Shown piece by piece: positions 1 to 64,000 of a stretch of DNA of 64,000 nucleotides (positions are counted from its first letter, which is position 1; each line of letters starts with the position of its first letter). This DNA is from Phycisphaeraceae bacterium. Lineage in GTDB: Bacteria > Planctomycetota > Phycisphaerae > Phycisphaerales > Zrk34. The notes below the pieces were generated by a model. The model was not told the origin of the DNA. It did no database searches and was given only the letters and a program-made list of their open reading frames with translations. The translations under genes were made by a program, and so were the position numbers. The stretch lies in assembly GCA_028282805.1 (NCBI GenBank), contig JANQHD010000028.1, positions 1 to 64,000 of the forward strand, given 5' to 3'.

Positions 1-297
1 CTTCATCCGGCTCGTGCACACCAACACCGCCCCGCCGTACCCCACGCACCCGCCGGTCAGCCCCGTCCCGCTGCCGCGCGGCACGCAGATCACGCCGTGT
101 TCGGCCAGCACCCGCACACACTTGGCGGCCTGCTCGGTCGAGGTCGGGTACACCACCGCGATCGGCACAGCCTTGGCGATCGGGAACCCGTCGCACTCGT
201 AGGCCAGCAGCTCCGCCGGGTCGTCGAGCACGCCGCCGGGCCCGGCGATGCGTTCCAGGGCGGACACGATGGCCTTCGGATCGTTCATCACCGCCAT
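1..297 (-). CDS. FAD-linked oxidase, GlcD-like (partial)
   Basis: This is the N-terminal 99 codons of a flavin-dependent dehydrogenase of the glycolate/D-lactate oxidase (GlcD) type; the rest lies beyond the left edge of the window. The protein starts MAVMNDPKAIVSALERI and contains PRGSGTGLTGG, the glycine-rich loop of the FAD_binding_4 (PCMH) fold that holds the FAD pyrophosphate, preceded by the usual strand VVYPTSTEQAAKCVRVL. These enzymes oxidise 2-hydroxy acids and pass electrons to a partner or quinone; the exact substrate cannot be told from this fragment. An alternative ATG lies three codons downstream, at 288. The reading frame is open to base 1. Confidence 0.8.
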   Translation of the reverse strand, partial: MAVMNDPKAIVSALERIAGPGGVLDDPAELLAYECDGFPIAKAVPIAVVYPTSTEQAAKCVRVLAEHGVICVPRGSGTGLTGGCVGYGGAVLVCTSRMK

Positions 298-399
298 TCT
301 AGCCGTTCCAGACGGCCCTCCGGGCCTTGACTGAACAGGGGTCGTTGTTAAAGTGTGTGGCCCGCCGGCCGATGATAGAGGCTGGCGTGCACTACCAAT

Positions 400-472
400 T
401 CCCCGATAGCTCAATTGGTAGAGCGAGCGGCTGTTAACCGCTAGGTTGCTGGTTCGAGTCCAGCTCGGGGAG
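400..472 (+). tRNA. tRNA-Asn (anticodon GTT)
   Basis: A full cloverleaf of 73 nt can be drawn. The acceptor stem TCCCCGA (400-406) pairs with TCGGGGA (465-471), with discriminator G at 472. The D arm GCTC/GAGC is followed by the anticodon stem AGCGG/CCGCT around loop CTGTTAA, giving anticodon GTT for asparagine. The T arm is GCTGG/CCAGC around TTCGAGT. CCA is not encoded. The gene lies immediately upstream of an accessory island whose boundary sequence begins 7 bases after the tRNA. Confidence 0.97.
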
Positions 473-477
473 CTTTC

Positions 478-506
478 AAAGCCGTCGCGAAACGCGGCGG
501 CTTTTT
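478..506 (+). terminator. Rho-independent terminator of tRNA-Asn
   Basis: The 9-bp stem GCCGTCGCG (481-489) pairs with CGCGGCGGC (493-501) with one G-T wobble and an AAA loop, preceded by AAA and followed by TTTTT. It lies just behind the tRNA and is part of the 37-bp sequence that recurs at 17476-17512. Confidence 0.8.
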
Positions 507-515
507 GGTTAACGG
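479..515 (+). repeat. Left copy of 37-bp direct repeat bounding the island
   Basis: It begins AAGCCGTCGCGAA and ends CTTTTTGGTTAACGG. The same sequence, in the same orientation, is at 17476-17512 with 35 of 37 positions identical. It overlaps the tRNA-Asn terminator. The two copies bracket a lower-GC region rich in mobile and defence genes, so they are candidate attachment sites. Confidence 0.65.
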
Positions 516-786
516 AAACACTCTATTTCCCAATCTCAGCCAAGCACGCCTTAACCCCAAGTTGTCAAAGGGTTACCGTATCTTGCTCTGGCCAACGGAA
601 AACTCTCGGGTTGCACCAGAGAAAAAGTCGCCGAATACAACCCCAACTCTCAGACTCTCTGTTTAACAACCACCAAGTGGTTAATACGGGGTTCGGGTCA
701 ACTCACCCGATCACAACCCGTGTTTTATGCTCAAATCAGGCTAGAGACAGCGGGAGAGCCCAAACCTGCCATGGCGGAGGAGCGTC

Positions 787-1086
787 ATGCGGTTTGAGGA
801 TTTGAGTATCGATCCCGCAGACTTCTCTGTGCTATGCCAGAGGTATCACGTCACGAAACTGGAAGTGTTTGGAAGTTATGCACGTGAAGAGGCAGAGACA
901 GATAGCGACCTCGACCTGTTGGTGGCACTCAGATCCGATGTGAAACTGACGTTGGCGTTCGTCGACTTACACTAGGAACTTGAACAGTTGTTCGGCTATT
1001 CCGTGGACCTGCTCATTCGTGAATCGTGTCTTATTTATGACAAAATCCTTCCACTGGATCAGGCCAGAATCTACCCGAGTCTTCTC
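787..1086 (+). pseudogene. MNT-type nucleotidyltransferase antitoxin, interrupted
   Basis: The first 62 codons encode the start of a minimal nucleotidyltransferase: VFGSYAREEAETDSDLDLLV is the catalytic GSxxxGxxxxxSDxDL region seen in MntA-type antitoxins, which adenylylate HEPN toxins. An in-frame TAG at 973-975 ends the ORF. Translation continues in the same frame as ELEQLFGYSVDLLIRES, the expected second half of the domain (the third acidic strand, VDLL). A good GGAGG precedes the ATG at 787. No HEPN partner is seen next to it. I read it as a decayed toxin-antitoxin remnant. The 270 bases between the tRNA terminator and this gene hold nothing I can identify. Confidence 0.75.
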
Positions 1087-1098
1087 ACCCCCACCGGA

Positions 1099-1611
1099 TC
1101 AGGATTCGGGTTTAGGCGCGGCTTGCCACGCTATGTACCATTCCATGAACTCTTCTATCGACATCCGGTTATCCATTGTACTTTCACCAGATAACTCTAG
1201 GTCAACAACTTCATTTACTTTCTTTTTGAAATGATCTTCGAGATAGTACGTGTAATACATTGACTTGACGGTTTCCATTTTGAGCATCTTCTGCTCAGAT
1301 CTGAATAGTTCGATATGTAAATCTTGTATGCTGCCTAATCCCTCATCCAGTATATAATCTCTATCTTCTTCCAATGACATTAGGATGGCAATGCGCGTTC
1401 TTTTCCCTAGGTTACCTTTTGCGACTCGCTTCTGTAAAACCGGCGACATGAGAGACCATTGCCTAGCGAATTGTGGACTTTCCAACAACGCGGCTGCCAC
1501 AGTATCGTCATCACCTTCTCGACAAGCATGGTGAACATCATCACTCTGGATTGCATTAACTTTTGAAGTGAACGCCCAGTACATGTAGAGTGCCAGCAGA
1601 TTGTGGCGCAT
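1099..1611 (-). CDS. Hypothetical protein, 170 aa
   Basis: An open frame with acidic, mostly helical-looking composition ending IEEFMEWYIAWQAAPKPES. I do not recognise a family. The segment is clearly lower in GC than the chromosomal genes to the right, like the rest of the island. The frame stays open upstream of the ATG into the non-coding edge of the neighbouring insertion sequence and no strong ribosome binding site is visible, so the 5' end may have been cut by that insertion. It converges on the nucleotidyltransferase pseudogene. Confidence 0.4.
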   Translation of the reverse strand: MRHNLLALYMYWAFTSKVNAIQSDDVHHACREGDDDTVAAALLESPQFARQWSLMSPVLQKRVAKGNLGKRTRIAILMSLEEDRDYILDEGLGSIQDLHIELFRSEQKMLKMETVKSMYYTYYLEDHFKKKVNEVVDLELSGESTMDNRMSIEEFMEWYIAWQAAPKPES

Positions 1612-1737
1612 AAGTGCAACTCGGCTTCGAGCTGCATTAGGTCGACGTGTGGTTCTAGGGCGTAGGCCTTGCCTCGTCGCTGTGTTGTATGGCTACATCG
1701 ATGGTATCATGGCGGCGCACCTCAGGGGGAAGACGCC

Positions 1738-2985
1738 ATGTCCAAACAGATCCTCTCTTCCGGCATGCTCCAAATCGTCGATTCGATCGCCATTGTGCTC
1801 GGCCAAGCCTATCAGTTGGTCCGGACCAGGTCGGCCTCAACGGCATCTTCCAACCTACGTTTGATCATCGAGCGGGATCACGAGTATTCGGAACTCCAGT
1901 TGCTCCGCCGGGAATTGGAGATACTCCGCGGACAAAGAGCAAGCATGACACCTCATCGCCGGCCGGCCTACGCACCCGATCAGCGCTTGGCCATCATCCA
2001 GTTGATGCGCCTCCGGGGGTGGAGCGCCAAGGTGGTCGCCAAGCGGTTTGTGCTGCATCCAAACACGGTCAGAACCTGGGTGGCCGCCATCGAGGGTAGG
2101 AAGCCAAGCGGCGTGCTCTTCGCCCAAGTCCCTTGGAATAAGATCGACGACGTGGTCCGCTGGGCCGTACATGAGCTGCGTCGCCTGTTCCCGGAACCCG
2201 AGTTCGGACACCGGTCGATCGCCAGACATTTGGTGAGGGCGGGGATCGCGATCAGCGCCACGACCGTTCGCAGAGTGCAGTTTGAGGATAAGCCGGTTCG
2301 GCCGAGGCGCCCGAGGCCCGGGATGAACGCGGCGGTGGGGGCCAAAGTCAACAACTTGTTGCTACCCACCGAGCCGAACCGGGTCTGGCACCTGGATATG
2401 CTGGAACACCGGGTCCTGTGGTTACGGTTCACGGTGGCGGCAGTGCTGGATGGGTGTACGCGTCGCCTGATCCGGCTGAAGGCGTTCAGTGGTCATTCGT
2501 GCACTCTGACGTCGGACGACATGGTGCACCTGATCAAGCAGGCCGCGAAGACTCATGGGATGCCACACTTCCTGATTACCGATCACGGCAGCCAGTTCCG
2601 TATCGAGTTCCGCAAAGACATCCGTGATTTGGGCATCCGCCCGGTTCAGGGGCGGGTACGCTCCCCGATGTTCAACGGGAAGGTGGAACGATTCTTCAGG
2701 ACGCTGCGGATCTGGCTCCGATCGAGCCTGCTCTGCCTTACGGTCGACGGCCTGCAGCGCCGGCTCGATGTGTACGCCGAGTGGTACAACGCACGCCGGC
2801 CGCACCAAGCAATCAATGAACGCACGCCTGAAGAGGTGGCGAGTAGGGCGGTGCTGCCGCGGCCTATGTATTTCCGGCAACGGGCGGCATTCAAGCCGAG
2901 CCTCTCGATCCGAAGGTTGCGGTATCGTGGTGACCCGCACTTGCCTGTGGTGCAGATCGATCTGCAGTTGGATAGGGCGGCTTGA
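1738..2985 (+). CDS. IS transposase with integrase (rve) DDE core
   Basis: A transposase of about 415 residues. An N-terminal helical region is followed by a helix-turn-helix (AIIQLMRLRGWSAKVVAKRF), then the RNase-H-like integrase core with the DDE triad in WHLDM, FLITDHGSQF and FNGKVERFFRT, and the C-terminal YNARRPHQAI motif typical of IS3/IS481-related enzymes. The ATG at 1738 has AGGGGG seven bases upstream, better than the ATG 69 bases earlier. It appears full length and in one frame, so no programmed frameshift is needed. I searched both flanks for terminal inverted repeats and saw only a weak ATTAGG/CCTAAT pair (about 1636 and 3052), so the element ends are not defined. Confidence 0.85.
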   Translation: MSKQILSSGMLQIVDSIAIVLGQAYQLVRTRSASTASSNLRLIIERDHEYSELQLLRRELEILRGQRASMTPHRRPAYAPDQRLAIIQLMRLRGWSAKVVAKRFVLHPNTVRTWVAAIEGRKPSGVLFAQVPWNKIDDVVRWAVHELRRLFPEPEFGHRSIARHLVRAGIAISATTVRRVQFEDKPVRPRRPRPGMNAAVGAKVNNLLLPTEPNRVWHLDMLEHRVLWLRFTVAAVLDGCTRRLIRLKAFSGHSCTLTSDDMVHLIKQAAKTHGMPHFLITDHGSQFRIEFRKDIRDLGIRPVQGRVRSPMFNGKVERFFRTLRIWLRSSLLCLTVDGLQRRLDVYAEWYNARRPHQAINERTPEEVASRAVLPRPMYFRQRAAFKPSLSIRRLRYRGDPHLPVVQIDLQLDRAA

Positions 2986-3329
2986 AACTATTCAATCTGG
3001 TTGGCGAACGTAGGATTCGATTGGATTCCAAAGCTGTCTTACGCGCCGGCGCCTAATCGGCGAGACGACTTGAAGCATTTCACTTGTCAAAGATCGTCGT
3101 TTTTCGCGCCACAATCCCCTGGCACACTACAAGGGATTAATGTGGCTCATTTTATAAGTATTTTTACACAAATGATTTAAATGCGATCCATTTCGAAATA
3201 GAAGAAGACCCTTCGGCAGGTTAACGCTTGACAGAAGAGGAGGCCCCATTGGCGCAAAGTCAGTAGGTACAACTAGGTCAAAACAGGGCTCTGGGCACTT
3301 TTTTGCCTGAAAATCGAGCACAAATCTAT
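2986..3329. other. Intergenic, no gene seen
   Basis: AT-rich spacer behind the transposase. It probably contains the right end of the insertion sequence but I cannot place it. The 93-residue minus-strand frame at 3127-3408 has no start signal or recognisable content and is not called. Confidence 0.5.
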
Positions 3330-3358
3330 TTGTTATTCCCAGTAAAATAACATAAAAT
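3330..3358 (+). promoter_or_regulatory. Candidate sigma-70 promoter for the giant secreted protein
   Basis: TTGTTA at 3330-3335, a 17-base spacer, then TAAAAT at 3353-3358. It would leave a leader of roughly 140 nt before the ATG at 3506. Confidence 0.45.
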
Positions 3359-3505
3359 TGTCCTATATTTGTTTCTTGGCCTCGTTGGTGAAAAACAAAA
3401 CGGGGCAATATCTGGCTAGAAATATTGTCCCAACGAGCGACCGTCTAGTTGCCGTGTCGATTTCCATGGATGACAATCAGTTTGATTAACCGGAGGAGGT
3501 TTGCG

Positions 3506-6500
3506 ATGACGCGTTTGCAGATTGTTCTGTATGTGGTGGGTTTTCTGTTGATTGCCACTTCGTTTGCCTCGGCTACAACCAACACTTGGCAGGGCGGTAC
3601 CGGTGATTGGGGAGATATGAACTGGTCGGTTGATGGTGGTGCTGACCAGCCAATCCTGGTCGACGACCCTGCGCTGTTTGTGGGTGAAGACTTTATTTTC
3701 GACAACAGCATCGGAGTATTCAGCGGCCAGACCATGACGCGAATCGGCGACGTCCACCTCGAAGGTGGTAGCTGGACACATACAACGGGGGCTATTCAAA
3801 TCATACAAGGGGATGACAGCGATGCGAACGTCTTCGATCTAGGGTTCAACGAGGTCGCGACGACGCTGTTGATGTCCGGCGACGCAGCGCTGGTTGTGAC
3901 TAATCCCGGAAACAGTGCAAATCAGGGGAACAACATCACGCGCATTCGAGAGGGGTTTGTTTCGCTGTCTGATGATGCTGCGATCGTAACCGATGCGCGG
4001 TTTCAGATTCTTCAGAACGCTGATCTGTTGATGATGGATAACGCCAGCATTCATGCGGGCAACTTCCAATTCGGTGCGGGGCAGGGCGCGGGAAACCTCG
4101 GCACGTTGTTTACCTTCGAAAGCGGTACGCTGACTGTGACAGATCCGAACGGCCTGCGGGCGAACGGTCTAGGCGCGAATGGGACGTACGGGCGCCCTTT
4201 GGCCAACACGGTTAACTTCACGGGTGGTGTGGGCTCTGCTCAAATCGTCTTGGAAGACAACTCAGACGACGACTTGAACTTTGAGCTATCGCGTGGTTAC
4301 TTCGCGATAGACGGGCAGATCGTGTTCGACAAGTACACGTACGTGAACGGCATGGGCTTGGCGGTAAATCGGGTGGGTGCGATCGACACGCTTGAGATCA
4401 TCGAGCGCCCTGAGGGGAATATTCAATGGATATCGGATACCGACGGTGTCTGGTCAGAATCGACTAATTGGGACCCGGGCGTCGTGCCGATCGATGGAAC
4501 AAGAGACATCTATTTCAACTCATCCACGGTTAGGGGAAACACGGATCGAATCATCACACTGGACACCGGCGTAGCCGTGAACCGGATGGTTTTCGCCTCT
4601 GTTGAAAATGCATACCAGATCCGTGACGATTCGGCCAATGCGATCCATTTGATCGATGATGCAGAGATCCGAACATTGGCTGAGAATGAAACGCACGTGA
4701 TCATGGCGATCATCGGCGGTAACTCCGGTCTACACAAAACCGGTGCCGGTCAATTGAACTTAACCAATGTCAATACGTATTCGGGAATGACGGTTGTCGA
4801 ACAAGGAAACCTTGAAGTTGACTTCACCTCGGCATTAGGCGTTGAAGATGGGACCGCAACAAACGGAACATTGGTACTTCCGGGTGCATTACTTGTAGTC
4901 AACGATAAAGACAGCGATGGCGGAGGCGGTGGAGGGCCCTTCTTCGCCCCAGAGAACGGCGGCGAAGGAGAAACAACCTCCCAGGAACTGGTTACACTCG
5001 CCGGTGGCGAGGTGCTTGCGTTTGGGAACTCAGAGTTTCCGATCCGTCTGGAAGGCCAAGGAACCGTAAGACTGATCCAATATTACGGCAAGATATCCGG
5101 CTCCGGGGACCTGATAGCATCTAATGCCAACCTGTATACCGCTAACAACTATGAGGGGCTGACGATCGTCACGGGCGAACTCGACGCGCGGCATCCCATG
5201 GCGCTGGGATCCACCGACCAGCCTACTTTCGTCATGCCGGACGCGAGAGCGATTGTTACCGCAAACACAGAAGAAGAAATCCACGTTAAAGACTCTGTGC
5301 TCTGGATCTCAGTCGAAGACTACACAGGACCGGTGATCATGCGATCCGGTCTCATCCAATCCAGAGAAAACGTCAGTGCTTCACTCGCCTCACCGCTAAT
5401 CTTGCAAGGCAGGGTTGATCTGGGGCAGCCGGCTTTTGACTTTGACAATAATCCGCTAAGGCTGAATGCTGGCACGATTGGCAAGGGCGAGCTATCCATC
5501 ACCGGGATCAACCGCATCGATGGACCGATCGCGCACGAAGGAACGCTCCGCGTAACCGGATCAGTAGCGATTGGGACGTCCGAACCGATCGATTTGCCGA
5601 TTATCTTGGATGATGCGAGCATCGCATTCGCCCAATCGAGGGTTGCGCCACAACTCGTGATGCTCCAAGATAGCACAGTCAACGGCTTCAACGGGGTTTC
5701 GTTAACCTGGCCCGAGTCCACACTGCGAGTCAACAGCGGGAAATTCAACTTGCCGATCGAAGGGGTCAGCGAAGTCATCAAGACCGGTGATGATACCGTC
5801 TACCTATTTGATATCGGGTTCGACAACGACGCGGTAGTTCGTGTCGAGGGGGGGACGCTCTACGTCGACACGCATGAGGGGCTTGGCAACAGCACCGGCC
5901 ACACTGAGATTACCAGCCGAGCGGGAGCTGCAGTATCACTGAGTGGCCGAAACGATATGGAGTGGCATGAGAGCTTTGTGTTAAACAACGCGACCGGCAT
6001 TCAACAGCTCGGCGCGTTGCGTGGTACGGGCATTTTGCACGGCAGCATCGATCTAGGTTCAGAGGGAGCGAGCGTTTCCGGAAGCAGATTTTATCTCAAT
6101 GGCGCGATCACCGGCGGCGACCTGACTGTGATTGGTGATAGTATTCGCATGACCGGGGTTGACAAGCAGTACAGCGGTACGACGTACGTTGGTGTCCCGG
6201 AAGTATCCTCGGGCTCGCTTATCTTACAGCAGGATACGCGGCTCAGCCATTCACCAACGATCGTGGTGCACCGGGGAAGCAACCTCACCCACTTCGCATC
6301 CGCCAACGACGTCAATAAAGTGCGCGACGACCTCGTACTCGAGTTGCGAGGCGGCTTGTTGCATGTGAGCTCTGCCAGCAGCCTAATCATGGGCGACCTT
6401 GTCGTCGGGGACAACTTGAGCGACGTGTACGCCGACGGTCAAATCCAGATACAGGCCCTCAGACGGGCCGGTAGGGGGGGCGTGATCTTCCAACTCGAGA

Positions 6501-8644
6501 ACGTCCAGGCCACCGCACCGGAGACGATGGTCAACGGCATCATCGGGGCATGGGCGTACGCCACCCGTGATCGTTCAACCACCGACTTCGCCACGTTGGA
6601 CGCGTCGGATTTCATCGTTGAACTCGACAAGTCTGAACGGCCGTTTGAGCTGAACGGAGCGAACCCCTCCGACAACATCTTGATCCAATCCAACCCCGTG
6701 GCGATGCTCGCTAACCACACTGTCAACTCGTTGGCTTTCTCCGAAGTGACGACCGACGATAACGCGCTAGTTGACCTTGGCGGATTTGAATTGGACGTCC
6801 TGAGTGGGGGAGTTGCGAACTTCGATGTGGACGAAGTGATGATCGCCAACGGCAGACTGACCTCAAGCTACACGAAAGAGCTTATCGTATTCGCGGACTC
6901 TACGATCTCGATCGGAGCAGACATCGTCGACGCTCCCGGCGGCCCCGTAGGCCTGACCATCCTCGAGAGGGGCGGCCGTATCAAGCTGTCCGGCCAGAAC
7001 ACATTCAGCGGACCGGTCTACTTGGCTGGTGATCAGAGTGGTCACGCAGCACTGGACATCCTCAACCAGAACGCAATCCCTACGGGAGCTGATCTGACCA
7101 ACTATGGCAGCAGCGTGCGATTCGAGTTTGCCGATCCGGTCAGCCTAGGTGAGGTTCTCATCGGCGAAGACGGCGACTTGCAAGGCGAACTGATCGAGGC
7201 CTCTTCGATTGAACTTCGATCGGGTAGTGTTGAATCGATCGTAGGTGAGACCCCGGTATTTAAAACGACCTACGGGCAAGCGTCGTTGGGCATGGGAGAG
7301 GACTATGCCGGGCTTGTGACCGTAGACCAGGGCGAGCTTCGTGTATTCGGCCAATCCACGGGGGCAGAGTTCCGAGTTCTGCAGAAAGGCGAGTTGCGCT
7401 GGGAGATACTCGGGGCCAATCACCACATCGACTTGGCGAATGGTTCGCTCGTCCTCGATCGGGACGCAAGAGTGGAAGGTCATGTCACGGTCTCCTTGGA
7501 TAGTCGGATCGTGATTTCGCGGCTTTACGACCGCGGCAGCGACCCGGTCATCAACGACCTCACAATCGATGATTCCCGTCTGGATGTCGTGGGAGACCCA
7601 AGACTCGACTTGACCGTAGAGGGCATCGTTGAACTGAGCGGCGATACGAGCATCCTGATCGATCGCAACCTGGTCGTGTTCGACGGTAAGATCGAAAACT
7701 CCGACGACGACACGACGCTGCACCTCGTTGGCAATCCTTATTACGACGGCCAGTTACAGCTTAATGCCGACAACTCTCAACTCACAGCCCCCATCAACAT
7801 AACTGACTTGATCGTATCCATTGGCCACCCGAACGCCCTTGGCTCGGGGAGGACCACGGTTGGGAACGGAGCCATCATCCAATTCAACCCAGGTGAATAC
7901 GACGTCGACCTGCATATCGATGGCGGACGCATCAACCCCGACGAAGAAACGGTGTTGCACGGCAACATATCGCTCGGTGGCCAAACAAGGTTAGGCTATA
8001 GCATGTTCAGCCCCCTGGTCTTGCACACGACTGGGTCGCTATCGATGAGCGACGAGGCGGAGTTGGTGGTTGATCTGTTTGATCCGATCACGAGGGGTTA
8101 CCTCGATCCCGAGTCCCACGACCAGGTGATCGTCGAAGGCGCGGCGAGTCTGGCGGGAGGCCTAAAGATCAATCAGATGTATCCCTACACACTCGATCCC
8201 AAAGACGACGTGGTGATCTTGTCTGCGAACACGATCTCGGGAGTGTTTGATCAGGACAAGATCACGGGCTATCTGACGGATGACAGCAATCTGCGAATCG
8301 CCGTTCTTTACGACACCACTGAGGAGGCAGATCGAGAATCAGCCATCGACTTCGTTCGTTTAGTGGCTACACTGCCTGGCGACGCTAATGGTGATGGCCG
8401 GGTCAGCCTCATCGACCTCAATCGACTTGGGCAATCGTTCGGTGTGAGCGGAACTTGGCAGAACGGAGACTATAACTATGACGGCGTGATAGGATTGAGC
8501 GACTTCAGCCTGTTGAGTCAAAACTACAATCAATCCGTCCTTCAGTCCGTAGCCGCCAGTTCGACGATCATGCCTGAGCCATCGAGTTTAGTTCTGCTCA
8601 GCATGGTACTGCTCGGCGGATTTCGGAGAAGTAATCGTTTGTAG
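3506..8644 (+). CDS. Giant secreted beta-strand-repeat protein with dockerin and PEP-CTERM tail
   Basis: A 1,712-residue secreted protein. The start at 3506 is set by GGAGGAGG at 3492-3499 and by the signal peptide MTRLQIVLYVVGFLLIATSF. The body is a long beta-helix-like stretch with autotransporter-associated strand repeats, for example HKTGAGQLNLTNVNTYSGMT, a motif of the TIGR02601 type. Near the C-terminus is a dockerin type I-like pair, GDANGDGRVSLIDLNRLGQS and NYDGVIGLSDFSLLSQNY, which binds calcium in known cases. The last residues are PEPSSLVLLSMVLLGGF plus basic residues, a PEP-CTERM exosortase signal. There is no outer-membrane barrel, so export and surface attachment would go through exosortase. 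It probably acts as a surface or matrix adhesin; the ligand is unknown. Its GC content resembles the island, not the backbone. Confidence 0.85.
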   Translation: MTRLQIVLYVVGFLLIATSFASATTNTWQGGTGDWGDMNWSVDGGADQPILVDDPALFVGEDFIFDNSIGVFSGQTMTRIGDVHLEGGSWTHTTGAIQIIQGDDSDANVFDLGFNEVATTLLMSGDAALVVTNPGNSANQGNNITRIREGFVSLSDDAAIVTDARFQILQNADLLMMDNASIHAGNFQFGAGQGAGNLGTLFTFESGTLTVTDPNGLRANGLGANGTYGRPLANTVNFTGGVGSAQIVLEDNSDDDLNFELSRGYFAIDGQIVFDKYTYVNGMGLAVNRVGAIDTLEIIERPEGNIQWISDTDGVWSESTNWDPGVVPIDGTRDIYFNSSTVRGNTDRIITLDTGVAVNRMVFASVENAYQIRDDSANAIHLIDDAEIRTLAENETHVIMAIIGGNSGLHKTGAGQLNLTNVNTYSGMTVVEQGNLEVDFTSALGVEDGTATNGTLVLPGALLVVNDKDSDGGGGGGPFFAPENGGEGETTSQELVTLAGGEVLAFGNSEFPIRLEGQGTVRLIQYYGKISGSGDLIASNANLYTANNYEGLTIVTGELDARHPMALGSTDQPTFVMPDARAIVTANTEEEIHVKDSVLWISVEDYTGPVIMRSGLIQSRENVSASLASPLILQGRVDLGQPAFDFDNNPLRLNAGTIGKGELSITGINRIDGPIAHEGTLRVTGSVAIGTSEPIDLPIILDDASIAFAQSRVAPQLVMLQDSTVNGFNGVSLTWPESTLRVNSGKFNLPIEGVSEVIKTGDDTVYLFDIGFDNDAVVRVEGGTLYVDTHEGLGNSTGHTEITSRAGAAVSLSGRNDMEWHESFVLNNATGIQQLGALRGTGILHGSIDLGSEGASVSGSRFYLNGAITGGDLTVIGDSIRMTGVDKQYSGTTYVGVPEVSSGSLILQQDTRLSHSPTIVVHRGSNLTHFASANDVNKVRDDLVLELRGGLLHVSSASSLIMGDLVVGDNLSDVYADGQIQIQALRRAGRGGVIFQLENVQATAPETMVNGIIGAWAYATRDRSTTDFATLDASDFIVELDKSERPFELNGANPSDNILIQSNPVAMLANHTVNSLAFSEVTTDDNALVDLGGFELDVLSGGVANFDVDEVMIANGRLTSSYTKELIVFADSTISIGADIVDAPGGPVGLTILERGGRIKLSGQNTFSGPVYLAGDQSGHAALDILNQNAIPTGADLTNYGSSVRFEFADPVSLGEVLIGEDGDLQGELIEASSIELRSGSVESIVGETPVFKTTYGQASLGMGEDYAGLVTVDQGELRVFGQSTGAEFRVLQKGELRWEILGANHHIDLANGSLVLDRDARVEGHVTVSLDSRIVISRLYDRGSDPVINDLTIDDSRLDVVGDPRLDLTVEGIVELSGDTSILIDRNLVVFDGKIENSDDDTTLHLVGNPYYDGQLQLNADNSQLTAPINITDLIVSIGHPNALGSGRTTVGNGAIIQFNPGEYDVDLHIDGGRINPDEETVLHGNISLGGQTRLGYSMFSPLVLHTTGSLSMSDEAELVVDLFDPITRGYLDPESHDQVIVEGAASLAGGLKINQMYPYTLDPKDDVVILSANTISGVFDQDKITGYLTDDSNLRIAVLYDTTEEADRESAIDFVRLVATLPGDANGDGRVSLIDLNRLGQSFGVSGTWQNGDYNYDGVIGLSDFSLLSQNYNQSVLQSVAASSTIMPEPSSLVLLSMVLLGGFRRSNRL

Positions 8645-8711
8645 AACATAGACTCAATAATAACCTGACTCTCATAATACAACTGCCAACGGTGTTGGTT
8701 ATCTAAGTCAG

Positions 8712-10004
8712 TTAACTGTGTGCGTTTATAATGTTGTACGCTTCGGGAGTGAACTCAATCGTAATCTCTTTCCCACGCGAATGAATTTCCACCCGCTGAA
8801 TCAATTGCGGTAAGAGTCTGCGTTGAGTTACCGTTTATAGACCATTCCACATAGTTCGACACGCATCAGCCTTGGCGGCGCGGCCAGTCGTGTTTTTCAG
8901 AAGATTAAACCACCCTTTGTTCGCGGCCAGGTAGTCACCAACCCGCCGCTCCAACTCGTACGCGTCGTATTGGGAGCCCCTGCAGGGTGGCCGCCCACCC
9001 GCTGTGGAGCGGCAGCGGTAGTATCGGTACAGGACCTTGGCTTGGCCCTTCTTTCGGGGAATGGAATAGGGGCTCATCGTCCGTTTGCACTTGGGACAGA
9101 TCACCTTACCGCGTAACGGGAATTCAATTTTATATCCCCCGCCTCCGGAAGTTTGAGTGGTTTTTCGACGGTCGATCTGATCCTGAACGCTCTGGAACAA
9201 TACCTCATCGACCAGGGCCTCGTGGCTACCTTCCCTAGTCGTTTCCCCATCCCTAAAGCGCCCGCGATAGATGGGATTCCTGAGCAGGGCGGTGACCTGT
9301 CGTGTAGTCCACTTCCCGCCTCCAGTGCGGTTGCCGGTGCGTTTGGCAACGTAAATCTTGGTGCGCCACCCCTTGCGGTTGATGCGTTCGGTGATCTCGG
9401 AAGGGCGGAGGCCCTCGGCGGCCATCTTAAAGATGGCCCTCACCCGCCTGGCTTCCCCGCGGTTGGGGATCAGCTGCTTGGTTTCGTGATCGGCGTCGTA
9501 ACCGTAGGGGGGCTTGCCGGCCAACCGGCGCCCATGTTGTTTAAGGTAGCTGCGGGTGTCGGCCAGACGCTCCTTGATCATCTCCCGTTCGAACTCGGCG
9601 AATGAGGCCATGATATTGCGCAGTAGCTGAGTGTCGGCGTTGGCCGGTCCGGAAGGCAGATCGGCCGCGTGGATCTCCACGCCGGCTCGGTCGCACTCAT
9701 CCATAAGTTGGAGCGTGTAGGTGGTCCGGCGGGATAGGCGGTCGAGCGCGGTGATGTAGAGGCGTTGGATTTTCTTCTGCTCGATGACCTTTCGCAGCCG
9801 TTTGAGGGCGGGGCGGTCCAGGGTGTCGCCCGAAAAGCCCTCGTCATCGAACCGCTGGCCGATCCAATACAGCTTCTCGCCGGACGAACGAGCGTGTTCC
9901 CGGCAGGTCTCGAATTGCGCCTTGCACGAACTGGGCACGGCGTGAGACTCAGTCGACTGGCGGGTGTAGATCGCGTATCGAATGGGTGTGGGCTGACGTG
10001 GCAT
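8712..10004 (-). pseudogene. Large serine recombinase with in-frame stop
   Basis: A site-specific serine recombinase/resolvase. The catalytic domain starts IRYAIYTRQSTES (nucleophile Ser in RQSTES), with DEGFSGDTLDRPAL and ALDRLSRR. A Recombinase domain (KPPYGYDADHE... LLRNPIYRG) and a zinc beta-ribbon (CPKCKRTM and YYRCRS) follow. The frame ends at TAA 8835-8837 after 389 residues, but the same frame continues for 40 codons as TVTQRRLLPQLIQRVEIHS..., which is the usual C-terminal end of this family, to a second stop at 8712. I therefore read it as a gene with one nonsense mutation removing about 40 residues; the catalytic domain is intact, so activity cannot be excluded. It lies directly downstream of the tracrRNA, on the same strand. 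Confidence 0.75.
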
Positions 10005-10047
10005 GGATCACTCTAGACCACAGGCGAAAACAGAGTCGCGTGACGAT

Positions 10048-10154
10048 AAAAACAGCCGCCATGCAGAACAGGGCGGCTGGTCGCTCCGTAGAGCGTGGCC
10101 TGCGAATCTTTCTTCTTGTTACGAAAAGACCGCGAGCCAAGGTCGAATACACTA
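10048..10154 (-). ncRNA. tracrRNA of the type II-C CRISPR locus
   Basis: On the minus strand, 10153-10118 aligns to the complement of the whole 36-nt CRISPR repeat. The first 15 bases (AGTGTATTCGACCTT) are identical and 28 of 36 match overall, most mismatches being compatible with G-U pairs; the end CGTAAC pairs with the repeat start GTTGCG. Downstream come a short linker, a nexus-like hairpin CGCTC-TACG-GAGCG (10096-10083), then a terminator hairpin AGCCGCC/GGCGGCT (10078-10072 with 10060-10054) followed by GTTTTT. The transcript of about 107 nt contains anti-repeat, nexus and terminator as in Neisseria-type tracrRNAs. It would pair with the crRNA repeat, recruit RNase III and be bound by Cas9. 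Confidence 0.9.
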
Positions 10155-10160
10155 GAGATA

Positions 10161-10189
10161 ATCATCTCTCAATCCTCCGGGTAATGCAA
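10161..10189 (-). promoter_or_regulatory. Candidate tracrRNA promoter
   Basis: On the minus strand TTGCAT (10189-10184), 17 bases, then GATGAT (10166-10161). Transcription would begin about seven bases later, at the first bases of the anti-repeat. The -10 matches the consensus at four of six positions. Confidence 0.5.
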
Positions 10190-10205
10190 GGGTAATCATC
10201 CAGAT

Positions 10206-10234
10206 TTGAGGTGCGATATTGGCTGGTTTATACT
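10206..10234 (+). promoter_or_regulatory. Candidate cas9 operon promoter
   Basis: TTGAGG at 10206-10211, a 17-base spacer, then TATACT at 10229-10234. It is back to back with the tracrRNA promoter and would give a leader of about 40 nt before cas9. The 8-mer TAATCATC occurs between the two promoters at 10159 and again at 10192, so a shared operator is possible. Confidence 0.55.
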
Positions 10235-10279
10235 GATTGCTGTAAGGCATTTCATTCTAATTTCTTGTGGGGTATTGCG

Positions 10280-13200
10280 ATGACTACCTTGGGGCTCGAC
10301 CTTGGTCCGAACTCGATCGGTTGGGCGCTGCTTGATGAAGATTCAGGCGTCATTTTGGATTTGGGCGTTCGCGTTTTCCCGGAGGGGGTCGATAAGTTTG
10401 ATACCGCCAAGGAAGCTTCGCGCAACGAGCAGCGACGTGTGGCCAGGGGGATGCGTCGGCAAATCGCTCGACGGGCGCGGCGGAAACGCCGGTTGAGACA
10501 AGCCTTGATCGCGGCGGGGCTTTACCCTGCGGATTCGGCGGAACAAGCGGCACTGGAAAACCGTGATCCATATGAACTTCGCGCATGCGCGCTGCGAGAA
10601 CCGCTTGCCCCCTATGAGATTGGCCGAGCCATCCTGCACCTGAACCAACGGCGTGGGTTCCAGTCCAACCGTAAGAAAGATCGGGGTGACAGCGAGGTCA
10701 AGGGCATGCTCGCGGAGATCAGTGACCTGGAAGCCGACATGGGCGGTCGCACGCTGGGGCAGTATCTCAACGACAAGCTCAAGGAGTTGGATCACACCCA
10801 ACGTGATGAAGACGCCGCCGATCGCATCCGTAACCGCCATACGCGGCGAGACATGCTTCTTCGTGAGTTTGACGCGATCTGGCAAGCTCAGCTAAAACAC
10901 CACCCCGATCTCTTGACGGATCGGTTGCGTTGGGGAGAAGTCGGACCTCAACAGTACCCACACAAACCCGATCGCCGGCCGAAAGGGCACAGCCACTTAG
11001 AAGCGTTTGGTCTTGAGGGCATCCTGTTCTACCAGCGCCCGATGTATTGGCCTCGTTCGGTGGTAGGGCACTGCGAACTAGAACCGAAGGAGAAGCGTTG
11101 TCCGCGTGCGGATCGCCTGGCTCAGCGCTTCCGACTCCTGCAGGAGGTGAGCAACCTCAAATACATCGATCCCGATTCACACGTCGAGGCCATACTCGAC
11201 GATACTCAACGCCAGATCGTATTGGGATACTTAGCTGAGCGAGAGAAGGCGACCTTCGACCAGATACGCAAAAAGCTCGGTTTCACCGAAGCGGTCAAGT
11301 TCAATATCGAGCGCGGTGAACGCTCATCGCTTAAGGGCATGATCACCGATTGGCAGATCGCCAAGGCTGTCGGCAAAGACTGGCACCACCGACCCGATAA
11401 CGAGAAGAACGCCATCGCGGCACTATTGCTCGACACGGCGGACGAAAACACGGCGGTGGATCTGCTGGTTAAAGACCACGGCTTGACGGGAGAACAGGCC
11501 GATGCAGTGGTGGGGATCGATTTTCCGGCCGGCTACATCCATTTGTCACGTAAGGCGTTAATGAATCTGCTGCCGCACATGGACCGCGGATTGATTTACA
11601 TGGCCGAAGATGAAAGCAATTCCGCGCTGCACGCCGCGGGCTATTTGCGCCGCGATGAAATGCAACGCCGACTCTTCGATCGACTGCCAGACCCTAGGCG
11701 GAGCCGTGACTGTCCGATCGGTGACATCCCCAATCCCGTCGTCAAGCGTGCGTTGGTGGAGCTGCGCAAGGTGGTCAACGCGATCATCCGAGAGCACGGC
11801 AAGCCGGACGCGGTCCACGTGGAGATGGCGCGTGAGATCCGCCAGGGCTCGGATGCACGCCGTAAATACAACAAACGTATTCGGGAACGTGAGGCTCGCC
11901 GTGACTACGCCGCCGATGAGATCCGTAAACTCAAAGTCAGGGTCAGTCGTGATTCGATCCTGCGCTATTTGTTTTGGGAGGATCAGAACCACGAGTGTGT
12001 TTACTGCGGCAACAAGATCAGCCAAGCCCAGTTGTTCGGTGGGGAGGTGGATGTCGATCACATCCTGCCGTACTCCCGATGTCTCGATGATTCTCAGGGC
12101 AACAAGGTGGTCTGCCACCGCCGATGCAACGCCGACAAGGGGCAGCGCACGCCTTATGAATGGTTAGCAGCCTCTGACCCCAAGGCTTACGAACAGGTCT
12201 GTCAGCACGTCTCTTCATTAATGCGCAAAGGTTTGCTGCCGTATGGCAAGTACCGCAAGTTCCTGCAAAAGGAATTGGAGCTCGACGATTTCATCGCTCG
12301 GCAGCTGGTCGATACCGGTTATATCGCTCGAGCCACTGTAGAATACCTGCGTTGCTTGTTCGATCAGGATCACGCGGTGCTTGGTCTGAAAGGGCAGCTC
12401 ACGGGCGAACTGCGGCGGCAGTGGGGACTGAACGACATCTTGCGCGATGATGGGCTGGACCGGAAAACCCGTGACGACCACCGCCACCACACTGTGGATG
12501 CGGTCGTTGTCGCCCTGACCAACCGCCGTCGGCTTCAGCAGCTGACCCGAATCCGCAAGGCGGGTGGCGTGGCTCAGACCGGTGAGGCCTTGGATTGGCC
12601 GTGGGATGGATTCCGTGAGGAAGTTGTTAAGCGTGTCAACCGCATCAACGTCTCGCACCGTGTCCAGCGTAAGGTCGCCGGCGCCCTGCACAAGGATTCG
12701 TTCTATGGCCCGACTGACCAGCCCGATGTGTTTGTCAAACGCAAGCCCTTGATTGATCTGTCACCGAGCGAGATCGACAAGATTCGCGATCCCGGCATCC
12801 AGGCGATCGTGAAGCGGGCTCTAAGTGATGCAGGAATCACATTTGGTCGCGGCAAGAAACCCGACCGCAAGAAGATGAAAGAGGTGCTCGCTCACTTGGC
12901 GATGCCTTCTGGTGTGCCGATCAAGAAAGTTCGCCTATTGGTGAATGAGAAGACGATCCAACCCATCCGGACGGGGCGGTCTGACCAAGCGTACGTCAAG
13001 CCAGGCTCTACGCACCATCTGTGTCTCTTCGAGTGGGATAACAAAGGCAAAACCAAGCGAGAAGCAGTTTTTGTGACCATGCTCGAAGCTGCGAAGCGGA
13101 TTAAATGTGGCGAGGCGATCATCCAACGTACGCCGCCGGTCGAACACCCTGCGATCCCTTCGGACGCACGCTTTGTCATGTCGCTGAGCCGCGGCGAGAT

Positions 13201-13402
13201 GGTCCTTGTGGCGTGTGAGGACGAAGAGAAACTACTTGTTTACTCCACAGCGGCCCAGACATCAGGCCAGATGTGGTTTTGGGATCATACCGATGCTCGC
13301 AATAGCTTGGACAAGAAGACTTACAGTTTCAAGGCCAACACACTCAACGCCCGCAAGGTTACCGTCGACCCGCTGGGGCGTATCCGTTGGGCGAACGACT
13401 GA
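10280..13402 (+). CDS. cas9: Type II-C Cas9 nuclease, 1,040 aa
   Basis: RNA-guided DNA endonuclease. From the ATG at 10280: RuvC-I MTTLGLDLGPNSIGWALL with Asp7; an arginine-rich bridge helix around residues 50-75 (RRQIARRARRKRRLRQ); a REC lobe containing LFYQRPMYW; RuvC-II VHVEMAREI with Glu515; an HNH domain with VDVDHILPYSRCLDDSQGNK (Asp593, His594) and Asn617; RuvC-III DDHRHHTVDAVVVALT with His737 and Asp740; then a C-terminal PAM-interacting region. All catalytic residues seem present. The HNH domain also has Cys573-x2-Cys576 and Cys612-x3-Cys616, a likely zinc site that is absent from the Neisseria and Campylobacter enzymes I can recall. The size and the lack of csn2 or cas4 fit subtype II-C. 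An earlier in-frame start at 10211 overlaps the promoter and is less likely. It forms an operon with cas1 and cas2. Confidence 0.97.
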   Translation: MTTLGLDLGPNSIGWALLDEDSGVILDLGVRVFPEGVDKFDTAKEASRNEQRRVARGMRRQIARRARRKRRLRQALIAAGLYPADSAEQAALENRDPYELRACALREPLAPYEIGRAILHLNQRRGFQSNRKKDRGDSEVKGMLAEISDLEADMGGRTLGQYLNDKLKELDHTQRDEDAADRIRNRHTRRDMLLREFDAIWQAQLKHHPDLLTDRLRWGEVGPQQYPHKPDRRPKGHSHLEAFGLEGILFYQRPMYWPRSVVGHCELEPKEKRCPRADRLAQRFRLLQEVSNLKYIDPDSHVEAILDDTQRQIVLGYLAEREKATFDQIRKKLGFTEAVKFNIERGERSSLKGMITDWQIAKAVGKDWHHRPDNEKNAIAALLLDTADENTAVDLLVKDHGLTGEQADAVVGIDFPAGYIHLSRKALMNLLPHMDRGLIYMAEDESNSALHAAGYLRRDEMQRRLFDRLPDPRRSRDCPIGDIPNPVVKRALVELRKVVNAIIREHGKPDAVHVEMAREIRQGSDARRKYNKRIREREARRDYAADEIRKLKVRVSRDSILRYLFWEDQNHECVYCGNKISQAQLFGGEVDVDHILPYSRCLDDSQGNKVVCHRRCNADKGQRTPYEWLAASDPKAYEQVCQHVSSLMRKGLLPYGKYRKFLQKELELDDFIARQLVDTGYIARATVEYLRCLFDQDHAVLGLKGQLTGELRRQWGLNDILRDDGLDRKTRDDHRHHTVDAVVVALTNRRRLQQLTRIRKAGGVAQTGEALDWPWDGFREEVVKRVNRINVSHRVQRKVAGALHKDSFYGPTDQPDVFVKRKPLIDLSPSEIDKIRDPGIQAIVKRALSDAGITFGRGKKPDRKKMKEVLAHLAMPSGVPIKKVRLLVNEKTIQPIRTGRSDQAYVKPGSTHHLCLFEWDNKGKTKREAVFVTMLEAAKRIKCGEAIIQRTPPVEHPAIPSDARFVMSLSRGEMVLVACEDEEKLLVYSTAAQTSGQMWFWDHTDARNSLDKKTYSFKANTLNARKVTVDPLGRIRWAND

Positions 13403-13417
13403 CAGGAGATTCCGGGC

Positions 13418-14356
13418 ATGATCAAGCGTACGATCGAGATCTCGCGTCATCCCGCGCATCTGTCTGTCAAGCACGATCAGCTCAAGGTTCAACGGCACAC
13501 CGATGACGAGTCCGGTCCGTTGGAAGCGTCGATCCCGTGTGAAGACATCGGTGTGATGGTCGTCGATCACCACCAGACCACATACACCCACCAGGCCCTG
13601 GCTCGATTGGTCGAGCACGGCGCCGCGGTAGTGATCTGCGGTCGTAACCATCAACCAACCGGGTTGCTCTTGCCCATCAGTTCCAACACGGAAACCGTCA
13701 CTCGCTTACACGAGCAGATCGGGGCGACCCAACCACTCGTCAAGCAACTATGGAAGCAGATCGTTGTCGCCAAGGTCAGAGCACAAGCGACGGCGCTGCC
13801 CGATCATTTACCCGAAAAGATCCGTCTGAAAAAGATGCAATCCGAGGTCCGATCGGGCGATCCGACCAACGTGGAAGCTCAGGCCGCCAAGACCTACTGG
13901 GCGGGTTGGCGCAAGGTCGACTCAAGGCTGATAGCGTTTCGCCGTGATCCCGATGGGGATGATCCGGCCAACGGCATGCTGAACTATGGTTATACCGTGC
14001 TCCGTGCCTCGATGGGGCGTGCGATCATTGCGGCCGGTCTGCATCCGGCCTTGGGGGTTCACCATACGCATCGAGCCAACGCGTTTGCCTTGGCGGATGA
14101 CTTGATTGAGCCTCTGCGCCCGATCATCGATGGGGCGGTATTCCAGATGCTCATGAACGATCAGACCGACCTTACCCAAGACAACAAAGCTGTTCTGCTC
14201 GGCAAGCTCACGAGCCCCGTCCGAACCGATGGGCAGGTTGGGCCGCTCATGGTGTCGTTGCACAGGTATGTCGCCTCTCTGGTCTGGTGCTATCGCCGGG
14301 AACAAAAAAAACTGGTTTTCCCGGTCTATGTGGGCGATAATCCCGATGGTGACTGA
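13418..14356 (+). CDS. cas1: Cas1 integrase
   Basis: Spacer-acquisition integrase, 312 residues, working as a Cas1-Cas2 complex. The metal-binding residues can be placed at Glu153 (NVEAQAAKTYW), His215 or 216 (LGVHHTHRANAF) and Asp228/Glu231 (LADDLIEPLRP), matching type II Cas1 proteins. It starts 15 bases after cas9, with CAGGAG as ribosome binding site, and its stop overlaps the cas2 start (TGATG), so translation of the two is probably coupled. Together with Cas2 and Cas9 it should insert new spacers of about 30 nt in the neighbouring array. Confidence 0.96.
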   Translation: MIKRTIEISRHPAHLSVKHDQLKVQRHTDDESGPLEASIPCEDIGVMVVDHHQTTYTHQALARLVEHGAAVVICGRNHQPTGLLLPISSNTETVTRLHEQIGATQPLVKQLWKQIVVAKVRAQATALPDHLPEKIRLKKMQSEVRSGDPTNVEAQAAKTYWAGWRKVDSRLIAFRRDPDGDDPANGMLNYGYTVLRASMGRAIIAAGLHPALGVHHTHRANAFALADDLIEPLRPIIDGAVFQMLMNDQTDLTQDNKAVLLGKLTSPVRTDGQVGPLMVSLHRYVASLVWCYRREQKKLVFPVYVGDNPDGD

Positions 14357-14685
14357 TGTATATTTCCGGGTACCGATGTATGTGGCTCGTAGCGATGTTC
14401 GACCTACCGGTCGACACGAAAAAAGCTCGACGTGCCTATGCCCAGTTCCGCAAAAAGTTGTTGCAGGATGGGTTTTCCAAGATGCAGTTCTCGGTATACA
14501 TCCGTCACTGCGCCAGCGAGGAAAACACGGATGTCCATGAAAAACGTGTTGAAAACGCACTCCCACCCGACGGCGAGGTCAGGATTATTCGCATCACGGA
14601 CAAGCAATATGAACGAATGTCTGTATTTTGGGGTAAAAAACGCCGCCCACCCGAGCCTCCACCGGCTCAATTGGAGCTTTTTTAG
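14356..14685 (+). CDS. cas2: Cas2, adaptation complex subunit
   Basis: A 109-residue ferredoxin-fold Cas2, the structural partner of Cas1. The first strand MWLVAMFDLPVDTKKARRAY has the conserved Asp16 and is followed by KLLQDGFSKMQFSVYIR and the strand VRIIRITDKQYERM. It ends in a proline-rich tail, PEPPPAQLELF. The start ATG overlaps the cas1 stop by one base; an internal ATG at residue 9 is an alternative. It is the last gene of the cas9-cas1-cas2 operon, and a perfect hairpin follows directly. Confidence 0.95.
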   Translation: MYISGYRCMWLVAMFDLPVDTKKARRAYAQFRKKLLQDGFSKMQFSVYIRHCASEENTDVHEKRVENALPPDGEVRIIRITDKQYERMSVFWGKKRRPPEPPPAQLELF

Positions 14686-14687
14686 CG

Positions 14688-14717
14688 CACAAAATAGGCG
14701 TAAGCGCCTATTTTGTG
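14688..14717. terminator. Perfect 13-bp hairpin between cas2 and the array
   Basis: CACAAAATAGGCG (14688-14700), loop TAAG, CGCCTATTTTGTG (14705-14717). It starts two bases after the cas2 stop and ends 18 bases before the first repeat, so it lies between two convergent transcription units and could terminate both. The arm carries its own T run on each strand. Confidence 0.65.
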
Positions 14718-14735
14718 GGGGCTTGTGGACGAGTT

Positions 14736-17208
14736 AGTGTATTCGACCTTAGCCCGTGATCAATCCGCAACGCTGGGGCATCGAAGCCGGCTCGGGCATC
14801 AAGTGTATTCGACCTTAGCCCGTGATCAATCCGCAACGCGGGGCCGGTGCGGATCGCCAGCTGCACGAGTGTATTCGACCTTAGCCCGTGATCAATCCGC
14901 AACGACCTGAGTGGTGGGGCCTCGTCGATCTGGAGTGTATTCGACCTTAGCCCGTGATCAATCCGCAACACGTCTCGGCGCTGAAAACAACCGGGTGCGA
15001 GTGTATTCGACCTTAGCCCGTGATCAATCCGCAACCGTAAGGTAGTGACGTAGCTTACCTTCAACAGTGTATTCGACCTTAGCCCGTGATCAATCCGCAA
15101 CCATTACATTCTTTGGCATGTTGGGCATGTCAGTGTATTCGACCTTAGCCCGTGATCAATCCGCAACTGTCAGATCGGAGGTCACGCCGGACGCAAAAGT
15201 GTATTCGACCTTAGCCCGTGATCAATCCGCAACGTGGCCTGCCCAACCCCCCCCGTACTAACAAGTGTATTCGACCTTAGCCCGTGATCAATCCGCAACA
15301 CTACATCACCGCGGGAACGATCATCGAGGAGTGTATTCGACCTTAGCCCGTGATCAATCCGCAACGAGCCACAGTACATCCGCGTCATGCATACAGTGTA
15401 TTCGACCTTAGCCCGTGATCAATCCGCAACGTGCTGCGCGGCTTCGAGCGGCCGAAGGTGAGTGTATTCGACCTTAGCCCGTGATCAATCCGCAACTTGC
15501 TTCGCATACTCCGAGTGGGGTGGTTGAGTGTATTCGACCTTAGCCCGTGATCAATCCGCAACCAGCCGCCGATCGTGCCCGCGTTGCGTTCAAGTGTATT
15601 CGACCTTAGCCCGTGATCAATCCGCAACGACCCGAGCGGCTAGGTCGCACGCGTGAGCAGTGTATTCGACCTTAGCCCGTGATCAATCCGCAACGATGCC
15701 GCGGCCAAGGTGCGAGACATTCCAGTGTATTCGACCTTAGCCCGTGATCAATCCGCAACACCGTACGTCTTGCCGTCTTTGCCGACGCAAGTGTATTCGA
15801 CCTTAGCCCGTGATCAATCCGCAACGTCTTCACCGAGTGCGACACGTAGTATGTCAGTGTATTCGACCTTAGCCCGTGATCAATCCGCAACCCAATTAGC
15901 GGGTCAGACGCAATCAATGTAGTGTATTCGACCTTAGCCCGTGATCAATCCGCAACCAACGCTACATTGGTCAGTCCGGTGGTCGCAGTGTATTCGACCT
16001 TAGCCCGTGATCAATCCGCAACGAGGCGCAGGTCCGGCCGGTGGTCGCGAAAGTGTATTCGACCTTAGCCCGTGATCAATCCGCAACGGGACCGGACATG
16101 ATCCCAGCCGCATCGGGAGTGTATTCGACCTTAGCCCGTGATCAATCCGCAACTGTGACGCGGCCTCTCGCGACATTTGACTAAGTGTATTCGACCTTAG
16201 CCCGTGATCAATCCGCAACTGGCCGTTGATTAGCAAGGCATACGGCCGCAGTGTATTCGACCTTAGCCCGTGATCAATCCGCAACGAAGCAATGGCGGCA
16301 CTGGTAGCGGCGAACAGTGTATTCGACCTTAGCCCGTGATCAATCCGCAACATGGTGTGGCAGATGTCTGCAAACACCAACAGTGTATTCGACCTTAGCC
16401 CGTGATCAATCCGCAACTCAACGACAGCGGTGCCGCCAGTTCTGGTTAGTGTATTCGACCTTAGCCCGTGATCAATCCGCAACGTTGCGCCCATCAGCAA
16501 GCCGCCGGAGCGCAGTGTATTCGACCTTAGCCCGTGATCAATCCGCAACTGTCGTGGAGCGTCGCCGAGGCTCAGGTGGAGTGTATTCGACCTTAGCCCG
16601 TGATCAATCCGCAACGGTGAACCAAATGGCAAGCTCGCGACGCTGAGTGTATTCGACCTTAGCCCGTGATCAATCCGCAACTATATTCCGCGATTAAGGC
16701 ACGCGACGCCGAGTGTATTCGACCTTAGCCCGTGATCAATCCGCAACTTGATCGGCGCGCTTGAGATACTCATCGAGAGTGTATTCGACCTTAGCCCGTG
16801 ATCAATCCGCAACTACCAAAGATGTCGCAGGAAGCAATAGAACAGTGTATTCGACCTTAGCCCGTGATCAATCCGCAACCTGCTGCTCTGTCGAACCGCT
16901 TGGCCGGGGAGTGTATTCGACCTTAGCCCGTGATCAATCCGCAACCGTAGCCGATCCAGCGCTGCCGGCGATGTAGTGTATTCGACCTTAGCCCGTGATC
17001 AATCCGCAACACCGGACAGATCGGCGAGACCGACGTCAAGAGTGTATTCGACCTTAGCCCGTGATCAATCCGCAACTGGTCGATCGGTGCGCCGGTCGAG
17101 GGCAACAGTGTATTCGACCTTAGCCCGTGATCAATCCGCAACGAGTTGCGGGGGGGGTGTTACTGGATTGCCAGTGTATTCGACCTTAGCCCGTGATCAA
17201 TCCGCAAC
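14736..17208 (-). CRISPR. Type II-C CRISPR array, 38 repeats and 37 spacers
   Basis: A 36-bp repeat occurs 38 times without a single base change that I can see. On the plus strand it begins AGTGTATTCGACCTTAGCCC and ends GATCAATCCGCAAC. Spacers are 30 bp, except five of 29 bp (those ending just before repeats at 15395, 15724, 15921, 16052 and 16975). The tracrRNA shows the crRNA strand is the minus strand, where the repeat begins GTTGCGG. Read that way, each repeat holds TTGATC at positions 9-14 and TACACT at 31-36, spaced by 16 bases: a promoter-like element as in Neisseria, from which each crRNA could be transcribed by itself. The array converges on cas2. The degenerate last repeat often seen at one end of an array is absent. 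Confidence 0.98.
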
Positions 17209-17478
17209 CCAAAGGCGACTGGCGCAGGCGAGGCGCTGCTTCCGCAAGAGGTCCAGCAACCCCCTGTATTTGTGAATCTGCAGCAGCCACTCGCAGTCGT
17301 CGTCGACGTAGCCCAACAGCAAGAAGAGTTCCTGGCCCTCCACTTCCGTGTCGATAGACCAAGCGAAGTCTTCGTAGATGTCTATCTGGCCGATCTTCAA
17401 GCCCTCATTCGAGAGCAGCTTTGCAAGTAGTGCGCAAGTTCCTCGTCCGGCGGATGGACATCAAGGTCAACCGGGAAG
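17209..17478 (-). pseudogene. Fragment of an unknown gene abutting the array
   Basis: Minus-strand coding-like sequence in two frames. An upstream part reads PVDLDVHPPDEELAHYLQ. A second part, in another frame, reads IYEDFAWSIDTEVEGQELFL followed by LLGYVDDDCEWLLQIHKY, and it runs into the last CRISPR repeat, where it meets a stop created by the repeat. It looks like one protein gene with a frameshift whose 3' end has been replaced by the array. I do not recognise the family. No AT-rich leader is seen here even though this is the upstream side of the array for crRNA transcription. Confidence 0.5.
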
Positions 17479-17512
17479 CCGTCGCGAACCGCGGCGGCTT
17501 TTTGGTTGACGG
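17476..17512 (+). repeat. Right copy of 37-bp direct repeat bounding the island
   Basis: It matches 479-515 at 35 of 37 positions, including the hairpin GCCGTCGCG/CGCGGCGGC and the TTTTTGGTT tail. No tRNA sequence precedes this copy. It marks the point where the backbone resumes. Confidence 0.65.
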
Positions 17513-17578
17513 GATTCCCCTCGTTCCTGTTCCAGACCGGTCGCGCTTTAAGCCAAAGCCAGCTGCGCTGACATGCGC

Positions 17579-17620
17579 GCTTATGATTCTAATGTTCTCA
17601 AGAACATTAGAATCATAAGC
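17579..17620. repeat. Perfect 20-bp inverted repeat
   Basis: Left arm GCTTATGATTCTAATGTTCT (17579-17598), two bases CA, and the exact reverse complement at 17601-17620. It is AT-rich in a GC-rich setting, lies 67 bases outside the right direct repeat and 30 bases beyond the kinase stop. It could terminate the kinase transcript, bind a dimeric protein or be an element end. Confidence 0.8.
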
Positions 17621-17649
17621 GGCCGAAATAATCTTGTGCGCAAGGGTGA

Positions 17650-18741
17650 TTAACGCATCAGCAGCCAGGTGGCCAGCGCGGCGGCGGCGGCGGCGCAGCC
17701 GGCGGTCAGCAGCACGCGTTGGTGGTACACCCAGTTCGCCAGGTGGGTCAGCGGGGCGTGCTGCACCACCGACACGTTGCGGTGTTCGCGGAAGCGGCGC
17801 AGGTCGGCGATCAGCTCACGCACCGTCTGGTAGCGGTCGGCCGGGTCTTTCTGCAGGCAGTGCAGGCAGATCGCTTCCAGTTCCTTGGGGATCGTCAGGT
17901 CCGGCGCGACCTTCGACGGGGTCGGCGTGGGTTGTTCGAGGATCTGCTTGAGCACCTCTTCGACGGAGTTGCCGAACACCAGGTTCTTGTGCGTGAGTAC
18001 TTCGAACAAGATGGAGCCGAGGTTGTAGACGTCGGCGCGTTCGTCGATCTCGGCGTCGCCGCGCGCCTGTTCGGGCGACATGTACATCGGCGTGCCGTAC
18101 CGCCGGCCGGGCGCGGTGAGTTCCATCTCGACGCCTTTCTTGCCGGTGAGCAGTTCCTCGGCCTCGTCGAGGTTGATCTTCTCGCCGTGCACCTTGGCCA
18201 GGCCCCAGTCGAGCACCATGACCTCGCCGAACTCGCCGACGAGGATGTTGGCGGGTTTGAGGTCGCGGTGGATCACGCCGTGCGCGTGCGCGTAGTCGAT
18301 GGTGTGACACGCCTGGATCAGCACGTCGACCAGGCGGAGCAGCTTGTACTCCACGCGGGTTTGCGCGTTCTTGGCCGCGAGGTCCATGATGATCGACCGC
18401 AGGTCCCGGCCGACCAGCTTCTTCATGGTGAAGTACAGGGCGCCCTCGCGGTCGCGGCCGAGCTCGTAGAGCGGCACGGTGCCGGTGTGGGCGATCATGG
18501 CGGTCACGCGGGCCTCGCGCAGGAACCGCATGTTCTCCATCTCGTCGTCGCGCAGGTGCGGGTGCAGTTTTTTATAGACCACGACCCGGTGCAGGTTCTT
18601 GTCCAGGCAGGTCTCGAGCGTGGCGGTGCCGCCCTCGGTCAGGGGCTTGAAATCGACGTACTTCAGCGACCCGCTCAGCCAGTGCTTGGGGAGCTTGTCG
18701 TCGGTGTCTTCCATCTTGATGACGGGGTGTTCGTCGGCCAT
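17650..18741 (-). CDS. Membrane-anchored Ser/Thr protein kinase
   Basis: A Hanks-type kinase of 363 residues. The kinase domain covers most of the protein: a nucleotide-binding start [13 protein letters not shown], catalytic lysine region [11 protein letters not shown], catalytic loop [18 protein letters not shown] in place of DFG, and activation segment [21 protein letters not shown] single hydrophobic segment, [20 protein letters not shown], ends the protein, so the kinase is probably tail-anchored with its domain in the cytoplasm. The ATG at 18741 is preferred over the upstream in-frame start because residues before it have no kinase character and GGGAG precedes it. Planctomycetes have many such kinases; the substrate is unknown. 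Confidence 0.9.
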
Positions 18742-18834
18742 GTGCTGCCAAACTCCCTTTTGGTTTTGTGCATCGTATGCAAAGTCGGCCGGGGGGCAAT
18801 CCACGCCCGCCGGGCGTCGCTATACTAGGCCCCA

Positions 18835-20046
18835 ATGAAATACGCGATCATTATCCCGGACGGGGCGGCGGACTACCCGCTGGAGGTTTTAGACGGCAAA
18901 ACCCCGTTCGAGGCCGCACGCAAACCCCACACCGACGCCCTGGCCATCGAGGGCCGGCTGGGCGTGGTCCACACGACCCCCGACGGGTTCGCCGCGGGCT
19001 CGGATGTGTGTTCGATGTGCCTGCTGGGTTACGACCCGGCCGAGTACCACACCGGTCGCGCGCCGCTCGAGGCTGCGGCCATGGGCATCGAGACCGAGTT
19101 GAGCGACTGGGTCTTCCGCTGCAACCTCGTGACCGTGATCGACGGGCTCATGTCCGACCACTCGGCCGGCCACATCCCCACCCCCGAGGGCACGAAGCTG
19201 CTGACCGACTTCGCCGCCCACCTCGAAACGCAGGGCATCGCCGACGGCTTCACCTTTCACCCCGGCGTCAGCTACCGCAACATCATGGTCGACCGCGGCG
19301 GCCGGGAGTACGGCGACCTGAACACCGTGCCGCCGCACGACGTGCCGGGCGAGCCGATCAAAAAGCATCTGCCCAAGGGCGGGCCCAACGCAAAGCTGAT
19401 CCAACAGTTGATCGCCGAGAGCCAAACGCTGTTCGCCGACCACGAGGTCAACGCCACGCGCCGCGAGCTCAACGAGTCACCCGCCAGCTGCGTGTGGCTG
19501 TGGGGTTGCGGGCAGAAGCCCAACATGCCGACCTTCAAGGAGCTGTATGGCTTGAGCGGCGCGATGATCACGGCAGTCGACCTGCTGGCGGGCATCGCGG
19601 CGCTGATCGACTGGGATCGGCTCGACGTGCCCGGCATCACCGGCTACCACGACACGGACTACGCCGCCAAGGGCAGCTACGCGTGCAGCGCGCTCGACGT
19701 GTACGACATCGTCTGCGTGCACGTCGAGGCGCCCGACGAGGCCAGCCACCAGGCCGACGCCGCGACCAAGGTCGCCAGCATCGAGTCGATCGACAAGCAC
19801 GTCGTCGGCCCGGTCGCCGAGAAGCTGCGCACGTTCGACCAGTGGCGGTTGCTGTACCTGCCGGACCACTATACCTGCGTGCACAACCGCAAGCACGACG
19901 CCACGCCGCCGCCGTTCATGATGGCCGGCACCGGCGTGTCGCGGCTGCGCGAGCTGCCCATGAGCGAGAAGAACGCCGAGGCGTCGGGCCTGGTCATCGA
20001 GTTCGGCCACGAGTTGATGGAATACTTCCTGCGCAGCGGCACCTGA
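18835..20046 (+). CDS. apgM: 2,3-bisphosphoglycerate-independent phosphoglycerate mutase, ApgM type
   Basis: A 403-residue alkaline-phosphatase-superfamily enzyme that interconverts 3- and 2-phosphoglycerate in glycolysis. It starts MKYAIIIPDGAAD, where the DG pair supplies metal ligands; GSDVCSMCLLGYDP holds the likely nucleophile serine and the conserved LLGYDP of archaeal-type iPGM. The later metal ligands are in YDIVCVHVEAPDEASHQ and YLPDHYT. The length is usual for ApgM. It stands 93 bases from the divergently read kinase gene and is followed after 24 bases by a sulfatase, which may be cotranscribed. Confidence 0.9.
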   Translation: MKYAIIIPDGAADYPLEVLDGKTPFEAARKPHTDALAIEGRLGVVHTTPDGFAAGSDVCSMCLLGYDPAEYHTGRAPLEAAAMGIETELSDWVFRCNLVTVIDGLMSDHSAGHIPTPEGTKLLTDFAAHLETQGIADGFTFHPGVSYRNIMVDRGGREYGDLNTVPPHDVPGEPIKKHLPKGGPNAKLIQQLIAESQTLFADHEVNATRRELNESPASCVWLWGCGQKPNMPTFKELYGLSGAMITAVDLLAGIAALIDWDRLDVPGITGYHDTDYAAKGSYACSALDVYDIVCVHVEAPDEASHQADAATKVASIESIDKHVVGPVAEKLRTFDQWRLLYLPDHYTCVHNRKHDATPPPFMMAGTGVSRLRELPMSEKNAEASGLVIEFGHELMEYFLRSGT

Positions 20047-20070
20047 GCGATTACCACAGCGAGGTTCGAG

Positions 20071-22008
20071 ATGATCACACGCGCATTTATTGGGGTGGCG
20101 TTCTGCTTGGCGTTGTTCTGCGTCGCACGCGGGGCGGTGGCGGAAGAGGCGTTCGACAAGCCGAACATCTTGTGGCTGAGCTTCGAGGACACCAGCCCGT
20201 ACGCGTTCGGCTGCTACGGCAACACGGAGGTGAACACGCCGAACGTCGACGCGCTGGCGAAGCGCGGCGTGGTGATGACCAACGCTTCGTCGGTCGCGCC
20301 GCACTGTTCGCCGGCCCGATCGTCGATCATCTCCGGGTGCTTCGCCACGACCTATGGCACCGACTGGCACCGGCAGGCGTGGCGTGTGCCCGAAGACCGC
20401 TACTTTTTTCCGTCGTTGATGCGCAAGGCCGGCTACTTCACGACGAACAACAGCAAGACGGACTACAACTGCACGGGTGAGAGCTGGAAGGCCGCCGAGC
20501 GGTTCTGGGACGAGCAGGGCAAGAACGCAACGTACAACAGCCCGAAGCGCAGGGCGGGCCAACCGTTTTTCGGCGTGTTCAACTCGACCGTGTCGCACAT
20601 GGGGCGTGTGCGGTCGATTCACACACGGCAGCGCCGGGCGTTCGACGGGTACGACCCGTACCAGCTGACGCTGCCGCCGCACGTGCCGGACTTGCCGGAG
20701 GTTCGCAGCGATTTCGCGTTGCACCTCGAGGGGGCGCACGACGTCGACCAATGGGTGAAGCTGTTTTTGGACGACCTGAAAGCACGCGGGCTCGACGACG
20801 ACACGATCGTTTTCGTGTTTTCCGACCACGGCGGCTGCCTACCGCGCGGCAAGGCGTTTCCCTACGAGACCGGCCTTCGCGCGGTGATGGTGGTGCACGT
20901 GCCCGAAAAATGGCGCGACCGCTGCGGCCTGACCATGGGCACGACGAGCGATCGGCTCATGGGCTTCGAAGACCTCGCGCCGACCGTGTTACGCCTCGCG
21001 GGCGTCGAGGTGCCGGATTACATGCAGGGCCGGTCGTTCATGGAACCCGGCACGGAAGAGAAAGAGATTCAGTTCGGCTTCCGCTGCAACACCGGCTCCC
21101 ACTACGACCCGAGCCGCACGGCGTACGACGGGCGGTTCAAGTACATCCGCAGCTACACGCCTTACAAGCCGTACGGCCTTCGGCAGAGCTACCAGTGGGG
21201 CGTGCCCGGGCAGTTCGCGTGGGACGTGCAGTACCACGAGGGCAAAGCGAAGCCCGAACACCAGGGCTTTTTCGAGCCGAAGCCGACCGAGCAGTTGTTC
21301 GATTTGAAAGCCGACCCGTGGGAGATGAACGACCTTGCGCAGGACCCGCGTTACCGGGATGAACTGGAACGTTTGCGCGAGGCGGTCAGCGCGCACGTGC
21401 GATCGACGAGGGACTTGGGCTTCTTCCCGCGCACGACGCGCACCAAGTCGGACGAGCTGTCGCTGTACGAATGGGTGCGTGAAACGGATTACCCGCTAGG
21501 CGAGTTGATCGAGGCGGCGGAAGTCGCGAGTGAAAACAGCATCGAGAACGCCGACCGGCTGGTCGCGTACCTCGGAAGCGACAAGCCGGAGATACGTTTT
21601 TGGGGCGCATCGGGCATGGCGACGCTGGCCAGCCGGGGCGTGATGGAGGAGGTGCCCGCCGAGCTGCTCGCCGCGGTCGACGACGAGAACGAAGAGGTGT
21701 CGGTCACCGCGGCCGAGGCGTTGGGTTACCTCGAGCGCGCCGATGTGGGATTGCCGGTGCTGGTCAAACACCTTAAAAACAAGAGCGCTTTCGCCGCGTC
21801 GGCGTTGGAGGGGTTGGGCGAGCTGGCCCGGCCGATCGTGGGCGAACTGAAGGGCATGGAAGGCCGAATGGAAGTGCGGTCGTTGTTGATCAACTTCGGC
21901 GAGTTGCCTTACGAGGCGTACTACCCACCCAAGGACCACGAGGCGGGCTACAAGGTCAACCGTGAGCGGCGCAACTGGCGTTTGCCTTCGCCGAACCCCG
22001 CGCCGTAA
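20071..22008 (+). CDS. Secreted sulfatase with C-terminal HEAT-like repeats
   Basis: A 645-residue type I sulfatase. A signal peptide (IGVAFCLALFCVARGAVAEE) is followed by DKPNILWLSFEDTSPYAFGC, where the usual acidic metal ligands occur, and by HCSPARSSIISG: Cys79 in C-x-P-x-R is the residue converted to formylglycine. FVFSDHGGCLPRGK gives the remaining metal site. After about residue 470 the sequence changes to alanine-rich helical pairs (RFWGASGMATLASRG, VTAAEALGYLERADVG), consistent with HEAT repeats, an addition also known in other planctomycete sulfatases. It should hydrolyse sulfate esters of marine or host glycans outside the cytoplasm. It is 13 bases upstream of an aldo/keto reductase, probably one operon. 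Confidence 0.9.
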   Translation: MITRAFIGVAFCLALFCVARGAVAEEAFDKPNILWLSFEDTSPYAFGCYGNTEVNTPNVDALAKRGVVMTNASSVAPHCSPARSSIISGCFATTYGTDWHRQAWRVPEDRYFFPSLMRKAGYFTTNNSKTDYNCTGESWKAAERFWDEQGKNATYNSPKRRAGQPFFGVFNSTVSHMGRVRSIHTRQRRAFDGYDPYQLTLPPHVPDLPEVRSDFALHLEGAHDVDQWVKLFLDDLKARGLDDDTIVFVFSDHGGCLPRGKAFPYETGLRAVMVVHVPEKWRDRCGLTMGTTSDRLMGFEDLAPTVLRLAGVEVPDYMQGRSFMEPGTEEKEIQFGFRCNTGSHYDPSRTAYDGRFKYIRSYTPYKPYGLRQSYQWGVPGQFAWDVQYHEGKAKPEHQGFFEPKPTEQLFDLKADPWEMNDLAQDPRYRDELERLREAVSAHVRSTRDLGFFPRTTRTKSDELSLYEWVRETDYPLGELIEAAEVASENSIENADRLVAYLGSDKPEIRFWGASGMATLASRGVMEEVPAELLAAVDDENEEVSVTAAEALGYLERADVGLPVLVKHLKNKSAFAASALEGLGELARPIVGELKGMEGRMEVRSLLINFGELPYEAYYPPKDHEAGYKVNRERRNWRLPSPNPAP

Positions 22009-22021
22009 GCAGGAGCGCACG

Positions 22022-22957
22022 ATGAAGTATCGACGGCTTGGCCGGAGTGAGTTGGTCGTGTCGGTGATCGGCATGGGCACGTGGCAGTTCGGCGGCGAGT
22101 GGGGCAAGGACTTCGAGCAGGGCGAGGTCGACGCGATGTTCGACCGCGCCCGCGACGTGGGCATCAACCTGATCGACACCGCCGAGTGCTACGGCGACCA
22201 CACGTCGGAGGCGTTCGTCGGCGCAGCGATCGGGCGCGACCGCGAGAAGTGGGTGCTGGCGACAAAGTTCGGCCACAAGTTTCATGCGCCGTTCGACCGC
22301 AGCGAGCCGCGCTCGGCGGCCGACGTGCGCGTGCAATTGGAGGATTCGCTGCGGGCGCTGCGGACGGATTACATCGACCTGTACCAGTACCATTCGTGGC
22401 GGGCGGAGGAGTTTTTTAACGACGACGTCATGGCGGAACTGGAGAAGGCGAAGGCCGAGGGCAAGGTGCGCCACGTCGCCAACAGCATCACCAGCAAGAC
22501 CGAGACGCACGTCGACCAGGTGGCCGCGTCGTCGGCGCGGCACGTCGAGGCGATCCAGTTGGTTTACAACCGCCTCGACCAACGGCCGGAGGCGGGGGTC
22601 TTCCCGCTGTGCGTGGCGCAGGATTTGGGGGTGCTGGCGCGCGTGCCGTTGGCGAGCGGTTACCTGAGCGGGCGTTACAAGCCGGGCCACAAGTTCGACG
22701 CCAACGAGGTGCGCGGCAAGTGGCACGGCGAGGCGGATCGCAACGCGAAGCTCGCCGAGGCCGAGCGGATCAAGGCCGAGGAACTGCCGGCGGGTGTAGA
22801 CATGGCGCAGTGGGCGCTGGCGTGGTGTTTGCTGCACCCGGCGGTGACGTGCGTGATCCCCGGCTGCAAGAGCGTCGAGCAGGTTGCGTCGAACGCGGCG
22901 GCGGCGGAGTTGGACATGGTCGCCGCCGACCACCCGCAGGCTGTCGTGCTAGAATAG
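22022..22957 (+). CDS. Aldo/keto reductase
   Basis: A 311-residue NADPH-dependent TIM-barrel oxidoreductase. The catalytic tetrad can be placed in LIDTAECYGDHTSE (Asp, Tyr), LATKFGHKF (Lys) and LYQYHSW (His). The C-terminal nucleotide-binding part has CVIPGCKSVEQVASN. The ATG at 22022 is preceded by CAGGAG and opens with MKYRRLGRSELVVSVIGMGT, the standard start of the family, so the longer upstream frame is not used. It follows the sulfatase by 13 bases and may act on a sugar released by it; that link is inference from position. Confidence 0.92.
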   Translation: MKYRRLGRSELVVSVIGMGTWQFGGEWGKDFEQGEVDAMFDRARDVGINLIDTAECYGDHTSEAFVGAAIGRDREKWVLATKFGHKFHAPFDRSEPRSAADVRVQLEDSLRALRTDYIDLYQYHSWRAEEFFNDDVMAELEKAKAEGKVRHVANSITSKTETHVDQVAASSARHVEAIQLVYNRLDQRPEAGVFPLCVAQDLGVLARVPLASGYLSGRYKPGHKFDANEVRGKWHGEADRNAKLAEAERIKAEELPAGVDMAQWALAWCLLHPAVTCVIPGCKSVEQVASNAAAAELDMVAADHPQAVVLE

Positions 22958-22985
22958 AACCTTCAGGGCACAGCTGGAGGTGCGC

Positions 22986-24335
22986 ATGAACCGGGGCTTG
23001 ACCGCGCTGATGATGGGGCTGTGGTGTGGCGGCGCGCTGTGGGCGCAGGCCACGCAACCCGAAAAACGTTACACCGTCGAGCACGACACCGAGCGTGTCA
23101 CGGCGACGCTGCGCATCAATTGCCCCGACGGACAGTTGGCGTGGGCGGACGTGATCGCGGGTCTGGCCGAGGCCAAGGGCTACGGCGTCGAGGCGTTGGA
23201 GGGCGTGCTGCCCGACAAGACCCGGCCGATCGATTCACGCAAGACGCGCTTGATGATCCTTGCGACCGACCGGTTGCTGGGCGACGGCGTGACGCTGCGC
23301 GTCGAACGCGAAGAGAACGCCGACCCGGTGCTGGTGCTGACGCTCGACCGCTTGGCGCTGTTGGAGAGCAAACGCCGATTCACGTCGCGCGTGCGGCGTT
23401 ACGTCGACAAGACCGTCGGCCGGTGGGGCGGCAGCGGCCAGCGCTACGGCCTCCGGCTCGACGAGGGCTGGGCCGACGCGCCGCCCGAGCGCACGCTGGT
23501 CGTGATGCTGCACGGCATCAACTCCGACCCGAACCGGCTGGGCAGCATGCTCGCGCCGGTGCGCGCCGCGGGCCTGCCGTGTGCGACGTTCTGTTACCCC
23601 AACGACCAGCCGATCGCCGACTCGGCCGGGGCGCTGGCCGAGGCTTTGAGAAAAGTCAAACGCGACAACCCCCAGCGCAAGGTCGCGCTGCTGACGCACT
23701 CGATGGGCGGCCTGGTGGCACGCGAGGCGATCGAAAACAAGCGGCTCGACCCCGGCAACGTCGAGCGGCTGATCATGATCGCGCCGCCGACGCACGGCTC
23801 GAACCTCGCGCCGTTCGCGTTCGCGATCGAGTGGGTCGATCACATCACCGACGGCCGACGGGTCGAGCACTGGCGCGAGCTGCTGGCGTGGGTGGAAGAC
23901 GGGCTCGGCGAGGCGAGCGACGACCTGACGCCGGGCTCGGCGTTTTTGACCACACTCAACGGGCGCGAGCGGAACGCGAGCGTGAGTTACACGCTGCTGC
24001 TCGGCACGGGCGCGCCGATGAAGGACGCGTGGGTCGATAAGTTCCGCGCGTCGCTGGTCGACGAGAAGAACACCAGCCGGTTTGCCCGGCTGTTCGGGCC
24101 GAAGCTCGAGCAGATGCTCGGCGACCTCGACGAGGTGCGCGCCGGCAAGGGCGACGGCGCGGTCGCGGTCGAACGCGGCCGATTGGCGGGCGTCGATGAC
24201 ACGATCTTGCTGCCGTTCGACCACCTGCGGGTGATGGGCGACGGCGATACGAAAACCGAGCGGGCGGTGCGCGACGTGGTTTACCAACGGCTGGGCGTCA
24301 AGGGCGCTGCGCGAGAGGCGCAACAAGCCCCTTGA
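22986..24335 (+). CDS. Secreted alpha/beta-hydrolase, lipase-like
   Basis: A 449-residue protein starting with a signal peptide (LTALMMGLWCGGALWAQA). The hydrolase core begins near residue 170 with LVVMLHGINSDPNR; the nucleophile elbow is LTHSMGGLVA and PPTHGSNLAPFA follows, as in PGAP1/lecithin-acyltransferase-like lipases. The N-terminal 150 residues have no family I recognise. The ATG at 22986 has GGAGG just upstream. It begins 28 bases after the aldo/keto reductase. The substrate is unknown; an ester or lipid of the envelope is plausible. Confidence 0.8.
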   Translation: MNRGLTALMMGLWCGGALWAQATQPEKRYTVEHDTERVTATLRINCPDGQLAWADVIAGLAEAKGYGVEALEGVLPDKTRPIDSRKTRLMILATDRLLGDGVTLRVEREENADPVLVLTLDRLALLESKRRFTSRVRRYVDKTVGRWGGSGQRYGLRLDEGWADAPPERTLVVMLHGINSDPNRLGSMLAPVRAAGLPCATFCYPNDQPIADSAGALAEALRKVKRDNPQRKVALLTHSMGGLVAREAIENKRLDPGNVERLIMIAPPTHGSNLAPFAFAIEWVDHITDGRRVEHWRELLAWVEDGLGEASDDLTPGSAFLTTLNGRERNASVSYTLLLGTGAPMKDAWVDKFRASLVDEKNTSRFARLFGPKLEQMLGDLDEVRAGKGDGAVAVERGRLAGVDDTILLPFDHLRVMGDGDTKTERAVRDVVYQRLGVKGAAREAQQAP

Positions 24336-24405
24336 TTGCGGCAAGCGGGGGGCAGGCGGTACAGTATGGGCTCAACGGTTCGGCCGTTGTGTATGGGGGT
24401 GGACC

Positions 24406-25590
24406 ATGTCTGCGAAGGTTGTCTGCCACAGCTGTGGCAAGAAGTACAAGTGGAACGATCAGTACGCCGGGCGCAAGATCAAGTGCGAGTGTGGCGCGGT
24501 GTTTCGCATGGTTTTGCCCGAGGCGCCCGAAACGTCGCAGGCCTCGAAAACGCCACCGAAAGCCCAGACCCCACCGCCGACGCCGCCCAAGCCCCCGAAA
24601 CCGCCGAAACCGCCGAAACCGCCGAAGCCCAAGGCGCCCGAGACCGGCCCGCTGGAGCTGGCCGACGAGCCGCCCGCGCCGCCGGTGTCGGCCACGTCGC
24701 CCGCCGAATGCCCCAAGTGCCACAGCGCGATCCAGCCCGGCGCGGTGCTGTGCGTGTCGTGTGGCTACCACCTGAAGACCGGCCAGTCGATGCGGACCAG
24801 CCAGGCCGCGGACATCGAAGACCTCAAGCAGCGCGACCAGGAAGACATGGAGCGCGCCTACCACTTCAAGGAATGGACCGCGCCGCTCATCCTGCTGGCG
24901 GTCGGTTTTGTAGTGCTGATGTTCGCCGCCTATCTGCAGGCCCGCGCCGATCGGATCGCGTGGGAAAAAGCCGATCAGGAGTTCGCGCAAAAGTACGGCA
25001 ACCAATCGAGCGTCTATCCCACCGAGGACGAGGTCGGCGGCGTGGTTGAAGAAGCGGCCGTTGACACCGAAACCAACGACGCGGCGGCCGATGAGGACGC
25101 GACGGCTGGCGACGAAGACCTCGACGGCCTCGAGGACACGGCCCACGCCGGCGATCCGGAAGACGATGATTATTACGGAGTTGAGGACACGAGCGCCGTG
25201 GAAGGCGCGGTCGTCAAGGCGCTCTCGACGGTCATGTTGATGGTCTTTTTTGTTGTCAAGACGATCATCGGAACGATCACGATGCTGGTTGCTTGCGCGT
25301 TTTGCGTCAAGCTGTTCGACGTCAGCTTCGGCAACCTGCTCAGCGCGCTGGTCAAGTTCCCCGCGATCTATGTGTTTGCCGGCGGCATCTACGACCTGCT
25401 CCAGGCCGTCACCGGTGGGTTCTGGTACCTCAGTTTCAGTGTCTGGACGTTTGTCACCTTTGGCTTGCTGAGCTGGTTGTTCGACCTGGATACCGATGAG
25501 ACATGGTTTGTGCTGACCGCCATCATCGTTTCCAAGGTCGCGATGATCTTCTTGATCGCGACCGCCCTGTATAACGTATTCCTGCGTTAA
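24406..25590 (+). CDS. Zinc-ribbon membrane protein with proline-rich linker
   Basis: A 394-residue protein of unknown function with clear parts. Residues 1-35 form a zinc ribbon (VVCHSCGKKYKWNDQYAGRK then KCECG), a motif common at the start of planctomycete proteins. A proline-lysine-rich linker follows, with repeats of PPKPPKPP. A second zinc ribbon, CPKCHSAIQPGAVLCVSCGY, then a transmembrane segment (LILLAVGFVVLMFAAYL), a very acidic stretch (DTETNDAAADEDAT) and at least three further hydrophobic segments to the end complete it. It lies in the same direction as the hydrolase, 70 bases downstream. Confidence 0.8.
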   Translation: MSAKVVCHSCGKKYKWNDQYAGRKIKCECGAVFRMVLPEAPETSQASKTPPKAQTPPPTPPKPPKPPKPPKPPKPKAPETGPLELADEPPAPPVSATSPAECPKCHSAIQPGAVLCVSCGYHLKTGQSMRTSQAADIEDLKQRDQEDMERAYHFKEWTAPLILLAVGFVVLMFAAYLQARADRIAWEKADQEFAQKYGNQSSVYPTEDEVGGVVEEAAVDTETNDAAADEDATAGDEDLDGLEDTAHAGDPEDDDYYGVEDTSAVEGAVVKALSTVMLMVFFVVKTIIGTITMLVACAFCVKLFDVSFGNLLSALVKFPAIYVFAGGIYDLLQAVTGGFWYLSFSVWTFVTFGLLSWLFDLDTDETWFVLTAIIVSKVAMIFLIATALYNVFLR

Positions 25591-25684
25591 CCGGGCAGCG
25601 TCGCGTGCGCCCCGAGAGCAACCCGTCGCACGCTTGGGGCTATGCCTAGCCCGGTGGCGGGCTGAACGGCACGGTCGCGAGCGG

Positions 25685-27403
25685 TCACTGCGGCAGCGTC
25701 GCCAGCTCGGCCTCGACGGCCTCGACCAGCGGGCCGATCGCCTCGGCGTCGAAGCGGAACGGCACGCCCGCGGTCTCGAACAGCTCCGGCAGCGGCACCG
25801 TGCCGCCGAGCGCGAACGCCTTGCGCAGGTCGGCCAGCGATTTTTCCGGGTCGCGTTTGTAGTTCAGCCAGACGCCCAGCGCCCCGAGCTGCGCGATGCC
25901 GTACTCGATGTAATACCACGGGCAGCCGAACAGGTGCAGCTGTCGGTGCCACATCGCCTCGCGCTCGGTCGTCAGCCCGCCCCAGTCGACCTGCGACGAG
26001 CCGAAGCGGTCGAGCAGCCCGCACCACGCGGCGGTGCGCTCGTCGAGCGTGTGGCCCGCGTGCGTGTAAAGCCAGTGCTGGTAGCCGTCGATGATCGCGA
26101 TCCACGCCAGCGTGCGCAGCGTGCCTTCGAGGTGCACACGCTTGGCCCGCTGCGCCTCGTCGGCGTTGTCGTAGTACGCGTCGAAGTGGTCCATGCCCAG
26201 CAGTTCCATCGACATGCTCGCCACCTCGCAGAACTCCAGCGGCGCGTGACGCAGGAACAGCAACGGCTCGGCGCACGACGCGACGTAGTGGAACGCGTGG
26301 CCCGCCTCGTGCAGCATCGTCTCCACGTCGCGCTGCAACCCCGCGGCGTTCATGAAAATAAACGGCTGCCGGCTCCGCTCCAAAGACGCCTGGAACCCGC
26401 CCGGCCGCTTGCCCATCCGGCTGTCGAGGTCGAGGTTGTCGCCCATCTTCAACCGCCCGAACTGCTCGGCGAGCGTCGGCGAGATACGCTCGAACACCGC
26501 GCCGGTGGTCGCGACGAAGCCTTCGATGTCCTTCTCGTCGAACGGGCGCAGGGGCGGTCGGCCGAGGGGGTCGACCGCCGTGTCCCACGGGCGCAACACC
26601 TCGACGCCCAGCGCCTCGCGCCGCTGCACATCGAGCGCGTCGTTCAACGGCACGATCAGCTCCGCCACCGCGTCGCCGAACGCCAGGCAATCGCCCGGCG
26701 TGTAATCGAAACGGTACTTGCGCTTCCACATGTAGTCGCGGTAGTCGCCGAAGCCCGCGTTGGTCCCGACCTGCTGGCGTTGGTCGAGCATGGTCTGAAA
26801 GATCGCGTCGATCGCGTCGCGGTCTTCCAACCGGCGGGCGGCGCCCAACCGCCAGGCGCGCTCACGCTTGGCCCGGTCGGTCTCTTCTTGGTACCGGCCG
26901 AGCTGTTGGAGGGTCAGCGTCCGGCCCTCGAACTCGACGGTCATCGCGCCGCACAGCTTGGCGTACTCGTTGTACAGCTTCAGGTCTTCGGTCTCGAGCG
27001 GCACGTTCTCGTCGCGGAACAGCTCCACGTCCACCCGCCACTCGCGGTCGAGCGTCTCGTAACGCTCGCCCCGCAGCGCCCCGCGGCCCCCGGCGGCGAT
27101 GTACTTCTTCTGCAACGCGAACAGCGCCGGCTTGAGCTTCGGCTGCACCTGCTCCACGTAGTCGAGGTACACGCGCTCGATGGCCTCGTCGTCGGTGTGG
27201 CAGGCGCTGTTGATGTTGGCCCGGCTGCCGTACTCGTACACCGCTTCGAGCAACTGCGACAGGTCCGCCAGCCACCGCTCGAACGCCTCGCCGTCGGTCA
27301 GCTCGCGGCCGGCCAGTTCATTGAGCAGCGGTTCGATGTTGGCAAAGTCCGACGGATCGAACTCCGCGGGCACGTATCCGGTATCGATCGTGGTCTGTGT
27401 CAT
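25685..27403 (-). CDS. M3 family oligoendopeptidase, PepF-like
   Basis: A 572-residue zinc metallopeptidase of family M3. The active site is LHEAGHAFHYVAS, with HExxH at residues 365-369 and a more distal glutamate expected in FCEVASMSMELLGM. The family cleaves oligopeptides in the cytoplasm; no signal peptide is seen. The ATG at 27403 begins MTQTTIDTGYVPAEF; the frame remains open upstream for 34 codons, but those lie in an AT-rich promoter-like region and are not included. It is convergent with the zinc-ribbon gene. Confidence 0.9.
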   Translation of the reverse strand: MTQTTIDTGYVPAEFDPSDFANIEPLLNELAGRELTDGEAFERWLADLSQLLEAVYEYGSRANINSACHTDDEAIERVYLDYVEQVQPKLKPALFALQKKYIAAGGRGALRGERYETLDREWRVDVELFRDENVPLETEDLKLYNEYAKLCGAMTVEFEGRTLTLQQLGRYQEETDRAKRERAWRLGAARRLEDRDAIDAIFQTMLDQRQQVGTNAGFGDYRDYMWKRKYRFDYTPGDCLAFGDAVAELIVPLNDALDVQRREALGVEVLRPWDTAVDPLGRPPLRPFDEKDIEGFVATTGAVFERISPTLAEQFGRLKMGDNLDLDSRMGKRPGGFQASLERSRQPFIFMNAAGLQRDVETMLHEAGHAFHYVASCAEPLLFLRHAPLEFCEVASMSMELLGMDHFDAYYDNADEAQRAKRVHLEGTLRTLAWIAIIDGYQHWLYTHAGHTLDERTAAWCGLLDRFGSSQVDWGGLTTEREAMWHRQLHLFGCPWYYIEYGIAQLGALGVWLNYKRDPEKSLADLRKAFALGGTVPLPELFETAGVPFRFDAEAIGPLVEAVEAELATLPQ

Positions 27404-28076
27404 GGCCCAAGCATAACGCCCGGCCGGCGATTGTTCATCAGGGCGACAAACCCGTGAAAATCGGCGATTTTGCGGTAAATACCAATATTCCGCAATGCCG
27501 ACCAAATGGTCTGTTTGTTTTGTCTAACATTATGAATATTAAAAATTTATAGATACCCCAGCTTGTCCTTGCCCATCGCGGATGGTGTGCTATTAATTAG
27601 CTTGCGGCTATCGGTGGGCTTTCTGCCCCACAAGCCCGGTGGGGGCCGTACATCTCAATGGCGAAGCGAGAGGGGTCGGTACAGCGTTTAGCGCTGTGGG
27701 GTCGAGTCTGAGAGTGGGCGTCGGGCGTGTGATCGCGTTTTTCGAGCGATCATCGGCGTTCATCACGGATGGACTGGAGTTTGGGCCGCTTTCGGCAAAC
27801 AACGGATTGAACGGGATCAGATGGAGAGCGATCGCGCCTGGGCGTGATCGTGAAATGACTTATTGCGCGACCGGCGGCGGGCCCGTTTGACTAGTCAGCT
27901 GGTTCGCGTCCCCCGGTGAAGACGAGTTGAGGGTGGTCGCTCTTTTGAGCGGTCACAACACAGTGATGCCAAACCGCGGGCATCGGATTGGAGCTGCTCG
28001 CGGCCGCTATTGAACGCTCGTGTTTGGTCGCACGGGCTAGAGAACAACGGAACCTCTTGGTTGGAAGGAACTTACA
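27404..28076. other. Long regulatory region without a gene
   Basis: About 670 bases between the divergent M3 peptidase and PEP-CTERM genes. An AT-rich stretch (about 27500-27600) is the likely promoter zone. Behind it is a GC-rich hairpin, GTGGGC-TTTCT-GCCCCAC, around 27615-27632. I see no convincing coding sequence: the 83-codon frame at 27639-27890 has no ribosome binding site and no recognisable content. A long leader of the PEP-CTERM gene is possible. Confidence 0.5.
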
Positions 28077-28862
28077 ATGACTCGCTCGATCAGCACTTTT
28101 ATCGTCGCCGCCCTCGCCGCCACCACTTTTTTCGCGATTTCCCCGGTTTCTGCGGACATTTTGTTCGAGGAAGACTTTGACGGCTATACCCACTTCCCCG
28201 ATGCCTTCCCCGGTGGTGATCCCGTGAACTTCGGTGTTGCCCTCAACAGCGAAGGTGCCATCAACGACTGGTACGGTGCGCGCTTCGAGCAGCCCGATGG
28301 CGCGATCGATCCCAACCCGATCACCGACATCCACCTGGACCTCGCCGTGCAGCGGATCCCTGGCGGCGGCCGCCCCGACCCCGATCCGGTCGGTCGTGCC
28401 GGCGACGACGCGGGCATGCTTTTCAAAATCTCGACGCTCGGCTACGAGAACGTCCAGTTGACCTACGACTACCGCACCTTCCTGGCCGATTCCGGTGACA
28501 AGGCCGTCGTCGCCTTCACCACCGCCGACCTCGACCCGTTCTTCCCCGGTGGCGCGGGCACCATCGCCGACATCTTCGGCGACCCCAACGGCGGCAACGG
28601 CCAGATGGTCGGCGACTCCAACCCGTACTACGAGGCGACCTTCACCGAACTGATGCGGGCCGGTGCCAGCAACAGCTGGAAGACCAAGACCAAGACGCTG
28701 CCCAGCGACGAACCCGAAGTCTGGGTCGCCTTCTGGATCGACAACGGCGACAGCGACTTCATGAAGTTCGACAACATCACGGTCACCGCCGACCTGATCC
28801 CCGAGCCGACCTCCTTCATGCTACTCGGCCTCGGCGGCCTGATCCTCACCCGCCGGCGATAA
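28077..28862 (+). CDS. Secreted PEP-CTERM protein
   Basis: A 261-residue exported protein. A signal peptide (TFIVAALAATTFFAISPVSA) is followed by a beta-rich domain, FEEDFDGYTHFPDAFPGGDP onward, typical of jelly-roll domains found in extracellular proteins, and a C-terminal sorting signal PEPTSFMLLGLGGLILTRRR. The PEP motif, hydrophobic helix and arginine cluster are the exosortase/PEP-CTERM signal, so the mature protein is probably bound to the envelope or matrix. The ligand is unknown. It has its own strong terminator, so it is a single-gene unit. Confidence 0.85.
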   Translation: MTRSISTFIVAALAATTFFAISPVSADILFEEDFDGYTHFPDAFPGGDPVNFGVALNSEGAINDWYGARFEQPDGAIDPNPITDIHLDLAVQRIPGGGRPDPDPVGRAGDDAGMLFKISTLGYENVQLTYDYRTFLADSGDKAVVAFTTADLDPFFPGGAGTIADIFGDPNGGNGQMVGDSNPYYEATFTELMRAGASNSWKTKTKTLPSDEPEVWVAFWIDNGDSDFMKFDNITVTADLIPEPTSFMLLGLGGLILTRRR

Positions 28863-28897
28863 ACGAAATCCTATAACTGTAAGTTCCTCGACCAAGG

Positions 28898-28929
28898 GAA
28901 AAGGCCCGGCGTAAGCCGGGCCTTTTCCT
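28898..28929 (+). terminator. Strong terminator of the PEP-CTERM gene
   Basis: A 14-bp perfect stem, GGAAAAGGCCCGGC (28898-28911) with GCCGGGCCTTTTCC (28916-28929), and loop GTAA. The A and T runs at the stem base allow termination in either direction. Confidence 0.85.
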
Positions 28930-28985
28930 TTGGCATTTTCCCTTAACGCCCGTGATGTGTGCCGCATACGATGCAATACATAGCA

Positions 28986-29111
28986 ATGGGGACGCGCCGT
29001 GAAGATCGAACGCGAACTAATGCGCGGGGCAAGAAGAAGCTCGCGGCCGACACCGAGCAATGGGCCGCCGTCGCCCGTGCGTTGGACCTGCTCGGAGCCC
29101 AGGGGGCGTAG
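28986..29111 (+). pseudogene. Remnant of a PadR-family regulator (C-terminal end)
   Basis: A short frame reads ARGKKKLAADTEQWAAVARA then LDLLGAQGA and stop. This resembles the end of PadR regulators, where a helix after the winged domain has the pattern GRRxLxxExExWxxF. Nothing of the DNA-binding domain is found upstream. The adjacent fragment fits the gene that commonly follows such PadR genes in planctomycetes, which supports the reading. Confidence 0.45.
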
Positions 29112-29112
29112 C

Positions 29113-29286
29113 ATGGCCGTCACGCACGACACCCGATGACGCCGGCTCCGGCACACGCCTTTCCGCGACCTGCTGCGTTGCCGCGTGACCGGTCGGCTCG
29201 ACTGGAAGGGCATCATCGCCGATGCCGACCTGCCGCAGCCGATCCACGACCCGCCGCGACCCGCCACGACCGCAGAATTAAGGCCC
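29113..29286 (+). pseudogene. Remnant of a permease-prefix type protein
   Basis: After eight codons and an in-frame TGA (29137-29139), the frame continues FRDLLRCRVTGRLDWKGIIA then DADLPQPI, which matches the start of planctomycete proteins placed downstream of PadR regulators (permease prefix domain). The similarity ends after about 40 residues. A small remnant operon, PadR plus this gene, has decayed here. Confidence 0.45.
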
Positions 29287-29361
29287 ACATCCGTGCAACT
29301 CCCGCTGCGGGCGCCGTCTACGCAGTAGAGTCGGCGTTATCTCTTTCCGAAAGGCGTCCGC

Positions 29362-31647
29362 ATGGCACGCTCCGCACCGCACGCACGGTTTTGGGCCTTC
29401 GTCGCTGTCGCCTCGGCGTGGGGTTGGTGCTCGGCCACCCTCGCCCAACCCACCACCCAGCCGGCCACAAGCCAGCCCGCGCCGACCTGGTCCGCTATCG
29501 TCGTCATACCCGACGGCCGACCCGCCGATCGCGCGGAGGTCGCCGTCATCAAGGCCAACCACTGGACCTTGGAGACGGGCTTGACGTTATCCAAGAACAA
29601 GACCCACACGGACGCGCGCGGCAAGTTCAGGCTCATCCGACCCGACGAGCAGCACCGCCTCGTCGTGCTCGGTGAACGCGGCTACGCGCGGCTTGCGCCG
29701 GGCCAGTGGCGCGAGGGCATGAAGATCGAACTGACCCCTTGGGGCCGGATCGAAGGCCGGATGATGCAGGGCGACAAGCCGGTCGACTTCGACACGGTCC
29801 AGTATTCCGGCAGGTTCGCCAAGCAACCCGGCCAACCCGAGCTGCGCACGCGGCACGAGCCGGTGTGGACCGACGCCGAGGGGCGGTTCGTGTTCGACAA
29901 GGTCCCGGCCGGCCGGTTTTACGTCAGCCGGTTGGGCAAGGACAACACGTACTCCCTGCGGGGGCGCATGTGCGAGGTCGAACCGGGCAAGACCACGAAG
30001 CTGCAACTCGGCGGGCAAGGCCCGTCACTCGAAGGCCGGTTCCGGTTCGTGGGGCTCGACAAAATCCCGGACAAGGTGTTCCGCGCGGACATCGAGTCCC
30101 CCCTGCGCCCCGATGGGTCAAGGGCGTTGCGCATCAGGCTCGAACTGGAAGGCGATCGCTTCCGCCTGGCCGACGTGCCGCCCGGGCGATACGTCGTGTG
30201 GATCAACTACGCGTTGCCCACCAGGACGAAGGACGCCCAGCCCGAGCAGTTGATTTACTGGGGCGTGCTCGACGCACCGAAGGGTGCAGCGAAAGACGTT
30301 GTCGACGTGGGCACGATCGAACTGGTGCAACTGCGGCCGGGCAGCGACCAGGACCACCCCCTGCAATTCACGGGCTTCGCCGAGGGCGCGGTGCGGGCCG
30401 ACCTCGAACGCCTGGCGCCGTCTCTTGCGTCGGACCTCGGCGAAGGCGTGCGCGTGCAACTGCTCGCGCTCGGCGCTTACGAAAACGGCTCGGCGCAGTG
30501 GTGGACGCCCGACGGCAAACCCACCGACGCCGTGCGACTCGGCGACGCCGACCTCGATCGGACGGAGCAGACGCTCGCGCTGATGCGCCTCGAAACAAGC
30601 GGCCAACCCGTCAAGTTTCGCTCGTACTTCATGCGCCGCTCGTCGATGCACCCGTTCGGTCGGCTCGGCCGCGTCGGCGACGGCCCGCTCTACCTCTGCG
30701 TCGTTCGGCACCCGCCCGAGCGGCGGTTCGGCGACCTCGTGGTGGGCGTGCGTCGGCCCGAGGCCAGACCCGGCCAGCGCTACGCCCAGGCGCGGTGGCG
30801 CGACGTCGCCATGCGCGCCTCGGTCCCCGCCAAGCCCGTGACGACCACGCGCAAGTTCGGCCAACGCCTCAGCGAACTGCAGCGCGCAACGAACCATCAG
30901 ACACCGCACACGCTCACGACCGCCAACGGCGCCACGGTCAAGCTGCTGGGCGTCGGCCGGCTGCGCGACGACGCCGTCGAGTTGTGGGCGCCCGACGGCA
31001 AGCCCGCTGCGCCGCCGATCGACCTGCGCCCCGCCGACCTCGAAGGACGCGGCGAGGTGCTCGCGGTTGAAATGATCCCCGGCAAGGGCGGCATCTCCTT
31101 TACCGATGACCAATACCTGCCGCACCCAACCACGTCGCGGCGCACCACGATGCTTGTGCATTCCCACGTCTGGCTCATGTCCGACCTGCCGCGCGACGAG
31201 GCCGGCCACATCCACCACCGCCTCGACCTGATGACCGGGGCTTGGCAGACCGTCGCCACGTTCCCCGTCAAAGCCGACCAACCCGAAACGCCGATCAACC
31301 GGCACGGCATCATCACCATCGGGCCCATCGAAGCAAAACCCGAAGGCCGCACCGAGGTCACGATCCGCAGCAAGGGGCTCGGCGAAAACACCGATTTTTT
31401 TGCGGTCGACCGTCGAGCCGTCGCCCACAAAAGCGATGGCGGCGCCCACAACTCACACCGGTCACTCATCCGTTTCCCGCTGCCGCCCGACCGGATCGCC
31501 GCGATCGTGTTGCGCGAGCAACAGGTCGTCCCCGTCGTGTTCCGTGGCGTCGCCGCCGAACCGAACGCCGACAGCAAGCCGCAGCTCCGCACGCTCCCCA
31601 AAGCAAAACCCGCCACGCAACCGGGCGCGGCGGGTCCGTCAGATTGA
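29362..31647 (+). CDS. Large secreted protein with carboxypeptidase-regulatory-like folds
   Basis: A 761-residue exported protein. The signal region FWAFVAVASAWGWCSATLAQ is followed by a Thr/Pro/Gln-rich linker (PTTQPATSQPAPTW) of a kind frequent in this phylum. Segments such as ARGKFRLIRPDEQHRLVVLG and AEGRFVFDKVPAGRFYVSRL have the pattern of carboxypeptidase-regulatory/transthyretin-like beta-sandwich domains. The second half has no recognised family. The start at 29362 has GAAAGG upstream. The role is unknown; such domains usually mediate binding at the cell surface or periplasm. Confidence 0.75.
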   Translation: MARSAPHARFWAFVAVASAWGWCSATLAQPTTQPATSQPAPTWSAIVVIPDGRPADRAEVAVIKANHWTLETGLTLSKNKTHTDARGKFRLIRPDEQHRLVVLGERGYARLAPGQWREGMKIELTPWGRIEGRMMQGDKPVDFDTVQYSGRFAKQPGQPELRTRHEPVWTDAEGRFVFDKVPAGRFYVSRLGKDNTYSLRGRMCEVEPGKTTKLQLGGQGPSLEGRFRFVGLDKIPDKVFRADIESPLRPDGSRALRIRLELEGDRFRLADVPPGRYVVWINYALPTRTKDAQPEQLIYWGVLDAPKGAAKDVVDVGTIELVQLRPGSDQDHPLQFTGFAEGAVRADLERLAPSLASDLGEGVRVQLLALGAYENGSAQWWTPDGKPTDAVRLGDADLDRTEQTLALMRLETSGQPVKFRSYFMRRSSMHPFGRLGRVGDGPLYLCVVRHPPERRFGDLVVGVRRPEARPGQRYAQARWRDVAMRASVPAKPVTTTRKFGQRLSELQRATNHQTPHTLTTANGATVKLLGVGRLRDDAVELWAPDGKPAAPPIDLRPADLEGRGEVLAVEMIPGKGGISFTDDQYLPHPTTSRRTTMLVHSHVWLMSDLPRDEAGHIHHRLDLMTGAWQTVATFPVKADQPETPINRHGIITIGPIEAKPEGRTEVTIRSKGLGENTDFFAVDRRAVAHKSDGGAHNSHRSLIRFPLPPDRIAAIVLREQQVVPVVFRGVAAEPNADSKPQLRTLPKAKPATQPGAAGPSD

Positions 31648-31674
31648 CCTGAACATGATTCCGGGGGCGAGGGG

Positions 31675-32904
<1,230 letters not shown>

Positions 32905-32980
32905 CACGCATCCTTTCAGCCTTGCGAGCCGCACAAACTAACAACCCCGGCCCGCCTCGGCAAAGCGGCGGCCCACGCCC

Positions 32981-35900
32981 TCACGCCCCCGGCTCCGTTT
33001 CGCCCGCTTGCGCTTCGATGTGCGCCTGGGCCTGCCGCTCCACCCCGTTGAGCACGCGCTGAGGGTCGCGGAAGTACGTCGGCGTCCACACCCGGTGCAA
33101 ATCCCAGCCCGTCCACCGCAAGATGTTCGTGCGGTACACCTCCCACTCGATCGGGTCCGGGCAGTCGGCGAACCGCGCAAAGTCGCACAGCACACCGATC
33201 GTCGCGTCCTCCAGCTTGCCCGGGTGGTGCAGCGCCAGGTCCACGCAGAAACCCGTGTTCCCCCAGTGCACGTCGCTGCCCAGGTGCCGCTCGTCCGCCA
33301 GCCGCACCCCCAACGCCATCGCGAAATGCGAGAACGGCTCGATCGGCCGCTGCATCACGTGCGGCGCGCGCCGGTTCTGTTCGTCTTCCAACACACGCTG
33401 GTCCCGCTCGTACAAGCTCGCCAACTCCTCGGCGTAGCGCAGGTACGCGAACAGCAGCCACCCGCCGTTGGGCGTCATGCCCTCGGGCACCGCCTCGACC
33501 GACATGTACGCCTCGCGCGGGATCGACGTGACCAGATGCACCTCGTGCCGCGCGCGCGTGACCAGCACGTTCAACCGCCGCCCGCCCCCGGCGCGCCCCA
33601 GCGGCCCGAACCGCCGGTAGAACTTGCCCTCCTTGTTCGGCCCGTACGTGGTGGAGATGACGATGTGGTCGCGCTCGTCGCCCTGCACGTTCTCCAGGTT
33701 CTTCACGAACAGGCCCTCGAACGAACCCTCGCCGCGCCGCTTTCGGGCGCGCGCCAAACGCGAAGCAAAACCGTCGTCGTCGAGCGCCCGGTTCTCCAAC
33801 TCGTCGAGAATAATCTCGCGCTGCTTGAGGTTGAAGCACGCGATGCCGACCGACGGCGGCTCGGCGCGACGCAACAAATCGTCGACGATCTGCACCACAC
33901 GCTGCGCCTCGACGTGGTTGCAGCGCTCGTCGTACACCCCGTCCGCCCGGTACAGCGTCAGCGGCGGGTAGGGCGTGCGGTGCGACGGGTGGCCCGGGAT
34001 CGCCTGCAAGCGCGAGCGGTAGAACATCTCGTTGGAAAACTCGATCAGGTCCGCGTTGCGCGAGCGGTAGTGCACGTCCAAAAACGCCTCGTCGATCTGA
34101 AGGTTCAGCGCCGCGGCGAGCAGGTCTTCGACCTCGGCCTGTTGCGCCTCGAACAGGTCCTGGTCCGTCTCCAGTTCGTCGGCCTCGCTCGTGGTGATCG
34201 CCGCCTCGAAAAACCGCGTGGGCGGCAGCTGCTTCGGGTCGCCGGCGACCACCACGCGCTTGGCGCGCGTGAGCACGGGCAGCGCCTCTTCCAGCCGGCA
34301 CTGTGACGCCTCGTCGAAGATTACCACGTCGAACATCTCCCGGCGGGGGAACACCTGCGCGACGGTCTCGGGGCTGGCCATCCACACCGGGCAGATGTCG
34401 AACAACGGGTCGCCGCCCTCGATCGCCTCGCCCGATTTGATCACCTGCCGCAGGCGCATGGCGCGCTTGCCGCGCACGAACAGCCGCCGCCGCAGCGCCG
34501 CGCCGAGGCTGTTGAGGCGCGTGCCGGTCGTCGCCAGCAACCGCCCGCGTTGCAGCGAGCCCCAGTACAGCAAGATCGCGTCGCGCACCTTCTCGCGCTT
34601 TTGGTTTTCCAGCTCGCCGTAGCGGTTGAACATGTTCTCCAGCCGCTGGTCGTCGATGCGTTGGGCGTTGCGGTCCGCCGCGATGCGCCGGCCGATCGCG
34701 ACTTGCAGCACCGCCTTGGTGATCGCGTCGAGCCCCTCGTCGGGCGTGGCCGAGTGCTCGGCGAGCTTCGCCACCGCCCCGCGCAGCTCGTCGGGCAGTT
34801 GCATCAGGCCGTCACGCACACGCGCCACCGATTCGGCCTCGTCGAACGTCGACTCGAGCTTGACGACCGTGTCCGCCGCGTGATGCCCCGAACGGAAGTG
34901 GGCCGCGGCTTGGCCCAACCAGTCGACCGCGAACAGCTCGGCGTCTTTCATCGATGATTCCAGCGCCGCCAGCGCCTCGGCGCGGCGCGGCGAGCGTTGT
35001 AAACCCTCGACGAAGTCGGCCGCCTTGGCCGCATCCGCCAGCGCCGCGGCGAACAGTTCGGCCAGCGTCGGGTCGCCGTCGGCCAGCTGCCGGGCCTCGG
35101 CGGCGCGCGAGTACTGCTCGTACAACCCCAGCAGCGGCGCATCGTCGATCGGCTTGCCTGACGGTTCCTGCTCGTCGAGCTGCCGCAACCCCTCGCTGAG
35201 CACGAGTCGCGCCCGCACGCCGGTCAGGTGCTGACACAGCCGCTCGGCCTCGGCCGGGTTGCGCCGCAAGCCGAACTTCCGCACGACCTCGCCGGCGCGC
35301 TTCTTCGCACCGAATGCGAGAAAACCGTACCACTTCTGCGCCGCATCGAGGTACGCCTGCAAGTCGGCGATGTCCTGGTTCAGCGTCGACGCCGCCATCG
35401 GCATGTCGCGTGTGCCCAGCGACAGCTCCACGTCCAACGCGCCGTCGACCACCGTCTTTTGAAACGGGCGCAACTGCTCCAATTGCCCCGTGGTCTGGAC
35501 GACGCGCGGCACATCCCACTTCGAAACGCGTTGGCGGATCGCCTCGTCGCACTCGGCCGTCAACCACGTCAATCGCGCCGCCAGGTCCTCGCGCAGCGTC
35601 GCTTGTTCGTCGAGCGGCGCATCGGCGCCGAACGGCGGGATGCGCTCGTCGGCCGTGGTATCCAATGACCGCGCGTCCTCCACGCACACGCCCAGCGCCC
35701 GCCGCATGCCGTCCACCGGCCGGGTCAAAAACGCCTCGAGCGTCGCGCCCAAGCACCGCCGCCACGGGTTGTGCTCGTAGTCCACCGACCCGGCCCGCGT
35801 GAGGATCACCTCGACGTCCTCGCGATGTGCGTCGACCCGGTCCGGCGACAGCTTGCCGACCGCCTCGCCCAGCAGCTGCGCGTCGATCGCCGTCTCGATC

Positions 35901-37360
35901 GACAGCCATGCGCCCATCAACTCGTGCAGCGAGGGGGCGTCTTCCGTCTCGGTCATCAACGCCGCGTACAGGTCGCTCAGCTCGTTGTGTAGCTTCTGCA
36001 AGTCGCCGTCGATCCGCTCGAGTATCTTCTCCGAGCGCGGCTTGATCCCCAGCGACTCCAGCTCCTCGAGCTGCGCGCGGATCTTCATGTACAGGTCGCG
36101 CTGGTCGCGCTTCGGGTCGTGCACCACGGCGCACAGCCCGCCGAGGCCGAGGTGCTCGAGGCGGTTGGCCACCACGTCGAGCGCCGTGCGCTTGTCGCAC
36201 ACGAACAGCACCCGCTGCCCGCGGGCGAGGTGGTCGCCGATGATGTTGGTGATGGTCTGGCTCTTGCCCGTGCCGGGCGGGCCGTGCACGACCAGGCCCC
36301 GGCTGGTCCGCGCCAAGGTGACGGCGCGCGACTGGAACGGGTCGGCCAGCGCCACGAAACGCTCGTCGGCGAAGCGCCGGCGGTTGGCTTCGACCACGTG
36401 TTCGGCTTCTTCGAGCGTCTGCTCGCGCGCGTCGAGCGTGGCTTCGACATCAATGAAGCTGCGCACCGGCCCGTCGAGCTGCGGCTCGGCGATCATGTCC
36501 TTCGTGTCGCGCAACAAGCCCTGGTTGGACGCGGGGAACATGCCCAGCACGCCGCACCGCAGCACGGCGGGCCGGTCGGGCAGGTCCTCGGCGAGCGGCA
36601 CCTTGTCGAGCGCGAACGTGTCGGCCTGCACAAACGACCCGGCGTCGATGTCGCCCAACTCCATGCGGCCGGCGATCTGCGCGACCAGGTCGGCGATCTC
36701 TTGGAAGGGCTGTTCGCCTTCCTCGTCTTCGAACAGGTCTTCGATGGGCTGGCCGGTCTCGCGCTCGACCCACGCCATCAGCGCCGCGTTGGGCACGACG
36801 CGGTCGACGCCCTTGCCGGCGCAGCGCAGCTCGACGCCCGCCTTGTGCCCGGCGTGCACGTTGAGCGACACGGGTACGAACGCCATCGGCGCGAGCACGC
36901 GTTTGTTCGAGCCGGCCGTGGTGTTCGGCGGCAGGCTGAGGATCGGGTAGCCCACGTGCAGCACCGCGACACCGGTCTCCTGCTCGTAGGTACGCGCGTC
37001 TTCGCTGAGGTTGCGCAGCTTCGTGAGCACGCTGCGCTGGCGCTGCCAGTCCTCCTCGGCCTTGGCCCGCGCGCTCAGCTCGTGCGGCGGCAGGTCGATG
37101 ACGGCGTCGTGTTCGGAATCGAAGCGCACCGCTGAGCCGTTGTGTTGCGGCGGGGGCGCCTTGGCGGCGATCGCGCAGGCCTCGTCATCGCCGAGCAGTT
37201 GCGGGATGAGCCGGTCGGGCGGCAGGTCGTCGAACGCCGCCAGCGCGGTCAGGTCGATGCGCTGCCGGCTGGAGTGCGGGCGGCAGTTGAGGCCGGGCCC
37301 GCGGATCAAGCTCGCGTACAAACGGTCGAGCATCTGCTCGAGGATCGGGTTCGCCGGCAC
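32981..37360 (-). CDS. SF1 helicase with C-terminal nuclease-like domain
   Basis: A 1,459-residue DNA/RNA helicase. The N-terminal region (NCRPHSSRQRIDLTALA) is that of DUF4011-type helicases. Walker A is VVHGPPGTGKSQTITNIIGD near residue 360; Walker B is VVIFDEASQCRLEEALPVL near 1015, with VVVAGDPKQLPPTRFFE after it; motifs V-VI are ENVQGDERDHIVISTTYGPN and RRLNVLVTRARHEVHLVTS. The end, DVHWGNTGFCVDLALHHPG to WEVYRTNILRWTGWDLHRVW, resembles the Vsr/MTES_1575 nuclease fold. Related helicase-nucleases are often linked to phage or plasmid defence. The start is GTG at 37360, with GGGAGG six bases upstream; the next 51 upstream codons are open but lack a start signal. It stands alone, without an obvious partner. 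Confidence 0.85.
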   Translation of the reverse strand: MPANPILEQMLDRLYASLIRGPGLNCRPHSSRQRIDLTALAAFDDLPPDRLIPQLLGDDEACAIAAKAPPPQHNGSAVRFDSEHDAVIDLPPHELSARAKAEEDWQRQRSVLTKLRNLSEDARTYEQETGVAVLHVGYPILSLPPNTTAGSNKRVLAPMAFVPVSLNVHAGHKAGVELRCAGKGVDRVVPNAALMAWVERETGQPIEDLFEDEEGEQPFQEIADLVAQIAGRMELGDIDAGSFVQADTFALDKVPLAEDLPDRPAVLRCGVLGMFPASNQGLLRDTKDMIAEPQLDGPVRSFIDVEATLDAREQTLEEAEHVVEANRRRFADERFVALADPFQSRAVTLARTSRGLVVHGPPGTGKSQTITNIIGDHLARGQRVLFVCDKRTALDVVANRLEHLGLGGLCAVVHDPKRDQRDLYMKIRAQLEELESLGIKPRSEKILERIDGDLQKLHNELSDLYAALMTETEDAPSLHELMGAWLSIETAIDAQLLGEAVGKLSPDRVDAHREDVEVILTRAGSVDYEHNPWRRCLGATLEAFLTRPVDGMRRALGVCVEDARSLDTTADERIPPFGADAPLDEQATLREDLAARLTWLTAECDEAIRQRVSKWDVPRVVQTTGQLEQLRPFQKTVVDGALDVELSLGTRDMPMAASTLNQDIADLQAYLDAAQKWYGFLAFGAKKRAGEVVRKFGLRRNPAEAERLCQHLTGVRARLVLSEGLRQLDEQEPSGKPIDDAPLLGLYEQYSRAAEARQLADGDPTLAELFAAALADAAKAADFVEGLQRSPRRAEALAALESSMKDAELFAVDWLGQAAAHFRSGHHAADTVVKLESTFDEAESVARVRDGLMQLPDELRGAVAKLAEHSATPDEGLDAITKAVLQVAIGRRIAADRNAQRIDDQRLENMFNRYGELENQKREKVRDAILLYWGSLQRGRLLATTGTRLNSLGAALRRRLFVRGKRAMRLRQVIKSGEAIEGGDPLFDICPVWMASPETVAQVFPRREMFDVVIFDEASQCRLEEALPVLTRAKRVVVAGDPKQLPPTRFFEAAITTSEADELETDQDLFEAQQAEVEDLLAAALNLQIDEAFLDVHYRSRNADLIEFSNEMFYRSRLQAIPGHPSHRTPYPPLTLYRADGVYDERCNHVEAQRVVQIVDDLLRRAEPPSVGIACFNLKQREIILDELENRALDDDGFASRLARARKRRGEGSFEGLFVKNLENVQGDERDHIVISTTYGPNKEGKFYRRFGPLGRAGGGRRLNVLVTRARHEVHLVTSIPREAYMSVEAVPEGMTPNGGWLLFAYLRYAEELASLYERDQRVLEDEQNRRAPHVMQRPIEPFSHFAMALGVRLADERHLGSDVHWGNTGFCVDLALHHPGKLEDATIGVLCDFARFADCPDPIEWEVYRTNILRWTGWDLHRVWTPTYFRDPQRVLNGVERQAQAHIEAQAGETEPGA

Positions 37361-37588
37361 GCCGCACCTCCCGGTGGTGAATGCTGAAAATACCGGGCCC
37401 ATCATACCCCAAGCGTGCGGCGTGGGCGTGGCGGTGGCGTGGTTATCGGCCGATAAGAGTGACGGCCGAGCGGCATCGGTGGGCGACTTTTTTTCGTCGC
37501 GGCCCGATACCACTTAACCCGCCAACCGTTGCAACCGATACGACCGTCAGAGCACAAGGCCCGGTGCTCGAAAACGGAGTGATCGGCA

Positions 37589-37915
37589 GTGGAACAGATC
37601 TGCGAAAAACGCAAGCACAACCGCTACCTGATGGTCCGCAACATCAAGTTGTTCGACCCGCAATCGCTGCGTTACCGCGCGGGCCAGACGTTGAACGTCT
37701 CGGTCGGCGGTGCGCTGCTGGCGGTCCGTCACGGCGATCAACTCGCGCAGGGTCAGCCCATCGAGATGCACATCGAGTGGGAAGGGGCGGAGGGTATCGT
37801 CAGCCGCAGCGAGATGCTGTCGGCGGAGGTGATCCGCAACGAGGGGACGGGGGGGGCCGCCTGCGTCATCGCGGTGAAGTTCGACGAGCCGCACCCGCTG
37901 GCGCAGGCCGCATGA
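37589..37915 (+). CDS. PilZ domain protein
   Basis: A single-domain 108-residue protein. RKHNR fits the RxxxR and NVSVGGALL fits the [DN]xSxxG of PilZ domains, which bind cyclic di-GMP; the strand pattern (IEMHIEWEG, VIAVKFDEPHP) agrees. Both motif parts are intact, so binding is likely. It may report c-di-GMP to motility, matrix or attachment. It is divergent from the helicase and has no operon partner. Confidence 0.82.
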   Translation: MEQICEKRKHNRYLMVRNIKLFDPQSLRYRAGQTLNVSVGGALLAVRHGDQLAQGQPIEMHIEWEGAEGIVSRSEMLSAEVIRNEGTGGAACVIAVKFDEPHPLAQAA

Positions 37916-37992
37916 AGAGGGATGAAGCTTAGTGAGCCGGCGCTGAGCGCGTCACGGACGGTTCTGGGGCCACGCGCTTAACGCCGGTTTTT

Positions 37993-40023
37993 TCATGCGC
38001 CGATCAGCAGCGCCGCGCGCAGCACCTCGGCCACGCTCCACGCCTGGGCGATGCAGCCCTGCGGCCGTTGAGGCTCGTCGCCGTCGTAGACCTCGTGCAG
38101 CGTGCCCAGCGAGTGGTGCGACATCTGTTCGATGAGCGGTTGGAGCATCTGGCGCGCCGCCTTGCGCGACTTGTCGGTGAACTTATGCGCCCTTAACCAG
38201 CCTTCGATGAACGCGCCGATCAGCCACGGCCAGGCGGTGCCCTGGTGGTAGGCCGCGTCGCGCTCGAACAGCGATCCGTCGTACCGGCCGTGGTAGCGGG
38301 GGTCGTCGGGCGAGAGCGTCCGCATGCCCGCGGGGGTGTACAGCTTGTCGCGCACGGCGGTCATCACCTGCTGCTGGCGGCGCTGCGAAAGCGGGCTGTG
38401 GGGCAGCGACACGGCGAACAGCTGGTTCGGCCGCAGCGACCCGTCGACGCCGTCGGGCGTGACGCAGTCGGCGAGGTGGTCGCGCTCGCTCAGCCAGAAC
38501 AGCTTGTTGAAGCTGCGCTTGGCGCGGTCGGCCATCTTCTCGTAGCGGGCGGCGGCCTTGCCGGTGAGCAACCCGGCGCAGGCCCGCAGGCCGTTGTACC
38601 ACAGCGCGTTGATCTCGACGGCCTTGCCGAAGCGCGGGGTGAACACCACGCCGTCGCGCGCCGCGTCCATCCAGGTCAGCTGCGTGCCCTCGTGGCCGGC
38701 GCTGATCAGGCCGTCGCCGTCCATGGCGATGTCGAAGTGCGTGCCCTCGGCATAGGCGTCGAGTATCGCGCGACACGCCGGGGCCAGCTTGGCCTTCCAC
38801 GTCTTCGCGTCGTCGGCCAGGCGGGCGTACTCCGTCGCGGCGTGCACGAACCACAGCGACGCGTCGACGGTGTTGTAGTGCGGGTCGCCGCCGTAGTCGT
38901 CGAAGCGGTTGGGCACCAGGCCGTCCTTGATGTGCGCGGCGAACGTCAGCAGCGTCTGCTTGGCTTGCTTGTAACGCCCGGTCGACAGCAAACAACCCGG
39001 CAGGGCGATCATGGTGTCGCGCCCCCAGTCGCTGAACCACGGGTAGCCGGCGATGATCGTCGTCGACGCCTTGCCCGCCACCGCGCGGTCGACCACGAAG
39101 TCGTCGGTCGCCACCGCCAGCGCGGCTAAATCATCGTGGTGGTCGTCGGCCTGCTCGGTCACGGCGCCGACGATCTTGCTCAGGTGCCGCTTGCGCGCGT
39201 CGCGCGCCAGCGCCGCGTCCCAGTCGATCTTCTCGGTGGCGAGGCACAGGTTCAGCGTCTGCTTCTTGGCCGGGTCGAACCTGGCGTTGAAACAACCGGG
39301 CACGAACAGCGACTCGCGGAAGCCCTGCCCGCGGGCCGCGTCGGCGCGGTAGTGGAAGTTGTGCCACCAGCTCGGCGCAGTGCCGACCTCGGCCCGGTCG
39401 GCGGCGATGTTCAGCGTGATCGCGCCGCTGACCAGCTGCCAGCCGGCCTTGGTCTCGCTCATGCCCACGGCGGGCATCTGGTCGTTGTCGCGCAGCGCGT
39501 GAAAATCGCGCATCGCACAGAACGGCCGCAGCGTCAGGCCCACCGTTTCGGGCACCGCCATCTTCCGGCTGCGCGTCTTGCGCACCGTGTAGCTCAGCAC
39601 CGCCATCTGCCGCTTCCACACCAGCCGCAGCCGGCGCTCGACCTCGATCGGGCCCACGCGGTACAGCCAGGCCACCGCGTTTTCCTCTTTGACGAACTCG
39701 ACCAGGTGCCGCCAGCCGTTCGGCTGGAACATGCTGTAGTCGTGGCCCGCGCCGTACTCGTGCGTGCTCAGGTCCCACGTCATGTCGTTGAAGTGCACGT
39801 GTTCGCCGACGGTGCTGACGGTCGCCACGCGGTCGACCGGCGGGTGGATCGCCGACACGAGCAGGCCGTGGTACCGCCGCGTGTTGCACGACGCGACGTT
39901 GCCCATCGCGAAGCTGCCCGTGCCGTTGGTCAGCAGCCACTCGGTCTCGAGCGGCGGCTGGCGGAAGTCGGTCGGCTCGTAGACGAACATCGGCGCCTTG
40001 GGTTTGGTTGTCTTCTTGCTCAT
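37993..40023 (-). CDS. Glycogen debranching enzyme (amylo-alpha-1,6-glucosidase type)
   Basis: A 676-residue enzyme with the bacterial GDE layout: an N-terminal beta domain (ETEWLLTNGTGSFAMGN, NTRRYHGLLVSAI) and a C-terminal (alpha/alpha)6 barrel (AGYPWFSDWGRDTMIALPG, EINALWYNGLRA, YHQGTAWPWLIGAFIEGWL). These carry the acidic catalytic residues in WFSDWGRD and the late segments. It should remove alpha-1,6 branches of glycogen or related glucans in the cytoplasm; no signal peptide is present. It lies 10 bases downstream of the GH15 gene and is almost surely cotranscribed with it. Confidence 0.9.
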   Translation of the reverse strand: MSKKTTKPKAPMFVYEPTDFRQPPLETEWLLTNGTGSFAMGNVASCNTRRYHGLLVSAIHPPVDRVATVSTVGEHVHFNDMTWDLSTHEYGAGHDYSMFQPNGWRHLVEFVKEENAVAWLYRVGPIEVERRLRLVWKRQMAVLSYTVRKTRSRKMAVPETVGLTLRPFCAMRDFHALRDNDQMPAVGMSETKAGWQLVSGAITLNIAADRAEVGTAPSWWHNFHYRADAARGQGFRESLFVPGCFNARFDPAKKQTLNLCLATEKIDWDAALARDARKRHLSKIVGAVTEQADDHHDDLAALAVATDDFVVDRAVAGKASTTIIAGYPWFSDWGRDTMIALPGCLLSTGRYKQAKQTLLTFAAHIKDGLVPNRFDDYGGDPHYNTVDASLWFVHAATEYARLADDAKTWKAKLAPACRAILDAYAEGTHFDIAMDGDGLISAGHEGTQLTWMDAARDGVVFTPRFGKAVEINALWYNGLRACAGLLTGKAAARYEKMADRAKRSFNKLFWLSERDHLADCVTPDGVDGSLRPNQLFAVSLPHSPLSQRRQQQVMTAVRDKLYTPAGMRTLSPDDPRYHGRYDGSLFERDAAYHQGTAWPWLIGAFIEGWLRAHKFTDKSRKAARQMLQPLIEQMSHHSLGTLHEVYDGDEPQRPQGCIAQAWSVAEVLRAALLIGA

Positions 40024-40033
40024 CGCGCTCCGC

Positions 40034-42241
40034 TTACGGGCGTGGTGCTTGGGGGTCGGTCAGGTCGTAGGCCTGTTGCCGGTCGATCAGCAGTGTATCA
40101 GCAATCCGCGTCGCCCCGCGCGAGTGCTGCCGGTACGCCGCGCGGGGCGGGTCCGCCGGCCGGCGCAGCGCCGCCAGCTTCTCGACGTACTCCACCATCA
40201 CCCCCACCAAGGTCGCGTGCGACCAGGTCAACGGCGACACGCTCAGCGGGGCGTTGGTCTGCGGGTGAACCTGCTCTGCCAAAACGCCCGACGGCAACGC
40301 GTGCTCCGCCACCCACCGCAGCACCGGCAACGCCTCGGCCAGCTGCCCGGCGTCCTCCGCGTGGCTGATCTGCCAGTCCGCCATCCACAGCGTGCAGATG
40401 AACCACGGGTTGCCCGGCACGTTCTGCACGTCGTCGGTCACCCGGTGGTAATAATCGTCTTCGTATCGCGCCGTGCCACCCACGTTCGTCTTCACCCCCA
40501 GCCGCTCGGCCACCGCCGCCATGGTCTTCGCCACGCGTGCGTCGTCCGCCGGCAGCAGGCCGAACTTGTAGATGCCGAACATCGAGCTGTCGAGCACCTC
40601 GTCGACGTACAGGTCGACCGGCCCGCCGTTGCGGTGGTTGAGCGTCGCGTGCCGCCCGGCCACGGCCTGCTCGGTCAGCCGGCTTATCCGCGCGTCGTCG
40701 GTCGGCTCCACCCGCCGCACGAACCGGTCCAAATCGTCCGACCACATGTGCTTGCAGAAACCCTTCTGCACCGCCTGCGCCGCGGCGAGGTACTCGCGGG
40801 CGCGCACCTTGTCGCCGAAACAGATCGCGAAGTTGTGCGCCGCCATCAGCCCCCCGTACACCGCGCCCACGGTGAACGCGTGCACGCCCCAACGCTCCTC
40901 CCACAGGTCGTAGCTCGGCAGCGGCAGCCCCGTCGCCGGGTCGATGTACCGCGCCATGAAGTCGCCCGCCGGGCGGATCAGCGACGCCCACATCAGCCGC
41001 ACGAACTCGATGTCGCGGTAGCGGTAGTAGTGCTGCCACAAACCCCACAGCACCAGCGCCGTCTCGTCTTCCTGGATGGGCAGCCGCGTGTGCCCCTTGA
41101 CCACCCACGGGTGCCACGAGCTGGCCGGGCTGCCGTCGGGGCAGTACTTGTGCAGAAAGTACCCGCCCTCGGCGATGATCTTCGAGCAGAACTGGTAAAA
41201 CCGCCGCGTGATCTCCGGGTAACCGGCCAGGTCCAGCGCATAAGCCACCAGCGCCCCGTCGCGCGGCCACAGGTAGCTGTACGTGTCGCGCGAGAACTGC
41301 ATGATGTCCGAGTCGTTGGCCGCGATGATCGCGCCGTTGTTGTCGATCTGCGTCCGCAAAATCAGCAGCGACCGGCGGAACAGGTCGATCAGGTCGTCCT
41401 CCAGGTCGCCGAACTCCCAGTCGTTCGCCCAGCACCACAGCCGCCAGTAGTCGCACGTCCGGTCGATCACCCCCTGCGGCGTCTCGCGGTGCAAGAAGCG
41501 GTGCAGCTTGACCAGGTCGTCGTGGCTCTGCCCGCAGCCGAGCACGAAGTACACCACCTTGCGCCCGTTGTTCTCGCTGGCCGGCGGCAGGTCGATCGTG
41601 ATGCCGATCGTCGAGTCGACCGCGCCCTGCGCGATGGGGTTGCCGCCGAGCACGCCGTCTTCCGCGTCGCGCCACGTGCCCTCGGCCCCGCCGAAGCCGC
41701 TGTTGCCCGTGGCGAACTCTTCCAGCCGCAGCTCGCCGTCGGTAAAGAAGCCCGCCATCACGTAGCGCTTCTCGCGGTAGTGCACCATCATGCGCAGCTT
41801 CGGGTCGTAATAGGCCGTGTCCCCGACCTTCGAGCCGAAGATGCGGATGTCGTTGTGGTGGTAGAGCTGGATCGTGCGCGGCTCGTCGATTTCGTTGTAA
41901 ACCTCCACCCGCCGCACCAGCACCGGTCGGTGGAAGTCGACGACCTCGCCGCAGCGCATGGTCAGCGCCATCTCGTCGTGCCTCAGCCGCACGTCGGTCG
42001 CCAGCGTGTCCTGGCGGTAGCCCTGTTCGATGTGCCAGCCGTCGTAGGTCCAGGCGATCCGCCGGCGTCGGCGGTCGCGGTCGCGGACGTGGGGCAGGTC
42101 GGCGTGCACCCCGAACCGGCAGGGCCCGCCGCAGACGTGGTTTTCCTGCCCGACGTGCGGGAAATACAGATCGCGCAGCTGGTACTGGTGGTCGAAGGTG
42201 ACGAGCATCTGGCCGTTGCCGACCGGGATATCGCGAGGCAT
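40034..42241 (-). CDS. Glycoside hydrolase family 15 (glucoamylase-like)
   Basis: A 735-residue cytoplasmic hydrolase. An N-terminal super-beta-sandwich (GNGQMLVTFDHQYQLRDLYF, GQENHVCGGPCRFGVH) precedes the (alpha/alpha)6 barrel with SYLWPRDGALVAYALDLAGY, DLWEERWGVHAFTVGAVYGG and NPWFICTLWMADW. The order matches GH15 glucoamylases or trehalases. The ATG at 42241 begins MPRDIPVGNGQM; earlier in-frame codons lack domain character. With the downstream debranching enzyme it forms a two-gene alpha-glucan degradation unit. Confidence 0.85.
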   Translation of the reverse strand: MPRDIPVGNGQMLVTFDHQYQLRDLYFPHVGQENHVCGGPCRFGVHADLPHVRDRDRRRRRIAWTYDGWHIEQGYRQDTLATDVRLRHDEMALTMRCGEVVDFHRPVLVRRVEVYNEIDEPRTIQLYHHNDIRIFGSKVGDTAYYDPKLRMMVHYREKRYVMAGFFTDGELRLEEFATGNSGFGGAEGTWRDAEDGVLGGNPIAQGAVDSTIGITIDLPPASENNGRKVVYFVLGCGQSHDDLVKLHRFLHRETPQGVIDRTCDYWRLWCWANDWEFGDLEDDLIDLFRRSLLILRTQIDNNGAIIAANDSDIMQFSRDTYSYLWPRDGALVAYALDLAGYPEITRRFYQFCSKIIAEGGYFLHKYCPDGSPASSWHPWVVKGHTRLPIQEDETALVLWGLWQHYYRYRDIEFVRLMWASLIRPAGDFMARYIDPATGLPLPSYDLWEERWGVHAFTVGAVYGGLMAAHNFAICFGDKVRAREYLAAAQAVQKGFCKHMWSDDLDRFVRRVEPTDDARISRLTEQAVAGRHATLNHRNGGPVDLYVDEVLDSSMFGIYKFGLLPADDARVAKTMAAVAERLGVKTNVGGTARYEDDYYHRVTDDVQNVPGNPWFICTLWMADWQISHAEDAGQLAEALPVLRWVAEHALPSGVLAEQVHPQTNAPLSVSPLTWSHATLVGVMVEYVEKLAALRRPADPPRAAYRQHSRGATRIADTLLIDRQQAYDLTDPQAPRP

Positions 42242-42462
42242 CGGGGCCGCCTTTACTTCTCGGGTTCGCTCGGCATGGTAGCGGATCGGGAGGGCGAGAA
42301 AAGGGGTCAAAAAGTGGCGTTTTCGATAATGCAGGCGTTGACACCCCTTTGGCGCAGTTCTACTCTACCTGCCCCGATACGGACCGGAAAAGCCACCGCG
42401 TAAGGGTGTTTTTCCGTCTGTTTCAAGGGGTGGTCGCTCCCCCTGCCGTAGGGAGACAGACC

Positions 42463-42708
42463 GTGAATGACAAGCCCAAACCGGGTCCGCAAAGCCCCTG
42501 GCGGCTGTTCGGCACGGGACTGGAGTTCGCCGGTGTCGTGCTGATCTTCGCCTACCTCGGGCACCTGCTGGACAACCGCTTCGGCTGGGAGCCCTGGGGC
42601 ATCCTGACCGGCGCCATGATCGGGCTGACAGGGAGCATGTACAACCTTATTAAGGCCGTGAACAAGGCCAACCGAGAGCCGCCGCGAAAACCCCACGATG
42701 AGCCGTGA
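42463..42708 (+). CDS. AtpZ/AtpI-family protein, start of the ATP synthase operon
   Basis: An 81-residue membrane protein with two hydrophobic helices (LEFAGVVLIFAYLGHLLDNR and WGILTGAMIGLTGSMYNLIK) and the GHLLDNRFG loop of the AtpZ/AtpI family (PF09527), which sits at the head of F1F0 operons and helps c-ring assembly or Mg import. The start is GTG at 42463, with GGGAG seven bases upstream; the open frame before it is intergenic. The stop overlaps the next gene by 11 bases. Confidence 0.85.
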   Translation: MNDKPKPGPQSPWRLFGTGLEFAGVVLIFAYLGHLLDNRFGWEPWGILTGAMIGLTGSMYNLIKAVNKANREPPRKPHDEP

Positions 42709-43135
42709 ACCTCACAACTATTTCCCGCTGGCTAAGAACCTGACGATCATCGCGGTCGTCTCGGTGTCGGCCGCCGCGGCCGCGCTCGGCGTCCTTTTCG
42801 CCCTCGACCACACCGCCCAGCTGCCCGCCATGCTCATCGCCGCCGGCGTTTGCACCGCCGGGGCGCTGCTGGCGCTCGTGCCGCTGGGCATGGCCTCCGG
42901 CGGGCAAAGCAAACCACTGCTCGGCGCGGCCATGATCGGCATGGCCCTCCGCATGATCGTCAGCCTCGGCGGCGCCGCGGCCCTGGGCGCGGCGACCGGC
43001 TACGGCGCCAAGCCCGTGCTCGCGTGGACCATCGGTTGGTACCTGTTGTTGTTGGTCCTCGAAGTCACCATGATCAGCCGGTTCATGTCGCGCCTCGCCG
43101 ACGAACAACCGGTGGAAGGTGGGGCGGCATGCTAA
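42698..43135 (+). CDS. AtpI-like membrane protein
   Basis: A 145-residue protein with four hydrophobic segments (LTIIAVVSVSAAAAALGVLF, LPAMLIAAGVCTAGALLALV, LLGAAMIGMALRMIVSLGGA, WTIGWYLLLLVLEVTMISR). The position between AtpZ and subunit a, and the four-helix layout, fit the AtpI-type assembly factor; sequence identity to known AtpI cannot be judged here. Its ATG overlaps the preceding gene and its stop overlaps the start of atpB (ATGCTAA), so translation along the operon is coupled. Confidence 0.7.
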   Translation: MSREPHNYFPLAKNLTIIAVVSVSAAAAALGVLFALDHTAQLPAMLIAAGVCTAGALLALVPLGMASGGQSKPLLGAAMIGMALRMIVSLGGAAALGAATGYGAKPVLAWTIGWYLLLLVLEVTMISRFMSRLADEQPVEGGAAC

Positions 43136-44028
43136 ACGCTTGGACACTCGCCGCGAGCGACCCGATCGACCACGTGTTGCCCCATAACATCATCCCCATC
43201 ACGGATGATTGGGGAATCTCCAACCAGCTGTTCATGGGCGTGGTCGCCGCGGTGCTGGTGACCGTCTGTTTCCTCTACGCCGCCAGCCGCATCCGCGTAT
43301 CCGGGACCGGCGCCGACGCGTATATCACCAAGGGCGTCTTCGCCAACCTGCTCGAAACCCTCTGCGTCTTTATCCGCAACGAGGTCGCCAAGCCCAACTT
43401 AAAGCACCTGACCGACAAGTACATCAAGTACCTGTGGACGGTCTTCTTCTTCATCCTCTTCTGCAACCTGATCGGCATGATCCCCATCGGCGCCATCGCG
43501 AAGGTCATCGCGGGCCTTTCCGGGGCATCGAAAACCACCGCCAATCAGGTGTCGCACTGGGGCGGCACCGCCACGGGCAACCTGTCGCTGAACTTCCCCA
43601 TGGCCTTCTGCGCCCTGGTCGCGATCGTGTACATCGGCATCAAGGAAGGCGGCTTCCGCCACTTCCTCGCCCACTTCAGCCCCGGGCCCGGCTACATGGC
43701 GCCGCTGCTGGTGCCGTTGGAGATCCTGGGGCTGCTGGTCAAGTGCGGCGTGCTGGCCATGCGTCTGTTCGGGACCATGATGGCCGGCCACCTGGTGCTC
43801 GCCGTGTTCATCTCGCTGATCCCCGCCGCGGGCCTGGCGATGTACGGCATCGGCATCACCGTCGTCCTCGGCGGCGCGGCGCTGCTCATCCTCGAACTGT
43901 TCATCGCCATGCTGCAGGCGTTTATCTTCACGTTCCTCACCACGCTGTTCATCGCGTCGTTCGCCGTCGTCGAGCACGACGACCACGCCGAGCACCACGA
44001 GGAGCACGCCGCCGCGGTGGCGCATTGA
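43129..44028 (+). CDS. atpB: ATP synthase F0 subunit a
   Basis: A 299-residue membrane subunit forming the proton half-channels against the c-ring. The essential arginine is in VLAMRLFGTMMAGHLVLAVF, and conserved polar positions follow in the last helices. The C-terminus is rich in His, Glu and Asp (EHDDHAEHHEEHAAAVAH), which is unusual and could bind metal. The ATG at 43129 lies within the end of the preceding gene. Confidence 0.95.
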   Translation: MLNAWTLAASDPIDHVLPHNIIPITDDWGISNQLFMGVVAAVLVTVCFLYAASRIRVSGTGADAYITKGVFANLLETLCVFIRNEVAKPNLKHLTDKYIKYLWTVFFFILFCNLIGMIPIGAIAKVIAGLSGASKTTANQVSHWGGTATGNLSLNFPMAFCALVAIVYIGIKEGGFRHFLAHFSPGPGYMAPLLVPLEILGLLVKCGVLAMRLFGTMMAGHLVLAVFISLIPAAGLAMYGIGITVVLGGAALLILELFIAMLQAFIFTFLTTLFIASFAVVEHDDHAEHHEEHAAAVAH

Positions 44029-44115
44029 AAATAGGAAGCAAGGGCCCGGCGAGCGTGCCGGGCCGAGCGAACCATACGGATCGGAAAGACTCACACATCC
44101 GAAGGAGCTAACAGG

Positions 44116-44358
44116 ATGTTGGAAGCACTGCTCACACTCGCGCAATCGGACGCCCTCAAGTCCCTGGGCCCCGGCATCGGCATGGGCCTCGTGATCATCG
44201 GCGCCGGCCTGGGCATCGGCCGCATCGGCGGCTCGGCCGTCGAAGCCATCGCCCGCCAGCCCGAAGCCGGCGGCCGCATCGGCACCAACATGATCATCGC
44301 CGCGGCGCTGGTCGAGGGCGTCACCGTCATCGCGTTGATCCTGGCCTTCATCAAGTAA
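44116..44358 (+). CDS. atpE: ATP synthase F0 subunit c
   Basis: An 80-residue two-helix rotor subunit. Glycine-rich helix 1 (GIGMGLVIIGAGLGIGRIGG), polar loop ARQPEA and helix 2 with Glu67 in AALVEGVTV. The hydroxyl residue that usually follows the carboxylate in sodium-type rings is a glycine here, so a proton ring is likely. The AAGGAG ribosome binding site lies seven bases before the ATG. Confidence 0.96.
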   Translation: MLEALLTLAQSDALKSLGPGIGMGLVIIGAGLGIGRIGGSAVEAIARQPEAGGRIGTNMIIAAALVEGVTVIALILAFIK

Positions 44359-44413
44359 CGCCCGGCCGTCGGCGGTCGGCGTCGACACACCGGCGGCCAG
44401 AAAGGATCGAGCC

Positions 44414-45007
44414 ATGAGGCACCCGTGCCCCAAGTTGGCTTTCGCGGCGTTGGCGCTGCTGCCGACCGTGGCCCTCGCCGCAAGCGAAGGTGGCGAGGTC
44501 AACGTCGGCGAGAGGTTGCTCAAGCCCGACCTCGGTTCCGTGATCTGGAACCTGGTGATGTTCCTGTTGCTGATCGTGGTGCTCGGCAAGTTCGTCTGGC
44601 CGAAGATCCTCGACGGCCTCCAAGCCCGCGAGCAAAAAATCCGCGGCGACCTCGACGCCGCCGAGCAGGCCCGCGCCGAGGCCGATGCGCTCAAGGAAGA
44701 CTTCGCGCAGAAGATCGCCGAGGCCCACGCCGAGTCGCGCAAGCTGCTCGACCAGACCCGCGAAGACGCCGGCCAGCTGCGCGCCAAGCTCCAGGCCGAC
44801 ACCGAGGCCGAGCTCGCCCGCGTACGCGAGCGCGCCGCCGAGGACATCGACCGCGCCAAGCAGCAGGCATTGCAGGACCTCTACGCGACCAGCGCCGAGC
44901 TGGCCACCGCCGTGGCGGCCAAGATCCTCCAACGCCAGGTCGACGACGCCGACACCCAGAAGCTCGTCGAGCAGTCGCTGGCCGAGCTGGAAAACAAGGC
45001 CGGCTAA
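44414..45007 (+). CDS. atpF: ATP synthase F0 subunit b
   Basis: A 197-residue peripheral stalk subunit. A signal-like N-terminus (CPKLAFAALALLPTVALAAS) precedes the membrane anchor VIWNLVMFLLLIVVLGKFVW and a long charged coiled coil rich in Ala, Glu and Lys. The extra N-terminal hydrophobic stretch, as in some other planctomycete and cyanobacterial-type b subunits, suggests processing. It is 55 bases after atpE. Confidence 0.93.
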   Translation: MRHPCPKLAFAALALLPTVALAASEGGEVNVGERLLKPDLGSVIWNLVMFLLLIVVLGKFVWPKILDGLQAREQKIRGDLDAAEQARAEADALKEDFAQKIAEAHAESRKLLDQTREDAGQLRAKLQADTEAELARVRERAAEDIDRAKQQALQDLYATSAELATAVAAKILQRQVDDADTQKLVEQSLAELENKAG

Positions 45008-45043
45008 CCCGAAACGCGAACCCCGAAGCCCGGAACCCGAGTT

Positions 45044-45661
45044 TTGCCCGAAAGCACAGCTGACAACCCGGTGAAAGTGATCGACGCGGTGTCGATGCTG
45101 TATGCGCGTTCGCTGATGGAGCTGGCGCAGGAGGGGGGCGTCGTCGACGAGGTGGCCGAGGAGCTGCCGCAGCTCGTGCAGTTGCTGGCCGGTCAACCGG
45201 ACCTCGCCGAGCTGTTCAAGAGCCGGGCGATCAACACCGCCGCCCGCGCCCGCAGCATCGAGGCGATCTTCAAGGGGCGGGTCAGCGACCTGACCTACCG
45301 GTTTTTGCAGGTGCTCAACGACAAGGGCCGGCTGGCCATCGTGCCGACCATCGCCGCCGGCTACGCCAAGCTGCTGAAAGACGCGCGTGGCGAGGTCGAC
45401 GTCGAGGTCATCACCGCCCGCGCGCTGTCCGACGCACAGCTGCGGGCCGTCGGCGCCAAGGTCGGCGCTTCGGTCGGCGGCAAGGCCCTGCTCAGCCAGC
45501 GCGTCGACGAATCGATCCTCGGCGGCCTCAAGCTCCGCATCGGCGACAAGCTCATCGACGGCTCGGTCGCGACCCAACTGCAACAGATCAAGCGCGACAT
45601 GGTCGCCCGGGGCCGCGAGGCCGTGAGGAGCAACACCGAAGCGCTGCTCAGCGACGAGTGA
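45044..45661 (+). CDS. atpH: ATP synthase F1 subunit delta
   Basis: About 205 residues. The N-terminal helical domain begins VSMLYARSLMELAQEGGVVD, followed by FLQVLNDKGRLAIVPTIAAG and the C-terminal strand region LKLRIGDKLIDGSVATQLQQ, all typical of the delta/OSCP family joining F1 to the b stalk. The start is uncertain: TTG at 45044 or GTG at 45071, neither with a clear ribosome binding site. The next operon gene, atpA, is displaced by the four-helix-bundle insertion. Confidence 0.93.
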   Translation: MPESTADNPVKVIDAVSMLYARSLMELAQEGGVVDEVAEELPQLVQLLAGQPDLAELFKSRAINTAARARSIEAIFKGRVSDLTYRFLQVLNDKGRLAIVPTIAAGYAKLLKDARGEVDVEVITARALSDAQLRAVGAKVGASVGGKALLSQRVDESILGGLKLRIGDKLIDGSVATQLQQIKRDMVARGREAVRSNTEALLSDE

Positions 45662-45723
45662 TTTGGAGATAGCCACCGAGCCATCGAGGCGGATGACGGC
45701 CAGCACGCGATCGGTGGATCGCC

Positions 45724-45748
45724 CGTTTAGCGACGGCCCGCAGGGCCG
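45724..45748 (+). repeat. REP-like palindromic repeat, copy 1
   Basis: CGTTTAGCGACGGCCC then GCAGGGCCG. The core GGCCC-GCA-GGGCC is a palindrome. Further copies are at 51868, 56470 and 56679. Confidence 0.6.
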
Positions 45749-45770
45749 GGCTTCAGGAGGAGCGGCGAAC

Positions 45771-46151
45771 ATGAGTTCCGGGCAGGATGCGAAGATCCGC
45801 AGCTACCAGGATTTGGTGGCTTGGCAAAAAGCATACGAGTTGGCCCGGCGGATTTACGGGCTGACCAAACGGTTTCCGGAGGACGAAAGGTTCGGCATGA
45901 CCGCCCAGATGCGGCGTGCCGCGGTCAGCATTCCCTCGAACATTGCCGAGGGATGGGGCCGAAACTCGAAGAACGATTACCTGCGCTTCCTGAAGATCGC
46001 GCGTGGCTCGACCTACGAACTTCAGACGCAGATCCGGCTGGCGATCGATTTCGATTACGCCACGCCGAGCGACGAAACACTGGGCCTGACGGGCGACGTT
46101 GAGCGTTTGATCAACGGCCTGATCCGGTCACTGGAACAAAACGCCCGATGA
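45771..46151 (+). CDS. Four-helix-bundle protein (23S rRNA intervening-sequence type)
   Basis: A 126-residue protein of the TIGR02436/S23 family, first known from intervening sequences in 23S rRNA genes. It starts SYQDLVAWQKAYELARRIYG, has FGMTAQMRRAAVSIPSNIAE (the hallmark R-AAVSIPSNIAEG) and YLRFLKIARGSTYELQTQIR. These proteins form a pentameric helical bundle that may bind nucleic acid; related Avd proteins serve diversity-generating retroelements. AGGAGG lies ten bases before the ATG. It is placed inside the ATP synthase operon and bordered by inverted repeats, so it is a likely passenger rather than an ATP synthase part. Confidence 0.93.
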   Translation: MSSGQDAKIRSYQDLVAWQKAYELARRIYGLTKRFPEDERFGMTAQMRRAAVSIPSNIAEGWGRNSKNDYLRFLKIARGSTYELQTQIRLAIDFDYATPSDETLGLTGDVERLINGLIRSLEQNAR

Positions 46152-46217
46152 GCCTCGATGGCTCGGTGGCTGGATGGCTCGGTGGCTGACGCCGCCGACA
46201 CCGCGGAGCGCAACGAC

Positions 46218-47753
46218 ATGAAGATCCGTACAGACGAAATCACCAGCGTGATCAAGAACGAGATCGCCCAGTACTCGGCCGACCTGCAGGTCAGCGAGGT
46301 CGGCAAGGTGCTGGAGGTCGGCGACGGCATCGCCCGCGTCTCGGGCTTGGCCAACTGCAAGGCCGCCGAGCTGCTCGAGTTCGAGGCCGAGGACGGCTCG
46401 GTCGTCATGGGCCAGGCGATGAACCTCGAAGAGGACACCGTCGGCGCCGTGCTGTTCGGCGAGTACCTCAAGATCAAGGAAGGCATGTCCGTCAAGACGA
46501 CCGGCCGCCTGCTCGAGGTGCCCGCCGGCGAGGCCATGCTCGGCCGCGTCGTCAACCCGCTCGGTGAGCCGCTCGACGGCCTCGGCCCGATCGAGGCGAC
46601 CACCACGCAGAAGGTCGACGTCATCGCCCCGGGCATCGCCGCCCGCCAGCCGGTCAAGGAGCCGCTGCAGACCGGCATCAAGGCCGTCGACTCGATGATC
46701 CCCATCGGCCGCGGCCAGCGCGAACTGATCATCGGCGACCGCAAGACCGGCAAGACCGCCGTCGCGCTCGACACCATCATCAACCAGAAGTACACCCACC
46801 AGACCGACGCGCCGGTGTACTGCATCTACGTCGCCGTCGGCCAGAAGGAGTCGACCGTCGCCGGCGTCGTGCAGACGCTTAAGGAACAGGGCGCGATGGA
46901 CTACACCATCGTCGTCAACGCCGCGGCTTCCGACCCCGCCCCGCTCCAGTACATCGCCCCGTACTCCGGCTGCGCCATGGGCGAGTACTTCATGTGGAAG
47001 GGCAAGCACGTGCTGTGCATCTACGACGACCTGTCCAAGCAGGCCGTCGCCTACCGCCAGCTGTCGCTGCTGCTGCGTCGCCCGCCCGGCCGCGAGGCCT
47101 ACCCCGGCGACGTGTTCTACCTGCACAGCCGACTGCTCGAACGCGCCACCAAGCTCTCCGACGAGCACGGCGCCGGCTCGCTCACCGCGCTGCCCATCAT
47201 CGAAACCCAGGAAGGCGACGTCTCGGCCTACATCCCGACCAACGTCATCTCCATCACCGACGGCCAGATCTACCTCGAGCCCAACCTGTTCTTCGCCGGC
47301 GTCCGACCCGCGATCAACGTGGGCATCTCCGTGTCTCGCGTGGGCGGCAACGCGCAGATCAAGGCCATGAAACAGGTCGCCGGCTCCCTCCGCCTCGACC
47401 TCGCCGCCTTCCGTGAGCTCGAAGCGTTTGCGCAGCTCGGCACCGAGCTCGACGCCGCCACGCAGAAGCAGTTGGATCGCGGCGCCCGCATGGTCGAGCT
47501 GCTCAAGCAGCCACAGTTCGTGCCGATGGACGTGATCGACCAGGTCATCGCGATCTTCGCCGGCAACAAGGGCTACCTCGACGACGTGCCGATCGACCGG
47601 GTCGCCGACTTCGAGCAGGGCCTGATGGAGTACATGACCTCGACCGCCAAGGCCGTCCGCGACGAGCTGGCCGAGAACAAGGCCCTGAGCGACGACCTCG
47701 AGAAGCGCCTCGCCGAAGCGATCGCCGCTTTCAAGCAGGGCTTTAGCGCCTGA
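46218..47753 (+). CDS. atpA: ATP synthase F1 subunit alpha
   Basis: A 511-residue regulatory nucleotide-binding subunit. Walker A is [40 protein letters not shown] and [20 protein letters not shown] are the conserved alpha signature; [16 protein letters not shown] and [14 protein letters not shown] follow. The ATG at 46218 with GGAG upstream opens [19 protein letters not shown], the normal alpha start. The genes that usually follow (gamma, beta, epsilon) are not in this window; the unit ends here with GC-rich hairpins. Confidence 0.97.
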
Positions 47754-48008
47754 CCCGGCGTTTGAGCGAGCCGGGCCGTGCGAACGCACGACAACGGCGC
47801 GCCGCGATTCGCGGCGTGTGACAAGTCACGCACCCCCACGGGCCGGCTCGACACGAGCCGGCTCGCTTGCATTGCACCTTCAAGGCGATCCGTTCGTTCT
47901 CCGCGAGCGCGTGATTGCCCCCTCACAACGCAGCGTACGCAAACTTGCGGGTCACGGTTACAATACGCGTACGGCTCCGCCCGCGTTTTACCCCGGCCGG
48001 TGCTTTAC
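47754..48008. other. Spacer with hairpins behind atpA
   Basis: It contains GAGCGAGCCGGGCCGTG (47765-47781) and the 9-bp hairpin GCCGGCTCG-ACA-CGAGCCGGC (47842-47862) followed by TCGCTTGC. Both share the GGCTCGCT tail with hairpins behind other genes at 57503 and 58341, so they probably end the ATP synthase transcript. No gene is seen. Confidence 0.5.
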
Positions 48009-48340
48009 ATGGGGGGCCAGGTCTTGCGTCGATATGGGGTCAAGTTGACGATTCGTATCATGGTGGGAGCTGCGGTTCATGCGGCGCTTGCGGTCGGGCT
48101 CTGGCTGTACATCGACAACACTTTCGTCGCGGAGCTTGGAGCGTTATGGCATATGATCTTTGGCATCGTCGACATGCCCGCGAACTACCTGCTTTCAACC
48201 ATCGGGATCGATATGAGGGGTGTGCGGACAACCGCTGTTTAGGTTATGTCCTGCTCGGCGGAACGGTGCAATGGGCAGCGATCGTGACCGCGGCATCAGC
48301 GCTGTACGAACGCGCCCGGAGATCGACAGGGCAGGATTGA
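48009..48340 (+). pseudogene. Small two-helix membrane protein with frameshift
   Basis: The first frame from ATG 48009 has a hydrophobic helix (IMVGAAVHAALAVGLWLYI) and runs to STIGIDMRGV before stopping at 48242. A second frame then supplies LGYVLLGGTVQWAAIVTAAS and LYERARR to a stop at 48340. Together they look like one protein with two to three membrane helices and a basic end, broken by a frameshift near 48200-48225. It could be a true pseudogene or a sequencing error. The family is unknown. Confidence 0.5.
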
Positions 48341-48415
48341 GTGCGGCGTGTTGTTAACAGACAAACACGATGTCACCCGGCCACCGTCTCTTCCAACTGA
48401 TGAAGGAACATCACG

Positions 48416-48865
48416 ATGGGTTCGAGCGAGTTCGACGACCTGTTGAGCACAACCGACGTTGCCGGTTCAGCCTCTGAGGACATGATTCAAGCCGCAGAAG
48501 TAAAGCTGTCGCTCAGGTTCCCCCATGAATACAGGTTGTTCCTGAAGAAGTACGGCGCGGTCATGGGGGCGGGTTTTGAAATAGCCGGGCTTTTTGCTGA
48601 TGACGGCACCGGCCCGCCGCTCTGGCGAGATGTGGTGCAGGAGACGACGCGCTTCAGAGAGAGGGTCGAAGGTGTTGCGTGGGGCGATACATTAATCCCG
48701 ATAGCTGATGACGGGATTGATGTGACGTTTTTTTTAGATGCGAGTAGTCAAAGCGAGGCTAGATGTCCAGTGGTGGCATGTGGCCCCGGCGTCGATGGGC
48801 TTGTTGTCGCAGGCAGTCTTGAAGAGTTTGTGCTTAAGTTTGCTAGCAACAAGCTTCGTTTATAA
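48416..48865 (+). CDS. SMI1/KNR4 (SUKH) family protein
   Basis: A 149-residue single-domain protein. The segment AAEVKLSLRFPHEYRLFLKK followed by YGAVMGAGFEIAGLF is the SUKH signature (hydrophobic helix, PxxYxxFLxxxGg). SUKH proteins in bacteria are mostly immunity proteins against secreted nuclease toxins, but stand-alone copies also exist; no toxin is next to this one. The start at 48416 has AAGGAA nearby. Confidence 0.75.
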   Translation: MGSSEFDDLLSTTDVAGSASEDMIQAAEVKLSLRFPHEYRLFLKKYGAVMGAGFEIAGLFADDGTGPPLWRDVVQETTRFRERVEGVAWGDTLIPIADDGIDVTFFLDASSQSEARCPVVACGPGVDGLVVAGSLEEFVLKFASNKLRL

Positions 48866-48974
48866 GCCGAGGCGTCACCGTTCGGCTAGCGTTTCATATC
48901 GGCCTAAAACAACTAGTCGGGAGCGGTTCGCGTAATCGGCTATCTCATTCCGGACGTTACGGACTGGCTATGCA

Positions 48975-48999
48975 TATAGTTTATAGACTATAAACTATA
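48975..48999. repeat. AT-rich palindrome family, copy a (perfect)
   Basis: TATAGTTTATAG, one base A, CTATAAACTATA. Perfect 12-bp arms. It lies upstream of the gene at 49155. Confidence 0.85.
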
Positions 49000-49154
49000 A
49001 TAAGGGTCAACGTCACAATTGGCCGCCGCGGGGCGTGTGGGGCACTATACCCGTCACCGTTCCATAAGAGCCCCACAAATGTTATCAACAACCGCACCGG
49101 TCGTTCGTCTGTGCTTTCATCACAACACCTCAACCCTTGGCCGAGGAGCCCGCG

Positions 49155-49781
49155 ATGAAGAAGATTCCCCTTTGCGTCGCCGCGATCGTCTGCGGCGTAG
49201 TGTGCGGCGTGTACGCGATGTACTCCGTGAGCGACAAAGGCACGTGGCCCGAGAGCTGGCCGAAGCAGATGGAGCCGCTGCGCGATCAGTCGCGCAGCCT
49301 GCACGGCGGCCTGGTCGACCGGCCGATCCACGAAATCCCTTTCGGCAAGCGCGAGGACTTCGAAGCCGCCTGGCCGCACATCCTCAAGGTCAAGAGCCAG
49401 GGCGCGCCGCTCATCCTCGTGGCCGGCCCCAGCAAGACGTTCGGCCACACCATGCAAGCGGGCGTGCGCATCTGGTGCCCGCCCCGCATGGCGGACAACA
49501 AGAAGATGCCCGAGCAGCCGCTGCCCGGCGACCGCCCGGTCCGCTCGCGCTGGTTGTGGGCCGTCTTCATCGAGCTGGTCGTCGACGGCGAGGTCGTCGA
49601 CCTCAACCGCATCCCGCTGCCGGCCGACACCCCGATCGTCGATGAACGGTTCCCGCAAGACCCGGCTAAGGCCACCCGCAAGCCCAAAGCGGAACCGGCC
49701 GCCGAGCCGGCAGCCGATGCCGCGGGCGAATCTCCGCTCGACCCGCCCCCGCCCGCGGCGAGCACGCCGACGCCACGGTGA
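49155..49781 (+). CDS. Membrane-anchored or secreted hypothetical protein
   Basis: A 208-residue protein with an N-terminal hydrophobic segment (IPLCVAAIVCGVVCGVYAMY) acting as signal or anchor, a middle domain (PHILKVKSQGAPLILVAGPS and LWAVFIELVVDGEVVDLNRI) with a beta-rich look, and a low-complexity Ala/Pro end. I do not recognise the family. The ATG at 49155 is chosen over one six codons upstream because GGAG precedes it. It stands alone between palindrome copies a and b. Confidence 0.7.
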   Translation: MKKIPLCVAAIVCGVVCGVYAMYSVSDKGTWPESWPKQMEPLRDQSRSLHGGLVDRPIHEIPFGKREDFEAAWPHILKVKSQGAPLILVAGPSKTFGHTMQAGVRIWCPPRMADNKKMPEQPLPGDRPVRSRWLWAVFIELVVDGEVVDLNRIPLPADTPIVDERFPQDPAKATRKPKAEPAAEPAADAAGESPLDPPPPAASTPTPR

Positions 49782-49888
49782 TGCGACAAGCCTTGGGTTC
49801 TTCGCTGCCTGTTCGCCCGAGGGTGATCGGTTCGGTCGCCGTGGGTTTTCGATCCCTCCCTCAGCCTCGGTGTGCGCTGCGGCTTGTA

Positions 49889-49913
49889 TATAGTTTTTAG
49901 TCTAAAAACGATC
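49889..49913. repeat. AT-rich palindrome family, copy b (one arm diverged)
   Basis: TATAGTTTTTAG, T, CTAAAAACGATC. The diverged arm CGAT also occurs, inverted, in copies h, i and j. Confidence 0.7.
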
Positions 49914-50087
49914 TAATTCAATGTCGCCGCGGGTGGTGGGCCGTGCACGTTGACGCTCGCCCCCACACCCGCTTCTATCCGGCCTGCCGCGGTAGGGCGC
50001 AGACGCGCGAGACCTGGTAAATGTATGCTAGGTTTTACCATCCGTGAGCGTCTCTCTCATAACCGATCCCCGATTGCGGAGCTCGCG

Positions 50088-51521
50088 ATGTTGCGGGGCC
50101 TTTTGCTGTGCCTGTTGGTCGTGTTGTGCGTGGTTCACGCCGTGCGTGGTGATGAACCGAACGCCAAGCCCAACGTCGTGTTCATCATCGCCGACGACCT
50201 GACGGCCGAGGCGTTGTCGTGTTATGGCAACAAACAGTGCCAGACGCCGAACATCGACCGGTTGGCGGCGCGGGGCACGCGCTTCACGCGGGCGTACACG
50301 CAGTACCCGGTGTGCGGGCCGTCGCGGGCGGCGATCATGTCGGGCATGTACCCGCAGGCGATCGGTGTAACGGGCAACGGCGGGGCGGCGCGGTTTACCA
50401 AGAACCTCGGCGATCGGCCGAGTATGGCGCAACATTTCAAACAGCACGGATACCACACGGCGCGCGTCAGCAAGATCTACCACATGCGCGTGCCCGGCGA
50501 CATCACGGCGGGTGTCGATGGGCCCGACCACGCCGCGTCGTGGACCGAGCGGTTCAACTGCAAGGCGCCCGAGTGGATGACCGCCGGCGAGCACGCGCTG
50601 CCGACCACGCAGAAGGTGCGCAAGCAGCCCGACCAGCACTACGGCCTCGGGTTCGGCACGGCGTTCTACATCGTTAAAGCCCACGGCGACGGCGCGGAGC
50701 AGGCGGATGCGCGTGCGGCGGACAAGGCGGTCGAGTTGATCGAAACCCACCGGGGCGGGCCGTTCTTCCTCGCGGTTGGTTTCGTGCGACCGCACGTGCC
50801 GCTGGTGGCGCCGGCGAGTTTTTACGAGCCTTACCCGCCGGAGAAGGTTACGCTGCCGGAGTCGGTCGACCACGACTGGCGCGACATACCCAAGGCGGGC
50901 ATGAGCCTGAACTCGCAGCGCATCGGCTTGGCGGGGCGCGACGATGCGAAGCGCAAGGTGATCGCCGCGTATTACGCGTCGGTGGCGTTCATGGACGCGC
51001 AGGTCGGCCGGGTGCTCGATGCGCTCGACCGCCACGGGTTGCGCGACAACACCATCGTGGTGTTCACCTCCGACCACGGCTACCACCTCGGCGAGCACGA
51101 CCTGTGGCAGAAGATGAGCCTGCACGAGCAGTCGGCCCGCATCCCGCTGATCGTTGCCGCGCCGGGCTTAAAGCCCAACACCACGGCGGCGCTGGCCGAG
51201 CAGATCGACATCTACCCCACGCTCGCGGCGTTGGCGGGTTTGGCCGTGCCCGAGCACTGCAAGGGGCACAACCTTGCGCCGGTGATGGCCGAGCCGACGA
51301 AGGCCGTGCGCGACGCGGCGTATTGCCTCAAGGGTAAAAGTCATCTGCTGCGTACCGATCGCTGGGCGTACATCCACCACACCGACACCGTGGGCGAGTT
51401 GTACGACATGCACCGCGACCCCGGGCAGTTTACGAACCTGTACGGCGACGAAGCTCACCGTCGGGTTGTGCTTCGGTTGCATAGGCAGCTCAAAGGCAAG
51501 CTGTCGATAATGCAAGAATAA
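50088..51521 (+). CDS. Secreted sulfatase, iduronate-sulfatase-like
   Basis: A 477-residue type I sulfatase. The signal peptide is MLRGLLLCLLVVLCVVHAVRG; PNVVFIIADDLTAEALSCYG supplies the double-Asp metal site; CGPSRAAIMSGMYP contains Cys76, the formylglycine site; FTSDHGYHLGEHDLWQKMSL is the second metal site with the HxGEH pattern of the iduronate-2-sulfatase/choline-sulfatase group. The ATG at 50088 with GGAG is preferred over a start 46 codons earlier. It should remove sulfate from polysaccharides outside the cytoplasm. It is unlinked to the sulfatase at 20071 and of another subfamily. Confidence 0.88.
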   Translation: MLRGLLLCLLVVLCVVHAVRGDEPNAKPNVVFIIADDLTAEALSCYGNKQCQTPNIDRLAARGTRFTRAYTQYPVCGPSRAAIMSGMYPQAIGVTGNGGAARFTKNLGDRPSMAQHFKQHGYHTARVSKIYHMRVPGDITAGVDGPDHAASWTERFNCKAPEWMTAGEHALPTTQKVRKQPDQHYGLGFGTAFYIVKAHGDGAEQADARAADKAVELIETHRGGPFFLAVGFVRPHVPLVAPASFYEPYPPEKVTLPESVDHDWRDIPKAGMSLNSQRIGLAGRDDAKRKVIAAYYASVAFMDAQVGRVLDALDRHGLRDNTIVVFTSDHGYHLGEHDLWQKMSLHEQSARIPLIVAAPGLKPNTTAALAEQIDIYPTLAALAGLAVPEHCKGHNLAPVMAEPTKAVRDAAYCLKGKSHLLRTDRWAYIHHTDTVGELYDMHRDPGQFTNLYGDEAHRRVVLRLHRQLKGKLSIMQE

Positions 51522-51570
51522 AATCGTGTGCGATGTGCGAGCGCAAAGACTGACGTGCGAACAGATAAAA

Positions 51571-51595
51571 TATAGTTTATAGACTATAAACTATA
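51571..51595. repeat. AT-rich palindrome family, copy c (perfect)
   Basis: Identical to copy a, including the central A. It lies 50 bases behind the sulfatase stop and next to the 7-mer array. Confidence 0.85.
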
Positions 51596-51619
51596 ATCTA
51601 TTGTATTCAATTGTTCGCA

Positions 51620-51682
51620 CCCCCGGCCCCCGGCCCCCGGCCCCCGGCCCCCGGCCCCCGGCCCCCGGCCCCCGGCCCCTGG
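51620..51682. repeat. Tandem array of 7-mer CCCCCGG
   Basis: Eight exact copies and a ninth with one T. It follows palindrome copy c by 25 bases. The array is highly strand-asymmetric (C-rich on plus). Confidence 0.9.
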
Positions 51683-51867
51683 TGCGCGGTGCGCGATGTG
51701 CGGCGTGCGGCCCTCGGCATCAGGCGCGCAGTGTGTGGCACGCGGCCCCGGCGCGCGCCGCCTGGCCCTCGGCGCTCGGCATTTGGCGCCTGGCCCCCGG
51801 CACGTGGTGTGCGGCACGCAGTGCGCGAGGGTGGCGGGCGGGGTGAAACCAATGGCGCATCAAAGCA

Positions 51868-51892
51868 CCGCCCTGCGGGCGGTCGCTAAACG
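51868..51892 (-). repeat. REP-like palindromic repeat, copy 2 (inverted)
   Basis: On the minus strand it reads CGTTTAGCGACCGCCC then GCAGGGCGG: two compensating changes keep the palindrome core, which argues for selection on the hairpin. Confidence 0.55.
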
Positions 51893-51910
51893 GGGTGACG
51901 TGAGCGCGTT

Positions 51911-51935
51911 TATAGTTTTTAGACTAAAAACTATA
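51911..51935. repeat. AT-rich palindrome family, copy d (perfect)
   Basis: TATAGTTTTTAG, A, CTAAAAACTATA. Perfect arms, second sequence type (TTTTT instead of TTTAT, changed in both arms). Confidence 0.85.
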
Positions 51936-52015
51936 AATGTTGTGCGCATCTGGCGGGATACGGTGTTGGTGTCGGCGGGCTCGGTGGGCTCGGCGGGGTG
52001 TGCGGGGTGTGCGGG

Positions 52016-52819
52016 TCACAGCGCCAGCGTGTGGTGGTCGATGAAGCGGGCCATCAGCTCGGCGCGGCTGGAGACGTTGAGCTGTTGGTAGATGTCGCGC
52101 AGGTGGGCGTGGACGGTGTGGGTCGAGCGGTGCAGTTGGGCGGCGATCTGTTTTTCGCTGAGGCCTTTGAGGGCGAGGCGGAGCACGTCGCGCTGGCGGT
52201 TGGTCAGCTCGTGGGTGAGCGGCCCGGCGGCGCCTGAAAAAAAATCGTGGTCGATCACGGGCAGTGCTGCGCGCAGCATCAGGCCCGCGGTGTGGTGTTC
52301 CGTGGCGTTCAGTTCGCCGTCCGAGTCGCGCAGGAACAAACCGGAGGTGTACAGCCGGCGGCGCTTGGGGTTCCACACCATGGTCAGCATGCCGTCGTCG
52401 TAACCGGCGGGCTTGAAGAACCTGTTGCGTAGTTCGCTGTGGCGCCAGTCGTAGCCGTCGTCGGACAGCTCGCTCTGGGCGGCGCTGACCGGCTGGTTCG
52501 GCCGGGCTGAGGTGAGGGCGAAGATGCGGTCGAGCAGCGGCCGGGCCGAGGCGATGCTCTGCGGGGAGAACAGGGCGGCGACCGCCTCGGGGTCGTGGGG
52601 CCGACCTGGCGTGAGGAAGCGGTTGGTGATCCGTTGTTTGCCGTCTGGTTCGATGGCGAACTCGCAGATCGCCGAGAGAGTGGGGCGGTTGAGGATCCGC
52701 TGGGTGCGGTGCATCAGCGCGTGGACGCGCTGGTGGGTAGAAATATTGAGCGCGATGACCTCGGACAGTGCGTCAATGACGATGCCGGTATCGGTCACGC
52801 CGGGCGTCAGGTGATTCAT
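52016..52819 (-). CDS. LuxR-type transcription regulator
   Basis: A 267-residue regulator. The C-terminal 65 residues are a LuxR/GerE helix-turn-helix: LTNRQRDVLRLALKGLSEKQ then IAAQLHRSTHTVHAHLRDIY and QQLNVSSRAELMARF. The N-terminal 190 residues have no phosphoacceptor domain and no recognised ligand domain; they may be a PAS- or GAF-like sensor. The ATG at 52819 is used; a TTG three codons upstream is the alternative. The target genes are not known. The 3' end lies about 80 bases from palindrome copy d. Confidence 0.85.
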   Translation of the reverse strand: MNHLTPGVTDTGIVIDALSEVIALNISTHQRVHALMHRTQRILNRPTLSAICEFAIEPDGKQRITNRFLTPGRPHDPEAVAALFSPQSIASARPLLDRIFALTSARPNQPVSAAQSELSDDGYDWRHSELRNRFFKPAGYDDGMLTMVWNPKRRRLYTSGLFLRDSDGELNATEHHTAGLMLRAALPVIDHDFFSGAAGPLTHELTNRQRDVLRLALKGLSEKQIAAQLHRSTHTVHAHLRDIYQQLNVSSRAELMARFIDHHTLAL

Positions 52820-52993
52820 TATTGGCAACTCAAAGCGGAGGCAGTACTCGACACAATAGGCATTTCGGAAAATACCCGAAATCGGCTACAGATTTTCGCC
52901 ACTTTAACAGCCGATAGTATGGGGGCAATCGCGTTTTGCGCAACTTATCTCCGGGCATAAAACACCTCCCGCTCTGGCGTTCTATGGACCCCC

Positions 52994-53031
52994 GACCCCC
53001 CATTGAACTCGCCATGGCGGGGGGCTTTTTT
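52994..53031 (+). terminator. Orphan Rho-independent terminator
   Basis: CCCCCC (52996-53001) pairs with GGGGGG (53019-53024), followed by C and TTTTTT (53026-53031). No plus-strand gene precedes it within the 170 bases to the divergent LuxR start, so it may end a small RNA. Confidence 0.65.
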
Positions 53032-53217
53032 GTGGTCAGTGGGTTGGGTGAGGGGCGAAAAACCAACCGGGCTGAGCGTCTTGTTTGGTGAGGTGGTCGC
53101 GGGCGCGGCAATGCGCCCGGATTTGCCTTGCGACAGGGCGTGGGGCCCATAAAATCAAGCCAGGCGGTCCGTTTTAAGGGCGGCACTGCCCAGGACTTAA
53201 CCACAAGGGGTTTCGAC

Positions 53218-54219
53218 ATGAACACGCGTTTGACCACGATCACGACCATCGCGGCCGTGTTGTGCTGCGCCGCCGCGGCGGTCGCGGGGCTGCCGGCCGC
53301 ATCACACGACGAACAGACGTCCGCCGCTTTGGGCGTGACCAAGGAGACGACCTTCGCCAAGCTTTCGAGCCTGTGCGTGGACAAGGCGGGGCGGGTGCTG
53401 GCGTGCGACGAGCGCAGCAAGTCGATCCGGGTGTTCGACGCCGAGGGCAAGCCGGCCGCGACGTGGCCGTTGAGCGTGGCGCCCAGCGCCATGTGCGCGT
53501 GCCCGGAGAGCGGGGCGGTCTACGTGGGCACGACCGGCGCGGTGGTCAAGCTCGACGCCGAGGGCAAGGAGGTCGCGCGCCTCACCGCCGACGACCAGCC
53601 GCTGCCGAAGCGCGGCCGGGTCACCGCGATCGCGGTGTCGGGCAAGGACGTGTTCATCAGCTACTGCTACATCCCCGGCAACTCGGTGCGCGGCATGGTC
53701 TACCGCATGACCGCCGACCTGGCCGAGCCGACCATGATCGCCAAGGGCTACCGCGGCTGCTGCGGCAACCTCGACATCGATGCGCGTGACGGCAAGGTTT
53801 ACGTCGCCGAGAACGCCGGCCACCGCATCGTGGTCATCGACCGCAACGGCAAGCTCATCGAACGCTGGGGTAAGCGCGACCGCACCGGTAAGAACGGTTT
53901 CGGCAGCTGCTGTAACCCGATGGGCGTCTGCGTCGGTGCCGACGGCTCGGTGTACACCGCCGAGGACGGCCCCAACCAGATCAAACGCTTCAACATCGAG
54001 GGCGACCTGCAGGACTTCGTCGGCCCGGTCGGCAAGAAGATCACCGGCGCCAAGGCGATGAAGCGCTCGTGCAGCAACGGCCAGGTCGCGGTGAACGCCG
54101 ACGGCAGCCGCGTGTACGTGCTCGACGAGGCGAACAACATTGTCCGCGTGCTGGTCGGGCCCGCGACGGTCCAACCCGAAGACGAAACGGAAGCCGACGT
54201 TGCTCAAGCCGCGAGTTAA
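53218..54219 (+). CDS. Secreted NHL-repeat beta-propeller protein
   Basis: A 333-residue exported protein. The signal peptide is LTTITTIAAVLCCAAAAVAG. Repeated blade motifs include LCVDKAGRVLACDERSKSIR, LDIDARDGKVYVAENAGHRI and VCVGADGSVYTAEDGPNQIK, the GxVYVAExxxxRI pattern of NHL/six-bladed propellers. Paired cysteines (YRGCCGNLD, FGSCCNPMG) are unusual and may bind metal or form disulfides. The start at 53218 has AAGGGG eight bases upstream. The stop is 29 bases before the PhnD-PQQ gene, probably one operon. Confidence 0.82.
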   Translation: MNTRLTTITTIAAVLCCAAAAVAGLPAASHDEQTSAALGVTKETTFAKLSSLCVDKAGRVLACDERSKSIRVFDAEGKPAATWPLSVAPSAMCACPESGAVYVGTTGAVVKLDAEGKEVARLTADDQPLPKRGRVTAIAVSGKDVFISYCYIPGNSVRGMVYRMTADLAEPTMIAKGYRGCCGNLDIDARDGKVYVAENAGHRIVVIDRNGKLIERWGKRDRTGKNGFGSCCNPMGVCVGADGSVYTAEDGPNQIKRFNIEGDLQDFVGPVGKKITGAKAMKRSCSNGQVAVNADGSRVYVLDEANNIVRVLVGPATVQPEDETEADVAQAAS

Positions 54220-54248
54220 ACGTCGCAACAAATAAGGGCCGCATTCTT

Positions 54249-56294
54249 ATGAACGTCACGAGCAAGTTATCGTGTGTTGTGGTGTTGTTGGGCTTGATCG
54301 CCTTCATCGGCTGTCAGTACGTCACGCCCGGCGACACCCCACAGGCCGCCACCGACGCCCGCCCGATCACGCTGCTGGTGATGGACCCGCTGTCGCTGGA
54401 GTTGGCGTGCCCGTGCGTCGAGGGCTTTGCGCAGCGCAACTACCACGCGCTCGGCAAGCACCTCGCCAGGCAGCTCGGCCGACCGGTCAACGTCGCGTTT
54501 CACGGCACGCTCGCCGAGGCCGAGGCCGAGGGGCTGTGGGCGACGAGCGACGTGGTCGTCATCGGCAAGCAGACGATGGTCGCCCACGACCTGAAAAACA
54601 GCCCGCACGAGGCCGAGCGCATCGCGATGCTCACCGGCCTCGAGGGCAAGACCACGCTCACGGGCCTTCTGGTCGTGCGCGCCGACGACCCGGCGCAATC
54701 GGTGAAGGACATTGCTGGCAGCCGGATCGTGTTCGGGCCTTCTTTTGAACACGAAAAATCGTTGGCCGCTTTCGAGCTGCTCAAGGCGGAGGGCGTGGCC
54801 GTGCCCCAGCAGGTTGAAACGGCGCCCGGCTGCAACATCGCCGCGTTACAGGTGTTCGAGAAGAAGGCCGACGTGGCGGTGATCAGTTCGTACGCGATGC
54901 CGCTGCTGACCGGCTGCGGCACGATCGACGCCGGGGCGCTGCGCCAGGTCGGTGAAACGAAGCCCGTGCCGTTCATCGCCGCCTTCGCCGATGCGCGTTT
55001 GACCGAGGCGCAGCGCGCCGCGATCCGCGCGGCGCTGCTGACCGTCAAGCGGGACGCCGAGTTGTGCAAGGTCATGGAGACCCGCGACGGCTTCGTGCCG
55101 GTCAAGGCCGCCGGCGAGCCGCCGCCGAAGCTGTCGTCGACCTGGCCGGACTGGCGCGGACCCAACCGCGACGGCCTGGCCGCGAGCCTGCCCGACCGCC
55201 TGCCCGACGAGGCGGTCTTTTTGTGGCGCAAGCCGCTGCACAGCATCGCGCTGGCCGGGGTTTGCGCCACCAAAGACCGCGTGATCGTCGCCGACAAGAC
55301 CGCCGACGGCCTGCGTGACCGCTGGGTCTGTTTCGATGCGGGCACCGGCAAGCAGCTGTGGCAACACGCCTACGACTACCACGCCGCCATGGACTACGGC
55401 AACGCGCCGCGCGCGACTGCCGTGCTCCACGACGGCGTGGCGTACCTGCTCGGCGCCGGCGGACACCTCCACGCCGTCAAAGCCGACACCGGCGACCTGG
55501 TCTGGCAACGCCACCTTGCCGACGAGTTCGGCGCGACCGTGCCCACCTGGGGTTACTGCGCCACGCCGCTGCTCGTCGGCGATCGGCTCATCGTCAACCC
55601 CGGGGGCAAGGGCGCCGCCGTCGTCGCCCTCGACCGGCGCACCGGCAAGACCCTGTGGCGCGGCGAAGGCGACGCCGCCGCCTACGGCGCGTTCATCCAC
55701 GCCAACGTCCACGGCGTCGAACAGGTCATCGGCTACGACGCGACCACCGCCGGCGGGTGGTCCGTGAAAACCGGCCAGCGCCTCTGGTCGCTGACGCCCC
55801 CCGAAGAGTTCGACTTTAACGTGCCCACGCCCGTCCTGCTGCCCGGCCACCGCCTGCTGCTCGCCACCGAGAACAACGGCACACGCACCTACACCTTCGA
55901 CCAACACGGCAAGCTCAACCCCACGCCGCTCGCCGTCAATGAAGACGCCGTGCCCGACACCACCAGCCCCGTCGTGATCGGGCGGCGCGTCTTCTCCTCC
56001 GGCCTCGGCGCGATGCTCTGCCTCGACCTGGCCGACAACCTGAAAACCATCTGGGAAACCGAAGACGGCCCGTTCGACGAGCACGTCTCGCTCATCGCCT
56101 CGCCCACCCGCGTGCTCGTGACCACCATCGGCGCCGAGCTGATCCTGCTCGACCCGACCGCCGACGATTACAAACCTCTCTCACACCTCAAGCCGTTCGA
56201 CCAAGCCGAGTGCTGGTCGCACCCCGCCCTCGTCGGCGACCGGCTCTACATCCGCACCCAAAACGAGATCGCCTGCCTCTCGCTGGCGCGATGA
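54249..56294 (+). CDS. Fusion of PhnD-like binding domain and PQQ-type beta-propeller
   Basis: A 681-residue exported protein. The N-terminus VVVLLGLIAFIGC is lipobox-like, with Cys22 as possible lipid anchor. Residues of about 35-300 have the PhnD/SsuA-type periplasmic binding fold (NYHALGKHLARQLGRPVNVA, TGLLVVRADDPAQSVKDIAG, SRIVFGPSFEHEKSLAAFEL). From about residue 310 the sequence is a PQQ-like propeller (WPDWRGPNRDGL, CFDAGTGKQLWQH, ALDRRTGKTLWRGEGD). The combination of a ligand-binding domain and a propeller in one chain is unusual. Its partner is the NHL protein just upstream. The ligand is not known. Confidence 0.8.
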   Translation: MNVTSKLSCVVVLLGLIAFIGCQYVTPGDTPQAATDARPITLLVMDPLSLELACPCVEGFAQRNYHALGKHLARQLGRPVNVAFHGTLAEAEAEGLWATSDVVVIGKQTMVAHDLKNSPHEAERIAMLTGLEGKTTLTGLLVVRADDPAQSVKDIAGSRIVFGPSFEHEKSLAAFELLKAEGVAVPQQVETAPGCNIAALQVFEKKADVAVISSYAMPLLTGCGTIDAGALRQVGETKPVPFIAAFADARLTEAQRAAIRAALLTVKRDAELCKVMETRDGFVPVKAAGEPPPKLSSTWPDWRGPNRDGLAASLPDRLPDEAVFLWRKPLHSIALAGVCATKDRVIVADKTADGLRDRWVCFDAGTGKQLWQHAYDYHAAMDYGNAPRATAVLHDGVAYLLGAGGHLHAVKADTGDLVWQRHLADEFGATVPTWGYCATPLLVGDRLIVNPGGKGAAVVALDRRTGKTLWRGEGDAAAYGAFIHANVHGVEQVIGYDATTAGGWSVKTGQRLWSLTPPEEFDFNVPTPVLLPGHRLLLATENNGTRTYTFDQHGKLNPTPLAVNEDAVPDTTSPVVIGRRVFSSGLGAMLCLDLADNLKTIWETEDGPFDEHVSLIASPTRVLVTTIGAELILLDPTADDYKPLSHLKPFDQAECWSHPALVGDRLYIRTQNEIACLSLAR

Positions 56295-56384
56295 CCAACC
56301 ACCCGCGCCCGCTCGCGGCGCAGCGCCCCACCCAGCACCACCCCTCCGCCAAACACCCCTCCGCCCCGTCCGTACGCCGAGCAA

Positions 56385-56409
56385 TATAGTTTATAGTCTA
56401 TAAGCTATA
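56385..56409. repeat. AT-rich palindrome family, copy e (one mismatch)
   Basis: TATAGTTTATAG, T, CTATAAGCTATA, followed by a partial extra AGCTATA unit. Confidence 0.75.
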
Positions 56410-56469
56410 AGCTATACACGCATCAATGACCGCGTATGGGTGATGGATGCCCGCACGGGCTGGCCGCCT

Positions 56470-56494
56470 CGTTTAGCGACGGCCCGCGGGGCCG
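56470..56494 (+). repeat. REP-like palindromic repeat, copy 3
   Basis: CGTTTAGCGACGGCCC then GCGGGGCCG; one base differs from copy 1. Confidence 0.6.
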
Positions 56495-56556
56495 CGCGTT
56501 TCCCGCCAACCTGCCGAGCCAGTACTTCACACTCTTGAGCAATCCCGGTTCGATGA

Positions 56557-56581
56557 TATAGTTTATAGTCTATAAACTATA
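56557..56581. repeat. AT-rich palindrome family, copy f (perfect)
   Basis: TATAGTTTATAG, T, CTATAAACTATA. A 7-mer array starts ten bases later, the same arrangement as copy c. Confidence 0.85.
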
Positions 56582-56590
56582 TCATTTCCC

Positions 56591-56625
56591 GCACCCCGCA
56601 CCCCGCACCCCGCACCCCGCACCCC
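56591..56625. repeat. Tandem array of 7-mer GCACCCC
   Basis: Five exact copies, then CGGGTG. C-rich on the plus strand like the array at 51620. Confidence 0.9.
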
Positions 56626-56678
56626 GGGTGTCGACCGCCGCAACGAATGAGCGCATCCCGACGCGATTGGTGTCAGTT

Positions 56679-56703
56679 CGTTTAGCGACGGCCCGCAGGG
56701 CCG
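56679..56703 (+). repeat. REP-like palindromic repeat, copy 4
   Basis: Identical to copy 1 over 25 bases. Confidence 0.6.
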
Positions 56704-56765
56704 TGCGTACATACACCCCTTGCCAATTTGATCCACCCACTTCATGAATAGATCAGGCAGAGAAA

Positions 56766-56790
56766 TATAGTTTTTAGACTAAAAACTATA
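56766..56790. repeat. AT-rich palindrome family, copy g (perfect)
   Basis: TATAGTTTTTAG, A, CTAAAAACTATA; same type as copy d. It lies 110 bases upstream of the Nudix gene. Confidence 0.85.
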
Positions 56791-56900
56791 AATCTGCTCC
56801 ATGCCACCTGCCCCGAACCCCGCACTCCGAGTCCCCAAGCCTCAACCCCCTAATCACTGTCATTGGAGCAACGGGCTGGGCCCGTTATCATGTGCCGCCC

Positions 56901-57410
56901 ATGACGAAGAAGTTGCCGTACAAGATCGCCGTGCTGTGTTACCTGTTCGACGAGCGGGGCCGGTTGCTGCTGCTGCACCGGGCGCAGGAGCCGAACAAGG
57001 GGTTGTACTCGCCGATCGGCGGCAAGCTGCACATGGACGAGGGCGAGTCGCCCGCCGCGTGCGCCCTGCGCGAGATGCGGGAAGAGGTCGAGCTCGACCT
57101 CGGCTACGCCGACATCCACCTCACCGGCCTGATCAGCGAGACCGCGTTCGGCGGCGAGACCCATTGGCTGCTGTTCCTCTACGAGGTCACGCACCCCGTC
57201 GAGGTGACCCGCATGCAGTTCAGCGAGGGCACGCTCGAGTGGCACGCGTTCGACGAGGTCGACGCCTTGAACATCCCCGAGACCGATCGCAAGGTGATCT
57301 ACCCGCTGTTCCGAAAGTACCGCGGCAAGTTCTTCCACGCCCACATCGACTGCACCAACGGCGGCTACACCTGGCGCCTCGAACACCCGACCGACGGCTC
57401 GGCCGACTGA
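56901..57410 (+). CDS. Nudix hydrolase
   Basis: A 169-residue hydrolase of nucleoside diphosphate-linked compounds. The Nudix box is GKLHMDEGESPAACALREMR with EEVELDL: it keeps the E-x7-REuxEE part but has two extra residues between the first Gly and the Glu compared with MutT. The substrate cannot be inferred. The ATG at 56901 is used; a GTG three codons before is possible. No operon partner. Confidence 0.88.
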   Translation: MTKKLPYKIAVLCYLFDERGRLLLLHRAQEPNKGLYSPIGGKLHMDEGESPAACALREMREEVELDLGYADIHLTGLISETAFGGETHWLLFLYEVTHPVEVTRMQFSEGTLEWHAFDEVDALNIPETDRKVIYPLFRKYRGKFFHAHIDCTNGGYTWRLEHPTDGSAD

Positions 57411-57502
57411 CACGATGGCGATCCGGCGAGCCGGCCCGTCGTGGCGTTCGCGTGTGTCGCGCCGCGATTGTCTGGCACGCCAACGAGACAGGTCTTCACG
57501 GA

Positions 57503-57521
57503 CCGGGCCGACACGGCCCGG
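57503..57521 (+). terminator. GC-rich hairpin behind the Nudix gene
   Basis: CCGGGCCG-ACA-CGGCCCGG, then CTCGCTCGTCGCTTTT. It shares the ACA loop and GGCTCGCT tail with the hairpin at 47842-47862. Confidence 0.5.
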
Positions 57522-57609
57522 CTCGCTCGTCGCTTTTGCGTGAACAATCCTGCGCCGTGTGCGTCTTATTGGTTTGAGCACACACACTTTCTCCAAAAAG
57601 GGGCACACC

Positions 57610-58323
57610 ATGAAAAAGCACACGATCCTTGCACTCGTTTGCACGCTGACGCTCGCCGGGGCCGCTTACGCGGATGCCGACCACCCCGACGCGCGCTACA
57701 TCAACGTCTCCGGCACCGCGGTGACCAAGGTCGTGCCCGACCGGATCGTCTGGCGGCTGACCGTTGTCGACGAGAACCCCGAGTTGCTCGTGGCCAAGCA
57801 GTCCAACGACGCGAAGATGGCCCGGGTGCTCGAGGCGATCGACTCGCTCGACGTCGAACCCGCCGACGTGCAGTCCAGCGAGCTGTCGTTCGAGCGCGTC
57901 TACGAGCGCGACAGGTACAACCACCGCGGCAACTTCAAGCACTACCGCGTCACCCGCGTGATCACCGTCCGCCAGCGAGACCTCGACCGGTTCGACGAGT
58001 TCCTCAAGGAACTGGTCGCCAAGGTGGAACTGGAGGCTTCCTACCGCTTCGAGTCGTCGAAGATGGAGGACGTGCGGTGGGAGACGCGCCTGACCGCGCT
58101 GAAGATCGCCAAGAAGAAGGCCGGCGACATGGCCGGGGTGCTCGACGCGAAGGTCGGCCCGGTCATGCGGATCGAAGAACCGCACGACAACTGGCGGGTG
58201 ACGACGAACAACTTCGTCAACCGCTCGGCCGGCGCCGGCGCCGCCGATTCGATCACCGGCACGTTCGCCCCCGGCACCATCGACGTCCGCGTCTCCGTCA
58301 ACGTGCGCTTCGCGCTCGACTGA
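57610..58323 (+). CDS. Secreted SIMPL-domain protein
   Basis: A 237-residue exported protein. A signal peptide (TILALVCTLTLAGAAYAD) is followed by the SIMPL/DUF541 domain: INVSGTAVTKVVPDRIVWRL at the start, VITVRQRDLDRFDEFLKELV in the middle and IDVRVSVNVRFALD at the end. Members form large ring assemblies in the periplasm or outer membrane; the role is mostly unknown. AGGGG precedes the ATG. Single-gene unit. Confidence 0.85.
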   Translation: MKKHTILALVCTLTLAGAAYADADHPDARYINVSGTAVTKVVPDRIVWRLTVVDENPELLVAKQSNDAKMARVLEAIDSLDVEPADVQSSELSFERVYERDRYNHRGNFKHYRVTRVITVRQRDLDRFDEFLKELVAKVELEASYRFESSKMEDVRWETRLTALKIAKKKAGDMAGVLDAKVGPVMRIEEPHDNWRVTTNNFVNRSAGAGAADSITGTFAPGTIDVRVSVNVRFALD

Positions 58324-58642
58324 GGTTGCGCCCCACGGCGGGCCCGGCCCGGCTCGCTTATTCGCTTGACTCGCCCGCCGCCGCGTGGCACACTGAGTGT
58401 GCATGAGTCGCAAGACGCCCATTGTCTGATCCCCCGAGCGTGAGCGATCGCGTCTGATCCGCGCACGCTGTCCCTGCGCACAACCTGGAACTCGTCACGG
58501 CCGCGTGTTGACGCGCGCCGTGTCACGTCACGCACCCGCATCAACGAAAGGCTTTGCATGAATGCGCCCTCGGCGTTTTACGCCAAACCACACGAACCCG
58601 TTTGCAGGAAACAAACCATGACACACCACAGGATCGATACAC
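58324..58642. other. Intergenic, no gene seen
   Basis: It opens with a GGCCCGGCTCGCT segment (58345-58357), probably the end of the SIMPL transcript. Short frames beginning at 58558 and 58618 have no content I recognise and are out of frame with the next gene. Confidence 0.5.
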
Positions 58643-59002
58643 TTGAACACGCGTTACCAACCCCGGCGAGGCGATCGCAACCGATCTACCACCTTCGCCT
58701 GTAAGAAATGCAAACGCCCGGTCGAGCGGTCGGCCTTCGGCACGCAACACCGCAACCACTGCCCGCACTGTTTGTGGTCGACGCACGTCGACGACCGCGT
58801 GGGCGACCGGCGCTCGGCGTGCGGCGGGCTGATGGAGCCCATCGCCGTGTGGGCCCGGCCCGACGACGAGTGGGCGCTGGTCCACCGCTGTCAAAGCTGC
58901 GGCCAGCTGCGCACCAACCGCATCGCCGGCGACGACGCCGACTGGGCCCTGCTCGCGCTGGCGGCCCGCCCGCTGGCGCAACCACCGTTCCCCTTAGCGT
59001 AA
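58643..59002 (+). CDS. RNHCP domain protein
   Basis: A 119-residue zinc-finger-like protein. FACKKCKRPV and HRNHCPHCLWSTHVDD make up the RNHCP signature (RNHCPxCLxSxHVD), and CQSCGQLRTNRIAGDD is the second metal half-site. The function of the family is not established; the cysteines suggest a zinc ribbon pair that may bind nucleic acid. No ATG is in frame upstream before a stop, so the start is probably TTG at 58643, behind AGGA. A strong terminator follows. Confidence 0.8.
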   Translation: MNTRYQPRRGDRNRSTTFACKKCKRPVERSAFGTQHRNHCPHCLWSTHVDDRVGDRRSACGGLMEPIAVWARPDDEWALVHRCQSCGQLRTNRIAGDDADWALLALAARPLAQPPFPLA

Positions 59003-59009
59003 ACAGACC

Positions 59010-59037
59010 GCGGCCCCGCCAAGGCGGGGCCGCTTTG
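59010..59037 (+). terminator. Strong terminator of the RNHCP gene
   Basis: An 11-bp stem, GCGGCCCCGCC (59010-59020) with GGCGGGGCCGC (59023-59033), loop AA, then TTTGATT. Confidence 0.85.
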
Positions 59038-59074
59038 ATTCGTCCCACTCATTTCTGAGCAACAGCCGCGCCCC

Positions 59075-59932
59075 TCATCGTGGCTCGGTCGGGTTCAACC
59101 GCGTGGCCCGTCGCCCACGGTAGGCCAGAACGATCGTTCCAACGCCCAGCAAGCTCAGCGCCGTTGGTTCGGGGATGTGCGAGAGGATCTCGTTTTCCGA
59201 CAACGCGCGGTTGTAGATCGCCACTTCGTCGATCTCGCCAAAGAAGAACCGGTCCGGCGCGAACTGGATGAAGCCCGACCCGATACGCACGTCGGCGTCG
59301 GCCAGGATATGGCTGAAAGCTCCCCCGGTCGTGTCGTTGATCGTGGTGCTGTACACCCCATCGATGTAAACCCGTGATTCCCCCGGTTTGACCACGACCG
59401 CCACGTGCTGCCAGTTCCCCGCCGCCAGCGGGATCGGGTTGTTTTGCAGGATGCCCGCGTCCGTGTAGGTGGTCACCCGCCCACCCGCCGGCTCGCCGAG
59501 TTGCAGGTGCGTAAAGCTGTTGCCGGCGCCGGAGAGCGCCGCTTGGAAGGTGTTCCCGTTGTCAGCGGTGACGCGGACCAGCGCCTCGACGGTCAGCTCC
59601 GTCCAGGCCGACCCTCCCCAACTCCCACCCGGCAGGTTCGCGTGTGTGGCGGGCAGGGAGATGTAGTCATTCACCCCATCGAACCCGGCCGCGCCATCGC
59701 CGGCGAAGCTCGCCGTGACCGGTCCCGCCCCGTTGATGTACGTGCCGTGGACCCCGTTCGGCGACGAATCCAGTGCGACGCCGCCACCGCCGTCGTTCAA
59801 CCGGTAGAAGGCCACCGGGTTGTCGCCCAGCACGTTGTGCGGGCTCCACGCCGATGGCGCCGCTGGTAACGCCGAGATCAGACACAGCACCGGCAATATC
59901 GCCACGAACGGTACAAGGTTCTTTCCCGCCAT
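59075..59932 (-). CDS. Secreted LamG-domain PEP-CTERM protein
   Basis: A 285-residue exported protein. The signal peptide is LVPFVAILPVLCLISALPAA. The LamG/concanavalin-like domain begins NPVAFYRLNDGGGGVALDSS, continues FDGVNDYISLPATHANLPGG and WQHVAVVVKPGESRVYIDGV, and ends GEIDEVAIYNRALSENEI. The sorting tail is PEPTALSLLGVGTIVLAYRG plus arginines. It probably binds carbohydrate at the cell surface. GGAAGGAG precedes the ATG at 59932. Confidence 0.88.
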   Translation of the reverse strand: MAGKNLVPFVAILPVLCLISALPAAPSAWSPHNVLGDNPVAFYRLNDGGGGVALDSSPNGVHGTYINGAGPVTASFAGDGAAGFDGVNDYISLPATHANLPGGSWGGSAWTELTVEALVRVTADNGNTFQAALSGAGNSFTHLQLGEPAGGRVTTYTDAGILQNNPIPLAAGNWQHVAVVVKPGESRVYIDGVYSTTINDTTGGAFSHILADADVRIGSGFIQFAPDRFFFGEIDEVAIYNRALSENEILSHIPEPTALSLLGVGTIVLAYRGRRATRLNPTEPR

Positions 59933-60300
59933 TGCGCTTGGGCTCCTTCCGGGGACCTGCTGACACGAAGCGGGCCTTGGCGGATGCGAAGAAGCCAGTT
60001 CCCGGTTCCACCCGGCCTGCCGCACCGTCGCGCCGCTTCAACACCGAGAGCCAGTGCCCGACCGCGAGCACCTTCTGTTCCCCACGAACCACACGCTTGG
60101 CACAACGCCAAGCCAACAACTGCGCACCGATCACCGTCAACCATTCAAGCTGACCCACTCTCCCCGATCGGCGCGAGCTCTCTCAGAGTTCCCCCTTGCC
60201 AGACAGAACGTCATCGATACTCGTATATACCGTATGGTCCGGTAAATGCAAGTGAAAACAGGAGGAAAAGGGAGAGCAGAACACTCTACTTTTCCGGGGG

Positions 60301-61959
60301 TCACTCCAGCAACACCGGGCGCATCGCGTTCTCAATGTCCGGCTCGATGTTGCTCTTTATACCCGGTCGACCGTACCAGAACGTGGTCGGGGCGTAGTCC
60401 ATCTTCGTGTCTTGCCAATGCGACAGCTCCATGTCCAACCGGAGGCTCGCCTTAAACGGTATCCCATCGAGCAGGCGGTAGCGGCTGTTGACGGTAAAGC
60501 CCGCGGACAGGTTGCCCGTGCCGTCGGGTTGCACGACGAACGGCGAGCTGAATGATTGATTGAGGCAGTGAGCGTAGCCGTAGTAGTCTTCGGTGCCCGT
60601 GCCCAGATGCGAGGGGAAGGGTTCATCGTCGACGTAAATGCGCTCATCGCCCTCACCCCACCAACCCTTGTGGTGGTCGAAGAGGGTCAGCGTGTCGCCG
60701 ATGTAGACGCCCCGCCCCTTGAGTGTGACGTAATTCAGATCGCGTACCGGCCGTGTCTTGATGTCTGAAAACTGATGCCAATTGCTGCCGAAGTACATGC
60801 TGCGGTCGTCCCATTGCCAGCCGCCATAGCCGACCTCAGCCTCGACCAACTCGACGGCTTGATCGCCGAGGTTGTGCACGACCACGGCCGCGGCCCTTTG
60901 AAACGGCATGACCCAGTGCGCCCGCAGCAGCCCGTTTTCATCGACCGAGCTGTACCAGGATTTAAACTTTCGGACCTGGTAACCGGTGCCAAAGAAATCG
61001 CCGACCGGCGCCCAGACCGTACGCTCGCCATCGAAGCGGATCTCCAAAACAGTTGAGCGCAGGGCCTGGGGAAGGTCATTGGCCCGGAGTTGGAAGCCCA
61101 GCTTGCGCAACGAGCCACCTTTGGCGGTGTTGGCCCTGATCGTAATCGACTTCTTCGTGCCGGCCCGCAACACGCCGGCAAGCTCGTGATTGACTCGATC
61201 AATGCCGTCGTTGTCCGGTGCATTCATCAGAGTCCTGCCGGCCTGCTCCAACGCACCCCGGGCACGCTCAAGCGCCCGCAATGAAAAGCTCTCAACGTTG
61301 ATTCCGCTGCTTGTCGCACCCGACTTGTAAGTGCGGTAATTGATGTTGTAGAACAGGCAGTCCTTGGGCCAGGCGCCACCGGGCTTGAGCTTCCGGCCGT
61401 CCGGCACCTCGAACGTGATCTTGCACGACTTGGCATACGGGATCGGCAGGTAAAGGTTGCTGCCCTGTTGGTGGCGCGGGCTTCCCGGCGCCAGGCGCAT
61501 CGCGAACGGCTCGCCCACAAGGTTGCCGTTGAACCAATCGCGGAAGGTTTTTTCGATGACCGGCTCTTTCGCGCCGTCGAGGTAGGCCCGCAGTGTGCCG
61601 TCGAGCAGCTCGTTGCCGCCGGAGACGATCCACATCCGCACCACCGCGCCCGGCCCCTGTGCGTCCATCATGACGTGCTCAACACGGCCGTCCGGGCGCT
61701 TCTCATAATCGAGAAAATGAGACCGGTCGTTGTTCGCGTACCAGCCTCGGTTGCCGGGGCCTTGCGAACTCTTGCGGTCCCAACTCGAGGCCTGCTTGTT
61801 CGTGTAGGCGGGCTGGGGGAAACGTGCCACCGTGTCGCGTGAGGTCATCTCCTTGAGCAAGGTCTCAATCGTGACCGCATTCTCTGTGGCGCAAGACGCG
61901 CCCGTGAGCAGAACACACATCGCGGCAGTCAGCCTGATTGAAGTCACCATTGGTCTCAT
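60301..61959 (-). CDS. DUF2961 / GH172 family protein
   Basis: A 552-residue exported protein. A signal sequence (IRLTAAMCVLLTGASCATE) is followed by the DUF2961 region: LDYEKRPDGRVEHVMMDAQG, PGAVVRMWIVSGGNELLDGT, LYLPIPYAKSCKITFEVPDG, and near the end YVDDEPFPSHLGTGTEDYYG with YAHCLNQSF. The family includes GH172 enzymes acting on alpha-fructofuranosides and arabinofuranosides, so a glycosidase is likely; the substrate is open. The start may be ATG 61959 or 61950. It is downstream of the palindrome-rich spacer. Confidence 0.82.
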   Translation of the reverse strand: MRPMVTSIRLTAAMCVLLTGASCATENAVTIETLLKEMTSRDTVARFPQPAYTNKQASSWDRKSSQGPGNRGWYANNDRSHFLDYEKRPDGRVEHVMMDAQGPGAVVRMWIVSGGNELLDGTLRAYLDGAKEPVIEKTFRDWFNGNLVGEPFAMRLAPGSPRHQQGSNLYLPIPYAKSCKITFEVPDGRKLKPGGAWPKDCLFYNINYRTYKSGATSSGINVESFSLRALERARGALEQAGRTLMNAPDNDGIDRVNHELAGVLRAGTKKSITIRANTAKGGSLRKLGFQLRANDLPQALRSTVLEIRFDGERTVWAPVGDFFGTGYQVRKFKSWYSSVDENGLLRAHWVMPFQRAAAVVVHNLGDQAVELVEAEVGYGGWQWDDRSMYFGSNWHQFSDIKTRPVRDLNYVTLKGRGVYIGDTLTLFDHHKGWWGEGDERIYVDDEPFPSHLGTGTEDYYGYAHCLNQSFSSPFVVQPDGTGNLSAGFTVNSRYRLLDGIPFKASLRLDMELSHWQDTKMDYAPTTFWYGRPGIKSNIEPDIENAMRPVLLE

Positions 61960-62175
61960 CACTCAGTTTTGCGAGAAGCCGGACTTCGAGGTCAGCAACC
62001 CTTCGCTATCGATTCGGCAGCCTTCCCGGCCCTCGATCATGGGCCATAAAAGACACATAAAAGGAAGCATTCTACTTTTCGTAGTGATCCAACGGAAGCG
62101 CGGCCCCTCGGCTCCTACGGGATCAAGAAGTAGAACGTTCCTTTTCTTTTCCACCTTCTTCTTCTCCGACAGATT

Positions 62176-62200
62176 GATCGTTTTTAGTCTAAAAACTATA
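62176..62200. repeat. AT-rich palindrome family, copy h (one arm diverged)
   Basis: GATCGTTTTTAG, T, CTAAAAACTATA. Confidence 0.75.
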
Positions 62201-62418
62201 AGTGACCACCGGGACAAAGCCATGGCTGGACAGGCCGATTAGGTTGGGAACGGCGCACGTGCTGGCCTTTCACCCTTCAGCACTTCCACCCTTCAGCGCG
62301 TCGTGTGCGTGGATTTTACGAGACGCACCGTCCCAAGCACGATCACGCGCGATCGTGGTGTGTCTCGGAACCTCGATGCGCCTGACACGCTCGCCAACCG
62401 CGACGCCTCACGCAAGTT

Positions 62419-62443
62419 AATCGTTTTTAGACTAAAACCTATA
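62419..62443. repeat. AT-rich palindrome family, copy i (diverged)
   Basis: AATCGTTTTTAG, A, CTAAAACCTATA. Confidence 0.7.
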
Positions 62444-62569
62444 AGCGGTCGCGGGACAAAGCGATGGCTGGGCAGGCCGGTCCCGTTGGGGGCGGTGCGT
62501 GGGCTGGCCTTCTACGCCCTACACCCTGTACCCCTCGTGTTTCACCGCGCGCGACACCCCATGCAGTTT

Positions 62570-62594
62570 AATCGTTTTTAGACTAAAAACTATA
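62570..62594. repeat. AT-rich palindrome family, copy j (one arm diverged)
   Basis: AATCGTTTTTAG, A, CTAAAAACTATA. About 90 bases from the end of the glycosylase-like gene. Confidence 0.75.
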
Positions 62595-62685
62595 AGGCAG
62601 TCATAAAACTAGAAAACGACCCCGAAACAAGCCGGTGACCGGGTGGGCGGGGCGGGCCGGTCGGCGCCGGCGTCCGTTCGGCCTT

Positions 62686-63363
62686 TCAGTCCTGCAACAG
62701 CCGGCTCGCCAACGCCCATGCGCCGGCCATCTTATCCTGACCGACGCGCGCCGCCGGGTGGTACGCGGCCACGACGTGGATGCCGATGCCGTTGACCGGA
62801 ATCGGCTGTTTTCGATCCCGGCGTTCAGCGTGTTCGCCCGCAATGACCCCGGCCCCCAAGGCCTCTTGGGCGCATTGCCACGCGTCGCTTCCCATACAAA
62901 CCAGCACGCGCAAATGGGGCATGTGCGCCAGCACGAACTTGAGCACGCGGGCGCCGTATGCCAGCCCTTCACTTTCATTGGGTAACCGGCCGCTGGTTTC
63001 ACCGTCGCCGCGCAGCATGTTGGCCAGCGCCGAGCCGTAGAGCAGGCCGCAACGCTGCGGCGTCGACGCGCGGCACAGGCCGTGCGCCTTGATCATTCGT
63101 TCAAGGTTGGTGTTTGTCTTGCTGCCGGGCCGGCGGGTGCCCGACGGTTCGTGGTGGTAGGGACGCGGGTCACTCGCGTCCCACCGTTGGTGGATCAGCG
63201 AACTGGGCGCGAAGTCCTTGGCCAGCAGCAGCGCGTGCCCGTTCCAATCGCCGTACAGGCTTTCGGTGCCGTACAGCCGGGGCTCGTTGGGCATCAACCG
63301 GTGGGCGTTGTCGTAGCCCGCCAGTTGGTGCTGCGTGATCCAGTCCGGTAGCGGTGGCGTCAT
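62686..63363 (-). CDS. Uracil-DNA-glycosylase-like protein
   Basis: A 225-residue protein. HALLLAKDFAPSSL in the first third, LYGSALANMLRGDG in the middle and IHVVAAYHPAARVGQDKMAG near the end correspond in order to the motifs of uracil-DNA-glycosylase superfamily proteins, where the last histidine contacts the uracil. The usual GExPG motif is not clear, so enzymatic activity on uracil is not assured. The ATG at 63363 with GGGGA upstream is taken; the open frame continues upstream but the residues there look non-coding. Confidence 0.6.
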   Translation of the reverse strand: MTPPLPDWITQHQLAGYDNAHRLMPNEPRLYGTESLYGDWNGHALLLAKDFAPSSLIHQRWDASDPRPYHHEPSGTRRPGSKTNTNLERMIKAHGLCRASTPQRCGLLYGSALANMLRGDGETSGRLPNESEGLAYGARVLKFVLAHMPHLRVLVCMGSDAWQCAQEALGAGVIAGEHAERRDRKQPIPVNGIGIHVVAAYHPAARVGQDKMAGAWALASRLLQD

Positions 63364-63751
63364 GGTGTGAATCCCCGTAATCTCGTCAAACCGTGCCCTC
63401 TGGCTTTCATCGGTTGTCGGGTGCGGCGGCTTGAGCAAGCAGCGCATCCGGTTTCGAAGCAAACGCCCACCCCGTGGGCGGGCCTGTTCAACGCGTAATA
63501 GCGGGCTTAACACGGCGGCCACGTTGGTGCGCCGTGCGCACCGGCGCGCGAAGGGTGTTTTTGGTGCGTGAGCGGGGGTGGTTCTGTCGCGGCGCGCGCA
63601 CGGCGTCACTCGGGTGCGCGGCGGCGTGCGCGCTGACGGGTCACGCTGCGCACCACGGCTTCGCACGGGTGGGGGCAACCGTGTTTTGAGCTTGAAAACA
63701 AGGGCGGTGCGAACACCCGCGCGCCGCGACGCCGCGGTTGTGCGCGGGCGG
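63364..63751. other. Intergenic, no gene seen
   Basis: About 390 bases. It includes GTTTTGAG-CTTGAAAAC at 63683-63699, which matches the core of the AT-rich palindrome family at 13 of 17 positions and may be a degenerate copy. Confidence 0.5.
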
Positions 63752-64000
63752 TTATTCCGCGGCGTGCTCGGCGGCGTAAGCCTCGGCTTCGGCTTCCGTG
63801 AAACCCAACCACTCGAGCATCTGCTGTTCGTAGATCTGCTGGTGGTTGATGTTCGAAAAGTCGAGGCGCAGCTCGTTGATGACCTTGGTGCCCTGGCCGA
63901 TCCACTCGTTCCACGTCTGCGTGCAGTAGTGGTCGGCGATGAATCGGCCGATCGCACCCGGCAGCGGGGGGGTGGTGAGCTTGCCGCCGGCGCGGCCCGT
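63752..64000 (-). CDS. YggX-like Fe(II) trafficking protein (partial)
   Basis: The last 82 residues of a small protein whose start is beyond the right edge. GAIGRFIADHYCTQTWNEWI, GQGTKVINELRLDFSN and INHQQIYEQQMLEWLG align with the conserved C-terminal part of YggX (GxxIxxxVSxxAWxxWxxxQTMLINExRL). YggX protects iron-sulfur proteins from oxidative damage in enterobacteria. The end EAEAEAYAAEHAAE is longer than in the usual 90-residue YggX. Confidence 0.7.
   Translation of the reverse strand, partial: TGRAGGKLTTPPLPGAIGRFIADHYCTQTWNEWIGQGTKVINELRLDFSNINHQQIYEQQMLEWLGFTEAEAEAYAAEHAAE

Follow-up and report, generated by a model that had tools for sequence, protein, structure and literature searches.

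Does the minus strand just upstream of cas9 encode the tracrRNA of the neighbouring CRISPR array, and on which strand are the crRNAs of this array then made? To answer this, we have analysed the whole 64,000-nt stretch of planctomycete DNA (the window) together with the relatives of its Cas9. On the basis of anatomy, conservation and covariation, we put the probability that minus-strand 10153-10048 is the tracrRNA gene of a type II-C CRISPR-Cas locus at about 95%.

The locus is ordered cas9-cas1-cas2-array, with no other ORF in between (Table 1). All three cas genes score above the curated cut-offs, and the RuvC and HNH signatures of Cas9 are intact (TIGR01865, PF13395, PF18541), while neither csn2 nor cas4 was found in the locus. 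Judged from these sequences, the window is a standard type II-C locus, i.e., a known kind of system. The first-pass annotation had likened the organisation to Neisseria-type systems; this resemblance holds at the subtype level, as the solved proteins most similar to this Cas9 are II-C Cas9s of the Neisseria type. For the spacers, no protospacer was found for two of them in IMG/VR, nor for the whole array against phage records.

Table 1 Features of the window's locus (numbers without prefix) and of related loci (prefix L).
Feature	Position	Strand	Evidence or remark
tracrRNA gene, anti-repeat to terminator T run	10048-10153	minus	complementary to the repeat; z = -11.6 when folded with it; covarying pairs across 12 relatives
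36-nt anti-repeat	10118-10153	minus	28/36 against complement of repeat, first 15 exact; simulated maximum 24
Nexus-like hairpin CGCTC-TACG-GAGCG	10082-10095	minus	folds; 3/5 pairs changed on both sides in relatives
Terminator hairpin and five T	10048-10079	minus	folds; 7/8 pairs changed on both sides in relatives
Candidate tracrRNA promoter TTGCAT-17-GATGAT (weak)	10161-10189	minus	7 nt before anti-repeat; position as in 28 relatives
Candidate cas9 promoter TTGAGG-17-TATACT	10206-10234	plus	consensus scan only; 1 found vs 0.5 expected
cas9, 1040 aa, type II-C	10280-13402	plus	TIGR01865, 694 bits; RuvC_III, HNH_4; nearest solved: Neisseria-type Cas9
cas1 (type II)	13418-14356	plus	TIGR03639, 240 bits
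cas2	14356-14685	plus	TIGR01573, 69 bits
CRISPR array, 38 identical 36-nt repeats, 37 spacers of 29-30 nt	14736-17208	crRNA strand minus (GTTGCGG...TACACT)	strand from anti-repeat
Ectopic repeat/guide region	L070:9402-9500		
Ectopic repeat/guide region	L075:5222-5380		
Ectopic repeat/guide region	L081:468-575		
Ectopic repeat/guide region	L111:64-210		
tRNA, Ala body, Arg anticodon CCT (identity as in L070)	L130:1501-1573		directly upstream of cas9
tRNA, Leu body, Trp anticodon CCA (identity as in L075)	L128:1501-1588		directly upstream of cas9
tRNA, Leu body, Ser anticodon TGA (identity as in L111)	L129:252-339		directly upstream of cas9
Ala-like RNA, irregular arms (as in L081)	L131:632-701		directly upstream of cas9

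The array repeat reads AGTGTATTCGACCTTAGCCCGTGATCAATCCGCAAC on the plus strand and GTTGCGGATTGATCACGGGCTAAGGTCGAATACACT in the crRNA sense, and the anti-repeat reads AGTGTATTCGACCTTGGCTCGCGGTCTTTTCGTAAC on the minus strand from 10153 to 10118. A full-length match of this kind had been claimed from a first reading of the letters, and we have recovered it with the same coordinates, the same number of matches and the same exact run at its start. In the 61 kb outside the array, the next-best matches to the complement of the repeat reach 19 positions on the same strand and 21 on the other. In addition, we have simulated 100 sequences that keep the length (61 kb) and the dinucleotide make-up, where the best match is 24 and the mean 21.4, compared with 28 for the anti-repeat. 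A chance match is thus ruled out; that is, the complementarity of the tracrRNA to the repeat exceeds chance. The anti-repeat is present once in the 3.9-Mb genome.

When the repeat and the anti-repeat are folded together, they form a duplex of -54.8 kcal/mol with an 8-bp lower stem, an internal loop and then about 25 bp, which is almost complete once G-U pairs are counted. Joined by a linker, the repeat and the tracrRNA fold at -82.7 kcal/mol (z = -11.6), and the best structure contains the lower stem, the upper stem, the nexus (CGCUC-UACG-GAGCG, 10095-10082) and the terminator (CAGCCGCC..GGCGGCUG-UUUUU, 10079-10048). The first-pass annotation had proposed co-folding of repeat and anti-repeat, which yields the full scaffold when the rest of the tracrRNA is included, and the nexus-like hairpin and T-run terminator that it had described after the anti-repeat both lie in this best fold and both covary in relatives. 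If the tracrRNA is folded alone, the anti-repeat partly pairs with the linker, and nexus and terminator are unchanged. No Rfam family was matched at the tracrRNA.

To evaluate conservation, we have used some 80 relatives of the Cas9, from searches counted as 1,966 genomes with overlapping draws; those that are named are Planctomycetota MAGs. Nearly all relatives whose upstream DNA is readable have an anti-repeat there on the opposite strand to cas9, usually at 64-180 nt from the gene. Across 36 relatives, cognate duplexes have a mean of -54.4 kcal/mol, while swapped partners have -29.3; the cognate partner is the best one for 27 of the 36, and one of the two best for 33. The window's repeat, too, forms its strongest duplex with its own anti-repeat in this partner swap. 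In an alignment of 12, 94.6% of the cells pair, and both partners have changed in 21 of 42 pairs, compared with 9.8 after shuffling (none of 500 shuffles is as high). If the partner is slid by 1-3 columns, only 2-4 such pairs remain. Repeat, anti-repeat, nexus and terminator have thus been selected as an RNA structure. One relative (L003) has two tracrRNA copies on the same strand, at 5110-5209 and 5810-5921, about 700 nt apart.

The first-pass annotation had further held that the tracrRNA fixes the strand of the crRNAs and is antisense to cas9. The former stands: from the strand of the anti-repeat and the conserved position of the tracrRNA promoter in relatives, we infer that the crRNA strand is minus and that the array is transcribed opposite to the cas operon. 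Of the latter, only the strand stands, which is indeed opposite to cas9. The two do not overlap, since the cas9 start codon is at 10280 and 126 nt lie between them, and "divergent from cas9" is the correct wording. In 28 relatives, sigma-70-like boxes similar to TTGACA-16/18-TATAAT are seen at a fixed place, with 4-8 nt between their end and the anti-repeat, which puts the expected start of the transcript at about the first bases of the anti-repeat. The boxes of the window keep this position and spacing and are the weakest of the 29 scored (7 of 12), and because of this the tracrRNA may be expressed at a low level in the window's host. For the array, the repeat ends with TACACT in the crRNA sense, with a TTG 16-17 nt before it as judged by eye in the family repeats, and this end resembles the repeat-embedded -10 boxes of II-C systems. 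Variant repeats are located at the cas-distal end of the array in L071 (12508-12741), L076 (13882-13917) and L101 (13054-13089), so the end far from cas2 should be the old one, with new spacers probably being inserted beside cas2. Between cas2 and the first repeat there is a hairpin, AAAATAGGCG-TAAG-CGCCTATTTT (14685-14716), which is terminator-like both ways.

The tracrRNA might also be read on the plus strand, with the array transcribed together with the cas genes and the hairpin AGAGAT-AATC-ATCTCT as the nexus, given that an anti-repeat can pair on either strand and that this 6-bp hairpin does follow it on the plus side. However, there is no terminator on that side and the hairpin is without counterpart at that place in the relatives read, whereas covariation is seen for the nexus and terminator of the minus side, the promoter boxes of the relatives point to minus, and in II-C systems the array is read against the direction of the cas genes. 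We have rejected this reading on promoter, terminator and conservation, and regard it as next to impossible. As for the activity of the gene, the weak promoter boxes relative to those of the relatives, and a serine recombinase gene right downstream that is absent from the relatives' loci, could be taken as marks of a defunct locus whose tracrRNA gene has decayed and fallen silent. Yet the frames of cas9, cas1 and cas2 are intact, the repeats of the array are identical throughout, and the partner swap gives the window's own anti-repeat as the strongest partner of its repeat, which makes decay very improbable.

Another reading concerns regulation. In S. pyogenes, a II-A system, a long tracrRNA form (tracr-L) acts as a natural single guide and represses the cas promoter (PMC11417352), and the divergent cas9 and tracrRNA promoters of the window, 126 nt apart, as well as six relatives with a degenerate repeat and a promoter-matching guide in the same gap, would suit a similar role of the window's tracrRNA in repressing cas9. 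But the window has no degenerate repeat or repeat-head candidate upstream of cas9, and none of its array spacers is aimed at the cas9 promoter, i.e., none has a seed match of at least 10 nt near it; a search of the window for tracr-L, an ectopic repeat or a tRNA found none. Hence a tracr-L-like function of the window should be given little credence, at about the same low level as decay.

The ordinary guide function of a minus-strand tracrRNA remains our preferred reading. The promoter just before the anti-repeat would drive the tracrRNA away from cas9, and the RNA would pair along the whole 36-nt repeat of the minus-strand crRNAs. The duplex would then be trimmed by the RNase III of the host, while lower stem, nexus and terminator hairpin would hold the guide in Cas9, and the loaded Cas9 would presumably cut matching invader DNA. 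What the window offers is therefore a complete guide scaffold and the probable crRNA strand of a planctomycete II-C Cas9 of 1040 aa, with dozens of covarying relatives.

Several other features are seen around the locus. The serine recombinase gene (8835-10004, minus) begins 44 nt past the tracrRNA terminator on the same strand, and could be expressed by read-through from the tracrRNA promoter; it was rejected as a part of the CRISPR system, as no relative locus has a homologue. A perfect 20-bp inverted repeat (44 nt, 17578-17621) is located past the end of the array, before a protein kinase gene, and Rfam miRNA matches on both strands are spurious and arise from this palindrome. Further upstream, an ORF of 1731 aa (3449-8644) matches an autotransporter-type beta-strand repeat (TIGR02601) and is adjoined by an IS3/IS481-type transposase (1669-2985).

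Among the relatives, we do have observed a module in the gap upstream of cas9, in L070, L075, L081, L111, L171 and L173. Here, a degenerate repeat in the crRNA sense is located 190-455 nt before cas9, and 9-12 nt at the 3' end of its spacer correspond to a promoter within that gap. The matches (| marks the match end) are TCTGTGGTGTAA|GGGATAT in L070, just before TTGACA..TATAAT; GGCAAGCCGTGG|AGGGTAA in L075, between TTGACA and TAAAAT; TCTGGTCGCAA|GGGATTT in L081, over a -35-like box; CGGTTATTA|TAGATTA in L111, on the -10 box; AGGGGTCTGG|GGGATAT in L171, inside the promoter directly before cas9; and CGGTGGCTTTCA|AGATACT in L173, just before TTGACA. The flanks fit NRGRT in five of the six, with L173 as the exception, so that a PAM close to this motif is predicted. 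As the contig of L111 has no full array, the family repeat was used for it, and one terminal array repeat (4870-4905) supports its match. As a control, 671 array spacers were compared with the 700 nt upstream of their own cas9, and a match of 10 nt was found twice and one of 11 nt never. It has been reported for S. pyogenes that 11 matching nucleotides suffice to repress the cas promoter (PMC11417352). The three ectopic repeats that were checked pair with their own tracrRNA at -34 to -53 kcal/mol. The module appears at five separate places of the Cas9 tree (L070, whose row is too short, is left out). The window's Cas9 is of the same family, yet its locus is without the module.

In four of the six relatives, the targeted promoter appears to drive a tRNA or tRNA-like gene, and then mostly cas9. 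A tRNA lies between this promoter and cas9 in L070, L075 and L111 (ARAGORN, Rfam), while in L081 this place is taken by a tRNA-like RNA whose only match, below threshold, is to the model of the tRNA-like mascRNA. Of the 6 loci with the module, 3 have a tRNA on the cas9 strand no more than 350 nt away, vs 1 of 76 others (p = 0.0009), and in the sole case without the module (L078) the tRNA is located beyond the tracrRNA. We have compared the tRNA bodies with the other tRNAs of these genomes. The body in L070 is closest to tRNA-Ala, including the G3:U70 pair of the acceptor stem, with the anticodon CCT (Arg); those in L075 and L111 are closest to tRNA-Leu, with the anticodons CCA (Trp) and TGA (Ser), respectively; and the RNA in L081 is closest to tRNA-Ala, with irregular D and anticodon arms. 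Alanyl- and leucyl-tRNA synthetases recognise their tRNAs independently of the anticodon, so each of these tRNAs is expected to carry an amino acid other than the one that its codon calls for. Judged from the sequence, each of the four genes is preceded by a hairpin. In L075, L081 and L111, cas9 comes no more than about 70 nt later, so the two are probably co-transcribed, while in L070 a terminator-like hairpin separates the tRNA and cas9. L171 has no tRNA. In L173, about 300 nt upstream of cas9, the targeted promoter would drive a structured leader without a recognisable tRNA.

These findings can be read as a Cas9-guided switch. The ectopic crRNA-like RNA would guide Cas9 to the promoter over a 9-12-nt seed, too short for cutting, and the bound Cas9 would repress the promoter of the 5' hairpin, the tRNA of switched identity and, in most, cas9 itself. 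If Cas9 were lost or blocked by an anti-CRISPR, transcription of cas9 and the miscoding tRNA would be released. We consider Cas9-guided repression alone to be likely in these relatives. The full reading, i.e., a Cas9-based CreTA whose mistranslating tRNA is a putative toxin, toxicity included, is more tentative, and we hold it to be somewhat less probable than an even bet. The cas9 of L070 (9880-13035) has one in-frame TAA, either a real loss or a sequencing error; unless it is an error, the supposed toxin should have been released, which counts against this reading. As L171 is without a tRNA and L173 has a leader without a recognisable one, what the modules have in common may be autoregulation, with the tRNA as an extra.

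If the switch is real, Cas9 systems would have an addiction or autoregulation switch of their own, with a miscoding tRNA as payload. In the literature searched, such CreR/CreTA logic is reported for type I and V-A effectors (PMC12737573, PMC8501985, PMC9458426), and within the open-access literature we have found no report of Cas9 combined with a tRNA in such a switch. Overall, the finding in the window is ordinary, and it is the relatives' module that deserves laboratory work.

Compared with known systems, the window carries only cas9-cas1-cas2, like the II-C loci of Clostridium cellulolyticum, Pasteurella pneumotropica and Neisseria meningitidis (PMC7038990, PMC7708072, PMC3936727), and shares with them the anti-repeat tracrRNA upstream of cas9 and, most probably, the opposite array; the repeat end, too, may be promoter-like as in these loci. 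It differs from them in repeat, scaffold and Cas9 sequence. Known II-C traits include an array opposite to the cas operon (PMC3936727, PMC7038990), the position of the tracrRNA gene before cas9, repeats that end like a promoter, and the insertion of new spacers at the last repeat (PMC3936727, PMC7038990, PMC7708072, PMC12080349). The duplex of the window spans the full repeat at -54.8 kcal/mol, while the published median for II-C consensus repeats is -31, obtained by a different method (PMC12080349).

For the relatives, the closest comparison is with systems in which a short guide would regulate rather than cut. In the S. pyogenes II-A system, tracr-L, which is made from the tracrRNA locus, brings Cas9 to the cas promoter with about 11 nt of guide (PMC11417352). 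In the relatives, too, a short guide would direct Cas9 to a promoter, but this guide is on a separate degenerate repeat unit, which the window does not have. As described in PMC9458426, scaRNA of the Francisella novicida II-B system also combines a degenerate repeat and a short guide, by which a catalytically active Cas9 represses transcription; the genes repressed there encode lipoproteins and lie elsewhere, whereas the target in the relatives is in the same gap upstream of cas9. With CreTA/CreR (PMC8501985, PMC9458426, PMC12737573), the six relatives share the ectopic degenerate repeat, the partial guide match at a promoter, with a PAM-like flank (NRGRT) in five of them, and the linkage to cas genes. 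On the other hand, the linked effector is not the type I effector (Cascade) but a II-C Cas9, which would act with its tracrRNA, and while the CreT RNAs described so far act by sequestering tRNAs or by blocking translation in another way, the product in the relatives would be a tRNA of switched identity.

Follow-up and report, generated by a model that had tools for sequence, protein, structure and literature searches.

An S23/IVP gene enclosed by inverted octamer arrays in an ATP synthase operon, and a candidate two-part system of IVP genes and gene-less hairpins

The cassette between atpH and atpA

How does a gene for a four-helix-bundle protein, bounded by exact inverted repeats, come to stand between two genes of an ATP synthase operon? 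The question is raised by the window analysed here, a stretch of 64,000 nucleotides from a Phycisphaeraceae bacterium. A sequence-only reading had described in it a single S23/IVP gene between atpH and atpA, with ends like those of a mobile element but no transposase. Repeat and profile searches confirmed the gene, its position and its exact 20-bp inverted repeats (45671-45690 against 46152-46171; Table 1). A further copy of the arm is present on the right-hand side at 46170-46187, matching at 17 of 18 positions. Both arms consist of tandem octamers with the unit AGCCAYCG, and they are paired in the predicted RNA fold of the cassette stretch (z -7.2). A PADLOC search of the cassette gave no defence-system match, and an Rfam search returned nothing but a sub-threshold miRNA match.

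Table 1. Features of the cassette and its neighbours, in window coordinates.
Feature	Coordinates	Strand	Description	Basis or remark
atpH (delta subunit, OSCP)	45044..45661	+	Upstream neighbour	TGA end 9 bp 5' of left arm
Left arm	45671..45690	+	2.5 tandem octamers, AGCCACCG-AGCCATCG-AG(GC)	Repeat search, octamer family
REP palindrome	45726..45752	+	TTTAGCGACGGCCCGCAGGGCCGGG, within cassette	Member of a separate dispersed family
Shine-Dalgarno of IVP gene	45756..45761	+	AGGAGG	Direct sequence reading
IVP/S23 gene	45771..46151	+	Four-helix bundle, 126 aa	Profile matches
Right arm	46152..46187	-	Inverted octamer array, CTCGATGG CTCGGTGG CTGGATGG CTCGGTGG CT	Complement of left arm
atpA (alpha subunit)	46218..47753	+	Downstream neighbour	Profile match

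Two further features were seen beside the cassette. The right arm opens an in-frame ATG 5' of atpA (window 46158-46217), which might extend the alpha subunit at its N terminus. Between atpF and atpH (window 45006-45040) lies a single, non-inverted heptamer array of the CCCGAAC/CCCGGAA type, whose unit resembles GGGTTCC, the unit of another IVP of the same genome.

The cassette gene belongs to the S23/IVP family. Its product matched PF05635 with an E value of 1.5e-36 (125.2 bits; cut-off, 33.8) and TIGR02436 with 7e-36 (122.8 bits; cut-off, 24). The closest solved structure is 2gsc (XCC0516; sequence match E 1.5e-27), a pentameric ring. The match to PF22296, the bAvd fold, was weak and below cut-off. 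IVP, bAvd and Avd were the only profile families matched by the gene, with no Y1 tyrosine transposase (RAYT) among them, and the IVP has no catalytic (nuclease) domain. No transposase was found within the IVP elements examined, whose arm unit varies from locus to locus.

We compared the atpH-atpA junction in relatives, most of which have no IVP gene there. The spacer measures 3-177 bp in most relatives with a readable junction and 439-560 bp in the four genomes with an IVP gene (G000, which is the source genome, G008, G042 and G060); G019 has a long spacer without an IVP. Two other genomes (G006 and G025) hold different, gene-less hairpins at the junction, indicating that this spot tolerates hairpin insertions. 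The four atp IVPs form one clade in which pairs follow the host families, which does not support a recent move into the operon and favours one event over repeated insertion. Judged from these comparisons, the atp IVP probably goes back to one old insertion that was inherited, with frequent losses, and this fits better than a recent hop. Clade-specific targeting of the junction may be an alternative to a single insertion, the G042 copy branching outside the other three in a large tree. The four proteins are under purifying selection, with pS of 0.74-0.93 and pN of 0.23-0.34.

Inverted periodic arms and their gene-less relatives

The source genome gave nine IVP matches. Besides the window gene, those at L002/L068, L003, L004, L131, L137, L152 and L153 lie in inverted short tandem arrays, with the units GGGTTCC, GGCTTGA, GGTCAATC, CGGAATC, CGGAGTT, CGATCTG and CCAATGA, respectively; the arm scores of L137 and L152 reach the 99% control level only. 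L005 is an IVP without inverted arrays. The idea that other IVP genes would have ends like those of the cassette thus held for the construction and failed for the sequence, the units being different.

Arms were scored for 61 genomes of the order by comparing the flank upstream of each IVP gene with the flank downstream of it, reverse-complemented. Mismatched locus pairs served as the null (99% point, 14), and periodic arms scoring at least 15.5 were counted as high-scoring. Inverted periodic arms were found at 68 of 124 IVP loci versus 6 of 698 ORFs of the source genome (odds ratio 140, p 3e-57), in a sample with uneven phylum coverage, non-independent loci and incomplete contigs. The 124 loci include 30 from 11 further genomes, nine of these from other phyla, and at least two of the six arm-positive control ORFs are IVPs themselves. 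The period is 7 at 47 of the 68 loci, 8 at 19 and 6 at 2. The arms have a median length of 31 nt, hold about 4-5 units, and lie about 19 nt 5' of the start and 12 nt 3' of the stop codon. The 5' arm is G-rich at 62 of the 68 loci, the window arm being among the exceptions; this reflects inward polarity and not gene orientation, because an inverted repeat has an identical 5' arm on both strands.

Arm-positive loci occur in Planctomycetota, Desulfobacterota, Chloroflexota, Gemmatimonadota and Acidobacteria (one of three loci), and arms were seen at none of three loci in Verrucomicrobia. Seven of eight plasmid IVPs (six cyanobacterial and one from Azospirillum) score at least 23, and that of Trichormus scores 12.5. 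The arms in 14 phage contigs are mostly of the AGGCTGT/AGTCCGT type; the phage-type IVP was not found in annotated phage genomes. About 45% of the fetched IVP loci, including L005 and L145/L146, show no clear arms, so the protein can also exist without them.

Some IVP neighbourhoods deserve mention. The gene adjoins ketoacyl-ACP synthase-like genes at L003 (G000), L145 (G054) and L146 (G048); arms are present at the first and absent from the other two, whose IVP overlaps the gene that follows, as though it had been domesticated. On the Anabaena sp. 90 plasmid pANA02 (L280), a type I-D CRISPR operon contains an IVP gene between its cas6 and cas4 genes.

When searched across the source genome, the 20-bp ends of the cassette were found to recur. 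The octamer unit pattern has 91 matches versus 25 for a reversed-pattern control, and these roughly 90 copies are mostly gene-less, inward-facing pairs 60-110 bp apart. The loops of the gene-less octamer hairpins at L006, L007, L011, L019 and L021 seem to share the core AGAAC...GCGCCCGCA...TTCT. Our census of dispersed arrays covered 1.25 Mb of the 3.9-Mb genome. The REP-like palindrome noticed earlier in the cassette is real, but it belongs to a family independent of the octamer arms: its head, TTTAGCGACG, occurs in 30 copies in 1.25 Mb versus 1 expected, 28 of them with a stem. The supposed link of this palindrome to the cassette was not borne out, since the family is dispersed independently and the RAYT-like genes lie elsewhere.

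Other repeats were encountered in the same genome. Three RAYT-like genes, identified by eye, lie inside REP palindromes (L171, C52:82684-83350; L204, C50:17442-18178; L185, C52:364651-365282). A palindromic family, TTATTCTAAWGTTCTTAAGAACWTTAGAATAA, occurs at L177, L185, L192 and other loci of this genome, often near small ORFs. More heptamer arrays are found in the window at 51578-51703 and 56384-56626 (CCCCCGG x8.6, CCCGCAC x5.6 and TATAAAC), alongside two inverted ATATAGTTTATAG copies that face each other across a loop of 147 nt. A CRISPR-like array with a 36-nt repeat, AGTGTATTCGACCTTAGCCCGTGATCAATCCGCAAC, and spacers, with a period of about 66, occupies 14736-17209.

The repeat unit follows the IVP lineage. 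In a tree of 113 IVPs, the units GGGTYTN, GGCATCR, AGGCAYKR, GTYAAYC, CCAATGA and CGGAKTC are common to lineages across genomes. Over 2,212 between-genome pairs, unit and protein similarity were correlated (Mantel rho 0.197, reached by 0 of 1,000 permutations), versus -0.10 in a control with one arm reversed. Mean unit similarity increased from 0.17 to 0.41 with rising protein similarity and stayed at 0.13-0.17 throughout in the reverse control. This is a modest correlation, to which common descent of entire elements could partly contribute.

The unit is also coupled to the genome. The arms of the eight armed IVPs of the source genome each correspond to 7-23 dispersed arrays in 1.25 Mb, versus a median of 0 for 68 foreign arms (p 1.5e-6). 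We then counted the arm patterns of the four atp IVPs in G000 and G008 (family f1) and in G042 and G060 (family f6). In that order of genomes, the G000 pattern has 91, 20, 1 and 1 matches, the G008 pattern 1, 28, 1 and 0, the G042 pattern 0, 0, 75 and 0, and the G060 pattern 0, 1, 1 and 30. The 20 matches of the G000 pattern in G008 are in a genome of the same family whose own unit is similar. Each orthologous arm pattern is abundant only at home, indicating that the atp IVP and the hairpins of its genome changed together. Mismatches amounted to 10% at facing positions versus 24% between neighbouring units of one arm, in an alignment that favours facing positions. They showed no wobble bias (49 versus 55), so RNA pairing is seemingly not under selection. 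Beyond what had been read from the window, therefore, the arms are tandem 7- or 8-mers whose unit is specific to the lineage, and every IVP is accompanied by a gene-less hairpin population of its own.

A second gene family was found in hairpins of this kind. GxxExxY (TIGR04256) genes lie in inverted CACAGAGG-type arrays, 26 of 29 loci scoring higher than the shuffled maximum, which is 13. The source genome has such a gene at C6:113074-113421, in inverted ACCACAGAGGCACAGAGACACAGAGG arrays (L212, L227; G000:C6:113033-113471). Most GxxExxY loci of the order share the inverted-array anatomy.

Presence and absence of hairpins and possible explanations

In the phage lineage, IVP genes are antisense and have an HK97-gp10-like gene on one side and a tail gene on the other. 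This junction measures 10-20 bp in most related contigs, 445-460 bp in four contigs with a hairpin and an IVP, and 99-105 bp in three (L306, L435/L436) with a bare heptamer hairpin of similar unit. Compared with the near-identical L438, L435 has a clean 94-bp insertion between a TGA stop and a GGAG Shine-Dalgarno, with no target duplication beyond a possible 2-bp GA. The genome-wide recurrence of the ends and the presence or absence of hairpins support the earlier description of a mobile-type cassette without a transposase. That description also withstood comparison among loci and genomes, other IVPs being armed and most relatives having no gene at atpH-atpA; the target duplication sought with it was not found, the window locus having no closely related genome with an empty site to compare. 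We also compared five IVP-free with five related IVP-rich genomes: the former, over 400 kb, had 6 arrays (null 14) and 0 hairpins, versus 38 arrays (null 14) and 5 hairpins in the latter.

Taking together the anatomy seen in several phyla, the coupling of the unit to IVP lineage and genome, and the presence or absence of hairpins at the phage junction, we consider it fairly likely that the cassette represents the gene-bearing form in an apparently mobile, REPIN/RAYT-like system of two parts that has no transposase. In one part, tandem 7- or 8-mer arrays would enclose an IVP/S23 gene as an inverted pair, and the other part would be short gene-less hairpins with the same unit, dispersed in intergenic DNA of the same genome. 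In the DNA hairpin, the IVP protein would recognise its own unit, perhaps with one subunit per unit, and might aid the copying or keeping of hairpins in trans, as RAYTs supposedly do for REPINs; cutting and joining could be left to host replication or repair enzymes. An ancestor common to two families of the order would have acquired the element at atpH-atpA, and some lineages would have retained it; in these, the atp arms would have changed along with each genome's repeat family. The intervening sequences (IVSs) of 23S rRNA would be the same kind of copy, landed in rRNA helices.

It may be instead that the hairpin is the true actor and the ORF a passenger, as GxxExxY, unrelated to IVP, sits in the same construction. 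Hairpins would then spread alone, through errors of hairpin-templated replication for instance, with IVP genes as cargo inserting into their loops, like IVSs in rRNA helices. Two unrelated families in hairpins built alike, an IVP without a nuclease domain, and the 103 of 216 arrays of the source genome that match no own IVP unit all agree with this. Nevertheless, arrays are not above chance in the sampled IVP-free relatives, and the unit varies with IVP lineage and genome, even at one orthologous locus. We thus regard this explanation as somewhat unlikely.

The IVP might also be a regulator that binds the repeats. The dispersed hairpins would then act as its operators or as elements in mRNA, and the arms of the IVP gene itself would serve for autoregulation or let RNase III process the atp mRNA. 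Such a role would suit the intergenic position of the hairpins and the purifying selection on the atp IVP. RNase III cuts the Coxiella IVS at its terminal stem, beside heptamers (PMC4990558), and it has been suggested that a regulator, as yet unknown, binds repeat pairs of Geobacter (PMC2700814). However, the arms have no G-U bias and hence give no sign of selection for RNA pairing, the phage IVP is antisense to late genes, and whole hairpins are present or absent at one site, which points to insertion; a regulatory role appears clearly improbable to us. A non-autonomous transposon moved by a transposase elsewhere, such as a RAYT acting on the REP of the cassette, would be compatible with the RAYT-like genes and REP family of the genome and the one REP in the cassette, but is very improbable, as the other examined IVP elements of the genome have no such REP, their arm units differ although one transposase would need one end type, and no target duplication was found.

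Relation to known systems

The S23/IVP family has so far been without a function, and the tandem heptamers of cyanobacteria, Xanthomonas, Geobacter and Beggiatoa have been without an owner. A link between IVP and hairpins may account for repeats that have been on record for decades. It makes both sides testable, with several natural protein-repeat pairs per genome, and orthologous IVPs with differing units amount to a natural experiment on recognition. Should the protein drive the hairpins, the system would be a mobile one in which no transposase can be recognised. In the open-licence literature on GxxExxY, S23, heptamers and IVP, we found no description of a link between repeats and IVP. We see roughly even chances that, across bacteria, dispersed tandem heptamer/octamer hairpins have S23/IVPs as their dedicated partners, in a second, transposase-free REPIN/RAYT-like system with a protein-to-unit code, of which rRNA IVSs, cyanobacterial short tandem repeats (STRRs) and the heptamers of Xanthomonas and Geobacter would be special cases.

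Avd, the accessory protein of diversity-generating retroelements (DGRs), has the bAvd fold and is a distant relative of the IVP family (PF22296, below cut-off), but no reverse transcriptase or variable repeat was seen beside the cassette. Like MITEs, the hairpins are short, contain no gene and are related to a gene-carrying element whose ends are inverted; unlike them, they have no transposase parent, no fixed terminal sequence and no visible target duplication. In the Coxiella IVS, the terminal stem measures 28 bp and tandem heptamers adjoin the S23p start codon (PMC4990558). The 23S rRNA IVSs of Leptospira and Coxiella resemble the cassette in having an S23p/IVP ORF inside terminal inverted repeats, whereas the cassette lies between atpH and atpA and not in a 23S rRNA gene. 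The IVP elements described here also have genome-wide gene-less copies and lineage-specific units, a link absent from PMC4990558.

REPIN/RAYT systems comprise a gene and dispersed hairpins matching its flanks, with gene-repeat co-evolution and an inferred non-autonomous spread (PMC3116915). The two-part logic is shared, as a hairpin population matching the IVP flanks is present here. However, IVP is not a tyrosine transposase, the arms are tandem 7/8-mers instead of REP palindromes, and the IVP element encloses its gene.

Arrays of the same type have been described elsewhere: some 70 inward-facing pairs of GGGAATC arrays in Xanthomonas (PMC4692102), paired opposite-strand arrays in Geobacter metallireducens, each of four or five octamers or heptamers in tandem, ascribed to an unidentified regulator (PMC2700814), and tandem TAACTGA repeats in Beggiatoaceae (PMC4679880). 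These repeats and the cyanobacterial STRRs resemble the IVP hairpins in unit length, in having about four units per array and in their intergenic position, and the inward-facing pairs are shared with Xanthomonas and Geobacter. They were described without a gene family, whereas here the same array type encloses IVP genes.
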